Shown here: one piece after another, positions 1-64,000 of the stretch | How the letters are laid out: each line of letters opens with the position of its first letter | Numbering within the stretch: position 1 is the first letter of the stretch | Assembly: GCF_025118155.1 (NCBI RefSeq) | Contig: NW_026251432.1 | Location: 1-64,000 of the forward strand | Direction of reading: 5' to 3' | Length of the DNA: 64,000 nt | Origin: Cokeromyces recurvatus | Lineage: Eukaryota; Mucoromycota; Mucoromycetes; Mucorales; Mucoraceae | Translations under genes and position numbers: made by a program | The notes under the pieces: generated by a model | Databases searched by the model: none | The model's input: only the letters and a program-made list of their open reading frames with translations | Told to the model about the DNA's origin: nothing

Positions 1-3000
1 CAAGCACGAATCAAAACCTTATCGGTGGACGCCAGGAAGTCGGTGAACTGTACCTGACGATATCGACGTAGCCAAAAGGAGACAGGGTGACCACGAGAGC
101 CAAGAGAGTCAGGCATATCACGAGCCAGGGGACGACCACAAAGAGAAGAGAGGGTAGGTGAGGACAAAGAGGAGGAGAGGAGAGAAAGAAGACAGTCAGG
201 GGGTAGGCCTCGGGCACGAAGACAGAACTTTGCCACAAGAGTATCTGCTCGGAAACGCATTGACGGCAAATTGGTCAAATGACAAAAGACAGTTGTTGAG
301 GAGGTGCCATGGCCACCGAAGATCATTCGCAAGCAACGATTTTGGACCTTCTCCAATGCTGTGTAGTCAACACCACGAAGTTGGGAAATGGCGAGGCCAT
401 ATTCAAGTTTGGGTCTGACGGAGGAGGCGTACAGGCGAGAGGAGAACAAGAGGGAGAAGCCAGAACGATTTGCACCAAGTGCGTTCAACTGAGACATCTG
501 GAGCATAGTGCCAGGTTTGCGTTTAGTAACGATGGTAGGGGAGGAGATGCCTGCACGACGGAAGGGGACACCAAGGTATATAAACTCTTCGACGACAGGG
601 AGAGGCACACTATAGAGTGACAAGGTCACAGAGGTAGAGGAAGTGGCGGAAGGAGGATTGAGAACAGCACACTTTGGAGGTGACCACCTGTACCCAAGGG
701 AAGCAGAATGAGACTCCGAGAGTTGTAGCATTGTCTGGACTTCACGAGCAGAGCCAATGAGTGCCACATCATCGGCGTACAGCAGGCAGTTGACAGGAGT
801 GGGAGAAGGAACCGCTGGCATTGTGACGGGATACCAGGGAGGGACAATGGGGTCGGAAGGAGAGGAGGATAGGACAGAAGCAGTCCGAGGGGAAGCTGCA
901 GAACGCAGAAGAGGAGCAAGAGAGTTAATGTAAACCGAGTACAGGTGAGGACTGAGAACAGAACCTTGGAGAACACCTGTACAAGGGGAGAAAGGAAGAG
1001 ACACATTGTTGGACAACAAGACAGAGACTTCAACGTTATCGAACAAATTGACAAAAGAGAGACGAGAGAAAGTGGGCAGAAGACGCCAACAGAGAGTTCC
1101 ACACTACACGACGATCTACTGTGTCATAAGCAGCTTTTATGTCAAGAAAGCAACAACAGGTGATGGTGATGTTTGCGATAGTACTCCTTCATGAGTCATG
1201 TAAACAGAGGCCTGGTCAGAGCACTACGTTTGGACGGAATCCACCTTGGGCGACATCAAGGGAGGAGAGACAGAGACAACAAAAGAAGAGAGACACATCT
1301 CGAAGAGCTTTCTCATGATGAAGTGAGGGAGATTGGCCTGAAGTTAGCAGGATCGGTAACATACCCTTTTTGTGAATGGGGACAACATGGGCTTGTCGCC
1401 AAAGAGAAGGAGTGAGGCCCAACGAAAGCAAAGAGTGAACAGCTTCGAAAGAAGGCAAGACAAGGGACGACGAAGAGGGAGAAGCATCTCAGTACGCAGA
1501 TGGTCTGGACCAGGAGCTTTTCGCCGTGGCAACAACTTCAAGAGGATGCAACCGCTTGAGAGGAGATGGCGAGAGACAACCTTCAGGGACCACAAAGGGC
1601 AAAGAAGAGGTAGAAGAAGGAAGAGGAGGAGGGCGAGTGATGGGTAGACCAGACCCAGAGTACACAGAAGCTAAATGGTCACGCATGACTTGAGCACCAG
1701 CAGAAGGACCGTCTGGATGAACGAAGCCAGCAGAACGAGAACGGCGAGACTTCAACTGTTTCACCTTCTTCAGAGCAGTTGACATGTCAGAAGCTTCTAA
1801 CGCATTACAAAAGGCGCGCCAAGAGAGTTGCTTTGCTGTTCGAAGATCCTGCTTGAACTTTGCATGTGCTGCTATGTGTTGATTCCACCAAAAGACCTTG
1901 TCAAGACCAGAGGAATGACGCCACTTACGATAACATCGTTCACGAAGGTCTGCTGCTTTCTGTAGTGAAGGAGTCCAAAAGTGCTTCCAATGAGACGGAC
2001 GAGGAGTACGGGTGCCAACCGAAGAATCCAACGCCGAGTATATAGCTGCATTGAGGGAGCCATTAAGGCTATCAATGTTTGGACAGGACAGAGAAGGACT
2101 AGAGAGAAGAGAATCCAGTTCATCTGACAGAGGAGAAGACAGAGAGGAGAAACGGTCAATGTACAGATCCTTAACATCAGGTTCGGCCAGCCGAGACAAG
2201 TGCCAAAGACGACGAGGACAGGAAGAAGAAGCAGATGGAGGAGAGGAAGGAGTAGCCACAGGGACTGAGAGGTCAAAGGAGAGGGACATCAGTTTATGGT
2301 CAGAGCCAAGAGAGAGATCAGACCTGATAAGGAGGGAAGAAGAAGGACTGGTGGTGATGGAAGGGATATTGGTCAAGAAGTAGTCGACAATGCTGCTTAC
2401 TTGACGACCATGACGGAAGGAAAGGAAGGTAGGGACTCCATGGGAGAGAGAGGCATTCAGGATGGACAGAGAATGCTCTTCACACCATTGTTGCAAGAGG
2501 TTGCCGCGAGTGTTGGAAGTACCATCACCAGTGATGTCACCAAGACGAGCATTCAAGTCACCGCAAATGATAGTGTCAGTTGACAAAGGAAGGGAGTCAA
2601 AGACAGAGACAACTTCTTCAGAGGAGAGAGAAGGAGAGAGGTACAGCAAATGAGTTTAAGTGATGAACCCAATTGAAGGCCGAGAGCATAGAACTTTGCA
2701 CTGGTATTTGGAACACAGGCAGAGGACAAGAAGGAGAGACAAGGCAAGACACACCCATGGACCCACGAAAGTTGCCAGCAACAGGAGTACCATAAGGTGG
2801 TGTTGTTCCCAAGAGGTAGGTAGACGAGATGGAGGAAGCAGCCAGGTTTCAGTGATGAGGATGAGTGAGAAATCTGGCAGTGACGGAGGAGATCATCGAC
2901 CGAGGAAGCTTGGAGACCATTGGCATTCCAGAGGCCGATGTTGAGAGGAAGCAGAGGAGGAGAAGGAGAGACAGTAGAAGGAAAGGAAGGACGAGAAGGA

Positions 3001-3050
3001 GTGGATGAATCACTAGAGTGATTATTAAGAGGAGTGTGACCAGCACTCAT
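1..3050 (-). pseudogene. LINE-A ORF2 (endonuclease + reverse transcriptase), frameshifted, 3' end cut by window
   Basis: The ATG at 3050 overlaps the ORF1 stop (TAATG). The first residues include LNIGLWNANGLQ, the start of an APE-type endonuclease. The frame then breaks. A 386-aa stretch at 2649-1489 holds the rest of the endonuclease, with CGDLNARLGD and the late SDHKLMSLSF motif, followed by the linker into the reverse transcriptase. Below 1489 the RT is spread over several frames. Translating the minus strand near 750-800 gives CLLYADDVAL, the catalytic YADD box, and further down comes the family block with LEYGLAIS. The multiple frameshifts mean no functional ORF2. The shadow ORFs on both strands here are not genes. 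Confidence 0.8.
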
Positions 3051-3990
3051 TAATATTCATCTAACATTTCGGTGTCAGTGGGTGAAGAAGCAGGAGCAGC
3101 AGAAGATCTATCTACGTCATCCCAAGAGGCCAAAGGATTGCGAGGACCCAATGAGTGGAGGTCTTCCTCCGAGACCCAGCCAAGTTGAATGTACTCTCGG
3201 GCAACAGGACCAAAAAGGGGAGCACGATGCTTTGACAAGTACGCCAAAGAGAGAAGGAACGTTGATTCTGTAGGCGCAAGGCAACAGTGAAACGAGAGTC
3301 AGTGTCCATATCTTTGTATTTGGGGTCAGCAACATTGATGGGATCCAAAGGATCAAAGTCCTTTATAGTAGCAATCTTGGCTTTTGCAAGAAGACCTTCA
3401 AATGCTTCTTCGAAACCACGGTGGATCAAGAGACCGATTATATTACGGGCCGGGAAAGAGACATCAACGATGCGGCGAGGCTCGGCACCAAGAAGGCGAA
3501 GATTACGTCGGACTTCAGTCTTAGTAAAGCGACGGGAACGGTTGATATACACTGTTGTATATCCAGAGGGGCCAGAGACTTCATTGAACCCACGGACGAT
3601 GGCTTCACGGCGCTTTACTGTCACCTTCTTACCTGCAGGTGGCTTAGCGGGACCCTTGGTAGCCTTGGGGCGACGTGCAACAACAGTGCTCCACATGGAT
3701 GCTTCAGTACCTTGTTCAATAGAGGCAGCAGGTGTGGCGGCAGGGACGGCTGGGGTGGCGGCAGGAGCTCTAGCGGGAGTGGCAGCGGGTCTGGCGGGGG
3801 CTTCGGCCAGACGGGCACGGAGGGCAGCATTTTCTTGCTCAAGGGCCTTATTTTTGGTATTTAGGGCGGCAATAGTCTCCTCTAAGGCGGCAAATCGTTC
3901 CCAAAGCACTTCCTGCTGACTTACCTTTGCCGTGAGACTGGCAATTTGTTTCAAGATTGATGTTATGTCGACATTGTTGTAATTGCTCAT
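3050..3990 (-). pseudogene. LINE-A ORF1 protein, one frameshift
   Basis: The ORF starts at 3990 (MSNYNNVDITSILKQIASL). An N-terminal heptad-rich segment of about 60 aa (ALEETIAALNTKNKALEQ) suggests a coiled coil. An Ala/Pro-rich linker follows, then a basic domain of about 100 aa (TTVYINRSRRFTKTEVRRNL and IKDFDPLDP) shared with ORF1 of the neighbouring LINE, possibly an RNA-binding fold. The frame is lost near residue 245 (about 3250) and continues in another frame (3247 to 3050) to a TAA that overlaps the ORF2 ATG. The role as nucleic-acid chaperone is inferred from LINE ORF1 proteins in general. Confidence 0.7.
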
Positions 3991-4388
3991 TTCGCTAATG
4001 GGGGATTACGCAATTTCAAGCAATTAAAGATGATGGATGGCAAAATGTGGTCGGATTGAGCTGAAAAAAATACAGAAGATGCAGAAAAATTAAAGCGTTC
4101 AGAAAAAATAAAGATGAGAGTGATCCGATTACTAGATTTGGAAATATTACGTAAAAACTGGCAAAAAGAAAAAAAAAGTTCAGAAATGAATCGTCCAGAT
4201 GGAAGGGAAGATGTTGTCCGATCGGAATAAAAAAAAATTCAGTAGCTGTATCTATTGAAGGCCTTTTTAATGATACCAAAAATAGGAATGGATGACTTGT
4301 TGTTGTTGAGTTATTAGCTGTCAAAGTTCGACTTTTTATTAAACTGAGTTTGAAACCAAGTAGAAAAATAAATAGCGGAAAGAAAGGG

Positions 4389-4402
4389 GGGGATGTAGCT
4401 CA
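4389..4402 (+). repeat. 14-nt tRNA-Ala 5' fragment (target-site duplication)
   Basis: The sequence GGGGATGTAGCTCA is identical to nucleotides 1-14 of the intact tRNA-Ala at 11208-11280. It lies exactly between the 5' end of LINE-A and the 3' end of the next LINE. I interpret it as the left copy of the duplication made when the LINE at 4403-9327 inserted. Confidence 0.85.
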
Positions 4403-4691
4403 GGTTAAAGATTATATTTTATTTATAAGTAATTATATGGGCACTCTATAGAGCATTAGCCAAATTACATGAACAAATTATATATAAAAACAAACAATAT
4501 ATACAAAGGAAAAAGTATAAAAAACCCCTGAGAAAACGAACAAGGGGAAAAAAGAAGAAGGGAAAAGGGAAAAGAGAATCAACAGACTAATTTGTATACT
4601 TGATGATCTAAAGGTACAACCAACGGATGGGAACTTTGATACGCACTTACCATCGTGGAGACGCAATTAGAAAACAAAAAGAAACATTTCA

Positions 4692-7600
4692 TCAGCGACG
4701 AGAACAAGAAACAGACAACCATGAATCACCAGGATCGGGATCAGGAGCAATATGGGCTGACGGGTGACTTAGGGTATCAACCACGTACAGCAGAGAAAGT
4801 AAGGCCGACCAGAAAGGAGGAGGGCCAGAAGAAGCAGTAAGAGGGAGACAGTTAAGAGCATGATCAATCCGGTTGACACCAGGAGGAGAGACAGGCAACT
4901 GAGAGACCAAGGAGGAATCAACAGCACGACAGACCAAGATGTGATCACGGGTGAGCCTAGCACCAGAAGAACAAGGACACTCTTCATCCATGTTCGTAAA
5001 GCGACCGAGACGCCAGCGAACCAGTCGACTACGGGCAGTACGAGACATGGGGAGGTAGAGGATGGGATCCGGTTGCGACACAGAAGGACGACAAGCACGG
5101 AGGAGGACGAACTTACCAGAGGTGGAAGCAGCTGACATTTGACGATCAAACTGTTCTTGCCAATGGGAGTCAAAGAGAGCCTTGAGAGCGGAGGAGGATA
5201 CAGGCAGAGGATCTGGGAGCGAACGGTATAGCGAGTTCTCAGAGAGATACTTCACCAAGCGAGAGTAACGCAGGCTGTCTCGTAAGAGAACAACCAAGCA
5301 GTCATCCGCAAGAGACCGAGACCGAAGAACGTAGCGAGTCATCAGGACCTTATACCGGTGATGGAACGGAAGGATACAGGTAATGTGCTTAGCAACATTA
5401 ACCCAGGAGCTACCCAAGAACATACCAACCAACCTATTTTGCAACTTGTCAAAGGCTTTTACATCCGAAGATGTCAAACGAGAGATGGCCAGACCGTACT
5501 CAAGTTTGGGCCTAATGAAGCAAGTATACAGCCGCGAGGAAAGGAGAAGAGAGAAACCATTACGGTTGACACCGACCGAGTTAAGCAGAGCCATAGTTTT
5601 GACAGCACCAGAGGACCGCAAAGCCAGGATACCAGGACCATAAAGACCTTTACTACGGAACGGGACACCAAGATAGATAAACTCGTCAACAGTCGGAAGA
5701 GGCTCGCCATAAAGACGCAACCGAAAGTTGAACGAAGTAGAGGAGGTAACAGAAGGAGCATTAAGCACAGCACACTTGGAAGGATTCCAACGGTAGCCAA
5801 GAGAGAAAGAGTGAGAAGCAGCTAGATCCAACATCCTTTGCACTTCGTGCGACGAACCAAAGATAGCAACATCATCAGCAAACAGAAGGCAGTTGACCGG
5901 GAGTGGACTAGAGCGGGGCATACCAGGAGGACAAACCGAAGTAGTACTGGCAGAAGCAACAGACCGAAGGAGAGAAGGAAGGGAATTGATGTACAAAGAG
6001 TACAGATGGGGACTCAGCACGGAACCTTGGAGGACACCAGTGACTGGCCGAAAGAAGGGAGAGGAATGGTTAGAGATCAGCACCGAGACTTGGACATCAT
6101 CAAAGAGGTGAATCAGTAAACCTAGAATCGGGCGAGAGAGAGAAGAACGAGAGAGAGCATGCCATATAACACGTCTGTCGACAGTATCATAGGCAGCTTT
6201 GATATCCAGAAAGGCCACAACAGGGTAATGATGGTGAGAGAGAAAGTAGTCATGCATTAGGTCATGCAAGCAGAGGGCCTGGTCGAGAGGACTACGTTGA
6301 GGACGGAAACCACCCTGTGCGACGTCCAGAGGAGGAGACTGGGACAGGAGAACGGGAGCAAGACAGAACTCAAAGAGTTTGCGCATCACCGAGGTCAGAG
6401 AGATAGGACGGTAGTTGGACGGATCCAAGGGATCACCTTTCTTATGGATAGGGAACACCTGGGCTTGACGCCACACGGCAGGAGTGTAGCACCACTGATA
6501 ACAGATCTGGAACAAAGAAGACAACACCGGAGCCAGGTCCTTAGCCACGGCCTTCAGCATTTCTGCTTTCAGGTGATCGCGACCAGGTGCCTTACGGTTA
6601 GGTAGTTGCTTGATCAGCCTAAGTAGAGTAGGGACAGAAAAGATACCAAGATCAGAATCAGGGACCAAAGGAGAAGAGCCAGAAACGAACGGAGCCATAC
6701 CCGAGAAGTCAGGAGGAGCAGCCGGACGATCCGCAGAAGAGAGAAGAGAACCATCATACACCTTCGCCAGATGGGCAGCCATAGTGTTAACTGCTGACTG
6801 TGGACCATCAGGGTGGGTATATGAGGCAGAGACTAGTTTACGACGCTTGAGCCGAGCCATGGTAGCAGTAGCCTTGGAAAGTTCTTTTCAAGAGAAGCAC
6901 AAAAGTTCTTCCAAGAGAGACGCTTAGCAGCAGCAACAGAACGACGAAAGGAACGATGAGCATCTTGGTATAGGGTCCACCAGTAAGCTTTGTCAACTCC
7001 TACGGAGTGACGCCACATACGGTAACGCCTATCTCGCTCACGAGCAGCAGCCTCAAGATCAGCAGTCCAGTACTTATGCCAGTGACCAGGACGAGCAGCC
7101 TTTTGACCAATGGAGTCATCAAGAGCACGATAGAAACACTCGTTGAGGGAGTCATTGAGCGAGTCTATCGGCGGACGAACACCAGGAGGAGAAGAAACCA
7201 AGCCATCAAGGGTAACCTGTAAAGGAGCCACAAGAGACCGGAAACGAGATTGGTACAGGAGCAAGGGATCCACTTCATTCAACCGGGAAAGATTCCACAA
7301 TCGACGAGGGGCCAAGACACCAGAAGAAGGAGCAGAGTGGAGAGGAGGAATGTACCCAAAGGAAAGAAACATCAGACGATGATCAGAACCAAGGGACAAG
7401 TCAGACTCAACCACCAGAGAAGGAGAGACCATACCAGAGGCAGGAATGTTTGTGATGAACAGGTCAATAATGCTACTAACCTCTACATTACGCCGAAACG
7501 TTGTAAAGGTAGCAACACCATGAGCAAGTTCAGAGTTAAGGACCCGGAGGGAACGTTCTTCAAGCCAGGGCAAGAGAGACCGACCACGGGGATTGACCAC

Positions 7601-8121
7601 CAGATCACCTGTGAGAGCACCAAGACGAGCATTGAAGTCACCACAGAGAACGGTATCGGAGGAGAGAGGAAGAGAGTTAAGAACGGAGAACACCAGCTCA
7701 TTAGAGAGGCTGGGTGGAAGGTAGAGACAATGGACAGTGACTTTACCAATTTTCATGGACAAAGTATGGGCATTATAGGACGGAAGTTGATGGACAGGAA
7801 AGGGACAAGAAGGAGAGACAAGGCAACTGATACCTGCAGAACCACGACCATTAGCATTAGCAACGGGTTTACCATACAAGTGATGTTGAGACCAGTTTGT
7901 AGGCAGGAGACCAGAAGTAAGCCAGGTTTCAGTGACAAAGAGGACATCAGAGCAAAGAGAGTGGATAAGACATCATGGACGGTGGTGGCACGAAGACCAT
8001 TAGCATTCCATAACGCTATATTAAAGGAAAGGACTGGGTTAGTAGTAGCATCATTAATAATAAAAGAAGAAGGAACGGAAGGTGGGGGTATACTTAGATG
8101 AGGTGTCGATGATGGAGTCAT
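4692..8121 (-). pseudogene. LINE-B ORF2: APE endonuclease-reverse transcriptase, at least two frameshifts
   Basis: It starts at ATG 8121, overlapping the ORF1 stop (TAATG). The endonuclease N-terminus (SFNIALWNANGL) is separated by a frameshift from the main endonuclease ORF (7879-6833; CGDFNARLGA, SDHRLMFLSF). A one-base frameshift near 6870-6900 separates this from the 722-aa RT ORF (6860-4692). RT motifs in order are the conserved PSNYRPISLTSVMRKLFE block, AFLDIKAAYDTVDR, GVLQGSVLSPHLYSLYINSL and the catalytic LLFADDVAIF. The C-terminus has a zinc-knuckle-like CxC...HxxxxC (CPCSSGARLTRDHILVC). There is no RNase H. The activity would be target-primed reverse transcription in the nucleus. 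Confidence 0.85.
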
Positions 8122-9127
8122 TAAAGATCCATATCTTCAGCCTCGGAAGCAGAAGAGTCACCACTTTCTTCAGAAGAAGAGGGAACACCACGGAACATAA
8201 ACGTAGCCTTCTTGGGCTGACCTCAGCAAGACGACGACGAGCAGAACGAAGAGCACATTGAAGATCGTATTCATCGATCCACCCCTTCTCAACGAAGGAG
8301 CGACCGACAGCAGCAACAGAAACAGGACGAACAAAAGAAAGAGTGTTGATGGCACGCTTGTGTACCAGAGAGAAGATTTCTTGGGCACGGGAGGCCTCAG
8401 ACAGAGAATCATACTTGGGGTCGGCCAAGTGAGCGGGTCAAGAGGGTCAAAGTCCTTGATGACTTCGGCTTGCGCCTTAGTCATGATCTTGATAAAGTCT
8501 TGTACATACTGGGTATGTACGAGGACACCAAGAACACCAGAAGCAGGAAAAGAGATATCCAGAACGCGACCAGTATCCACACCAGCACGACGGAGACGAG
8601 AACGGACTTCAGAACGATCAATCTTCCTTGATCGTCCAGGTAAACATATTCAAACCTTGGGGCCTTGGGCCGCAGGGGACTTGAACGGGCGGGCGGCAGA
8701 GACACGCTTCTTCAGCGGGGACGGGCGGGCGGCCGCTGCAGCTTTGGCTGCGTAACTTACCTGAGGGGTTTTAACCCCATTTACGGCGGCAGGAGCAGAA
8801 CCAGAGGAAACAGAGAACAGAGAAGCAGAGGAGCAGGAGACTTACCAGAAGCAGAAACAAGTTAAGTTGAGAACTTTGACTGGAAATGGTCTTCTCCATT
8901 TCCTTAATTCTTGACATGAGTGCTTCATTTTGAGATTTTAACAATGCATTTTCTTTTTGCAATGCAAGGAGTTCAGAGATGACCGTAGAATGCTGTTCAA
9001 CTTTAGCAGAGAGGTTCAAAACAATCGTCTGAAGTTGTTCAGGGGTCAAGGGAACAGATGATGTTGGCAAATGTTGGACATTTGTCATTACATTGTTGAG
9101 AGATGTCGAAATGTTGGAATTGCTCAT
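8121..9127 (-). pseudogene. LINE-B ORF1 protein, frameshifted
   Basis: It starts at 9127 (MSNSNISTSLNNVMTNVQHL). About 100 residues of heptad-rich sequence (LLALQKENALLKSQNEALMS) look like a coiled coil. The frame breaks near 8850. An Ala/Pro-rich linker and a basic domain (SEVRSRLRRAGVDTGRVLDI and IKDFDPLDP) continue in other frames down to the TAATG junction with ORF2 at 8121. Its homology with LINE-A ORF1 is clear by eye. At least two frameshifts separate the parts. Confidence 0.65.
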
Positions 9128-9327
9128 TTCAAAAATGATCGTGCAAAACTAAACGAAATTGAAAAATGAAAACTGGAAACAGTATCTACTCTTCGAGACG
9201 AATTGAATGCTACTATTTTTATCGATGGATGACTGATAGTTGATGAGATATCGCTATGGATGTATTTGACGATTTTTTATTTTTTGCAAATTTTTTTTTA
9301 AAAAATAAAAAAAAATAAAAAAAAAAT

Positions 9328-9341
9328 GGGGATGTAGCTCA
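9328..9341 (+). repeat. 14-nt tRNA-Ala 5' fragment (target-site duplication)
   Basis: This is a second copy of GGGGATGTAGCTCA, between the 5' end of LINE-B copy 1 and the 3' end of the truncated copy. It matches 11208-11221 exactly. Together with the intact tRNA it brackets the youngest insertion. Confidence 0.88.
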
Positions 9342-11207
9342 GGTTAAAGATTATATTTTATTTATAAGTAATTATATGGGCACTCTATAGAGCATTAGCC
9401 AAATTACATGAGCAAATTATATATAAAAACAAACAATATATACAAAGGAAAAAGTATAAAAAACCCCTGAGAAAACGAACAAGGGGAAAAAAGAAGAAGG
9501 GAAAAGGGAAAAGAGAATCAACAGACTAATTTGTATACTTGATGATCTAAAGGTACAACCAACGGATGGGAACTTTGATACGCACTTACCATCGTGGAGA
9601 CGCAATTAGAAAACAAAAAGAAACATTTCATCAGCGACGAGAACAAGAAACAGACAACCATGAATCACCAGGATCGGGATCAGGAGCAATATGGGCTGAC
9701 GGGTGACTTAGGGTATCAACCACGTACAGCAGAGAAAGTAAGGCCGACCAGAAAGGAGGAGGGCCAGAAGAAGCAGTAAGAGGGAGACAGTTAAGAGCAT
9801 GATCAATCCGGTTGACACCAGGAGGAGAGACAGGCAACTGAGAGACCAAGGAGGAATCAACAGCACGACAGACCAAGATGTGATCACGGGTGAGCCTAGC
9901 ACCAGAAGAACAAGGACACTCTTCATCCATGTTCGTAAAGCGACCGAGACGCCAGCGAACCAGTCGACTACGGGCAGTACGAGACATGGGGAGGTAGAGG
10001 ATGGGATCCGGTTGCGACACAGAAGGACGACAAGCACGGAGGAGGACGAACTTACCAGAGGTGGAAGCAGCTGACATTTGACGATCAAACTGTTCTTGCC
10101 AATGGGAGTCAAAGAGAGCCTTGAGAGCGGAGGAGGATACAGGCAGAGGATCTGGGAGCGAACGGTATAGCGAGTTCTCAGAGAGATACTTCACCAAGCG
10201 AGAGTAACGCAGGCTGTCTCGTAAGAGAACAACCAAGCAGTCATCCGCAAGAGACCGAGACCGAAGAACGTAGCGAGTCATCAGGACCTTATACCGGTGA
10301 TGGAACGGAAGGATACAGGTAATGTGCTTAGCAACATTAACCCAGGAGCTACCCAAGAACATACCAACCAACCTATTTTGCAACTTGTCAAAGGCTTTTA
10401 CATCCGAAGATGTCAAACGAGAGATGGCCAGACCGTACTCAAGTTTGGGCCTAATGAAGCAAGTATACAGCCGCGAGGAAAGGAGAAGAGAGAAACCATT
10501 ACGGTTGACACCGACCGAGTTAAGCAGAGCCATAGTTTTGACAGCACCAGAGGACCGCAAAGCCAGGATACCAGGACCATAAAGACCTTTACTACGGAAC
10601 GGGACACCAAGATAGATAAACTCGTCAACAGTCGGAAGAGGCTCGCCATAAAGACGCAACCGAAAGTTGAACGAAGTAGAGGAGGTAACAGAAGGAGCAT
10701 TAAGCACAGCACACTTGGAAGGATTCCAACGGTAGCCAAGAGAGAAAGAGTGAGAAGCAGCTAGATCCAACATCCTTTGCACTTCGTGCGACGAACCAAA
10801 GATAGCAACATCATCAGCAAACAGAAGGCAGTTGACCGGGAGTGGACTAGAGCGGGGCATACCAGGAGGACAAACCGAAGTAGTACTGGCAGAAGCAACA
10901 GACCGAAGAAGAGAAGGGAGAGAGTTAATGTACAAAGAGTACAGATGAGGACTCAGCACGGAACCTTGGAGGACACCAGTGACTGGCCGAAAGAAAGGAG
11001 AGGAATGGTTAGAGATCAGCACCGAGACTTGGACATCATCAAAGAGGTGAATCAGTAAACCTAGAATCGGGCGAGAGAGAGAAGAACGAGAGAGAGCATG
11101 CCATATAACGCGTCTGTCGACAGTATCATAGGCAGCTTTGATATCCAGAAAGGCCACAACAGGGTAATGGTGATGAGAGAGAAAGTAGTCATGCATTAGG
11201 TCATGCA
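9342..11207 (-). mobile_element. LINE-B copy 2: 5'-truncated, nearly identical to copy 1
   Basis: This 1866-bp piece matches 4403-6268 with only scattered substitutions (for example at 9414 versus 4475 minus offset, and a few near 10905-10970). It shares the same 3' end and stops at the equivalent of 6268, inside the RT domain, directly against G1 of the tRNA-Ala gene. A 5' truncation with an intact 3' end is the usual product of incomplete target-primed reverse transcription. The open frame at 11196-9631 (521 codons) covers the RT palm through to the C-terminal zinc knuckle. Confidence 0.9.
9631..11207 (-). pseudogene. LINE-B copy 2 ORF2 C-terminal half (RT), 5'-truncated
   Basis: This is an open frame without a natural start. 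It begins just before AFLDIKAAYDTVDR, continues through LLFADDVAIF and the C-terminal CxC...HxxxxC knuckle, and ends at the same stop as copy 1. It lacks the endonuclease and the N-terminal RT fingers, so it cannot be active alone. Confidence 0.85.
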
Positions 11208-11280
11208 GGGGATGTAGCTCAAATGGTAGAGCGCTCGCTTAGCATGCGAGAGGCACTGGGATCGACGCCCAGCTTCTCCA
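11208..11280 (+). tRNA. tRNA-Ala (anticodon AGC)
   Basis: This 73-nt gene folds as a normal cloverleaf. The acceptor GGGGATG pairs with CTTCTCC, including the G3:U70 pair that is the main alanine identity element and one U-U mismatch at the sixth pair. The anticodon stem-loop reads CTCGC-TTAGCAT-GCGAG with anticodon AGC, and the discriminator base is A73. The internal A box is at about 11215-11226 and the B box near GGGATCGACGCCC. There is no intron. It is the target of the LINE insertions on its left, which all read in the opposite direction. Confidence 0.95.
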
Positions 11281-11297
11281 ACTTCTTATTTCTTTAC

Positions 11298-11301
11298 TTT
11301 T
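11298..11301 (+). terminator. RNA polymerase III terminator of tRNA-Ala
   Basis: A TTTT run 17 nt after the tRNA 3' end is the first run of four T residues downstream, as expected for Pol III termination. Confidence 0.55.
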
Positions 11302-12895
11302 GTTCAATAATTATATTTTGATATTTATTCAAAATATATTGACATTTATTTTTATTTTTTATTTTTTTATTTTTAATAATGATATTTTTTGATATTCTTT
11401 TTTTTTTATTTAATAATAATATTCTTCTTTTTTTTTTCTTTTTATTTATTTGGAGTACAAGCTTAATTATTAGCTTTGTATAGTTAGACGATTATTATAT
11501 TAAGTTTACAATTAATTAGAATAATTAACGGTATTATTATTGAAAGCATCATATTTTAACATAGAAGAAACTCTAGATAATAACCTAAGTTTTATGTTAA
11601 AATATGATTAAAAAAAAAATAAAAAAAAAATAAATAAATAAACAAATAAAATGAATAAAACATCATGTCATGATTCTGTATATTATTATTATCACGTTGG
11701 ATGTATATTATTAAATTTATTACATCTAATTATCTAGGCAGGTCAGCAAGAAACATTATGTTCATTTTAAAATATTTGTTTAGTTTATATTCTTAATAAA
11801 AGATTTGTATTGTCTTAGATTAAATAATAATAATAAAATGAAGAGAGAAAATATTAAATATATCAGGAACTTATACTTCAAACTGAACAATAATAATTTC
11901 TTATTATTGTTATTACGAACTTGATACAAACTATTATATAATTATAGCATCCAATAGGTAGGTAGTTCGCAGATCAGTTATTCAAATCAATTAGACGTAC
12001 ACATTTAAATACCAATATTGTCTTCTAACAGTTTTTTTTTTTATCTTCTTTACATTAAATAAACATTCTTAAACAATATATATCTTTTTTTTTTAATTTC
12101 TAATATAATCTATACCACCACACATATCACTAAAATCTATCTTCTATTATTTCTATAATAACGTTTAGAAAAAAGAAGAAGGCTATTGATAATAATAATA
12201 ATAATAAAAATAATAAAAAAAAAAAAAAAACTTCCAAATGATAAAGTTCAAACTGTGATGGCATATTTTAAAAATTAAATAAAAAGAAGAAGAAGAAAAA
12301 AAGAGAAAGAGAAAGAAAACAAAAGGAAGTATAGTTTGAGACTGTTTATTCAAAGATAAAGATTATTTCTTATCTAGATGACTATTCGTATTTATACGAA
12401 TGAATCCTGAACCAAAAGAATAGAAATAACTATATATAAAAAAAAAAGGATAAATCATAAAACAGTGTTAGTATTCAGATATACATTGTGTTGATTCAAG
12501 CTACTGATTTATATGGATTATCTATTGCGTGTTATAATAATCTGATTAAGTTTTAGATAAAAAAAAAATAAATAATTGTATGATCCGAGTATATGTTCTT
12601 GATGTCTTATACATTTTTATTTTATTGGATCAAAGACGACCTCAATCCTTTATCAAAGTTATAAAAAATAAATATTTAGGAATGATACGATATCTTATTT
12701 AGTTGATACATTTAGATGATTGAATGTCATTAAGTTTTATGTTGTTTACATGATGTTATATACAGTCAGATATAATATCTTTTGTTATATATTCAGGCTT
12801 ATAGTTTATCCTGTAATATGTAATTTATCTTTTATAATATTATTTATGATTATATTCAGAGCTTGTTATATAACAGATATATCTAAACTGTAAAA
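11302..12895. other. AT-rich gene-free stretch
   Basis: There is no convincing coding sequence on either strand. It holds A/T homopolymers and short AAT/TTA repeats. It may contain decayed 5' parts of the Ty3 element that becomes recognisable at 12.9 kb, but I could not read any domain here. Confidence 0.5.
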
Positions 12896-13820
12896 TTAGC
12901 TTTGACAAAGGCAGTTGAAGGTGTACTGGACATGAATGAAATTTGTTTGCTCCCGGCGTACAGTTAGCTATGAATAATAAAGTAAAAAAAAAAAAAAAAA
13001 GATTGAATATGCCTCCATTTAATTTAATGTTTGACCATAAAAATGAATCCTTTTAAAGATTACAGTAAAGATAAAGATAAAAATAATAAAACCATAAGAT
13101 ATAGGCAATTAACAGATTGAATAGATCATATATCAGAAGTGGTATTTCCTCCTATAAAGGGTATAATTAACAAATATATAAATGACATGAAAGAAAAGTA
13201 CGTTAAATAAATAAAAAAAAACGTTATTAAAGATTTCAAACCTGGTACACAAGTAATAATCAAAATACCAACTCTAAAAGGATTCTTAACACCATGTTAC
13301 AAAGCTCCTACTCTGTTGTACGCAAAACAAGAGGTGGTTATTATGTACTTTAAGATATGAAACTAGATTTTAATATCCAGAAATTATTCAAGATTGTATT
13401 GACAATAATAATAAGAATGAAGACATATATGATATAGAAGGTATATTAGATCATAAGGGTACCTGTAAAAGACATAAAGTACAAAGTACAACGAACAGGT
13501 TATAGCAAGGATGAAGATTCTTGGGTTACCCCTAATCAAATCGTACATAAATTTACTATCAAAACATATTGGAGACGTAAATTATGGAAAGATTATAAAT
13601 TCTATAAAAAATAGTAGACATTTAAATTACACAGATACTATTAAGAAATTTTCATAAAATTGATAAGTCTATTAAAGCGCTACAAAACTATAATGAATAT
13701 TCGAAACAGGTACCTGAATTACAGCAAAAACAAAAGTTAAAGATCAATGATAAATCCTTAAAGGATACAACTATTAAAAGACGCAGTAAATGGTTATATA
13801 CAAGGAACAACAATAAATAA
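12896..13820 (+). pseudogene. Ty3/Gypsy integrase C-terminus with chromodomain, decayed
   Basis: Reading across frames on the plus strand gives, in order: a block resembling the end of the integrase core (LNMPPFNLMF, 13003-13033); the GPY/F-type module (DFKPGTQVIIKIPTLKGF, APYSVVRKTRGGYYVL) at about 13235-13355; a chromodomain (GILDHKG, then VQRTGYSKDEDSWVTPNQIV) at about 13430-13550; and a basic tail to TAA at 13820. Stops and frameshifts occur throughout. A purine-rich AGTAGAGGGTAAAG at 13841-13854 could be the polypurine tract. Chromodomain integrases belong to chromoviruses of the Ty3 group and are thought to direct insertion to particular chromatin. Confidence 0.75.
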
Positions 13821-14156
13821 TTGAACGGTTATCTCAACCTAGTAGAGGGTAAAGTTTTGATTGTACATAACATATACAAATATATTTTTTTTCCTAATTA
13901 AACTACTCTCACTTACGCCTATGTCTCCGGATTTATTTTTTTCTTGATATTTTAAACTATATAAAATACAATATATAGCTTATTTTGATCATTACTTTAA
14001 TGTACTGTAGTCATATATTACATATAATTTCTATTACCTACATTTTAACTGTTATATTACATATCTAAGCATAATTAATTGTATTATACACCATATAATA
14101 TTTGGTGCTGGCAATAATAAACTTGCATCGTCTTTTTTCTATCATTCATAATATTA

Positions 14157-14507
14157 ATTTAGTCTAATATTAATAATTGTTCATTGTTCATATAGTATAT
14201 ATATGCTCTAAGATAACATAAAATATCATAATATAACGTATCATATCATATCATATCATAACATAATATAATATAATATAATACAATACAATACAATACA
14301 ACATAATACAACATAGTAAGCTCTATTCCTCTATTTTAACCTGTCCTTTGCAATCTTATTCTATTTTGTCTTATTTTAGTTTTATTTTATTTTATTTTAT
14401 TTTATTTTTTTTTCTCTCTTCCTTCTTCTTCTACCTTCCTTCCTTCATTCATTCATTCATTCATTCTTTCCTTCCTTCTATATTAAGTTAAATTTGGGGC
14501 GGATACT
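14157..14507 (+). repeat. Dispersed repeat, copy 1
   Basis: About 350 bp is shared with 22595-22941: a start with TTTAGTCTAATA and GTTCAT, a block of ATCATATC/AATATA repeats, CTCTATTCCTCTATTTT, CTTATTCTAT, and the same end TTAAGTTAAATTTGGGGCGGA. The shared right edge suggests the boundary of a transposon part. Given the Ty3 remnant upstream, it may be the noncoding region before a 3' LTR, but no LTR could be shown. Confidence 0.6.
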
Positions 14508-14750
14508 TAGTCTTTTGAAAAGTGTTTAAAAGTAGTTTAATAAATTTAAACTAATATTGATCTTTTGGTAACTCATCTTTACTTTAAATTTACTATTTGA
14601 ATTAAGAAGATTGATGAATTTAATTATATTAAGTGAAAGGAAAGACAGTATGTAAGAAGTCTTTATTATGATTACTATTATTATGTATGAGTATATTGAT
14701 AAAGATAATTCAAGAATGATTTTTATAAGCTTAATTTATTTTGAACAAAA

Positions 14751-14930
14751 TATTATAGAAGTAGTAGTTTAATAGAAGTAGTAGTTCCATAGAAGTAGTA
14801 GTTCAATAGAAGTAGTAGTTCAATAGAAGCAGTAGTTTAATAGAAGTAGCAGTTTAATAGAAGTAGCAAACCAATGGAAGCAGCAATTCAATAGTAGTAG
14901 CAGTTCAATAGAAGTAGCAGCAGCAGTAGT
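14751..14930 (+). repeat. Minisatellite, about 17-bp unit
   Basis: About ten tandem copies of a unit close to AATAGAAGTAGTAGTTC occur with point variation (GTA/GCA changes). It has no coding context. Confidence 0.8.
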
Positions 14931-15990
14931 ATTTCATTTTTTTTCCCTCATCATTTATAGACTTTAGTAAAAGATATAAAGATATAAAATATAAACGAAC
15001 CTGATAAAAAAAGAAAAAACCTGATGTCTAAAGTATGAGTGATGTAAAGGCCTTTTTGCTAAATGATACACAGTGGACTTCTTGTAATTCAGAGTTTGTT
15101 AGCGGCTTGCGGCATACATATATATATATATAAGCCGTATATATAATATATATATATGATATGCTTTTATCCTAATCGACAGAGCTTTCGTGCTCAACTC
15201 CTTTTATCCCCCCAGAGAATTGAGGAAATTGTATTTTTTGATAGTTACTTACTTTATTCTACTCCACTGCACCAATATACCTACTAATTTTTTTTTCCGT
15301 TACGTTCGTCTGGGGGGATGCCCCATATCATCTTTGGTGGAAAACATGATTCAAGCAGTAGTTAAGAAGGTGGATGCTACCCCTAGGCAATCTCTAAAAT
15401 TACAAAAAGCTTGCATACCATTTGTAGTTGGAAAGGAACGGATCTAATATTGTATGCCACAAGATAAGCGCTAGGATTTTTTGAGAGCTATGTCTATTTG
15501 TACACATGAATAGATAAATATGTATTTTAAAACAGTTAATATAGGATTACCATGAAATAGAAGACGTAATAAACCTTTAGCATTAGCATCAATATAAAAG
15601 AAGAAGCCAGAAGACTAATCTATAATATATATGTCTATATATATATATGTCTATATATATGTCTATACATATTTGAAATAAATACGTGTAAGTACATTTT
15701 ATCTTTTATTTTACTCTGTTCCCTTTTATTTTATTTTATATAATACCTCTATTGTTTCATTTTATGTATTATATCTGTATATACCATCTTTTACATGTAT
15801 AGTTGAAAGATATAAAGCTAAAAGAAATACACTTCTTTTTTTTTTTCTTTAAATAACTGGGGTTATGAAAAAAAAAACAAAAGAAAAAAAAAAGATGAAA
15901 TAAACAACAAATAAAGATAAGAAAAGATGACGTATACAAACACTCCTTACATTATTGATATTATGAGAGAATAAATAATACACATGTGTA
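14931..15990. other. AT-rich stretch without a convincing gene
   Basis: An 85-codon open frame at 15190-15447 on the plus strand has no recognisable domain and no splice context, so I do not call it. TATATA microsatellites occur at 15118-15165 and 15625-15665. Confidence 0.4.
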
Positions 15991-16004
15991 TGTATGGATT
16001 GATT
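15991..16004 (+). repeat. Target-site duplication (left) of the LINE at 16005-21776
   Basis: TGTATGGATTGATT is identical to 21777-21790. It is followed directly by the T-run that is the poly(A) tail of the minus-strand LINE. Confidence 0.85.
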
Positions 16005-16020
16005 TTTTTTTTTTTGTAGG

Positions 16021-16071
16021 GAAAGGCAGCGAAGCTGTCTTTCTAAATTTTATTTAACGTCCCGATGGGAC
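16021..16071 (-). other. Two hairpins at the 3' end of the LINE RNA
   Basis: Positions 16021-16043 form a 10-bp stem with a 3-nt loop and one imperfect pair (GAAAGGCAGC against GCTGTCTTTC). Positions 16059-16071 form a perfect 5-bp stem GTCCC-GAT-GGGAC. Both lie just before the poly(A) tail. Conserved 3' hairpins are known recognition signals for the RT of stringent LINEs; that role here is inferred. Confidence 0.65.
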
Positions 16072-16201
16072 TAGAAAAAAAAATAGATTAAAGAATATAA
16101 AATAAAAGTTTTGTTGAAAATTCGTTTCAAAGAGAAAAAAAAATTATAAGAGAGCAACTTCGTTAGTATTGTAAGCTCAACAAAAGATCGTAGTGGTGAG
16201 A

Positions 16202-17170
16202 TTATATGTCTGCTTTATTTTGAAAGTGTAATTGCCAAATGACAGCCGAGCAAAAAGGAAGAAGAATATCGGAACTAAAAGGATGCTTATCGAAAACCGA
16301 TCGCCAATGATTTTTCCACAGGCTGAGTAAAATACAACCAACAACAGATAAAAAGGAAACAGAGGAAGCCACAGGAGAGGTCAAATCTTTGAATTCTCCA
16401 TAATCTAGAGAGAACAACAAAGACAATAGCTGTTGAGAAGTAATTTGTACTCTGGGGAAAAAGGTAGTAATAGTTGTATGCCAGATATGCCGTTTGATGG
16501 GACATTCATAGATAAAATGTCTGAGATTATCCTCGGGATGATGACAATGAGTGCATTCAGGTGATGGATGAGTGTCTGGAATTAGATGATTAAGTAGACT
16601 TTTGGTGGGGATTTTATCGTGAATTGTTCGAAACCACACGGTATGGGCTGCTGGAGGAAGAGATGTACGCCAAAATTTATTCCATTGAGAAGGACTAAGT
16701 TTCGTAGTTGCTTGAGGAGGAAACAGAGTGTCACGTATCAAAATACCAAGATGTTTAGGAGATTCGAATAAACGAATGAAAAAGGGCATTTGAGTTTCGA
16801 CAATAGGGAATAAGCCAGCATCTGGAAGATCAGGGGCAGGAAGTACGAAATGCATGTGCCGAGAAAAATTGTACAAAAGTCGAACGGAATTCGAGCCAAC
16901 AGCGACTCGAAATTTATGGAGTAACCTGGGATACCTTGTTTCACGATCAGTACGTTGTCGAAGTAAACCAGTTTCTAAGTCGATAATAAAGAAATCCTTA
17001 GCTCTCACTTTGGACATCCCTAAGGTATTTCGAGCGAATACTGTAAACCTCAACGACTCATTTTGTGAAATGAATGGAGTCTGGGAAGTTGAAGTAATAA
17101 TGGAAGCTAAATCCAGGTCTAACATAGTCGCCAATGACAGATCGGCATGATCGATATTACTAGGCGGCAA
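16202..17170 (-). pseudogene. C-terminal part of L1/Tx1-like ORF2, separated by frameshift
   Basis: A 322-codon open frame continues ORF2 after a break at about 17170-17270. The second half contains WNKFWRTSLPPAAHTVWFRT and a Cys/His cluster (CTHCHHPEDNLRHFIYEC). This matches the zinc-binding region that follows the RT in many plant and fungal LINEs (zf-RVT type). The intervening 90 bp holds stops in all three minus frames, so ORF2 is not continuous. Confidence 0.75.
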
Positions 17171-17256
17171 TGAGTCTTGTAGGGAAAAAACAGTTTAAAT
17201 GCATTGTTGGTCAAATGATTAAATCCCTTTCTTCTTGTAGGAAATAATAGAGGCCA

Positions 17257-20250
17257 TTAATAAGATGAGGAGCCCTTAGTAGCGATAAGGGATAAACCAT
17301 ATTTGATATACGGAATACTGGTGTGTAAAAATGTGGCACTTATATATTGTGGTTGTTGTAAGATGGTTGGTGAAATAATGAGATCTGCCAACCAACGCCA
17401 ATGCAGTTTCATTTGTTGAACCATTGGATCCAGCACTCCTAATCCACCATGATGTTTATGTGGAATTAAATTACGATAAGCTATTCGAGGGAAGCGAGAG
17501 GCGTTAAGGAAGGCGCCACATATACCACGAATACGATCGATCTGGGACTTTGTGAGGGGAACCACACGTAACACATGCCAAAATTTAGACAGTAGAAGAG
17601 TGTTGATTACGACCGTTCGACCTATTACCGACAGATTACGTTCGGAATGAATTTGACAACCAGTTTGGATTTTTAGTATTAATTGATCAACAGCAAGGTT
17701 TCTCTGACTTGCACTTGAATAAAGAGGATAACCAAGATATGTCAAGGCTTGTGGAGGATGTTTGTCATGCCATGAAGTAATAGGGGAGGACAGTGAATTC
17801 AGAAAGGAAGTCCAATAATGATTGGATTTGCCTGATAGAGAAAATGCTTGAGTTTTCTCAAAGTTCAATTTCGCATTAGAAGCGAGTGAATATTGATGAA
17901 TTAAATTTTCTAAACAACGAAAATCGTTGTGATCTTCAAGTAGTACCAGTGTATCATCAGCATAAGCCATCACCTTGAGAGGAGGGAGAGAATATCCAGA
18001 CGGAAGAACAGGAAATGTAAAACCCTGAAAATGGGATGACTGATGGATAGATCGCAAGAAAGGATCGAAAGCAATATTAAAAAGTAGGGGCGAGATAGGA
18101 TCACCTTGACGAAGTCCGCGTTTTTGAAGAACAGGAGAAGAAAGATGACCATTAATGTTTATCTGAATTTTCGTGTTGAAAAAAAGAGAACTAAGAGAGG
18201 ATATTATTTGATCAGGGATACCAAACCGCTTCATCATTTGAGCTAAATACGTTGGATGAATACGATCATATGCTTTTTCTTGATCAAGTAAAAGACCAAT
18301 AGCAGTTGACGAGGTGTGTTCGGCTATGGACATTACTGTATGCAAAGTTTTTCCATTTTCTCCTATGAATCTGTGCGGCATAAATCCCATCTGTTGAGGA
18401 CTGATTAAATGGTTAAGATATCCCATTAGACGGACCTTGAGTAATCGAGTGAAAATTTTTGCGTCCGTGTTGATAAGACTGATAGGTCGATGATTACTTA
18501 AATTTTTTAGATCACCCTTTTTAGGAAGTAAAATCATACATGTTTTATTCCAACTAGCAGGGAAAATACCTTTCAACAGAGCATCATTATAGACTTGAAG
18601 AGCAATAGGAAGTGCAGCAGAATTATGTAAAATGTGAAACAAAATTTGATACGGTAAACCGTCAGTTCCAGGACTACTTTGTGTTGGAGAACGTTTAGCA
18701 GCTTCAAACAAATCCTCTTTGAGGAATGGCTCGAGCAAAGATTTCCGTTGATCATCACTGAGAGTGGAAGAAGGATCTATAGCTTGAGCTAAGCGGTCAG
18801 TAGCGTGTAGGTCAATATTGTCAGGAGTATATAACTGTTGATAGAAAATGCGAGCAGCCTCTGTTAAGGTTTCCGGTGAAGTACAAGAGGTTGAACTAAT
18901 TGGATGTGTTAGTTCTGGTACGAAGCTTTTAGTTAATCGAGTGGTAATAGATCGTTTAAGGTAAGAAGGTGATGATTCACCTGTTTCCCTCCAAAATTTC
19001 TGAGCACGTAAGGCATCATTAGCTACCATTTCTTCTTGTAAACCTTGTATTTGGGTTTCCACTCTTGCTAGTTTAAACTGTAATACCCCAGGCGAGGGTA
19101 ATTGTTTGTTAATAATGTCAAGACGTTTTTGTTGTAATAAATCTAAATGTTTGCGACGCCAGTTGGAGTGGGTACGACTAAATTTACGAGCTACTTCTTT
19201 GACCGTAGTTTTAATGGAGTCCCACCGAATTTGAGGACTGAGTCCAGAGCGAAAGGAATTGCAAATATTGTTTATTTCTTGATGCATATAGTCTAAAAAC
19301 TTGGGATTAGAGGCTAAAGCCGGATTAGCACGCCATAAACCTTTTCCTGTATTTGTGGAACTACATTTGAAAGAAAACGTTAAAAGGGCATGATCAGTCC
19401 ATGATGGAGAAATAAATTCTACAGTAGAGTCCACCTTTTGATAGTATAAATCAGAAGATGAAAATATGTAATCAATGGTTGACATTTGTTGTCCCCGACG
19501 AAAAGTAGGTAAATTATTAGCAGGGTCTAAACAACTACGGAAAATTGATTGTAAATGTTGATGCCAGCGTTGTTGATGATTACTCATCCCCTGAGATCCA
19601 GTCAATGACTTTGATGACCCATCATGAGCATTGTAGTTGAAATCTCCAGTGATAATTGTGCGTGTCGGAAGAGTGATACTACTGATAAGAGTATCATTCA
19701 AACTGATTCCTTTTGGAACAAGAATAGGTAAATCAAGTATACGAGAAAAAAACAATTGACGTTTTGAAGGCTGAGCAGGTGCATAGATAGTGACAATGGT
19801 AAGTGGATCAAAAATACGTTGTGAATGTGACACAGTACATTTGAGAACACGTTGATCCGTTGATATAAAGATAGGTTGGAGCTGAAGTAAAGGGTTAAGG
19901 CAGACTATACCACAGTGTTTACTCCACATTGTATGTTGAGATCTGAAAAGACTAGTTAAAATTTTTTCAAGTTCCAAGGATGATGCATTTGTTTCTTGTA
20001 GAGTGAGAATATCTAGATTAGTTACTTTTCGTAAGAAGCGGACAAAATCTTGCCGAGTAGTAGGATTATTAATTTTGACAAGACTGCGACAGTTAATGGA
20101 AGCAATCTTGATAGTATTGGATTGAAAAGAATCAGGTAAGAGAGGAAATTGTTCTTGATCCGTAGCAGAGTCAATAGTAATAAGAGGAGGTACCGAAGTA
20201 GTATTAGTGATGTTAGGTGTAGTTGAGTTATTTGTAAATATATAATTCAT
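17257..20250 (-). pseudogene. L1/Tx1-like LINE ORF2: APE endonuclease + reverse transcriptase (997 codons)
   Basis: It starts at ATG 20250, 55 bp after the ORF1 stop. The endonuclease spans about residues 45-290: IKIASINCRSL, LQETNAS, ITGDFNYNAHDGSS and SWTDHALLTFSF near its end. RT motifs follow: NHRPISLINTDAKIFTRLL, GLLLDQEKAYDRI, KRGLRQGDPISPLLFNIAFD and the catalytic VMAYADDTLVLLED (about residue 735). The order and wording resemble L1/Tx1-group elements. The frame ends at 17257, before the C-terminal zinc region, which lies in a different frame (16202-17170). The protein as encoded is therefore truncated and probably inactive. Confidence 0.88.
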
Positions 20251-20305
20251 AATATTTTTTTTTAAGTAAATAATCTTTTAAATGGGATGCTTAGAACTGG
20301 ACTCC

Positions 20306-21754
20306 TCAACATTGAGTTTCCTCGGATTGACGAGAAGCGATGGGAGAGGAGTCATGACCATATTTTTTAGGAGCGATACCTTTAGTGGAACGAGTAGATC
20401 TTCGTAGAGTAGAAGTATTAGAAGAACTGAGATTTACCGAATGGTTTTTCTGTTGCAGATCATGGGTTTGAGAAACCAATTGAGCATGAGGCTCTACTTG
20501 AGTTTGACCTGCCAATTGAGCTTGTGGATCTGATTGAGCTGGAGTTTGACTAAGCTGTTGCAAAATAGAGCCAGAAGTATTCTCAGGATTATTGATAGTG
20601 TATTCTAGGATGGTATGATCATGAACTTCATTTTCATCAGTCGAGAAATCCATAGATGAAACCGAAGTGGATGTATTTGTAGAGTGAGAAGGGATTGGTG
20701 TTGGTCCTTCAGTGATAAGTTGCTCTGAATTAGTACCCTTTGGAACGGTAGCCATTGAGTCTATTATTTCTTTGATAGCAGTAGGAGTAGCGGGTTTAAT
20801 AAGTACTTTGTCTAAACTAGGAACGAAAGTTTGCTCTTCGGAACGGACCCTTTTCTTTGATGAAGCTAACTTATTGTCGTGTACTCGAGGACAATGGCGA
20901 GCAAGATGGCCTCTTCTATCACAGACGTAACAAGTTTTACTAATGGTAGGGAGCTCAGTGCAATCTTTACGGGTATGACCCATTTGTTTACAGTAAACAC
21001 AGTGAGATTCCATCTTGGCCCACTTGCCAAGGCAGAATGTTTCGTTACCAAGATCAATCTTGTAAGTAAGGTTATCCCACTGTTTTGATTCAGCGGATGA
21101 ATTATCAACGTATCGATCAAGAAAAATAGCTCCGTTGCCACAGAAGGCGGTACGAGACTCATCATCTAAGTAAATAACTATATCTCGAACCATTCCATAT
21201 CTAGAAAAATTATCTAATAGAGTCTGATGAAGTTCCTCTGCAGGAAGAAATGGGATCTTGGACAGGTGAACCTTTATCAAAGAGCGGCCACCAGCAACAG
21301 CTTTACTTGCCGTGAATTGATGATCCCCCACTGAAATTGGTGTTTGACAAGCATTCTCAACGGAGTCGGAGTTAGCGAAAACTACCTCAATAATCTTCCC
21401 CTGGCTATCCTCAGTAGCATGGGTACCTATACAAACTCCAAAAGGAAAACGGAGATTGCGAGCTTTTTGGAATTCTGTAATCAAAAAACTTTGTTCCTTA
21501 GGTATACAATAAAAAACAGAGTGCTTGTAACTACTAGTACGATGAATGATGGATGGTTTCGATCTAAGATTCGCAGTGACTGGGACGTATTGTTGATTTC
21601 CCAGAGAAACGGCGATCCTTGCAGTGGTAGGGAATATGGGCCGGGATGGGACTTTCAGTGAGGAGCCTTGTTCAGCTACGTCTCGATATGAGCGTATTAA
21701 ATTCTTTGAATGGCCATGAGATTGGTCCTCAGTATTGTTTGAGGGTACCGTCAT
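20306..21754 (-). CDS. L1/Tx1-like LINE ORF1 protein with CCHC zinc knuckles (482 aa)
   Basis: This is an intact open frame from ATG 21754. The central region (about residues 160-240) resembles the RRM-like part of plant and fungal LINE ORF1 proteins. Two zinc knuckles follow at about 255-295: CVYCKQMGHTRKDC and CYVCDRRGHLARHC. The C-terminal third is low in complexity and rich in Gln, Ser and Thr (repeated AQLAGQTQ-like units). It would bind element RNA. It is the only intact LINE ORF in the window apart from RT fragments. Confidence 0.85.
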   Translation of the reverse strand: MTVPSNNTEDQSHGHSKNLIRSYRDVAEQGSSLKVPSRPIFPTTARIAVSLGNQQYVPVTANLRSKPSIIHRTSSYKHSVFYCIPKEQSFLITEFQKARNLRFPFGVCIGTHATEDSQGKIIEVVFANSDSVENACQTPISVGDHQFTASKAVAGGRSLIKVHLSKIPFLPAEELHQTLLDNFSRYGMVRDIVIYLDDESRTAFCGNGAIFLDRYVDNSSAESKQWDNLTYKIDLGNETFCLGKWAKMESHCVYCKQMGHTRKDCTELPTISKTCYVCDRRGHLARHCPRVHDNKLASSKKRVRSEEQTFVPSLDKVLIKPATPTAIKEIIDSMATVPKGTNSEQLITEGPTPIPSHSTNTSTSVSSMDFSTDENEVHDHTILEYTINNPENTSGSILQQLSQTPAQSDPQAQLAGQTQVEPHAQLVSQTHDLQQKNHSVNLSSSNTSTLRRSTRSTKGIAPKKYGHDSSPIASRQSEETQC

Positions 21755-21776
21755 GATGGATAAACGAAAGAAGATG

Positions 21777-21790
21777 TGTATGGATTGATT
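21777..21790 (+). repeat. Target-site duplication (right) of the LINE at 16005-21776
   Basis: TGTATGGATTGATT, the partner of 15991-16004, lies 22 bp upstream of the ORF1 start, so the element has almost no 5' UTR. It may therefore be slightly 5'-truncated. Confidence 0.85.
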
Positions 21791-22594
21791 GACTTCTTTT
21801 TTAAATATATATGTGCGGTATTTTAATCTTGTCTTGACAGTGCTGATACAAGCAAATTAAATTATATAATTTAGAGGGTACTAAAATAATTCAGGAACAA
21901 TAAGGAACCAATATTGTATAATAAAAAGAAAACGACAATAAAAATAAAGATAAAAATATAGAGATATTTGAGTCATAAATGCACTCCATTACTTGAAATG
22001 AGCTGTCAGTAAATGACCTATTCTGATCTGATTCAATCTAAACCTTAGCAAATGTTCAAGTTCTATTATATATGATTTATATGATTTATATGGCTTATAT
22101 GATTTATATAGTTTGCCCCTTATTAAATCATAAAATGAGGATGATGTAATAGCATAGTATAATATATATGTGTTGTCTATGACTACCGTTGGCCTTCAGC
22201 TAATTAGATACCATTTTAAGCATGAAAATTAATATCAGAAAAAAAAAAGTTAACGTTGTCTAGGTGATAGTAACTATATAATAATAAAGTAATAGATATA
22301 TATCGTATAAAGGTAACTATATAATTCATGTTTTCACTAAAAAGGCATAAAATACATAAAATACATATAATAGAATTAATAATAAGCATATAAGCCAGTT
22401 TTAGCTAGTTTTAGCTAATTTTAACCAGTATTATTATGCTTTGATTGATATTAATTCATTAGTATATTCCAATAATATCTCAAATACATATTTAGCATAC
22501 ATATAAATATGCTATGCTATTTTATTACAAAAGACTACTGTTATTTATTAGAAAAAAAAATTACACACATATATGAGTAATAGCAATAGCAGCA
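21791..22594. other. AT-rich gene-free stretch
   Basis: I see no coding sequence, only short ATGATTTAT-type repeats near 22070-22110. Confidence 0.4.
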
Positions 22595-22941
22595 GTATTA
22601 ATAGTAATTTAGTCTAATAGTAATAACTGTTCATTTATTCATTCTACTATATAAATATATGCTCCAAGATAATATAACATATCATAATATAACATATCAT
22701 ATCATAACATATTATATTATAATTTAATATAATATAATACAATGTAGTAAACTCTATTCCTCTATTTTTTACCTGTCATTTGCAAGCAATCTTATTCTAT
22801 CTTGTCTGATTTTATTTTCTCTCTCTTTCTCTCTCTCTCTCTCTATCTGTCTGTCTATCTATCTCCATTCCTTTTTCCTTTATTTATTTATTTATTTATT
22901 TATTTTTTCCTTCCTTCTATATTAAGTTAAATTTGGGGCGG
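22595..22941 (+). repeat. Dispersed repeat, copy 2
   Basis: This is the partner of 14157-14507, in the same orientation and with the same right edge ending in GGGGCGGA. It includes CT- and TCTG-microsatellite blocks at 22815-22870 that are absent from copy 1. Confidence 0.6.
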
Positions 22942-24979
22942 AGCGCGAAATGCGATTTTTATAAACACTGCAGTTTCCTTTTTAGGAATATTTTTTCAAT
23001 GGTTTATTAGATGTATGTGTTATGAGATGAAGCATATCTTGTTTGTTGATTAAAATATTTCCAAAATTCGTTGTATTTTTGAAATTCGTTCTTCATACAG
23101 CTGCTTCTATATACTTTATATCCTTTTGTTTATAGTCGGCGATTATAATTGAACCTGCTGTTATTCAATTTATTTGTACATAAAAGGTGTTGCAGTGTTT
23201 CACAAAATTGCTTCAAATTTACTCTTTTCTCTCTTGTTTACATTTGTTTTTTATAACGGGTAATATATATTACAGATATATATATAACTCTTCATTAGGT
23301 AGAAGTCGGTTCTTTTTCTAATAATGTCAATGTTATGAAAAATATATATTTTGACGCATGTTATTTAGAATCTGTAGTTACCAAGTAAAAATATTTTATA
23401 AATCGGTTATTTAGGTTCAAGTTAATTATATTTATATTTTGTTTAGTTGCCTTTTATTTGGAGGGCCTTTTTGATGCGTTTAAGCATAATACTTTCTTTA
23501 TGTTTTTATATTAATATGTTGTTGTTTTGTTATACAAAACATTTGATATTGGCGATCACATCTCGCCTACATTGATTGTTTGTCGTGATTGGATATAGTA
23601 TAATAATTAGCATAGTAATCTCATAATATCGTTATATACGAAAATAAAGTTAAATGTTAAAGTTAAACTAAAATATTCATACACAGTGCTGATATTAGTA
23701 CAAGTACAGTGATAAACAGTTCTAGAGCTAAAATTAAGGTACCGCTGATCATAATTATAATTTAGCTGTCATGTCAAACGTAAATGATTGTCAATATTCA
23801 TAAACTAAACTTGATATAATGATATTATCGTCGTATATATCAAATTAAGATGAGTTTTAATAAGCGATGGAAATAAGTGTTTATCCATTACAACTATTGT
23901 ATATATCGTCTACATTGAATCGATCACTCAATAATATATAACCTGATTATACAAACTAATATACTGTAAAGGGATGATAACATACAATTTGAACGGATAA
24001 ATCAATAATAAATCGATTATATAAAAAGTGTAAATAGCAGACATTTATATAAACATATATAATTTTATTTTTCCTTAGTTAATTTCGATTAATATAATAT
24101 CTTCATATTAATAAAAGTATTGACAAATTTCGTATATTTTATCTTTGTTTATTTTATACTTCTCTTCCTGAACACAAACACCACAACTTAAATCGGATCA
24201 TTATATAATAATAATACGCAATAGATAACCCGTACATCAGTATTTTAAATCGACAAAATGTATTGAATACTAACATTGTTTTATGACTTATGTTCTTTCA
24301 TAGTTTATTTTGTTTTTATTTTTGTTTTTTTTATTCAGGATTTATTAGTATAATATAAATACAGATAGTTGTTTAGTAACGAAATGTTTTTTATCTTTAA
24401 TTCTTTTTGTTTTCATTATTTTTTTTACATTATCTGAATACGATGTATTAACAAAAATATCCAAATGTACCAATAAATTCAGCCTCGATACCACTGTCAA
24501 TAACATTGATCTTTTCAGTTCTCAGGTTGAATTATTGTTCATAAAGTTGGTGATTATAAAACTGTATGTATTAGATTGAGTACATTTAATGTTCAATTGA
24601 CTGATTTATTTGTTTAGATGCTTATTTTATCTTGGATAATTACTTGAAGGAGAATACAATGAAGATTGGTATCGTGTAAATGTTTATAGCGATGTTTTCG
24701 ACCTACCTTGTCACTCAAAACATAGATACAAAACGAAAAGATAAAAATGTATCACCTGTTTCTTCAATGACGCTTTTGTTAAACTCAAGTTTTATGAATC
24801 AGAATGTAATTCACAAACTATCAAGGCATTAAAAGCGAATAGCTTAGTAGATGTAGATGAAAAGGATATTTTTTTGGGCTTCATAAAAAGAAAAATAAGC
24901 CATAAATTACTTTAAATTTACTATAACAATTATAATTATGTATAAGCTTTCTAAAGACAACAGATGTATGCGCATACTA
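22942..24979. other. AT-rich gene-free stretch, probably old transposon relics
   Basis: There are no readable domains. A GC-richer spot GATATTGGCGATCACATC at 23547-23564 stands out, but I could not link it to a known element. Confidence 0.35.
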
Positions 24980-25560
24980 TTAGCTACCCTTCATTACTTT
25001 AAATTTGTTCATAGATATCGAGCTCTTTTTTTGTGTATATTTGGTCATATGTTTTAGATCCTCCAATTTTAACCCATAATCTTTCAGAGTATTTATAAAG
25101 TCACCAATAAGCACTTTGTAATATAATCGCAAGCTCATCCGGCCCTCTATTTTGGCAATCAAGCCAAAACCATCTTGTGTAAAACGGCTCTACAACATTA
25201 GACTCTTACTTTCGCTTTTGTACTGATAGTTAACAGCTTGATCTTCAAAAAGGATGAACCCTTTTGACTCACGTCCACTGCTTTCCATTCAGTCCTAGCC
25301 TATTTATTTTTGTTTCGTCGCTGAAAACAACTTTTTTTTCCAGTCTTCAACGGTCCAACTTTTGTGAGTTTATGCCCATTCCAACTAATTCTTCTTTCAC
25401 TTATTAGTTAATGGTAATTCAAACTTTTTGATGCTGAAATCGAAATTAGATGTCTTAAGGAATGTACAAATAGTCTGAGCGAAAATGTTAATATCTTGAC
25501 CTCTTAGGCATCTGGCTGCTTCAACTGCTGTAATAAAATGACCAATATAGAATGATCAGA
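24980..25560 (-). pseudogene. Tc1/mariner transposase remnant
   Basis: Translating the minus strand across stops gives, in order: RCLRGQDINIFAQTICTFLK (an HTH-like part), THKSWTVEDWKK, VVFSDETKINRLGLNGKQW (first catalytic Asp, near 25290) and EGRMSLRLYYKVLIGDFINT with DYGLKLEDL (25162-24980). These follow the order of Tc1-family transposases. The second Asp region and the C-terminus are missing, and several stops interrupt the frame. Confidence 0.75.
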
Positions 25561-27599
25561 CGATCAATCTACCAAGATGATCAGAGATTAATCTTGGGCT
25601 ATGGCTTTAGAGAATTATATCCTGATATAGACAGAAAAAAAAAATAAAAATAAAAACTATGCCTTTATTGCTAAAATCAGTTTGTTATGTTCCATTAAAT
25701 ATTTAAAATCATAAAGCTGAAAAAAAAAAACGGGTAAAATCTATTATATAAGAAGCTCATTTCAATTGACTCAGTTATGCGGAATCTTAGATGATGGGAT
25801 GAGCGATTGAAACGTTCAGTCTAATTAACAACACGAATGAAGTTAGGACCTCAAATTGTATCATTAGATCGCTTAAAACCTCTAATTTTTGAAGTAACAG
25901 AGAAAAAGATTAGTAAACCAAACCTATAGAAGAGCAACATAAAAAAAGTTAAAAAATCATGAAAATCAAATACATGGTAACACTTTAGTGATTCACTGTA
26001 TGTTGTACTGCTTATTGAAGTTACTTTTAATCTAATTGTTAACTTGTCTAAAATATATTATTTTGATGAAATTAAATTATTGCAATTATTCATATTTTCT
26101 CAATAATGTCAATATAACAAGTTTTGTCAACTAATGTAAAAAAAAAAAAAAAAAAAAAAAAGATAAAAAAAGAAAAATAAGAATAATTTGTACATATAAG
26201 CTATTGCCCGTTGCTCCCATATTGGGAGGGGGAGAATTTAGCTCCCTTACTCCGACCCGGGAGAATTTGATGTATTAAAAAACATCTTGTACTCCATAGA
26301 ATTTTTTAAATAATTTTTCTATAAAAGATATTTATCATTTAAACAGACATTACTATTACATCATTCTTTAATTATTATACATCTTTTTTCTTTTTTTTTT
26401 CTAATGTAAAAGAAGTCAAGGAACTTCTTTATTCTAAATATAAATATGTATATAATAATCAAAGTATATTCAAAACCCACAATTTGAATATAAATTAAAC
26501 TTCTTTTTGACTCAGAATTTAAGAAAATTAATTTATTCTCCTTGAGTTTTATATTAACGCGCTCTATGTCAAATTCCAGGCTTCGGCTCTTTGTAACCCG
26601 ATTTCTGTGCCGAATGAGTTGCTAGAAAATTAGAACTGTCCAAGCACCCATTCTTTAGTTTGTTGGTTTAAATCTACCAATATTAGAGAGGGTCGGTAGA
26701 GTCGCAAAAATTAAGCGAAGAAAAAAAAAAAAAAGAAAGAAAAGGAAAATGAAAGAAAAAACTATCAAGTAGGTTAATAACATTATGTAAGGTAATTTTC
26801 TATTGTTATTTAGTGAAGAGTAATAAGAAGATAAGCTATAAATCATAATATCATTATCGAAATCAACAAACAAACAAGCCTATTTTCCATTTGGTTAAAT
26901 ATACATAATTCTACTGTTCTAGTATGATTTAACTATGAAAACAGATAATAGGTAGATTAACTGTTGTCTCATCAAATCTATACTGCTTTAAAATAATACT
27001 ATTAAATAGCCCTGTTACATAGTGGTAGTTTTAGAGAACTATGATGTTATCTCTTTATGCTTAGTAAAACATAAAGCAAGGGTACATAAGATTTTCATTA
27101 TATTCCCGAACCGAATATTCATAACTGAAGTTGCATAGTTGTGTAATATCATTTGTACGTCAGAGTTTAATATAAATTGTTTTATACATGTATTCGAGCA
27201 ATAAAGATTATGAATATATCGGGATAAAACTTAACTTAATTGAGTAAATTACTACTCCTTTCATAAGAACAAATGCACAGTATGATGCATTTTTTTTTTT
27301 TAAAAAAAAAGTAAAGAAAAAAAAAAACGGGTAGTATGATAATCACCATGGTAACTCCGCGAAGTCTAAAAAATTGAAGATCCCATAAAGATCGGATTTA
27401 TGCGGGCAGAAATACATAATCATTTGCATGTACATTTTCTTTCCTTTTTTTGGGGGGCAGATAGAGAAAGAGATTAAGATTAGGAAGAAGAGTGATTTAT
27501 GCTATTAATATAAATATTTTATATTCTAAACCTTTAATTCTTCTTTTTTCCATTCTTTTCTTTTTTTTTTAACTTACTTTTTTTTTTCAATTCTAAATA
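25561..27599. other. AT-rich region upstream of the RhoGEF gene
   Basis: No gene is seen. It contains a run of A residues at 26139-26161, a cluster of GGGAG/CTCCC inverted repeats at 26214-26272, a GC-richer patch at 26560-26625, and pyrimidine-rich DNA just before the RhoGEF start. Confidence 0.4.
26214..26272. repeat. Cluster of short inverted repeats (GGGAG/CTCCC)
   Basis: CTCCCA-TAT-TGGGAG is followed by GGGAG-AATTTAG-CTCCC and then another GGGAGAATTT. The two hairpins lie back to back in otherwise AT-rich DNA. Their function is unknown. Confidence 0.55.
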
Positions 27600-29025
27600 A
27601 TGCCTCCTTATACTCATCAAAGCTTTGATGAAATTGAGGTTAAAGAATGGGCATCGAATACAGTAAAGACTATATTAAAAGACGTATCACCAGTATTATT
27701 TACAACTAATTTTCCAGAAAGCTATAATTCAACAGATATAGTCGAGAATTATCAACAAAATAAGAATTTACGACGATCATTTTCATTTTTGGAGGGAAGT
27801 TTATTTGGTACATCAACAGAAAAGGAATTAAGGAATTCTCGAAGGACACAAAGTACCCTTATTCCAACTATGATAGACGTATCTAATCTATTGACTACAC
27901 AATCAGGGCCTACGACTCCATTAAATAATATTTCTCCCTCTTCAGGTCGTAACCGACAAAGTTGGAACTTGGACTCTACATCTGTAGTAAAGCAATCCTC
28001 TTTTCATCATAGACTTGATATGCTTGATAATCATCTAAACAATAAAAAATCAAGTAAAGAATTGAAAGGTATCACTACATGGAGAAATAAATATGCAGAA
28101 TACATGATTCACCCTCCCAACTTTTTAAAATTTGATAAGGTAATTTTTTTTTTTTTTTTTTTTTTTATATTTTAAACATATTTAATTTCTTTCCATGTTG
28201 TGATTATAGTCTAAAAAGGATACGAAAAGATCTACTCAATTATTCAAATTTATTATGACCGAGTTATTAACAACAGAAGAAACATATTTAAACCATTTAT
28301 TGACTATAAAAAACGTAGGTATAATGATATTATGTACAAAATCATGAGCTAATGGATATATATATATATTTACATGTATACTAGTTTTACATGGATCCTT
28401 TAATGCATGCTGCAAAGAGAAGCCAGAAAAAGTCTTCCCTTGTCAATTTAAAAGATGTAGAAATAATATTTGCATTTATACCACAGTTAATTGCCTTATC
28501 TACAATCCTTGTTGAAGGCTTACACGAAACAGTGACTCAGTATTTAGAGGATGATAGTAAAAAACATGCACTTTGCATTGGAAAGATATTTTGTAGTCTT
28601 GAGCCTTATTTTGAAATCTATATTGCTTACTCTGTCAATTTTTCAAAATCAAGAAAATATTTATCAAAGGCGAGTTCAAATATTGTGTATCGTCAGTTAG
28701 TTCAGGTAAATACATATTTATATGTTATATAGCATTATTTTGACTCATAAAAAAAAAGGACACAATAAGAAAAAAGGAAACAAATAAAATGTTACTTTCT
28801 GATTATATGATTGCGCCTATTCAAAGGATAACTCGTTATTGTCTTTTACTAACAGGTAATAAATATACTTATGAGGTTCACTACAATTAGGTCATAATTA
28901 TTTATCTTTTTCTTTTTTTAGATCTTTTAAAGCATTCAATTTCATCTAATCCTGATTACACATATTTGGATAGAACTCTTAAATGCTTATCTGCACTTGC
29001 GTTTGCCATGAATAATGTTCAGTAA
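27600..29025 (+). CDS. RhoGEF (DH domain) protein without a visible PH domain, 388 aa
   Basis: The predicted exons are 27600-28139, 28210-28314, 28385-28705, 28759-28855 and 28922-29025. All have GT-AG ends and the phases join, giving 388 aa. Residues 1-180 are Ser/Asn-rich and probably disordered. From residue 190 comes a Dbl-homology domain: FIMTELLTTEETYLNHLL, FYMDPLMHAAKR, the ALCIGKIFCSLEPYFEIYI block, then LLSDYMIAPIQRITRYCLLL (the conserved H8 helix) and DLLKHSISSNPDYTYLDRTL. DH domains exchange GDP for GTP on Rho/Cdc42-type GTPases. The usual PH domain is absent; a TAA follows the DH directly. An extra GT within the stop context (GTTCA|GTAAAT) could in principle extend the gene by splicing, but I see no PH-like sequence downstream. 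Confidence 0.8.
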
Positions 29026-29200
29026 ATCTGGTGCATTTTCAAACATATATCTATATATCCTGTAAATAACTTTTCATTTCATATAAATATGCTTATATGC
29101 CTTATTCCCTTTCCCCCCTTTATCATGTAATTCATATTGTATATTATATGTTCATTCATATTAAACATATTTATTAACAAGGTCATGCACTTTATAAAGC

Positions 29201-29240
<40 letters not shown>

Positions 29241-29616
29241 GTTATCTGTCAAATATTAAATGCAGGCTGTATTAATGTATGTGGCGAGCCTTTTTCTAAT
29301 AATTCAAAAACTAAATGACTATATATATCATCATGCATGTATATCAAAGACTGATTTAACATATGATATACTTTTATCATTATACATATTTTACATCTTT
29401 TAATCAAATGAGTATGCATACATACTAAGCAAAACAAAATAGTAATAAAATAATATTAATTTACATATGTTATGTTTTTATAAACATTTATGTTTATGTA
29501 TATACATATATACAGACTATTCGATTTATGCTAAATAAAAGATGAGCATGGATATATAGAATATACAGGTTATAATTGTACATAATATAGGAGATCAGCA
29601 GTTAAAAGGAGGTATG

Positions 29617-29654
<38 letters not shown>

Positions 29655-29657
29655 CGC
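29026..29657. other. Intergenic region with two long poly(T) tracts
   Basis: It holds the convergent 3' ends of the RhoGEF and Spt23-like genes. T-runs of 38 nt (29202-29239) and 36 nt (29619-29654) are present. The second starts three nucleotides past the Spt23-like stop, so its mRNA would carry a genome-encoded A tract. Confidence 0.7.
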
Positions 29658-32266
29658 TCAAGATAAATTATATTCAGTTGGCTCTGATTTTACTATCAAC
29701 TTTGATGAGTGAGAGTTTCTATTTTCTTCTTCAGAAGAATTGATATTTGAAACAAACAATTGATTATTGCCAGTCGAATTATTATTATTATTATTATTAT
29801 TTCCTTGAACAATACGCATAGCAATCTTCCTCGCATCCTCAACAATACCTGTCATTTTCATTCCTACAACTTGAAGTGCCAATTCCATTAAAGCACGATC
29901 CGTTTCTACTGAATAAGTAAAGACCATAATATTATGTTTATCTGTGGGTGGCGATTCTTTAAATGATACGACAACTGCACCAGGTTGCGTTGCAGGAGGT
30001 AATGTACAAATGAGTGTATTGGGAGACCAATATTGAAGATTAGTAGCAGGTTTATCACCAAACATAACTGTCAAGCCAGGGCAAAAGTTTGCACCTAAAA
30101 TTGTAATCTCAATTCCTCCATTTGTAGGTGCTTCATTTGGTATTAATCGTTTCATTATAGGCGGTAAAGAAGAAGATGGTTGTTGTTGTTGTATAGATGA
30201 CATATTACTGTTGTTTAGTGGATATAAATATTGCTGTGATCCTGTTGTTGTTTGCTGTGATGGATGTTGTTGTTGTTGTTGGATAAGAGCAGTAGATGGC
30301 AGCATAGATTTTAATAGAGGTTTTGTATCATCTATATTGGACAAAGGAGAGTAATTGTTGCTATTATATGTAGTAGTAGTAGTCGTAGTCGTAGTAGTAG
30401 AGGAAGAAGGAGAAACAGTATCTAACTTATTAACAAATGGTAAAGATGATTTTATCCAACTTAGTGCAGGTATTTTTAATTCTGGTACTACTTCATTCTC
30501 TGTACGACGCCGTTTTAATCCTGCCTTTACTTTATTTGATTTATGATCATCTGTAATCATAATTGCTGGTGAAATTCCTTCTGCTACTTTCTTTCCTGTA
30601 TGATCTAACATTTCAAAATATATACTATATAGGGATATTTTAGTAAAAAAAAAAACGAGTTAATTAGTCTTTTAAGCAGTTTACCAAAAACCTAATCTTT
30701 CATTATGATGTCTACAATAACAAGTAATACGAGTCGGCAGAATAGTGTCACCAGCACTAAAATCAACTATCTCAGAACAATTAAATAATAGAATCCTTTC
30801 CTCATCTGAAGTTGCCGCTTGTTCATCTTCAGTTTTTTCATCTTCTATCTCATCATTATTCTGTTGCTGTTTATTTTCTTTTCTTCTTTGAGATCTTTTA
30901 CGCTGTAAACAAATATTCATTTAAACATTTAAACATTTGAGCAATTTTATTTTTTCTTTACCTCTCTTTGAATACAACTAAAGCAGGTAGTTACTTTTTT
31001 TGACGGATCACTGGCACATAACACTCTTGCTTGTAGATATAGGAGCTTTTCGGGGTTTATAGGCAATCCAGTATCTGATGCTGTACTATTATTGAATCGA
31101 TTTATACCAGATTTCTTTAATTTATCTTTAGTCACCATATGTTCTGGTAATTTCAAATGTGACCACCATTGAGCTTTATCGCCTCCATTTGTTACTAATT
31201 GTATACATAATTTAATTTGTGTTTCGACTCTAGATTTTGCACCGGTTTGAGGTACACCCAACACTCTAATTTGTAGACTGATAGTGTAGAAGATTATTAA
31301 TAATATGTAACAACTACGTATAACTAAAACGTCTCTCTCTCTCTCTTTTTTTTTTACCCTGTTTTTGAATGATCATTTTCTTGTTTAAACTGTAGTAACG
31401 GATCATATTCTATAGAAGATGAAGGCATATTTGATGGTATAGGTGACGCTGTAGGCTGTTGATTACTATAAACATATATGTATAAATATTTAAAAGAAAA
31501 AGAAGAAATAAATACTATATTCATATACTTAAATATGTATATATGTATATATGAGTCAATTAATGTTGCTTACAAGGAACTTAAAAATGGCACTGGATGA
31601 TTAGCAAGATATTCAGTAAAACTCCGTGCAATGTTTGGAAAGGTTGGGAATAGGCTAGTATGCGTCACATTAGAAATAAACTTTACATAAAAAAAAAACA
31701 TTAGTAATTAAAGAATTTTCATCCTAATTAAATTTACATTATTTAAGCCCGTCCAAAATGAAGGAGGTTGTTCTCCAACAGATGTCGTAACAGCTGCTTG
31801 AAAAGATTCAATATTAGTAGCTATTGATTGAGCTAAAGTAGAAGTAGATGCATTCATAGATCCATTGGTATTATTTTGTAATGCTGATTCAGGATTATCA
31901 TTTGTCGCTTTTTCAAGAAATTGATCACCAAATAATGAATTTTGTACTTGTAAATGCTGCTGTTGTTGTTGTTGCTGCTGCTGTTGATGTGGTGGATGCT
32001 GAGATTGTTGAGGTTGCATATAAAATAAGGAATTATTAGAGGAGATTTGGTCAAGATTATATAAAAATGATTGATCCATAAATGAAGGGTGTTGCTGTTG
32101 CTGATTATGAGAATTTAAATGTTGTGCATATGGTTTTAGTGGCTGTGAAGTAGGCTGTAATAAATTTTTATTGTCATTAATAGATGTGTCTGTCATATTT
32201 CCACTTGAATGTATTGATTCATCAGCAGAAAGTGCTGGTAAATCTAGATTAGAATCACGTCTAGAC

Positions 32267-32268
<2 letters not shown>
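29658..32268 (-). CDS. Spt23/Mga2-like transcription factor with IPT/TIG domain, short form lacking ankyrin repeats and membrane anchor (748 aa)
   Basis: The exons on the minus strand are 31738-32268, 31574-31680, 31358-31465, 30962-31277, 30685-30902 and 29658-30624; phases join, giving 748 aa. Residues 1-248 are Gln/Asn-rich with a poly-Q run. Residues about 249-450 match the conserved N-terminal domain of this family: LQIRVLGVPQTGAKSRVETQ, WWSHLKLPEHMV, RVLCASDPSKKVTTCFSC and GFCIYFEMLD...PAIMITDDHK. An IPT/TIG domain lies at about 595-680 (PTNGGIEITILGANFCPGLT), followed by LMELALQVVGMKMTGIVEDA. Yeast Spt23 and Mga2 then have ankyrin repeats and a C-terminal transmembrane anchor, and are cleaved by the proteasome to activate OLE1. 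Here the protein ends about 70 residues after the TIG domain, so it resembles the released form. The start is the first ATG after an A-rich leader. Confidence 0.85.

Positions 32269-32273
<5 letters not shown>

Positions 32274-32307
<34 letters not shown>
32274..32307. repeat. 34-nt poly(T) (poly(A) leader of the Spt23-like gene)
   Basis: On the gene's strand this is a run of 34 A residues ending 5 nt before the start codon. Other long homopolymers in the window are 29202-29239, 29619-29654, 59447-59479, 61274-61310 (T) and 63205-63243 (A). Confidence 0.9.
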
Positions 32308-32314
<7 letters not shown>

Positions 32315-32659
32315 AAATAAAAGACAAAATAAACACTATTTTGCAACACCGTTTTTTTTTTTTTCTTTCACGATCAAGTTTCAGACAATTTAACTTTTTT
32401 TAGACCAATCAGAACTTATTTTAGATATTATAGAAAATTTTTGTTCATGTCGAAATTTTATTTCTAAAATGCTATCATTATCTCAAATCAGTCTTCTTCA
32501 AGTTTATTTATTCTATTTAGTCCTGTACGCTTGGCTAAAGTTAAACCATTTTTTGATTTAACAGTCTTGCATGTCTCATTGCAAATGTAATGAGTTAACT
32601 TATTGCTTTTTTTCTTTGATCTTAGACGAGGATTTAAAAATTGAGAGCACAATACGATT

Positions 32660-33585
32660 AAATTCTGAGTTTTATTATTATTATTGATTTTTTTTTTTTT
32701 TTTTTTTTTGGCAATGTGCATATAGCGATGAAATAAGTGCGCAATAATGCCCGAGGGAAAATAAAGAATAAAAATCTTCCTAAAGGACAAGAAGGGAAAA
32801 AAAAAAGAAAAACAAGAGGGAAAAAGAAAAGAGCAGTATTTTGGAATTAAGAGAAAATATAACGAGGATAAAGCGAAAAAAAGTGAGAAGAAACAAGTTA
32901 AATACAAACCAGACCAAAGTGACCAGGAATACACACACATTATTACTTGGACAACCATTTAAACAGCTTGAGACCAGGATCGACAGGGTTCAGGAGGAAA
33001 TCTATCATGGAAGTAGGAATCAAGTTCATGTAGAATTGTACAAAGAATAGGCCATAAAGTATACCGGCTCTTACAATCAGAAGGTTAACGATGTTTATGT
33101 AGTGGAAGCAAGTTGAGGAGGAACGAGATGGGAACGAGATGGGATCTTCGACTAAATTAGGCATGTAGAGACGATGTTGTACACATAAACACTCAATAGC
33201 ATGTCGCCGGCTCCAATTATGATACGAATGAAAGATACATCCTTTAGGTTTACCACCAGGTAACTCAGCCAAGTCTCCATCGGAGCACTCGGCTACGTTC
33301 AGAAGTAGTCATTGGTAAGCAAAGGATGGGATCCAATTCGAGAGTGGGGCGTGAGGAAGACAATAGGATGGAGTTAGTGTCTTGAGAAGTTTGAAAGAGG
33401 TATTGCGCTTGGAGGACTGCAATACGGGTCTTCATGGATTTGAGGTTGACAAGATGGAACATGACTTTCACCGAGGGCCACGAGTAACCACCAAATATAC
33501 ATTGAATACACGAATTTTGAAAGGTATCCATTGTCTGGTAAGTTTAGCAAAGAGAGGACTGATTGCAAGATCATTGTTGTGTATA
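32660..33585 (-). mobile_element. LINE-C 3' fragment, minus-strand copy
   Basis: Translating the minus strand gives the C-terminal part of a LINE ORF2 related to LINE-A/B: MDTFQNSCIQCIFGGY, MKTRIAVLQAQYLFQTSQ, LCLPMTTSERSRVLRWRLG, then in a shifted frame LPGGKPKGCIFHSYHNWSRR. Compare RTARSRLVRWRLGRF in LINE-B. A 3' UTR and an A-tract (T-run at 32688-32709) follow. It is nearly identical, but inverted, to 45670-46395. An internal segment present at 45490-45665 is missing here. Confidence 0.8.
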
Positions 33586-33600
33586 TAATGATGTATTACA

Positions 33601-34428
33601 TAATATCTTATAATATACAGATCAGAGTCATGAAGGACCGAATGATATTATAGTTATTAGTTGTATACTTTATGCATACAATATTGTTTGTTTTCATTCT
33701 TGTGATGAGAAAAATAGTATTATAATAAATATTGACGTTACGAAATAATGATAAGGATATATGAATTATAGATTGTACCTATTAGTTATATATCCATATT
33801 ATTATCGATATACTAACTTATAAATATAATCATATACCATCTATACACTATACAATATAAAATATACTGAAATGCATTCAAGTAGTACATTAAGTAATGA
33901 ATATAATACAAAGCATCTTCCTTATATCACTCACAAATATAAATAAACGAGACTTCATTATTTGATTTTAAGAAAAATAACCTGATAGATCGAGCACCAA
34001 TAATTTAATATTTATTAGAGTTAACTGAGATTATTTCTCAATCAGGGCAAAGATTAGAGAGCTCAAACAAAATAACTTTAATCATTTTATGGGAAATAAT
34101 CTTCTTTCATTCTGTTCCTGACGCGAAGTAACTCATTCCCCACAAGATATAAATAAGAATCCATTTTGCACTCATTTTTTAATTCTCAATTAAATTTATA
34201 CTTATTCAACTTCTTCATTTTATAATAAAAGTCTTATACAAAGTTTTCACAGATTTATTCTGCCTTCTTCTTTTTTTTATTTCTATCTTATCAACAATCA
34301 CGTTCAATGATACTGATTGTGTTAGTATGCGGCAAATTGTCAATGACGATTTTTTTTTAATGCTGGTATTATTTCTTGAATGAAAAGAAACAGTTAGATT
34401 GCAGCTTTATTATAATTACATTTTTCAC
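33601..34428. other. AT-rich gene-free stretch
   Basis: No coding sequence was found. The DNA is AT-rich with ATTATA-type simple repeats. Confidence 0.4.
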
Positions 34429-35160
34429 TTACTTGATAAAGTTTTTTAAATCGTTTGAATTAAGAGTGACCAGGCAAATCTTGGAGTTGATCACAACAAA
34501 TTTTAAGAGTTCTATAAAAAGAGGTTGCTATTTAGTAAGAAATGTAAAATTGCAATCAAGAGTATATTGTATTACCTTGCATATCTGCATCCACATATTT
34601 CAATTTCTTTATAATGTTGTTGGGATTGGAATCTCTTTTAATAAGCGAATCATTGGAGTTGCTGTTTATGGAGACAAATCTATTGAAAGAGGAAGAGTTG
34701 TCGCCATCAAATAAACTCGAATATTCCCACACCTTCGATAAAATATCTTTCATTGACAAGAGTTGTCTTTCATAGATAATATCGTCAGGAAGGTAGATCA
34801 GGTTTAAAAGTTGCACAAGCTGCAGTACATTATCAATAAAAATGATAGCAATGAAAGTCAGCTATTACTGGATGATTTTTTTGTAGCTATACATAATTAA
34901 TTTGTGTTCCTTATCAGCTTCATTTGCAGTTTCCTTTTCACTTTTATATGTATGGATTTCAAAGGGTTGCGAGTAAATTGTTTTTTTGTACATTGTAGAA
35001 ATGGTCTTTTGGGATCGTCGTAATAACAGATTTCGACGTTTTCCAAATCTTCTATGATTTTAGAAAATTTCTCAACATTAAACTTGGTTAACGGCTCACA
35101 ATAAAATACACATAAGGCTTGTTCTTTAGTAACAATGACCATATTAATAAAAAAGGCCAC
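34429..35160 (-). pseudogene. Unrecognised gene remnant, probably split by a stop
   Basis: I do not recognise this protein. The minus strand has an 87-codon N-terminal frame from 35160 (MAFFINMVIVTKEQ, ICYYDDPKRPFLQCTKKQ). After stops, a second part from about 34815 (LLNLIYLPDDIIYERQLLSM) follows; it ends ADMQ with a plausible intron (about 34507-34572) into ELLKFVVINSKICLVTLNSN and a stop at 34429. A CAG acceptor lies just before the second part, but no donor keeps the first part open, so the gene looks broken. Its position next to solo LTRs suggests a decayed accessory gene. Confidence 0.35.
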
Positions 35161-35181
35161 AATTGAATCATTTATATTGAA

Positions 35182-35774
35182 CCTTGTGTCATGGTTTTAA
35201 GATTTGTAACTTAATTCAATAACATAAATAGCCATAATAGAATATATAGTGCACTTGTATAATAATTCTGTCTATAGACATATTAAGAATATATTTACTC
35301 TTGTATAAAGAAAAAAGAAATAATAGAAAAGTCCTACATCTAAAAATTATCTTGTTCTGCTGAATATAAATTTATAAAGATAACTTTGTAAGATAAACTG
35401 GGGTAAACTGAGAATAATACAAATACGCGTAAATAATTGATTTCACCCAGAGTACACGTATTAGCTATAAAAATAGATATATACAAAAGACATAAGTATG
35501 TCTATAATGATTCTTGATACTACAAGCATTCTCTGTCTATCATTATATTATCAAATACAATTTGTTATATTATTACTTATCGTCCATATTCACAATATAT
35601 GTATATAAATACTCTTACATTACTAACCCTTATTTTGTTTACTTGAATTGAACTTAACTCTTAATAAACTATATTAACAACTCTCAATGTACTTCTCCTG
35701 TCTGTTTTATTTTATTTATTTTTATTTCTCATTTTCTATTTTATTATATTTTACCTGTAAACCACAACACCTTG
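35182..35774 (+). mobile_element. Solo LTR, copy 1 (583 bp) with 5-bp target duplication
   Basis: The repeat runs from 35187 (TGTCATGG) to 35769 (CCACAACA), so it has TG...CA ends, and CCTTG flanks it on both sides (35182-35186 and 35770-35774). It shares about 450 bp with 44944-45400, and with 40960-41391 in inverse orientation. No internal retrotransposon sequence is attached. Five-bp duplications are usual for Ty3 and Ty1 integrases. Confidence 0.8.
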
Positions 35775-37029
35775 AATGAGTTAATTTTAATCTTAGAAAA
35801 ATCTGATATTTAAACCCAAACCACTGTATGTTTTGTCTCCTCACATGCTCACATAGTTTTTCTTGTTTGTATATGTGCATAACCGCCTTCAGATGCCCCA
35901 AATCTATTGAAGATCCACTCACTCTCTAGTCTCTTGAACCTCCTATTACCATCAACATTTCTTATGTAAGGAAAGCGAGAAAATCAATTGATACCTGGCT
36001 CATACGCTGGCCTTCCGTATGTGCAATTCTCCTTGGAGATGGACTATCTAGCTTCACTCCCAAATCCCTGAACCCTCTGGCCATCTTGGTTAGTGAACCT
36101 GTTTGTCAATCATCTTCTTTTCAATTCAACAATGATTTTCTGATCACTTATACATACACTTCAACATTTTCCCTTTTTATCCCAAAAGGGGTTTTTTTTT
36201 TCCTTTTTTTTTCATAGTGATTTGACCAGGGCAAAACAGTATATAAATACAATGTGCTCATTGGTCATTTTTCAATTTTTAAATAAAATTCTTAATCGTA
36301 TAATAGGCAACTCAGAATAAATAATTGGGATATTGCGCAGATACTGAGGGGCTTTTATTTTTATTCTCTTTATTTAGTAGCACATAGAAGTACTTACGGC
36401 AAAGTTTTTCCGCGTAGATAGGCTTATTTCTAAACTCTGTAGTTTTGGCCATTATCCGAAAGTATACTTTCTTATATAAGGTGAAGTATGTCTTTAATCA
36501 TATAATGTATATATTTCTATCTCAAATCTAATCAAAATTGCTATATTACCAAAATTATTATATATTGAAAAAATTATAGCAAGTATTATAAGGAAATGTG
36601 AGGTATTAGACCTATAGTAGTGATAATAATCATTGACTAAACTGATATATTTATGCTAAACATACTACATATAAGCGGAAATGTGTGTTTGTTATTATTA
36701 TTCTAAATAGTAATAATTTTATAAATACATTTTCTTTATCTTATTTCATAATAATCTTGCATTGTTTACTAGTTAAATAATATATTTAAGGTTTTATTTC
36801 TTCTTTTAGACTTATAATTCAAGCAGACATCCTGACTCCCTCCTTTTTTGTCCCTTTTCTTATCGGAATAACAATTTATCCACAATCATGTTAACAAAGT
36901 TATTTTATTTGCTGATTGATTGATTGTTACACATATATATTTATATACATGAATGCATAAATACAAATGTATACTTTCCTTCTCCCTTTTTTTTTATTGT
37001 TATTTTCTTATAATAATTGTATATCTTGA
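35775..37029. other. Intergenic, upstream of the P450 gene
   Basis: No gene was recognised. A stretch at 35930-36130 is less AT-rich and has partly open frames on the minus strand (MARGFRDLGVKLDSPSPRRI), possibly a transposon relic. A TATA-like GTATATAAATAC lies at 36239-36250, about 790 bp upstream of the P450 start, so it is unlikely to be its TATA box. Confidence 0.35.
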
Positions 37030-40000
37030 ATGGTAGACACAACAATATCGTTGATTATTGTGATTAAAGGTAGCAAAGATGTTGAAACAAATGGAAAGAT
37101 TATTGGTATAGGTAATGGTGCAAATACAAATACAGTACGTAGTTTGGCAGCAGAAAAACTTGGTTTAGCAATCCCATTAGATGATATTGTTTTGGAAACA
37201 CCTACTGGTGAAGTCTTAACAGAAATCGATAAAGTCAAATCACAACATGTTGTATATATTAATGTAAAAAATAAAATAAAAACTATACCTGGTCCTCCTA
37301 GATTACCTATGATAGGGAATTTTTATGAAATGATGCCAGATTTGTAAGTCCAATATATTATACTGTTTTTTTTTCTTTCTTTTTTTTTTTTTTTTGTTAA
37401 TTTTTTTTTGTAGATCTGCAGGTTGGGCTCGACAGTTTGAAAAATACGGTCCTTTAGTTTCGATTAGTATTCTAGGTGCTGATCTAGTAGCTACAAATGA
37501 TCCAGATATTACCGAATTATTAGTAAAAGAATCAGAATATTTTACAAAGAAAATTACAGTTGTACTACAGGAAATTAAACAATTCGCTGGAAATGGACTA
37601 TTCACTTCAGATACGGACGATAATGAATGGAAATTGGCTCATAAGCTACTCATGCCTGCTTTTAGTCCTCGTGCTATTAAGGTATATATGATTGATTTTA
37701 GATAAATAATAATTGTGATAATTATATATACATATATATCTGTTTAAGGCATATCAACCAGAAATGGGCAAGATTGTACAGGAAACTATGAAAATCCTTT
37801 CTGAATATAGGCCTGATGAAAAAGTTGAAATCCTTCAATGGTGTACTAATTTAACTTTTGAAACAATTGGACGTATCGGTTTCGGATATTCCTTTGATTT
37901 AATGTATCGTGATAAACCTCCTCATCCTTTTATCGAAGCAATGGGATATATTTTAGGTCAGAGTGTGAATCGCTTTGGTCAGCCTACATTTTTCAAAAAA
38001 CTACCTACAGCAGGCAATCGCGCCTGGGACCATAACATTAAGCTGATGCATACTATTGTTGAAGATGTAATTAAAGATCGAAAAGATAGTAAAGATGCTA
38101 AAAATATGGAAAAAGATCTTTTAGGATTTATGTTAAATGCACATGATGAGCATAACTTAGGATTGTCAGATGAGAATATTCGAGATCAAGTCATCACATT
38201 CTTAATTGCTGGACATGATACAACTGCAAACACTTTAGCATGGACTCTATATGAATTTACCCGAAATCCTGATGTCGAAACCAAAGTACTTCAGGAGATT
38301 GCTAATGCCGGTATTACTTCTGACAAGTTACCCACACCTGAACAAATCAACAGCTTAAAATATCTGAGCAAAGTTCTGAAGGAAGTTCTTCGACTTCATC
38401 CTCCTATAAGAAATATTAATAAATATTGTAAAAAGGATTGTATTGTCCCTGGAGGTTATCTAGTTCCAGAAGGCACAAACTGTGTTGTCTCTGTCTTAAA
38501 CTTGCATACAAATCCTATAGTATATCCAAATCCATATAAATTTGATCCTGAACGATTCAGCCCTGAGGAAGAACAAAACAGGTCTCGCTATTCATGGTTA
38601 CCATTTAGTACTGGCCCACGATCGTGTATAGGTATGGCATTTGCTTTACAAGAAGCTAAAACTGTACTTAGTATGTTTCTTCATAAATTTAAGTTTTGCT
38701 ATGGTAAATATATATATATAATTGTTTATTTGTGAGCTTGTACTGACTTTATTATTATAGATGGCCCACCAGTGAAATATGATCCTTATCAAGCTACTAC
38801 AAAACCTATGGATATGATGATGACAATTCACCCTCGTACAGATTTTCCAAAGTCATCTCAAAATATTGTAATTGAACGGAAAAAAACTAGCAATAATATT
38901 TCTTCTGTCATTGAATCATTTAATAATAGAAAAAGTATTAGTACTATTGAATTGCCTAAAGCAACATTTTTATTTGGTACGCAAACAGGTACCGCACAAG
39001 ATTATGCTAACCAATTAGCAACACAAGCTAAACAATTTGGTTTTAAGAATGTTACTTTATGTACAATGGATCAATGGAAAGTAATTCAAACAGGTACTTA
39101 TGAAAGTCCCAAAGATATGAAAAAACGTGAGCTCGTTGTTATCTGCACTGCCACATATAACGGTTACCCTCCTGATTCAGCTGAGCATTTTAACAAATTT
39201 TTGGATGCAAATATTCAGCAAGAGAATGAAAATCTACTTTCCGGTATTGATTATGCTGTATTCGGTTTGGGCAATAAAAACTGGAGGACCTATCAAGCTT
39301 TCCCTCTCAAGGTGGATAAATTCCTATATCAACTTGGTGCAGATCGCTTCTTTTCACCCGGTAATGGTAATGCAGACAAAGATATGGATTCCCATTTCAT
39401 GGATTGGTGTTCACATTTTTGGGCTTATCTTCTTGCTAAATATGGTGTCTCTGTTCCCTCTTCTTATTCACTTGCTCCTACAGTTACCTCATCTACTGAA
39501 GACTTTAAATCTTGTGCTGTCAAATTACAATTTATTCCTCCTTGTGAAACTAATAAATGGGAATTAGCAAGGCAAAATAAGAATGGTAAATTAAACGCAA
39601 AAATTCTTAATAATTGTGAGCTTCAAAAGGAAGGCTCAGGACGCAGTACTCGTCATATCGAGATTGATATATCTCAGTTAACACCTCTTAATGAACATAG
39701 TCTCTACAATGCTGGTGATCATATAGAAATTTTACCAGAAAATAGTATTGAAGTTGTTGAACGTATTGCAATAGGGTTTGGTTTTGTCTTGGATTCTGTA
39801 TTTGAAATAGCTCCAGAATCTATTAGCAATTTTTCACCTCGTTCTTTAGCTGCTACTATTAAAGGTCCCTGCACTGTTCGTAATGCATTAATGTATTATG
39901 CCGATCTTTTATCTGCTCCCTCACGTCGTATGCTTGGCTATTTTGCGGCTCAACTTCGAGTAAGTGCTCCAAAAGTTGCATATATCTTTGATAAATTGAC

Positions 40001-40805
40001 AATGCCTGATGAGAATAACGAGGATCAATACCCTGAATTTATAAAAAAATATAGAACTTTACTTGATCTTCAAATGGCTTTCCCCCAAGTTAATCAGCTT
40101 GAGTTAGAGCAATTTTTAGCTACAGTAAATGTCATGCAACCTAGGCGTTACTCTATTGCCTCATCGCCTTTAGTTTATCCAACAGAGGCTCATATCTCTG
40201 TTAGTGTCGTGCATGATTTTGCTAACGATCGATATTATCCAGGACTTGCTTCATCTTATTTGAAAAGACTTGAAGAACATGGACAATTGCGAGCTAGTTT
40301 AAAGTCTTCTAAGAATACTTTTAATATGCCTTCTAATCCTGAAACTCCTTTAATTATGATTGCTGCAGGTACGGGTATTGCTCCTTTTCGGGGCTTTCTT
40401 CAAGAGAGAAAATTTCTAAAAGATGCTGGACAAAAAGTGGGTTCCTGTACTTTGTTTTTCGGTTGTCGACACCCAGAGCAGGATCATATCTATTCCGATG
40501 AAATTGATAATTATGTTGCATCGGGAGTTATTGTATCAAATCATGTGGCTTTTTCAAGAATGGATGGATCACCACAGAAGTATGTCCAACACAAAATACT
40601 TATTTATGCAGGAGAAATTTGGTCTTTAATATCTAATGGGGCAGCAGTATACGTTTGTGGTGCTGGTGCCATGAGTCAAGATGTTCGTAAAGCATTTGAA
40701 ATGATGGTTAAATGTTTTGGGTATGCGCAAACAAATAAAAAGGCAGAAAAGTATCTTAAAGAACTTGAGGAGAAGAAGCTTTATATGGTCGATGTATGGG
40801 GATAA
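37030..40805 (+). CDS. Self-sufficient cytochrome P450-NADPH reductase fusion with N-terminal ubiquitin-like segment (1193 aa)
   Basis: The exons are 37030-37343, 37414-37681, 37749-38703 and 38761-40805; phases join, giving 1193 aa. Residues 1-80 look like a beta-grasp/ubiquitin-like module (TVRSLAAEKLGLAIPLDDIV, GEVLTEIDKV). The P450 starts at IPGPPRLPMIGN (about 85), with the I-helix oxygen-binding AGHDTTANT, the ExxR of KEVLRLHPP, and the heme loop FSTGPRSCIG with Cys487. A reductase follows: FMN domain (FLFGTQTGTAQDYANQL, about 580), FAD motif PRRYSIASSP (about 973) and NADPH motif AAGTGIAPFRGFLQER (about 1048). The architecture is that of CYP102/CYP505 fatty-acid hydroxylases, which are about 1050-1070 aa. 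The extra length is mainly the N-terminal module. There is no signal anchor, so it is probably cytosolic or loosely membrane-attached. Confidence 0.92.
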
Positions 40806-40959
40806 AAAAAAACAAAGCAAGCCCTCTTAAGTGAAAATTAATGTAATTTAAAGTTTGTTATTATTATAAAAGAAAAAAAATCATTGATAATGGAAGTTAT
40901 TATTTAATAGTACCTTTATTTTAAATAAAAGTAAAACTTGTATACTATTCTGAATTAAT

Positions 40960-41391
40960 TCAATTATACCAAAATAAGGGTTAGTAATGTAAGAGTATTT
41001 ATACATATATTGTGAATATGGACGATAAGTAATAATATAACAAATTGTATTTGATAATATAATGATAGACAGAGAATGCTTGTAGTATCAAGAATCATTA
41101 TAGACATACTTATGTCTTTTGTATATATCTATTTTTATAGCTAATACGTGTACTCTGGGTGAAATCAATTATTTACGCGTATTTGTATTATTCTCAGTTT
41201 ACCCCAGTTTATCTTACAAAGATATTTTCATAAGTTTATATTAGATGTAAGACTTTTATTAATTATTTTTCCTACACAAGAGTAGATATATTTATTATGT
41301 AGAGAAACAGAATCATCACAGAAGTGCACTATACGTTCTATCATGACTATTTATCTTATTGAATTAAGTTACAAATTTTACAACCATGACA
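40960..41391 (-). mobile_element. Solo LTR-like repeat, copy 2 (inverted, 3' part diverged or missing)
   Basis: This is the reverse complement of the LTR family at 35187 and 44944. Its outer end is at 41391 (CCATGACA on the plus strand). Similarity fades near 40960, in the 3' flank of the P450 gene, about 155 bp past its stop. No convincing target duplication was found. Confidence 0.7.
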
Positions 41392-41504
41392 TGTAATGAG
41401 GCCTCAAAAAATTTAAAAAAGCCACAATACAATTATCTCATTTGGAATTCAATTATTGATAAAAGCAAAAGAAGAAAATGATTCAAATTAAACTATCATA
41501 AAGG

Positions 41505-42705
41505 TGCATTAGACTTGTTGATAGAAGCAGAGCGCTCTATAGCTGGAAGAGGAAGACATTTACTCAATCCTGGTACTGTGACCTTTCATTCTATTGATTC
41601 TGGCGAAATTGCAGCCGATAAAAGTGACCAAGTGGTTGATGAAGCTAATAATGGTGACTCTTGCTCTAAAGCAACTCAAATATCAACAGAAAATCATGAA
41701 ACTGACGTTTCATTTGATTTATTGTATCCGTTCGGTGCAAAGAAAATATTAGGAAAGCTTTCAAGTGATGATGTGCAAAAAATAAAGTGTTTTGGAATTA
41801 AAGAGAGTAGCATCGTGGCCCTTATGAAAAAGCATATGATAACTCTTTTATTGAGGAACTCATTAACCCCAACAGAAACAGAAACAATGAAGCTATTATT
41901 ATCAAGCGTCATAAACTTTGTGGAAAACTTAATTTATGTAGAGATGAGACATATGTTATCGACATAAAAATTAAATGACCTTGAACGAAGTACAATCTTT
42001 GGTGATATTACCTTTGGTTTGGACTTACCCACACTCCAGTTGCTTGATGAAACAGTTGATAAATGTTATGATTTGAATACACTGTTCATGAGAATCACAA
42101 CAACGACGAATGGATTGCTAATTAATAATAAGTGTAAATCAAATAGCTACAAGATGATCAAAGTTTTGGATATGGTGTAAATTATTAGATTAAAGTCCCC
42201 TCCCATCAGCTGCTTTTTTTTTTCTCTTAGAGCTGAATATACAAACAAATGAATTGATGATCAACCTTCAAAATTGACATTTTATAGAAGATTTGCAATG
42301 TTACTAGATTTTGTTTTTTTGTGATCTTGATATGACTTTGGATGATGATGAAGTAGTTTTGGAAGCCACAAAAATGGCACAACAGCAAAGCACACATGAT
42401 GTCACAAACAGTTTTGGCAGAAAAATCGATTTATTGTTAAGAATCAAGGTCTTAAAGGTTGGTTTGGCTTCCAACGAATGGAAATCAACAAAAACAAAAC
42501 ACATGTATATTCAGCAGCAAGGTAAAGGCTTTCGATCTAACTGCTCGATTTCAAGCGGATTATTTATTCGAAGTAGTGGAAATGTCAACAAACTTGTTGC
42601 AATCGACTTCATAGGTATATCATAGACGACAATATATTGCATTTCTTCTTATTTGGTTTTAAATTTATAGGTACGACTGGATATATGTACACTCTTTCTT
42701 AAATC
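41505..42705 (+). pseudogene. Decayed gene of unknown family with PD-(D/E)XK-like motif
   Basis: I cannot name it. One frame from about 41505 runs ALDLLIEAERSIAGRGRHLL and KKILGKLSSDDVQKIKCFGI to a stop at 41965. The same frame resumes with LERSTIFGDITFGLDLPTLQ up to 42180. A third piece, 42311-42622, contains LDLDMTLDDDEVVLEATKMA, the segment FGRKIDLLLRIK...SNEWKS and KHMYIQQQGKGFRSNC. It appears to splice (GT at 42614, AG near 42670) into a short exon reading TTGYMYTLS. Asp followed about 17 residues later by E-W-K is the core pattern of PD-(D/E)XK nucleases. This looks like one multi-exon gene broken by a few stops. Solo LTRs and a transposase remnant surround it. Confidence 0.4.
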
Positions 42706-42779
42706 ACATGGCATACTTTTACTTTTAATAAAAAGAAATTGTTTTTATTTTTTTTTAAATTATACATATAAGCGATGTC

Positions 42780-43330
42780 TCTCCAAATTTCTATTTTGAA
42801 GACGGAAAGGGTGGTGCCATGGATAAAAATAGTCGTGAGCCTGTTAAAATAGAAATGGATAAGGAAGCGTACCCTTTAGACAATATCACCGACTTTGAAA
42901 TGCATTCTGAAATGAAGCTGCCGGAAAGAATAGTAAACGCAAAGGTCATCAAAGGTGATTCGCATACTTTGAACAGGTTTAAAGAAAATCGAGCAAGGTA
43001 AAAACACCAAGACCATAACAAAGATCTATTTTTTTTTCACGTTTATGAGAAAGGGTTAACTACAGGAAAAGCTGCAAAGTTATCAAATATCCCCCGCAAA
43101 ACAGCATACAATTGGCTCCAGAAGGATCAGCTTGAGATACAAAAGCCTCTTGAGGATAAGAAGAAAGAGAGGAATAATGAGGAAGTCCAGAATTTCGAGA
43201 ATATAAAAAAAAAAACAAAAAAAAAACAAAAGGGTACAATGGCGCCAAGTGGCGAATTTTTAAAATCAAAACAGCAGACTCAGCATTTCTCAAAAGGCAT
43301 ATTATTCATTTTGAATGGCTGGCGCGCATA
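42780..43330 (+). pseudogene. N-terminal fragment of a Tc1-like (IS630/Tc1) transposase
   Basis: The open pieces contain MDKNSREPVKIEMDKEAYPL, then, after a frame break, a helix-turn-helix-like KGLTTGKAAKLSNIPRKTAY followed by NWLQKDQ. From memory of mucoralean genomes this module precedes the DDE domain of an abundant Tc1-like family; the remnant at 57052-57840 carries the matching DDE part. The DDE domain is missing here. Confidence 0.5.
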
Positions 43331-43648
43331 GATTTTTAATTGAAGACAGTCAAAGTGAAATAACGACAGAAGATGGAGGAGGGGAAAGACATTATGGACA
43401 ACATCATTGGAGAAGAAAAAAGAGTTTAATCTTAGAGGTACTATATGCACTATGTAATAGTTTATGGTTCAAAATATTGTGAGGTGTAATAATAATAATG
43501 ATAATGAAGGACGTTCTCGCTCTAGCTTTTGGTAGTTTACAAGACTTCAAAATGAACTTTTTTTTTTTACTCTTTTATATTATTTTTTTATGTAATAATA
43601 ATAAATAAATGAGATTGTTAGTGAATGATGAATAGTACGACTTTTGAG

Positions 43649-44645
43649 TTAATCGAGGTATTTAAAAGTTTGTAATATTGCACTTTGGACAGATTTATTT
43701 GCTGTAGTAAGATAGGGGTGTAATAATATCGCAAGATTTTGTAAATGTTTGTTCAATACGCTATTTCCAAGAATGGGGATCGACAACCCACTAGTATTGA
43801 ACAACAATAATACTTCTTCCCGGACCTTGCTGATACTTTCATTGTTGCAGTTCTCTAGAGACTCTGACACCACATCTTTATTCAATTGAGCTTCATTACC
43901 TTTCTTCAAGACTTCAATTGCAATAACACCAAATATGTTCGACGCAGAGCTTCTGCCCATGTCGGAATCGAACAACGTAAATACAGAATAAGGATGACAA
44001 GTATGACTTTGTGTTAAGGGTCCTGAATAACGACAAAGGTAATATGTTGAACCATCATCAAAAAATGCATTTAATTGTTTGTCTTAATTGCCCAAAAAAG
44101 TTACAATAATCTAATGATTTACATTTATCATTTTTAGCAATGTTCAACGCAAGTTCAACCGACTTCTTGTCAAGATATATGCTTATAGATAAAGAGTCAG
44201 AGTGTTGACTTAAGTTCATATGCATGGTTGCTCCTACTACTGGTGTTTCTACTCTGTCTATGCGAATGGACGAAGTGACAAGAACATTACAAGAGAGAGT
44301 ACCGACGACAAGCTTATCACCATCATTAAAGTTTATTGTTATTGGCCAAACATTTTTATACTTGGTGACAACTGGAGGTGGAAGAGAATTATTTACTGCA
44401 GTCTGTTTCTTTGTTCTAAAATGTTCTCTGTGGGTATCGTTGCCTTTTGTACGTCCATTTGGATCTATTTATATTATTTTTTTATTTGATTTGACTCAAA
44501 TAAGCTGCTAGTTCTAACTACTTACCTCAACACCCGCATTTTGTGTTTTGAAACGTTTCAACATTGAAAACCATGCCTCTTTCAAAGATTTCCTGTCATT
44601 GTCATCAGCAACGTTAACTTCCAAGCTTTGCGTGATCAATTTTTA
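43649..44645 (-). pseudogene. Unrecognised protein gene, 5'-truncated next to a LINE fragment
   Basis: The minus strand starts in frame near 44640 (ITQSLEVNVADDNDRKSLKE) and ends at 43649. A likely intron (about 44463-44527, GTAAGT...ATAG) joins NAGVE to DPNGRTKGN. A second short intron of about 40 nt near 44102-44141 would repair the frame before NAFFDDGSTYYLCRYSGP. The last exon (SVFTLFDSDMGRSSASNIFG ... ILQTFKYLD) is open. No domain was recognised. An upstream stop and the LINE fragment from 44707 remove the natural start. The protein looks well conserved for a dead gene, so it may instead be a live gene with a missed first exon. Confidence 0.4.
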
Positions 44646-44706
44646 GAGAAAAGCGAAACTATTTATCAGCTTCACTGTATATAAATTGTTTCCACCTCTG
44701 CTTGAA

Positions 44707-46395
44707 TGTTGTTTTTATAGTCAAATAGTTCGTTCTCAATTAGATTATGGTCTTGCAATCTGTCCTCTCTCTGCTAAACTTACCAGACAATGGATACCTT
44801 TCAAAATTCGTGTATTCAATGTATATTTGGTGGTTACTCGCAGTCCTTGGTGAAAGTCATGCTCCATCTTGTCAACCTCCCATCCATGAAGACCCGTATT
44901 GCAGTCCTCCAAGCGCAATATCTCTTTCGAACTTCTCAATTACTGTCATGGTTGTAAGATTTGTAACTTAATTCAATAACATAAATAGCCATAATAGAAT
45001 ATATAGTACACTTGTATAATAATTCTGTCTATAGACATATTAAGAATATATTTACTCTTGTATAAAGAAAAAAGAAATAATAGAAAAGTCCTACATCTAA
45101 AAATTATCTTGTTCTGCTGAATATAAATTTATAAAGATAACTTTGTAAGATAAACTGGGGTAAACTGAGAATAATACAAATACGCGTAAATAATTGATTT
45201 CACCCAGAGTACACGTATTAGCTATAAAAATAGATATATACAAAAGACATAAGTATGTCTATAATGATTCTTGATACTACAAGCATTCTCTGTCTATCAT
45301 TATATTATCAAATACAATTTGTTATATTATTACTTATCGTCCATATTCACAATATATGTATATAAATACTCTTACATTACTAACCTTTATTTTGTATACT
45401 TAAACTGTTTTCTTTTATTTCTCTTTTTATTTCTTATTTATAATTTATGATACTCTTACTTGTAAACCACAATAATTACCAGCAAATACTCTTCTTGCCC
45501 ATCTTTTGACTCATGTTCAGATCCCAAATAGTCATTCCCACTGGTATAAATTGGCTCAAACTACAATGTGAAAACGCCTATGCTCACCAATCAATTCAAC
45601 GCTTCGACCGAAAACAAATCTATACTCTTCGTGCTGAATTTCTAGATGATCGATTTCAAACCCTTCATCAAGACACTAACTCAACTCAAATCCATCCTAT
45701 TGTCTTCCTCACGCCCCACTCTCGAATTGGATTCCATCCTTTGCTTACCAATGACTACTTCTGAACGTAGCCGAGTGCTCCGATGGAGACTTGGTTGAGT
45801 TACCTGGTGGTAAACCTAAAGGATGTATCTTTCATTCGTATCATAATTGGAGCCGGCGACATGCTATTGAGTGCTTATGTGTACAACATCGTCTCTACAT
45901 GCCTAATTTAGTCGAAGATCCCATCTCGTTCCCATCTCGTTCCTCCTCAACTTGCTTCCACTACATAAACATCGTTAACCTTCTGATTGTAAGAGCCGGT
46001 ATACTTTATGGCCTATTCTTTGTACAATTCTACATGAACTTGATTCCTACTTCCATGATAGATTTCCTCCTGAACCCTGTCGATCCTGGTCTCAAGCTGT
46101 TTAAATGGTTGTCCAAGTAATAATGTGTGTGTATTCCTGGTCACTTTGGTCTGGTTTGTATTTAACTTGTTTCTTCTCACTTTTTTTCGCTTTATCCTCG
46201 TTATATTTTCTCTTAATTCCAAAATACTGCTCTTTTCTTTTTCCCTCTTGTTTTTCTTTTTTTTTTCCCTTCTTGTCCTTTAGGAAGATTTTTATTCTTT
46301 ATTTTCCCTCGGGCATTATTGCGCACTTATTTCATCGCTACATGCTCATTGGCAAAAAATAATAATAATAAAGATCAGAATTTAATCGTATACAA
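44707..46395 (+). mobile_element. LINE-C 3' fragment, plus-strand copy, interrupted by a solo LTR
   Basis: Two parts flank the LTR at 44944-45474. The first (44707-44943) encodes IVRSQLDYGLAICPLSAKLT, the LINE block also seen as RPKLEYGLAIS in LINE-B. The second (45475-46360) continues with the ORF2 C-terminus (QSIQRFDRKQIYTLRAEFLD, SRIGFHPLLTNDYF) and a 3' UTR ending in an A/AAT-rich tail. Its last 700 bp are nearly identical, in inverse orientation, to 32660-33400, including about 30 bp beyond the A-tail. Confidence 0.8.
44939..45479 (+). mobile_element. Solo LTR, copy 3 (531 bp) inside LINE-C, 5-bp target duplication
   Basis: The repeat runs from 44944 (TGTCATGG) to 45474 (CCACAATA). ATTAC flanks it on both sides (44939-44943 and 45475-45479). 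Removing it rejoins the LINE, so the LTR is the younger insertion. Its first 450 bp are almost identical to copy 1, but the last 80 bp differ. Confidence 0.85.
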
Positions 46396-46557
46396 ATTGT
46401 CCTTTTTTTTTGCCTCACCTATTTTCTTTAGCTGTAGAAAAAAAATGATAACTTTTACTTTCATATTTAGTTAAAAATATAAATTTTATTTATAATTACA
46501 CTTATCATGTCTACTTAATAGAAAATAGATATAAAATGTTTCATTTCTTTTAATTTG

Positions 46558-49500
46558 TTAGAATTTTACAATATTTTCAAATTTCTTAATAGGATAAAAT
46601 TGATCAATTTTTAGTATCCAATCTTTCATATCTTCAAAATTATTTGCTTGTAGTAAATATGTATTGTTGCTGGTATAAATGGCAAAAGTATAATTTCTCT
46701 ACATATGTTGTATATATTAAAAAAAATATGGCTATAATCATACAATTATATGTACCTGGAGTATTTCTTCAAGATCAGATTTATAATCTACTATAGCTGA
46801 CGTAAGATTTAATGCACCAATTACTTCTACTTCGGATTGATCTTCATATATTATAATAAATGGCCTAATTATAGTATTATTTTGTTATAATTTTTCATAT
46901 TGTACGATGTTATAAGACTAACCTTCGAAGAACAAACCAATATTTTAACCATTTACCGTTTACATTTTCTAAATATATTAAGAAACCTTTCTTGGTCACT
47001 GTATCACTACATAGATAATAATTGTCAGTATAAATCATCATATATTTTCTGATTTTTACCTCGGATATAGTTGTTGAATATAAGCAGTAAGTTTTGGTCT
47101 GCATTGTTGATTACTTAAAAAAGTATTGTTTATACTATTGTTACTTGAGGAACTATTTAAAGATGTGACGACGGGTGGATCTTGACTAAACACAATCTAC
47201 AAGAGAATTAAATATTAAATAAATAAATAAATATGTATACATATATGTATTCATGTTATTTTTCTCTCTTTACATTTTCTCTTGTCCCAAATTGAGTTCT
47301 CCATAAACCAATTACTTTTCTTAGTATTGCTTCTGGGTTTTTTTTTTTATCTTCAAGTGCAGATTGTTCGACTAACTGAGATGAGTTATAATTCCCCTGT
47401 TGAATTGCTTTTGTTTGTGGATGTCCCGCTAATACCAAAGAATGTCTAGTTGCTGTTACACTTTCTCTATACAGCATTTTACGCCGTGCTTCTCTATAGT
47501 CAGTTATAAGTGATACACCGCGTGGTTTCCAAGAACCTATAAATTCTTCTCCACGAACATATTTATTAGCTGTATTTAATCGCCATAGTTCTCGAACTTG
47601 CCGTGTAAGCGGAGGCTTTAACTGAACAGTAAAAAAACCACTTACTTTGTGCACAAACTTTTTTTTGCTTGTGGTGCCATTTAATTTGTCATTGTCGCCT
47701 CCAAGCAAAAATTGTCTTATTGAAGAAGAAGATGAAGGTATAGTGGCATCACGACCATTTATTTGTACAGAGATATTCATATGAAATTGTAGTGGTGTTG
47801 TACACTTTTCACATATCACTTGCCATGAAAGTGTCAATCGAACATATTGATTTGACGGAGTGATACGATTTAATATAACAGAATCATGTAGTGAGCTATC
47901 CCAAGACCCTTCAGCAACCATACGAGATATTCCATTATGGGCAAGTGACATGTCCTTGCGCTCAGGAAACAAATGAACTTTAACAAGTTGAGCTGAATGT
48001 AATTGCGTTTCAATAAGCTCTCCTTTATTGTCAAGCAATCTGATATTACTAACATTGACCTCTCTAATTTGACACCATTTAAACTGCTTACCAGAATCAT
48101 GCGATAAAGTTATTAAAATACGTCTCTGTAATCCCTGTCTTAAGCAAAATATATCCTGGTAATGTTTTATATGATGATGAGTATCATTGATTTTAATACG
48201 AACAACTTTGACAGGTACATACTCTCCATCTGAATTTAATTCACAGACTTGTACCAAAGACAAGATATCATGTCGTTCTTCCATAGGAATATCGTCGTAT
48301 GTTTTACGTTTTATAGCTCTTTGCTCATCAATGAATAGTCGTCGACTTGTTAACATGTGTTTCCCTATTTTAGATACTAATACCGTCTTTTTCAATGGCT
48401 CAGGTTTCTCAGTGGATAATATAGAATTGTATTTACTGTCATATTCATTTACATGTTCTACTAGTCCTAACAAAAACTTTTCCTGAGCCTGCCCATAAAC
48501 TTCAACTGTAAGCCCCTGATTTAAAATAACTTTCATCATATTTTCTGTTATATTAATAGATAGAGTTTGACATTGATTGAATATGATAGGACTGTTACCA
48601 AAATTGCTTATAAGATCTGTTTGATATATTTTATCTGCAGCCGAATAACGCTCAACATTTCCAAATGAAGATAATCTAAACTGAGCATGAACCTGTGTAA
48701 ATTCATTTTCAGAGACACCTCTAAGTTCTTGAATTCGTATTTCAAACACTTGTTGTTGTCCTATATGTAACAAATCTTTTTTATCTAATACATATTGTTG
48801 ATCTTCTTGAGATAAAAAAATAGAAGTTATTTTCTTCTGAGGAAGATATTTTTGTGATGAGCTTAAAGGCTCTTGTTTGTGCCTTCTTGATATCGAACGA
48901 GCAATGGGTGTAACAAGAACACGAATCTGACCCATCACCTTACCAGAATTTCTACAGTAAACATCTACACAATTATCTGTATGCAACTGTAAAGTTAAAT
49001 TCTGTAATGGTATACGTGCCAATCCTATTAAGGAAAATTGAGGACATGGTGTTTCATAAAAGGGATCTTCATGATTAAAGTACTGGGTTGTAGAATGTGG
49101 ACTATCACTATAATCATAAAGTCGACGCATACGTCTTAAACGCTGCTTGAGCTTTAAAATAGACCAAATATAAGTAGTTCGATGAATATGATCTATGACT
49201 TGAATCGCCAAACAAGGTTTTGTCTCCTTCATTAAATATGTGTCTGGATCTTTTATAAATGGTTGTAAAGTAGATGCTGACTCCCAAAATGATAGTGAAT
49301 TAACTGACATATTGTCATGCACAATGACAAATTGGTATATTACATTTTTACTTAGCTCTTTGGCCATAATATTTGCCTCTTTTAAAATAATGGCAAAGAC
49401 AAGACAATCTTCAGCCATTTTCACATATCTTAGCTGACGCCATTTATTAATCGTAATGCGCATAAGTGTTTCTGCAGCATTTTTAGAAGTATGTCCAACA

Positions 49501-52490
49501 AAAAGATTATCTGTGCTTAGAGCTGTGCCAGGTGGTAAATGAGCTGAGATTCGTTTAATTTTGGATTCATACTCTAGTTTTTGTTTTTCTAATGATTTCT
49601 CCATCTCTTGCTTTATTTGAGTATATTTAGTCGCAAGCTCTTCCTTTTCTCTATTAAGTTCGTCTGTTTTCATATGGGAAAATTCAACAAGTTTTAACTT
49701 TTTTTCGTATTCTTGTTTTTGAACTTCCAGTTGGTGCTGAATTTCTTGAATTGAGTCCTTAACAAGTTGTTCTTTCTCTTCTTTGGAAATTCGTGAAGTG
49801 TTTTTATAATCTCGTTCATAAGTTTCATCTTCTTTAGTATATTCATTCTCATTTCTATCTATTTCTGTAAACACAGTAGGTACAGAAGAAAGGGTGTTGA
49901 AGTGTTTATTACTCAAAAAACTAATAGAAGTTCTAGGCGATATAGTAGACACTATAGATGTATTAGTAGATATATCACAATCAAAGTCATCATAAGGATG
50001 ATTGCTACCAGATGATATTCGTTTTCTGTTCAGGTATTTATACACTTTAATAATACCTTCTGATAACTGTTTTAAATTTTTATCCATCATATATTCGAAA
50101 TCTGTTTTTCCTTCTACTGCTGCTTTTCCGTACTTCTTTAGAGCCTCATTGTGTGCAAAACTCCAATCAACAATATTTGGAGAATCAAGTGATTGACTGA
50201 TACTATTAGTTACAGCAGAAGCAGTAATTGGCGTTTTCAAAAAATTATTTTTGTTTTCCTTTACTGTAATCATACTATATGGCGATGCTACACATTGCTG
50301 TAGCAATTGCTCCCGTTCCCTACGTACCTCGTCTGGGTTATTGAAACGAAATAAGTGATGTAATCCTGAGCCAAAAATTATCCTATATCCGCTATGCAAT
50401 ATTTTTGGTTGAAAAATTTGTACACCATTTACAAGTGTAACTGAATCCTTTCTAGGATATATAATGACTGTATTTGTATTATGATTATAGTTTTCTTCAA
50501 TAGATAACTTATTCGTATTTTTCATGGATGATATATTTTCAAAGTAGCAATGATTATCCATTATTTCAGGACCACTTAAACGTATATCAGAAGCTATATC
50601 ACTTTCCAGTCTACCCACATAAGTGATACCCGGCTTGATATGATACATTAGGCATTCTGTCATTAATGGGTCTTCGTTTAAGTTAATGATATGAATTGAT
50701 TGAGGTGCAAAGACACCCATACTCTTTTTGTCAACAATAATGCCTAATTCTTTTAAGGTCTTTTCACGCTTCCGATGGATTTCTTCAGTCTTTTTCATTT
50801 TTTCTTCCCAAGTTTGATTAACTTCTAAGAGAAGCTTTTCGGAAGATTGTAATTGCTCTATCACTTGTTCTTTTGTCAACAGACTATTACCTCTCTGTGT
50901 TGCAATAGGTGATACTGGTGAAAGAAGCAACATAGGCGATACTGTACTTGCTCCTCTAGTATTAGATGAAGAGTGACTATTTGGTCGACTACCTAACTTT
51001 CTTTGTTGAATAATCTTTTCAACTTCTTCAGGAGCATAAATCATTAAGGTATCACGAAGAGCCTGAAGCTCCTCTTTCAGTTCACGTATAATTCGTGCAT
51101 TAGGATCCTCATTAACAACTGGTTTATTTTTTATACGTTTTGCTTGATCAGCATAACGTAAAGTACTTAATGTTTCATCATAGTCAGCAGGTGAAATAGT
51201 AGCTATCATTGCTGTTTTTGAATTACCACCTAGGGAGTCCTTCAAGAGCCATGTGAGGACCGAGTCACGATAGGGTATAAAAGTATTGTTACTAGATGTG
51301 GATGATCGTTTTGATATAGGCTGGGAGGACTGCTCTGCTAGAGCTGAGATTACTTTTCCTAAAGTAGTAAGTGATTTATTTATGTTGGCGCCTTCTTTGA
51401 GTCTAATTCCTGTTGCACCAGTGCTATTTGCTCTTTCACTTCCTGCTAAATCAACTAAACTAATACGAGAAGCTTTTTCAGTTACATTATCAGCAAATGG
51501 ATCAAGTCTACTTGATGTTAGAAATAATGTGAATACTGCATGAGAACGAGATGATGTTTCATTCATATTAGTAACTGCCACAGTTCTAGCCTATCATATG
51601 TATAAACATGATCAATAAATTTAGAATACAAATATATTTCGTAGAGATATTTACTTTATTTCCCTCATTCATTAAATGGTCTACATCTTCATATGAAGTA
51701 ACAACAAGACGAGAAAGATCTTCAACATAGGGACCGATAGTTGGATGCTCTCTTACTTTTAAATTCCCTTTATTACCTGGATTTAATAAATCACGTACTC
51801 TCTCATTGTAAATCTCAATATAAGATACTTCGACTTGAAATTTGACTGTATCATCTGTAAGATATGATATTCTTTCGAATAATTCTAAGCATGTGCGCGG
51901 AATAATCCCTTTATCTTCTCCATAACCTATCTAAAAGTTTATATAAAATTATTACCTTTACTTTTATTAGTATGTTAAATGGAAATGTTTACCATTGAAT
52001 ATGATTTACCAGAACCTGTTTGGCCATCTATAAATATATTGAAATATATTAACATATACGTACTGAACTTAAAACATTATCCCCTATTATTTACATGCGA
52101 AAATACAACAATTGTAGCCATCAAATGCATGATCTAAAAGTTCCTTTCCGAGATCATCATAGATTAATCCTTGGTCTGCATAATAAGAATCAGATTTATC
52201 TACAGACCAGTAAGATCTATCGAATGTGAATATCTTTTCGTTGTCTTCTTCCTCTTTATAAAATTTGTTTTTTTGATGCAAATTCGTTACTAGTTTCTTG
52301 TGATTCATGATAATAGTTTTATTCCCTTCCATACGTACAATACATGTTGCCCCTCTTGCTTTTTCTATGTGTGGGGAGAGTGAGAAAAAATAAAATAAAA
52401 TAAATGCAGATGATGATGAATGCGTCATTGCAATGTACCTCTTGCATTCATTGGTCGACACCGTACAACAACTTTAACATTCCCACCCAT
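46558..52490 (-). CDS. Kinesin-3 (Unc104/KIF1 type) motor, 1806 aa
   Basis: The nine exons are 52439-52490, 52095-52364, 51993-52027, 51655-51930, 47274-51590, 47060-47196, 46923-47006, 46756-46864 and 46558-46698; all phases join, giving 1806 aa. The N-terminal motor (about 1-370) has [11 protein letters not shown], the P-loop [11 protein letters not shown], switch [11 protein letters not shown] and switch [12 protein letters not shown]. An FHA domain follows (about 495-620; [20 protein letters not shown]), then coiled coil ([20 protein letters not shown]), a KIF1B-like/DUF3694 region, and a C-terminal PH domain (about 1697-1805; [20 protein letters not shown]). This is the full kinesin-3 layout. 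Such motors carry vesicles and endosomes along microtubules, and the PH domain binds phosphoinositides on the cargo. The start is the ATG before [12 protein letters not shown]. Confidence 0.95.
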
Positions 52491-52705
52491 ACTAAACTTC
52501 GTATATATGTGTATATATGTGTATGGTATCTTGCTTTGATAAATAAATCTATTATTTCCAAAATTAATAATTTTCCGAGATAAAAAAAAAAAAAAAAAAG
52601 AAGGTACACTATTGTTGCCCTATATATTCTAAATCTAATTGATTAACTCATTAAACATAATTGAACTTTTTTTTATATACATATGTTATGTATACATAAT
52701 ATACT

Positions 52706-52816
52706 TTAAACCGGTTGGCTTTCTGAAGTCCCTATTGCATTTATGTATGACAAATAAATGAAAGCTATGATAAAAGGGATCGAAACAATGTAAAAAGGTA
52801 GAATAGAACGGGACAT
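52706..52816 (-). CDS. Possible 36-aa single-pass membrane protein
   Basis: A short frame from ATG 52816 (MSRSILPFYIVSIPFIIAFI) has one strong hydrophobic helix of about 22 residues and a polar C-terminus (GTSESQPV). A pyrimidine-rich tract with an AAAG acceptor-like end precedes it, so it may be the last exon of a slightly longer small gene. It lies between the kinesin and PAK genes. No family was recognised. Confidence 0.25.
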   Translation of the reverse strand: MSRSILPFYIVSIPFIIAFIYLSYINAIGTSESQPV

Positions 52817-53036
52817 GAAATTTTGTTTTACTTTAAAAAAAAAAAATATGTATACACATATGATTGTTAGCAATATATTAATATGACGTATTGAGCACAA
52901 AAGAAAGATATAGCAAATATATAATATGACTTTCTATAAAGACGAATACATATTTATTATGAGTTCAATTATTATGAATATTAAAGACTGCTTATAAGGG
53001 TATACATATATAAAAGGAATTCATCATGTTATATTA

Positions 53037-55329
53037 TTAATAAGTATTTTCACTGCTTGTATTTTCTCTTGCTGCACAAATTAAAGGGGAAAGTGATCTA
53101 AGAGGATCTGCTATTGTTAAAAAAGGATGCTTCAGCATCTCTTCTGCTGAAGGCCGAATATCTGGTTCAACTTCGAGACATTTGGATAAAAAGTCTCTAA
53201 AATCTTCTGATAATGACTCAGGACTCTGAAGTGTAGGTGTACCATTTGTGGCAATCAAATAAAGCGCTCTTAAGGGACTTTCATTTAAATAAGGTGGCTC
53301 TCCTTCTACCATTTCAATAGCCATAATACCTAATGACCATACATCTACTTTTGGCCCGTATTCTTTACGAGTTACTACTTCTGGTGCCATCTATAAAAAG
53401 AAAAAAAAATATTTCCTAAGTACATAATTTAAATTAGCTTTTTTTTTTCTTTCAGTTACCCAATAGGGAGTACCAACCATAGTGGTGCGCTTTGCTTGAC
53501 TTTCATTCAACTGAGCGCAGAACCCAAAATCAGCTAAATATTAAATATTAGATTAAATAATTGAACAAAATAGAAAAACTGTACTGTACTTAGTTTAATA
53601 TCTCCCTGAAGGCTCAGTAAAATATTATCGCTCTTAATATCTCTATGAATGACACCATGACTATGCAGATGATGTAAACCTTTTAAGACTTCCTTACAAA
53701 CAGCGGCAATTTGACCTTCTGTCATCATATTGCATGTAACAACATCTGTTAAACTACCGCCCTCCATATATTCCATTACCACCCAAAGATCTCCTTTCCA
53801 GAGATAGGAGTCCAAATAATTAACAATATTTGCATTTTGTGATTTTTTCATTACTAGTATTTCATTAATGATCAATTCCTTTTTAGGTTGTTGCTCTAAA
53901 TTCATTTGTTTAATTGCTACAGGTATGATATCAATTACCCCATTGTCACATGCTATTGTACGATGTGCAATAAAGACCCCACCAGATGCCCTAAAATATA
54001 AAATACATTATGATTAATAAATATTTATATTTCTTGTTTAGAAAGTTACCCTTGTCCGATTTTGATCATATCTTTGTAAATTTTATTTGGGTTTACTGTA
54101 TAACAAATATCTTTCAACTGACTTAAAACATCCGATTCCAATGATTTTTTTTGTTCCTTTGGCTTTCGCTTAATAACAGGTGGATAGTTTTCTATTTCTA
54201 CTTCCTTTTTTAATAATTCTTCTTTTTGCAGTATTTGTTTCTCTTTATCTTTTTTTGTAATTCAATGTGGGTTGCTGTGTCAATTATAGAGTTTCCTGTC
54301 AGTAAAGTCTTTGAAGGATGAAAGATGGTAGATTCGATTTTATTTTTTTGAGTCCCTACTACAGAAAAACAAAAGGACATTATGTTCAGTTTTATTCACA
54401 ATCCTATACAAATACTTCTTTTTTAAAGTGATAAAAGATATTATACCTATTACAGATGCTCGATTTGATGATTCCTATTTAAAAAAAAATTGTATTTCAA
54501 TATCTTCACGAGTACTGCTATATCTTTATATTTACCGTAGAGGAACGTTTAGCATAATCAGGAAGCTTAAATCTGGATAACCTACGTAGTGATTTGGAGA
54601 TAGCGTTCTTTGTTGAAACTTTATGCTGATATTCGAGTGAATTAGATCTACAAAGACTAATGCTGCTACTATTTCTAAGATTAATAGTAGCCTTTGGTAT
54701 TTTATGCCAAACAGTTTCATCTGAATCTCTTGTTTTTTGATAAAATTCAATAGCATTAATGACAGCCTATACCAAGGAGTTAGTTTTCGTTTTATACACT
54801 TTTCTCCTTTTTTTTTTTTTTATTTTTATTTTATTTTATTTTTTTAATTTTTATTTGTTTGTTTACCTGAGGATTTTGTTCCTGTTCAACTTGAGTAATT
54901 CCGCTAGCTTTTAAAAGAATATGCCATTCTCTAGGAAGCCCTGTAAACTTGCCTGTGTTGATATCAAAGCCAACATGAGTAACATGCCTTGTATTATATG
55001 GAGAAGATATATCCATAAGCGGTGATGCAGATATATTACCATCATGATCCTCATACTGAATATTAATGCTATTATTAGGTGAGCTTGTCATTAATTCTAT
55101 ATAAATCAAAAAAAACATTACTATAAAGACTAATTATATTGTATTACTGATAATACTAACCAACAATTTTATCTAATACTCCTTTAAATTTATCTCGAGT
55201 CTTTTCTTCAGTATACTTTGGTTGTGACATGCTATTATTAATGCTCATAGAAGGCAATGCTTGCATTGTAGAAGATATATGTTGAGCTGATGTATTATAA
55301 AGTTTAGTCACACGAGATTTTGATGTCAT
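53037..55329 (-). CDS. PAK/Ste20 protein kinase with CRIB domain (about 598 aa), one homopolymer frameshift
   Basis: The exons are 55161-55329, 54867-55096, 54536-54766, 54447-54474, 54050-54358, 53590-53990, 53460-53533 and 53037-53390. The CRIB/PBD lies at about residue 88-125: [33 protein letters not shown] basic linker follows (KRKPKEQKK), then the kinase: GQGASGGVF loop, [16 protein letters not shown] with catalytic Lys, [27 protein letters not shown], the activation-loop [14 protein letters not shown], and [20 protein letters not shown]. It binds Cdc42/Rac-GTP and phosphorylates polarity and MAP-kinase targets. Exon 54050-54358 is one base short: a run of seven A residues (54250-54256) breaks the frame where eight would keep it. 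A sequencing error is as likely as a mutation. The start is uncertain: the frame is open upstream to about 55440 without an ATG, and a short exon MQEYKPK at about 55501-55523 is possible. Confidence 0.85.
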
Positions 55330-55440
55330 AGATAAACTTTTAGTTTTAATAGAATTATATACTAATTTAAATTTTTTGTTAGAACAGTAATGATGGCTAC
55401 TGCCACTTAAGGCATTGTAGAGAGGAACTTCTTCATCCAA

Positions 55441-56449
55441 TTTTATTAAACATTATATCATAAAATTTACAACTATATACGAATCTTTGTAATATTTATT
55501 TACCTTTCGGCTTATATTCCTGCATACAATTTGTGTATATGAGCGGGAAAAAGGCGCAAGAAAATAAAAAACAAAAGAACAAAAATCTTTTCTATATATT
55601 TGTTTAAGGAGTTTTTAGTAAAATAGTTCAATTTATGAAGGGAGTTAAAGGATTTATATATTCAGGAGCATAATTAACTTAAGCTGAATTCTTCTCCCTT
55701 CCAAGTTATAAAATGCCTGTTAAATACAAGATAGTTATTTATAATGAATATATTGTCTAAATTTTCCTTTACAATTGTTTGTGTTTGAAATTGAAGAATA
55801 AGGATTATAATTTTTATTTCTTTAATCAAGGATTTTTTAGTCCATACAAAATTTTGTATGGCCACTCAATTTTTTGTGAATTATTACGATTTTTTTTTCT
55901 TTTTTTGCTATCAAACCAAAAAAAAAAAATCGAAATATTTATAGTAATTATATGATAAGAAATGACAAATTTACTGTTATAATACTTATATTCCCTTCAT
56001 ATTTATGCACTTGGATAAACATTTTTAGGGAGTGACTGATTTACCCTCTAACAATTTTCCATTGTAACCATTCTTATTACTTCTTTAATATAGTTAATTA
56101 TACAGTATGTTTTTTATCAAATTATCGCTTTTTTTTTCGATTTGGCTTGTCGTACATTATAGTGCCACTTATCGCATTTTCAAATTCTATTTACGCCTTT
56201 TCCTTTTTGAAAACGGCAACGCATCTTATCGGCACTATGCATATACGATTATATATTTTTTATTGATTTTTTTTTCTTAAAGCCCATTCAATCATAATAA
56301 AATGATATTGTATTTCCTAGATAAGATCAAAAAGAGGAAAAATAAACCAAGAAACATTTTGATAGTTAAAAGGAAAAAAAAAAAGGTAAAGAATGGAAAA
56401 CGAACAAAGAATTATATCTTCAAATACTAGACTAATTACTGAATAGCCA
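55441..56449. other. AT-rich upstream region of the PAK gene
   Basis: Apart from the possible first PAK exon near 55501-55523, no coding sequence is supported. Confidence 0.4.
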
Positions 56450-56830
56450 GTTAATTAAGTCAGTGCCAAGAGAATATGGGATTTTAGATGTGATTTTACC
56501 ATGGTGAAGATAATCAAGTTCAAAAAGCATACTACATATTGTCAGTCAGTTAATGACCTATGCAGAAACGGGGGGAGGGGAGCTGTTTTGTTCAAAAAAA
56601 TGACTTTCTACACTTGCTAGGAAGGTGACTGAGTAGAAAAGGTAAAGAGTCGGTCACAGTGATGAGCATTGGTAATCGGCGGTGCATATTTAAACAGACA
56701 GTAGCATGAGATCAAGTAAGCCTATCATTTGAATAGAAAAGACATGGCTTTGGAATACCACCAGGTAACCAACTGAAGCGTCAGTGTAAAGCACAACTAC
56801 ATTCAATTTGAGTCATGGGCACTAAGTATA
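56450..56830 (-). mobile_element. LINE-C-like ORF2 C-terminal fragment
   Basis: The minus strand reads WLPGGIPKPCLFYSND and MHRRLPMLITVTDSLPFLLS, matching the order of LINE-C (LPGGKPKGCIFHSYHNWSRR, QHRLYMPNLVEDPISF). Stops interrupt it. It is the third LINE-C relic in the window. Confidence 0.6.
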
Positions 56831-57051
56831 TACACTATTTCTGAAAATTATTAGAAATTAAAAATTAGACAGGAATACGACTACAGCCTGATTAAAATTT
56901 TGTCCAAATATTCCAAATAGGATTCTTTAATTTAGATAGACCTTCGCTCCAAACAATCGTCGATTTTTTTTTTACTGAATTTCTGCAAAAAGCACTATAG
57001 ATCACTAAATAGTATGCTATTGCATGCATCTCTGATGCATGGAATCAAATG

Positions 57052-57840
57052 TCATTCCCTTAAAAGTATTTCTTTTTTTGAGTTTGCTCTTACAGACTGA
57101 CTAAATATATTATTGTGCTTGTGGATAGATGCATTACCCATAATGAGATAATAACATTTGAATTGTTTATACTGAACCATAATATCTAATGTGCTCGCAA
57201 TAAAATTAAAGTAATGGCTGGTGATGGTAATAGCTGTGCCTTTTGCATCATCTGTGGTCCTCTTAACTCTTTTATTATTGTCTAATTTTTTCTTCTTTAA
57301 TGATGCAACTTTTGGTACTCTAATCTTGATATTAACAATTCCGTAAGGTGATACGGCACCAAACATGATAGTTAACTTTGTTTTTGTCTTTGGAGTCTTT
57401 ACCATCACACGTGTTCCCTTTCACAACCTTTTTCATATTGATATATAATCCTGTTTCATTAATAACTACACAACTGCTTTTGTAATCCATATCGGTATCC
57501 AACTACTGTTTAACCCAATTGTACCTTATCTCAATTTTTTCAGGGCTATTTCTTTCCTCAGAGTGAAAATGAGCCCTCTTACAATTCATCTTGCACTTTT
57601 TTTTTTTTTTTTTGATTTATTAAAAGCTGATTTAGATATTGGAAATTTACAAATTCGTTTGTCACATTTTCTATCCTTTGATCAAGAGTTAGGCCTATAT
57701 CATCGCTATCAATTAGCTTAATAAGGTGCTTGAGATAGTCATCAGTTAAGATAAGGATTCTGTCTATATACCGTCCGCTTCCAGACTCTCTCTGTTCAAC
57801 ATAATCATCTGATACTTCAACACTCTTTCAATGCTAGTTA
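57052..57840 (-). pseudogene. Tc1-like (IS630/Tc1) transposase, DDE part, decayed
   Basis: Across stops the minus strand reads HLIKLIDSDDIGLTLDQRIE, then KGTRVMVKTPKTKTKLTIMF, GAVSPYGIVNIKIRVPKVAS and HYFNFIASTLDIMVQYKQFK with CYYLIMGNASIHKH. The last motif is the second catalytic block, normally containing Asp-Asn-Ala; here Asp is replaced by Gly. The protein ends soon after at 57052 without the final Glu region. It is inactive. Confidence 0.7.
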
Positions 57841-59444
57841 AAGGCAGTAGTGGAAGGAGTTTTTATTTATTTTGCTGCACCACGAATTTCTATTTACCAA
57901 GTAAATAAAATAAAATAAATAAATAAAAACTTCAATTCTAAACGCAAATCATAGTAAGTACCAGATTGAGACAAAAAATAAAACTGATATGTAAGTTTCT
58001 ATAAGTTAAGAATATAAAAGACTTATTATATGGCAGCATTTATTTATATAATTTGCTTGTTTTAATATCTACTCCTATAACTTCTATAATGAACACTACA
58101 AACATCTTTTTATTCCTTCTTCATTATTATAGTTATTGATTAAAATAAGGAATGTTATTTACAAAATTGAAGGCAGATGATAAATTAAATTAACAATGCT
58201 ACTATTTTTCATTGTTTGGGGGAAGAATATTCGGCTAAACTTGTGTAAGCTCCTGATGCAATTATAATACCTCTTAGGAATATATATACTGATTATTACA
58301 TAAATAGAAATATGCCAAGATTTTTCTTAAAGAAAACAAACAAAGAAAGCAGTTGATAATAGCTATACAACAAAGTGCTTAGGCATAATCATTTGAAGTG
58401 AATAAAATAACATTATATTGAAAGAAGATTATGATTATACTACTTTGCTCAATTTTAAAATATAGAGTATATTATCTTAAAGATTTTAAGGAGCCATTGA
58501 ATTAGTATTACAGCTTGAAACTTGGATACAATAATAGTAGCAATAACTATTTTATATATAAACTAGCTTATTGTAATAATATGATAAAAACGCTTATATT
58601 TGTATAACAAAAACAGATTTATATGCTGTACAAACATAACTATAATTTATGATAACCTGAAAAACTATACAAATTTCTTTTTGTACTGTTTAGATGGTTG
58701 AATAACGACTCATATAACAATGATGTCTTCCGATGTGTTTTAACATTGTAATACTATTAAAAATACATCAACATAAATAAAGGTCACATCAAATATCGAT
58801 AAATCAATCTGATTCAGGCTAACTAAAGAATGTCTGTGCAAGTTAAAAGAATTTTTGTTTGTTTACATATTAATATGTATATGCATGTACCTAAAGAAAC
58901 TATCTGTTCTTTACACACTCATGTTACTTTTAATTTAAGAATTCTGTAAATATTTTGTCAGAATAGGCATATCATTTTGAAGATTTCATTAAAGTTAACA
59001 TATTTATAGAAAAAGCTCTCTCTCTTTTCTTTTCTTTTTTTTTCACTATTTGATATTGGTAGACATAATATACATATTACTCTCTTTTATTTTTAGTCGT
59101 TGGACTAATTTTTTTTCTTTCTCTTAATGTACATTAATGATGTATTTAAGGCATTAAATTGGATAGGTCATTATTTGAAATAGCATCAAATACGATGTAT
59201 TTAGTATAATTTAGTTTTATCTTCACTTACATTTGCTCAATTATATTAAACGATGATAATTTAAAAGAAAAAAAAAGGGAGGGTATCTATAATTTTTTTT
59301 TTCATTTGATGTATGAATATAAACATTATATATCACTGGATAAACTTTTTCTGTAGCATTATATTGATTAATAATATTCATAATAACCAGCATTTTTCAT
59401 ATTTTGACTCTTTTCTTCAGGAAAAAAAAAAGTAATAGTAGATG

Positions 59445-59482
<38 letters not shown>

Positions 59483-60040
59483 AAACTAAACCTTTCTCAC
59501 TTTTGGTGGTGGTGGTGGTGTTATAACGCTTATAAACCATGTAACACTAATAAATACTATAAATTGAATAGGTAAATAGACTTATTAAAATCTTATTTAC
59601 GATTTTTTTTTTTAACATCTGCTACAAACAGTATATTTCATTTATGACTGTTTTGGAAGCAATAGTTCTAACTGTCAATAATGGTTACTTCCTATAATAA
59701 GAGAGTGTTGTTATGATTAATAAATAGAAATGTTATGCTGAACTTAGAAAACTGGTACCTTTTTTTATGTCCATATCAAAGTGCCGTTTATTTTATTTTT
59801 TTTATCTTACTTTAGATTTTGTTATAGAAAGTAGGATCAAATTATGATTCAAGATCAATGAACTTTCTGATTCTTTTTTCTCACTCAAAATTATACGCAG
59901 GCTTAGTATTACTCTTATTATCTATGGCAATGTGTTTATTTATATTTGAATGCTTCATTTTGAAGATGCTAAATTAATTCAACCTCCAGAATGTCTTTTC
60001 GAACCCAGCAAAATAGGTTCAAAATTATGAATTGAATGAC
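57841..60040. other. AT-rich gene-free stretch
   Basis: I see no coding sequence on either strand. It includes a 33-nt T-run at 59447-59479 followed by a short GGT repeat. Confidence 0.45.
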
Positions 60041-60042
60041 CA

Positions 60043-60050
60043 TATAAATA
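60043..60050 (+). promoter_or_regulatory. TATA-like element upstream of the 87-aa ORF
   Basis: TATAAATA lies 91 bp before the ATG at 60141, a spacing compatible with a Pol II core promoter. In DNA this AT-rich the match alone is weak evidence. Confidence 0.3.
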
Positions 60051-60140
60051 TACAGCATTTATCATCCTGCATTTTATTTTACTCTACCTTTTATTCTATT
60101 TATTTATTCATTAATTTATTTATTTTTTACTGTTTGCGAT

Positions 60141-60404
60141 ATGAATTGTAAAAATAAGAAAAAATTACCTATGCGGAAGCTTATTATTATGGATATTTTA
60201 CCTCCTACATCATTGTCTACAACTCAGAAGGCTTCACTAATAATGAAGAAAAACGACACTACAATACCCAAAAAATCAGTTCAATTTTCAAAAGTAATTG
60301 TTGTAAATAGCCCTAAAACAGTTTACTTGATGAAAAATAATCAAACTCCTGGTACAACAAGAATGATTGTTAACAATCGATTTTTACAACAACAGCAGAG
60401 CTAA
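60141..60404 (+). CDS. Hypothetical 87-aa basic protein with RVxF-like motif
   Basis: I do not recognise it. The frame from ATG 60141 to TAA 60404 is intron-less, basic (MNCKNKKKLPMRKLIIMDIL) and ends in a Gln run. Near the middle, KKSVQFSKVIVVNSP contains K-S-V-Q-F, which fits the RVxF docking pattern for protein phosphatase 1. Many small fungal proteins share a V-x-F-S-x(4)-V core of this kind. A TATA-like box lies upstream and A/T-rich, polyadenylation-like DNA downstream. It is more GC-balanced than its surroundings, which favours a real gene. Confidence 0.45.
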   Translation: MNCKNKKKLPMRKLIIMDILPPTSLSTTQKASLIMKKNDTTIPKKSVQFSKVIVVNSPKTVYLMKNNQTPGTTRMIVNNRFLQQQQS

Positions 60405-61271
60405 ATAAAATCATTATTAGCATTCTTAAAATAATATTGCTACGCTATTTTCTTTTTTTTTTTTAAAAAAAAACAAAAGAAAAAAATGTATATAAAACAA
60501 GAAAATGAAAAACCAATATATTAACTGTTATGTATAATAAATATTCTATAGTAAATTTATTTCGAACATAATATTATGTTTAATAATTTGGAACGACTTG
60601 GAACAGCTTAAAATATAAATAAATAAATATATATAAAAAAAAGAATGTTTATTTTTGAGTTATTTTATAATCATCCCACATATATTCTTTATGCACATAA
60701 TACTGTATTTTGAGTAAGACAAACAGAAAAGAAAACATTTTATATTCCTAATCATTTCTATTACGCTTAAAGAAGTTATCATCTTCATTTTAAGTCAAGA
60801 AGCTTTGTTGGCTCGTAAATCATAAAAAAACAACAAACATAAATCATCAAATAAATAAATTATACTTAATAAGGTGTGGTTCAGACCCTTTCTCGCTTAT
60901 TTTTGTTTACGTTTATTCTTCACTGAATTATTGACATCAGTTATAGCTGAAATATCATTACAATTTTGGACAAAGATCTTGCTTCGTAAATATACATGTG
61001 CTACAATATTGAAATCCCAAGACATTTGATTAAGGCAAGGAAAAAAAAAAAGGTCTACCTTTTATATCTTTTCTTCATTTTATATATTAGCATGTTGAGT
61101 GAAGAAGATACATGTTTTAAAGGAATTTTATTACAAATAATTAGATATCGGTAAGAAAATCGAAAGTTAATTTTTGCTTATGTAGATTAGTTTTATACCT
61201 CATTACAAGTATAGTCGAATACTACTTTTATAACTTTTTTTTCTAATTATTATTACTGCAGATTTTAAATT

Positions 61272-61312
<41 letters not shown>

Positions 61313-62510
61313 TAATAATTTGTTTTATAACTGGCATATAAATGATAGTAATGATAATTGATAGTCCATAAATCTTAAAGATATTAAAGGCGTTAACAAA
61401 TAATATGTTTATTAATTAATATGTCATGGTGAGTCTAGATAGTTAGAACATTTATTATCACTCAGAAAAAAAAAATATGCAAGAAAGTACTGCATCTATA
61501 TTTTTGTCCTTTTAGGAATCTGCTCTACCAAAGCTATTCTGTAAAGACTTTTTACTTCTTCAGGCAAATATTAGCTCGTATAATATTTGCAGTAGCAAAA
61601 TGCAAACAAGAACATATCCTATTTCAATATTAGGATGTCAAGACTATCAATATCAATAAGTAAAATCAATTTGAAGAGTTTAAGAAAAGATTAAAATTAA
61701 TTACAAGAAATACGAGAATAAAGGTACACAGAATATCACAGTTATAAAGAAGATGACTTTACACTTTAAAGGATTTATGATCACATAGGATATACATTTA
61801 TATTATTTTTAATACAATATTTTTGAATAAACTCAAGATGATTTGAAACGAATAAAACGTTTAGGTAAATTTATTTTTTTCTTGAAGACTAATAGAAATA
61901 CTTTTAAAGACATTCTTTTATACCGTTAAAACAAGACTATCTTGAGCCAAACTTCATATATATATATATATATTCCAATAAGTAGCATTCTTGATATATT
62001 TATATAGTTCTTAGAGGTAATAGTCAAACACGCTTCTCAAATATAAGGCGTCAATTCATCGCCTTTTTTTTTTATTTTATTTATTTATCTCTTTAGACCA
62101 GTGCTCTTCAATAGGATTTCATAAATTTAACTATAGCGCTCCCCTTTTTTTTAATAGATTTGTCTAGTCACCTTGAGCATTTGTCTTCATTTTCTAAGCG
62201 TATGCTGCTCTTGTTGAGTGCTTTTCTGAGCAACCTATTTTTTTTTCTTTTACAAAGAATTTAGATTTGTACGAATAAATTTATTTTATTTCAAAATTAT
62301 GCGTCTAACAAAAATTTTAACCAATCTTTTCCAAAAAAAAAAAAAAAATATGTATTTCACTTTCAAATCAAAACTGAGCTAAGTTGTGACCCCTTTTGTC
62401 GATTTAGGACTGCTAATTTTTTAATTCATTTTAACTTTTTTTTTTTTTTTTTTTTATTTTTTATTTTTATTATTATTAATTTTTAGATAAACTCTTTACC
62501 CTTTATAACA
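60405..62510. other. AT-rich intergenic stretch before RRN3
   Basis: No gene is seen. It includes a 37-nt T-run at 61274-61310 and an AG acceptor-like site (62486) shortly before the RRN3 ATG that could end a 5'-UTR intron. Confidence 0.4.
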
Positions 62511-63200
62511 ATGCCTGTTCGATCACCTAATTTAGTTGAAGATCCAGCAATGACACAAGATCTTACAAAAAATATTACTTCAGTGCCCTTACTTGCCGAA
62601 AGCGAAGAAACCAACGAAAATGTCAGTAAAGAAAAGTTGAATAATATGAAACTTATGATGAAGACTTTCGTTTTAGGTGCTCTTCGTGAAAAAGAACAGG
62701 TAAACTATTTTATTTCTCGTTACAGGTTTTTTTTAAACTTGGAACTAGTCTTATTGTAGTTTTTTCTTCTTTTTTTTTTTGTTATTATTATTAAGCCTGT
62801 TCTTTTTAAATATATAACGGCATAATTATAAAAAGGGAGTGAAGTATGCATATTTCATAATGTTTTGATTTCTTTTTTTTTTCTTGAAAAAAAAAAAATA
62901 ACCAACTACTGCGGCATGTCCCCGTATTGAATTAGTTTTTTCTTTTTTCTTTAAAAAAAAACGACCAATACGTTCGGGTAATTGCTCTTAAAGCTTTTAG
63001 AGGGTCCAAAAAGTAATATATTCCATATTCAAATTACATAATGAAGGAAAGGGGGATATTTGACAAGAGATATAAAAAAGACAGTTTTATCTATTTTTTT
63101 TTAATATGGGATAATGAAAGTTAGTAGTTGGAGTCCATAAATGGATATGTATTAGCCCATAAAAGAAGCCTTTTGGACTTCTGACGTGATCATGTTTCCC

Positions 63201-63245
<45 letters not shown>

Positions 63246-64000
63246 ATACATTTGTTTTCTCTTTTGATTTATTTCCTTTTCTTTCTTTAATTAAATTACA
63301 CACACACACATTTATTAAGACCTTCTTTTGTTTTATTTTGTAGGGTAATAGTTCAAGATATAATGAATTAGTTGAAATCCTTACTAGAGATCCGGAAAGC
63401 CCAGAAGCACCTTCTACCTTAAAATTATACACATGGATAATCGTATTATCACAATCTGTTTCACTCTTGGATAAATCATGTACAACTCTTGTTGAAGCTG
63501 TCTTACAAATTGATTGGAGTTTTCGTAATAGAGGCTTTGTGAATGCTTATATGGATTTTTTAGAAAATTTAGTATCTGCGCATGCATTCTATGCTGTATC
63601 CGTTTTCAATTCACTTGTTCAAGGATTTAGATATCGTCATTCTCTTCCTCCGAATACTTCTATCACTCGTACTATGTCCTATGAACGTTATCATGAAGCT
63701 CTTCAATGTATTTTACGATTAATCCCTACCGGCTCTAATTCATTATTTGTTAGTCTAGTTCGTTATATGCCTCATAAACGTTTTAATTCTGCTGATCAAG
63801 CCGCCTATGTCAAAAATTTACTTACTATATCTGAATATGTCTCTGTTTTACGTAAACAAATCTTGGGATTGATTATTGATCAAATGGTTCAAATAGATGC
63901 TCAAATTCAAATTGAATTGGATGAAATGGAGGAAGATGTCGAATTCGATGTGTATAACTTAAACTTTGATGAAGACTATGATTCAGAAGGGAGCGAGTCT
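62511..64000 (+). CDS. RRN3: RRN3/TIF-IA, RNA polymerase I initiation factor, 5' part
   Basis: The exons are 62511-62699 and 63344 to beyond the window end; the phase joins at EKEQ|GNSSRYNELVEILTRD. The N-terminal 60 residues are polar. The second exon shows the HEAT-like helices of the RRN3 family: LKLYTWIIVLSQSVSLLDKS, VNAYMDFLENLVSAHAFYAV, YHEALQCILRLIPT, AAYVKNLLTISEYVSVLRKQ and LIIDQMVQIDAQIQIELDEM, followed by the acidic segment EEDVEFDVYN. RRN3 bridges RNA polymerase I and core factor at rDNA promoters in the nucleolus. About 280 residues are present; the C-terminal half is outside the window. The intron is 644 nt, much longer than the roughly 50-110 nt introns elsewhere here. Confidence 0.9.

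Follow-up and report, generated by a model that had tools for sequence, protein, structure and literature searches.

How does an intact tRNA gene come to stand at the end of a row of LINEs whose boundaries carry fragments of that same gene? This question is raised by the window, the 64,000-nucleotide stretch of the Cokeromyces recurvatus genome that was analysed here. ARAGORN finds a single tRNA in it, tRNA-Ala(AGC), and the first 14 nucleotides of that gene, GGGGATGTAGCTCA, occur exactly at 4389-4402, 9328-9341 and 11208-11221 (Table 1). A sequence-only reading had noticed the first two pieces at LINE boundaries, had let the tRNA start where the third LINE ends and had described all LINEs as antisense to it. 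These observations hold, as evident by the exact matches, by LINE-B copy 2 ending at 11207 directly before the tRNA, and by reverse transcriptase (RT) and endonuclease frames that lie on the minus strand. The range then given, 4389-11280, spans the LINE-B copies and the tRNA but omits LINE-A, the left member of the array.

Table 1. Features of the array in the window and of the second array on contig C2.
Feature	Position	Strand	Evidence or remark
LINE-A, leftmost array member	1-4388	-	endonuclease domain in 1489-2649; broken frames
Orphan tRNA-Ala nt 1-14 (target-site duplication)	4389-4402	+	exact match
LINE-B copy 1	4403-9327 (3′ end 4403, 5′ end 9327)	-	endonuclease and RT domains
LINE-B copy 1 reverse transcriptase frame, 722 aa	4692-6860	-	Pfam RVT_1, 2e-24
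LINE-B copy 1 5′ terminal stretch	9257-9327	-	recurs directly upstream of a tRNA-Thr gene, contig C19
Orphan tRNA-Ala nt 1-14 (target-site duplication)	9328-9341	+	exact match
LINE-B copy 2, 5′-truncated	9342-11207	-	11/1866 bases differ from copy 1
Intact tRNA-Ala(AGC)	11208-11280	+	ARAGORN; 73 nt identical to C2 and C56 genes
A box (tRNA nt 8-18)	11215-11225	+	sequence against A-box consensus; insertion point 11221/11222 inside
C2 array	14-mer 159-172; LINE-C 173-5419; intact tRNA-Ala 5420-5492

Decay in the array increases with distance from the tRNA. The contig starts within LINE-A, whose 3′ end lies outside it; its RT match (45-1544) is interrupted by stops, six stops fall in its ORF2 matches, and its 5′ end at 4388 is flush with the 14-mer. 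LINE-B copy 1 carries frame changes only, with no stops in the matched pieces, and the remaining part of LINE-B copy 2 has neither. Copy 1 is full length and copy 2 is truncated exactly at tRNA nucleotide 1, such that full-length and truncated copies alike join the gene at precisely this base. The A box was placed by its consensus motif, TRGYNNANNNG.

Across the genome (28,050,255 bp), the 14-mer occurs six times. A chance origin of these matches is rejected, given that base composition predicts 0.045 occurrences and that the reversed control yields none. Three of the six are the starts of tRNA-Ala(AGC) genes, located on the window contig (C41), C2 and C56; the other three are orphans that directly adjoin the 3′ terminus of an antisense LINE, two of them in the window and one in a second array on C2. 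In this second array LINE-C, whose ORFs are intact, adjoins the tRNA-Ala gene. The C56 gene is an empty site, and two of the three genes found are occupied. Both junctions are seen for LINE-B copies 1 and 2 and LINE-C, and only the 5′ junction for LINE-A and the leftmost C2 LINE, whose 3′ ends lie beyond the sequence. Both arrays begin at contig starts, and their lengths are those of the assembled part; a search for TTAGGG repeats, asking whether the arrays are telomeric, gave no matches. All counts from genome searches are lower bounds.

LINEs have therefore inserted repeatedly at one nucleotide of tRNA-Ala genes in C. recurvatus, producing LINE arrays that adjoin the gene, with at least five separate insertions at the same position of two genes. 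Repeated insertion after nucleotide 14 had been proposed from the window alone, and it is still the best reading, reinforced by the second array and the empty site.

Alternatively, the arrays might stem from a single insertion that tandem or segmental duplication then multiplied, as could be suspected from the 99.4% identity of the two LINE-B copies and from the sequence downstream of the tRNA that C2 and C41 have in common. This sequence is 75-76% identical beside the tRNA and 94% farther out, and the two loci are therefore related segments rather than unrelated places. However, LINE-A, LINE-B and LINE-C are distinct lineages (A and C are about 69% identical, and B sits on another branch of the tree), the LINE-C ORFs are intact whereas those of LINE-A are broken, and LINE-B copy 2 ends exactly at tRNA nucleotide 1 whereas copy 1 is full length. 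We rejected this very unlikely account on the lineage differences, the truncation point and the state of the ORFs. It is also highly improbable that there is no targeting, with insertion occurring anywhere and long elements surviving only at a harmless site. Short off-target copies with duplications do exist, but at least five insertions at one base in 28 Mb are not a uniform distribution, and survival might enrich tRNA flanks but not a single base.

The 14 nucleotides are a target-site duplication, because relatives of LINE-C end at the same LINE base elsewhere with other duplications. Such LINE-C-type copies were found at five other places with other flanking sequences, all of them short and 5′-truncated. 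Their duplications measure 14 bp in two copies and 11-13 bp in two more (none was found in the copy on C12), and each of the four lengths was matched by none of 300 shuffles. The strand cuts are thus staggered by ~14 bp, and these duplications, together with 5′ truncation, which LINE-B copy 2 also displays, are hallmarks of target-primed insertion. Within the arrays, the same sequence would result if the 14 nucleotides were the 3′ end of the LINE, joined bluntly before tRNA nucleotide 1 without any duplication, a possibility that the sequence-only reading had raised against itself. This is scarcely credible, and for LINE-C it is refuted by the off-target copies, whose 3′ ends lack the 14-mer and in two cases are accompanied by exact 14-bp duplications of other sequences.

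The same copies reveal that targeting is leaky. Both LINE-B 3′ termini are preceded by the tRNA-Ala 14-mer, and the genome search found no off-target LINE-B 3′ terminus; only one of six LINE-C-type termini lies at tRNA-Ala. The flanks unrelated to tRNA that the earlier reading had named as evidence against itself are therefore absent for LINE-B but present for LINE-C-type elements, and with five of six LINE-C-type termini away from tRNA genes we read the site as a strong preference rather than an exclusive target. Pieces without a 3′ terminus (LINE-B on C15 and C1, LINE-C-type on C3) are excluded from these counts, and weak LINE-C-like pieces at C1:516918, C1:517116, C23:520288 and C23:522433 fall outside the survey. 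Also counting against targeted insertion are the C12 copy without a duplication and an old rearranged copy on C56 with a LINE 5′ end and no tRNA adjoining.

As controls we used the genome-wide 14-mer search and 28 3′ ends of LINE groups D-H, which continue into varied sequence (their boundaries being BLAST ends). ARAGORN found no tRNAs in 28 LINE loci that extend only ~1.5 kb past the RT match; because of this short reach, with which even the array LINE-C locus scored zero, the result is not usable as a control. A 17-base motif from the LINE 5′ end gave 46 matches with up to two mismatches and 57 in the reversed control. Therefore, only the four matches with zero or one mismatch were weighed, and these are three array 5′ ends and one site on C12, where no 14-mer occurs within the 301 bases examined.

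Judging from domain content, the LINE endonuclease is of the APE type. Among the three Pfam families listed for LINE-C ORF2 (E up to 1) are Exo_endo_phos_2 and RVT_1; neither a restriction-like endonuclease domain nor zf-RVT (PF13966) was found at this threshold. Profile A1 has as its best match human L1 ORF2p (7e-35), among solved structures of which few are LINEs, and matches TRAS1, an R1-clade endonuclease, only weakly (6.5e-5). With an APE endonuclease and an RT nearest L1 ORF2p, the array LINEs can be classed as L1-like. LINE-B and LINE-A/C occupy separate branches of the tree, each with other species, and have the same target nucleotide here; CRH_L035 and P0105 were too short for the tree. 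Relatives were absent from viral contigs, and prokaryote genome contigs gave one 26% match, on a cyanobacterial MAG contig. The Mucor saturninus relatives P0025 and P0043 seem to share one contig, having consecutive gene numbers and contigs of equal length, and P0013 and P0018, whose contigs also agree in length, likewise seem to share one.

Very probably, then, these APE-type, L1-like LINEs use target-primed reverse transcription to insert serially at a favored position, nucleotides 14/15 of tRNA-Ala(AGC), and rebuild the gene. This position falls within the Pol III A box. The LINE's own endonuclease would recognise the tRNA sequence and first nick the tRNA-sense strand after A14, which would set the LINE antisense to the gene; cleavage of the opposite strand would fall at tRNA nucleotide 1. 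Repair would duplicate nucleotides 1-14 and place a complete tRNA gene at the LINE 5′ end, open to the next insertion; because the duplication is exactly tRNA nucleotides 1-14, every insertion restores the gene. Serial re-use would yield an array of 14-mer plus LINE units with the youngest beside the gene, and the rebuilt tRNA genes would be expected to keep working. Rebuilding by duplication was missing from the sequence-only reading.

The same outcome, including the duplication, could be reached if Pol III factors brought the LINEs to tRNA genes, as has been proposed for Dictyostelium TRE5, instead of an endonuclease that reads sequence. In favor of this, sequence varies among the four off-target sites that could be reconstructed, with clear resemblance to the tRNA site in just one; a LINE-B-like 5′ end is also flush with a tRNA-Thr gene on C19, and TRE5 ORF1 is described as interacting with TFIIIB (PMC5911963). 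However, the junctions here coincide at a single nucleotide of a single tRNA species, in contrast to TRE5, which sits 40-54 bp upstream of tRNA genes (PMC5911963). We regard such tethering as unlikely, though deserving of attention, and favor recognition by the endonuclease.

These elements combine an APE endonuclease with a site within a tRNA gene, and their duplication restores that gene exactly. Targeting of multicopy genes is usually justified by the dispensability of a few copies; that two of three tRNA-Ala(AGC) genes are occupied here is plausible only because every insertion restores the gene. LINEs that insert at one nucleotide serve as models for target-primed reverse transcription and safe-site insertion, and off-target copies with readable duplications offer material on how specificity arises and leaks. 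Tentatively, and with somewhat less than even confidence, we propose that the A box of tRNA genes, chiefly nucleotides 14/15 of tRNA-Ala, is the specific target of a whole Mucoromycotina branch of APE-LINEs, which has relatives in Mucor, Parasitella, Rhizopus and Umbelopsis and would have held on to this self-healing site from a time before the genera diverged, as a fungal counterpart of R1. Hints of such age are the target shared by LINE-B and LINE-A/C, the paired contigs of the relatives and the LINE-B-like 5′ end at tRNA-Thr.

NeSL-related elements carry a restriction-like endonuclease, and zebrafish Dewa is of the L1/Tx1 type with an APE endonuclease. NeSL-1_TV (tRNA-Pro), LIN15_SM (tRNA-Arg) and LIN25_SM (tRNA-Glu) are NeSL-related non-LTR elements specific for tRNA genes (PMC4640811), alike in favoring one kind of tRNA; the elements described here differ in their APE-type endonuclease, and LINE-C ORF2 gave no restriction-like domain at E up to 1. 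Dewa, also target-specific and at a tRNA locus, uses the tRNA-Leu spacer rather than the gene (PMC3706591). The dictyostelid non-LTR elements TRE5, TRE3 and NLTR, with the TREs listed as L1-type, are found in the neighborhood of many tRNA genes, at 40-54 bp upstream or 40-150 bp downstream or, for one, about 4 bp upstream (PMC5006619, PMC5911963), whereas the Cokeromyces junctions are inside one gene, at tRNA nucleotides 1 and 14. Dada DNA transposons, which have a DDE transposase, occupy fixed places inside tRNA genes including tRNA-Ala, and some Perkinsus families use TAGCTC (PMC3706591, PMC8869645); this motif is within the same stretch as the LINE site, but Dada strikes tRNA-Ala at another place.

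Among Mucorales, Grem-LINE1 elements of Mucor are likewise L1-like LINEs with two ORFs (PMC7377519), but are set apart by their description as pericentric and as carrying zf-RVT, which was not found in LINE-C ORF2 at E up to 1. A close parallel in behavior is R1 of insect 28S rRNA genes, whose copies, full-length and 5′-truncated alike, have 14-bp target duplications; R1 also forms arrays at its target, with the 14-bp piece between members, and has off-target copies with 3-14 bp duplications (PMC2718515). The 14-bp duplication of the R1 clade recurs here in the arrays and in the two exact off-target cases, and the fixed duplication, arrays and off-target copies are a likeness of behavior that does not speak to kinship. 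R1 interrupts the 28S rDNA unit that it targets, whereas the tRNA-Ala gene of Cokeromyces stays whole.

The only tRNA that ARAGORN finds in the window is a tRNA-Ala(AGC) whose first 14 nucleotides, GGGGATGTAGCTCA, recur exactly at two LINE boundaries, as the sequence-only reading had stated. Its observation that all three window LINEs are antisense to the tRNA is borne out by the reading frames. Genome-wide (28.05 Mb, 64 contigs; the window is the initial 64 kb of contig C41, 180,010 bp), the 14-mer occurs six times, compared to 0 for the reversed control and 0.045 expected by chance. These occurrences comprise three intact tRNA-Ala(AGC) genes (C41, C2 and C56), identical at 73/73 nucleotides, and three orphan pieces, meaning 14-mers that lack the rest of the gene and lie flush with a LINE 3′ end, two in the window and one at C2:159. 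An anticodon-arm search (18 bases, ≤2 mismatches) gives 10 matches, with the three AGC genes at no mismatches and seven others at two; the two fetched from these seven (C26 and C4) are tRNA-Ala(TGC) genes with a different 5′ sequence.

Positions of the array members and related features (window coordinates unless a contig or fetched locus is named)
Feature	Position	Orientation or strand	Remark
LINE-A	1-4388	antisense to tRNA	left array member
Orphan 14-mer	4389-4402		between LINE-A and LINE-B copy 1
LINE-B copy 1	4403-9327	antisense to tRNA	
Orphan 14-mer	9328-9341		between LINE-B copies 1 and 2
LINE-B copy 2	9342-11207	antisense to tRNA	5′-truncated
Intact tRNA-Ala(AGC)	11208-11280		right end of window array
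LINE 5′ end	C2, to 158		contig C2 starts inside array
Orphan 14-mer	C2 159-172		
LINE-C	C2 173-5419		
Intact tRNA-Ala	C2 5420-5492		
TAATG ORF1/ORF2 junction	L010 4060-4110		LINE-C
TAATG ORF1/ORF2 junction	3031-3080	-	LINE-A
TAATG ORF1/ORF2 junction	8101-8145	-	LINE-B
Off-target duplication	C7		14 bp exact
Off-target duplication	C6		14 bp exact
Off-target duplication	C42		13 bp, one mismatch
Off-target duplication	C34		11 bp
LINE-B 5′-end-like stretch	L049 1426-1555 (C19)		directly upstream of tRNA-Thr, beside inverted repeat

LINE 5′ ends meet a 14-mer or the gene in LINE-A, LINE-B copy 1, LINE-C (the array LINE on C2) and the LINE ending at C2:158. The two LINE-B copies differ at 11 of 1866 positions. 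The C56 gene is an empty site: the 350 bases read on its upstream side contain neither a 14-mer nor a LINE.

From the arrays alone, a 14-mer that belongs to the LINE and one that belongs to the target predict identical sequence. The distinction is provided by five LINE-C-type copies (relatives of LINE-C elsewhere in the genome) with short 3′-terminal remnants of ~190-530 bp on C42, C7, C12, C34 and C6, which share the LINE start base and differ in the sequence preceding it. At four of the five this preceding sequence is repeated at the opposite end, each time with a match that none of 300 shuffles equalled; no duplication is detectable in the C12 copy (154 of 300 shuffles equally good). These copies, with the same start base and other duplications, rule out the 14-mer as LINE sequence for LINE-C, and mark it as a duplication of the target. 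Because the duplications occur outside tRNA-Ala, the ~14-bp stagger is a property of the enzyme and not of the tRNA.

The LINEs are best read as products of target-primed reverse transcription in which a nick after A14 comes first and tRNA nucleotide 1 is cut second. The nick would lie within the A box on the tRNA-sense strand. The 14 duplicated bases are precisely those 5′ bases of which the insertion would deprive the gene, so that the gene would be rebuilt at the LINE 5′ end and could be hit again. This mechanism would explain the arrays, the orientation, why full-length as well as truncated copies join the gene exactly at nucleotide 1, and why two of three genes are occupied. We infer that the rebuilt genes remain active. 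At the fetched LINE-C locus (L010 166-176), the orphan piece and the first LINE-C bases read TAGCTCAGGCG, which fits the A-box consensus, so the A box broken by the LINE-C insertion is restored in sequence. With the first LINE-B bases the orphan piece reads TAGCTCAGGTT, which does not match this consensus.

The tRNA-Ala site is strongly favoured but is not the sole one. Collecting LINE 3′ termini, as the sequence-only reading proposed for LINE-B, places 2/2 of LINE-B and 1/6 of LINE-C-type elements at tRNA-Ala. LINE-B pieces of ~92% identity that lack the 3′ terminus lie in unrelated surroundings at L012 4752-5209 (C1) and L045 1501-2025 (C15). An old rearranged copy on C56 (L063) retains a LINE 5′ end that the alignment leaves 5 nt short, and no tRNA was detected in its locus. 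Four off-target sites could be written out and were compared with the tRNA site over three spans: C34 matches at 13/26 positions (p 0.003), and around the nick C34 and C42 each match 6/10 (p 0.017), all p uncorrected for the four sites and three spans, and C7 and C6 show no resemblance (p 0.41-0.84). The LINE endonuclease itself probably recognises the tRNA-Ala sequence; a Pol III tether that brings the LINEs to the gene remains a rival. Groups D-I, the remaining LINE groups of the genome, differ: 5/6 are placed in the tree, across a 97/96 branch from LINE-A, LINE-B and LINE-C (group H is too short), and the 28 listed 3′ ends from groups D to H lead into varied sequence.

Both frames of LINE-C are uninterrupted: ORF1 (314 aa, counted from the first in-frame ATG considered), in which no Pfam family attains its cut-off, and ORF2 (1192 aa), which carries an APE-type endonuclease domain and an RT domain. 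A TAATG stop-start overlap joins the two frames in all three elements and resembles the UAAUG coupling of SART1. The best solved-structure match of a 22-protein ORF2 profile is human L1 ORF2p (7e-35, endonuclease and RT), followed by R2 RT and then TRAS1 endonuclease (6.5e-5). Relative to LINE-C proteins, LINE-A ORF2 has six stops plus frame changes; LINE-B copy 1 shows frame changes but no stops, and what remains of copy 2 is free of both. Copies farther from the tRNA are therefore more decayed, the pattern predicted when every insertion enters next to the intact gene.

Downstream of the tRNA, C2 and C41 are 75-76% identical beside the gene and 94% identical over ~1.9 kb further on (12213-14110 and C2:7098-8993), and so both arrays stand on related segments. 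This segment contains a ~600-bp repeat with at least 36 further places in the genome at ~80% identity. By eye, C2 also has a hairpin-like stretch. Copying of one old insertion along with the segment is unlikely, given that LINE-A and LINE-C are ~69% identical, have tree partners from other species, and differ in that LINE-C alone is intact.

The 5′-end 71 nt of LINE-B copy 1 (9257-9327) have a similar counterpart on C19, immediately before a tRNA-Thr gene. There a 28-base core matches perfectly, with no other site in the genome at ≤3 mismatches, and AAAAAT ends both stretches just before tRNA nucleotide 1, set for tRNA-Thr one base inside ARAGORN's start from acceptor-stem reading. The stretch is absent at the two other tRNA-Thr genes inspected (of 8 matching 14-mers). 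Either LINE-B once inserted in this gene with the same geometry, or copy 1 acquired its 5′ end from this locus; either could hold, since the 5′ motif shared by LINE-A, LINE-C and the C2:158 LINE is missing from LINE-B.

Of 8,000 candidates scored in a protein search, 1,385 passed; the best 120 of these include sequences from Mucor, Parasitella, Rhizopus and Umbelopsis. A 70-row tree puts LINE-B among sequences of Mucor and Parasitella; LINE-A, which enters as a partial row, and LINE-C fall with others that include one from Rhizopus delemar. The target common to both branches suggests that the specificity may be old. Two pairs of relatives (P0025/P0043 and P0013/P0018), each on contigs of equal length, may be arrays in other fungi; in one pair, from Mucor saturninus, the gene numbers are consecutive.

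In the open-access titles and abstract openings inspected, neither an APE LINE inside a tRNA gene nor a tRNA-specific fungal LINE is announced. Published reports describe NeSL relatives specific for tRNA-Pro, tRNA-Arg and tRNA-Glu genes (PMC4640811), dictyostelid elements that insert near tRNA genes (PMC5006619, PMC5911963), and both Dewa, with a tRNA-Leu spacer as its target, and DNA transposons named Dada, which target tRNA genes (PMC3706591, PMC8869645). Closest in behaviour to the tRNA-Ala LINEs is Drosophila R1. One study of it (PMC2718515) gives 14-bp duplications for full as well as truncated copies and arrays spaced by the 14-bp piece; off-target copies share 4-9 bp with the target and have duplications of 3-14 bp.
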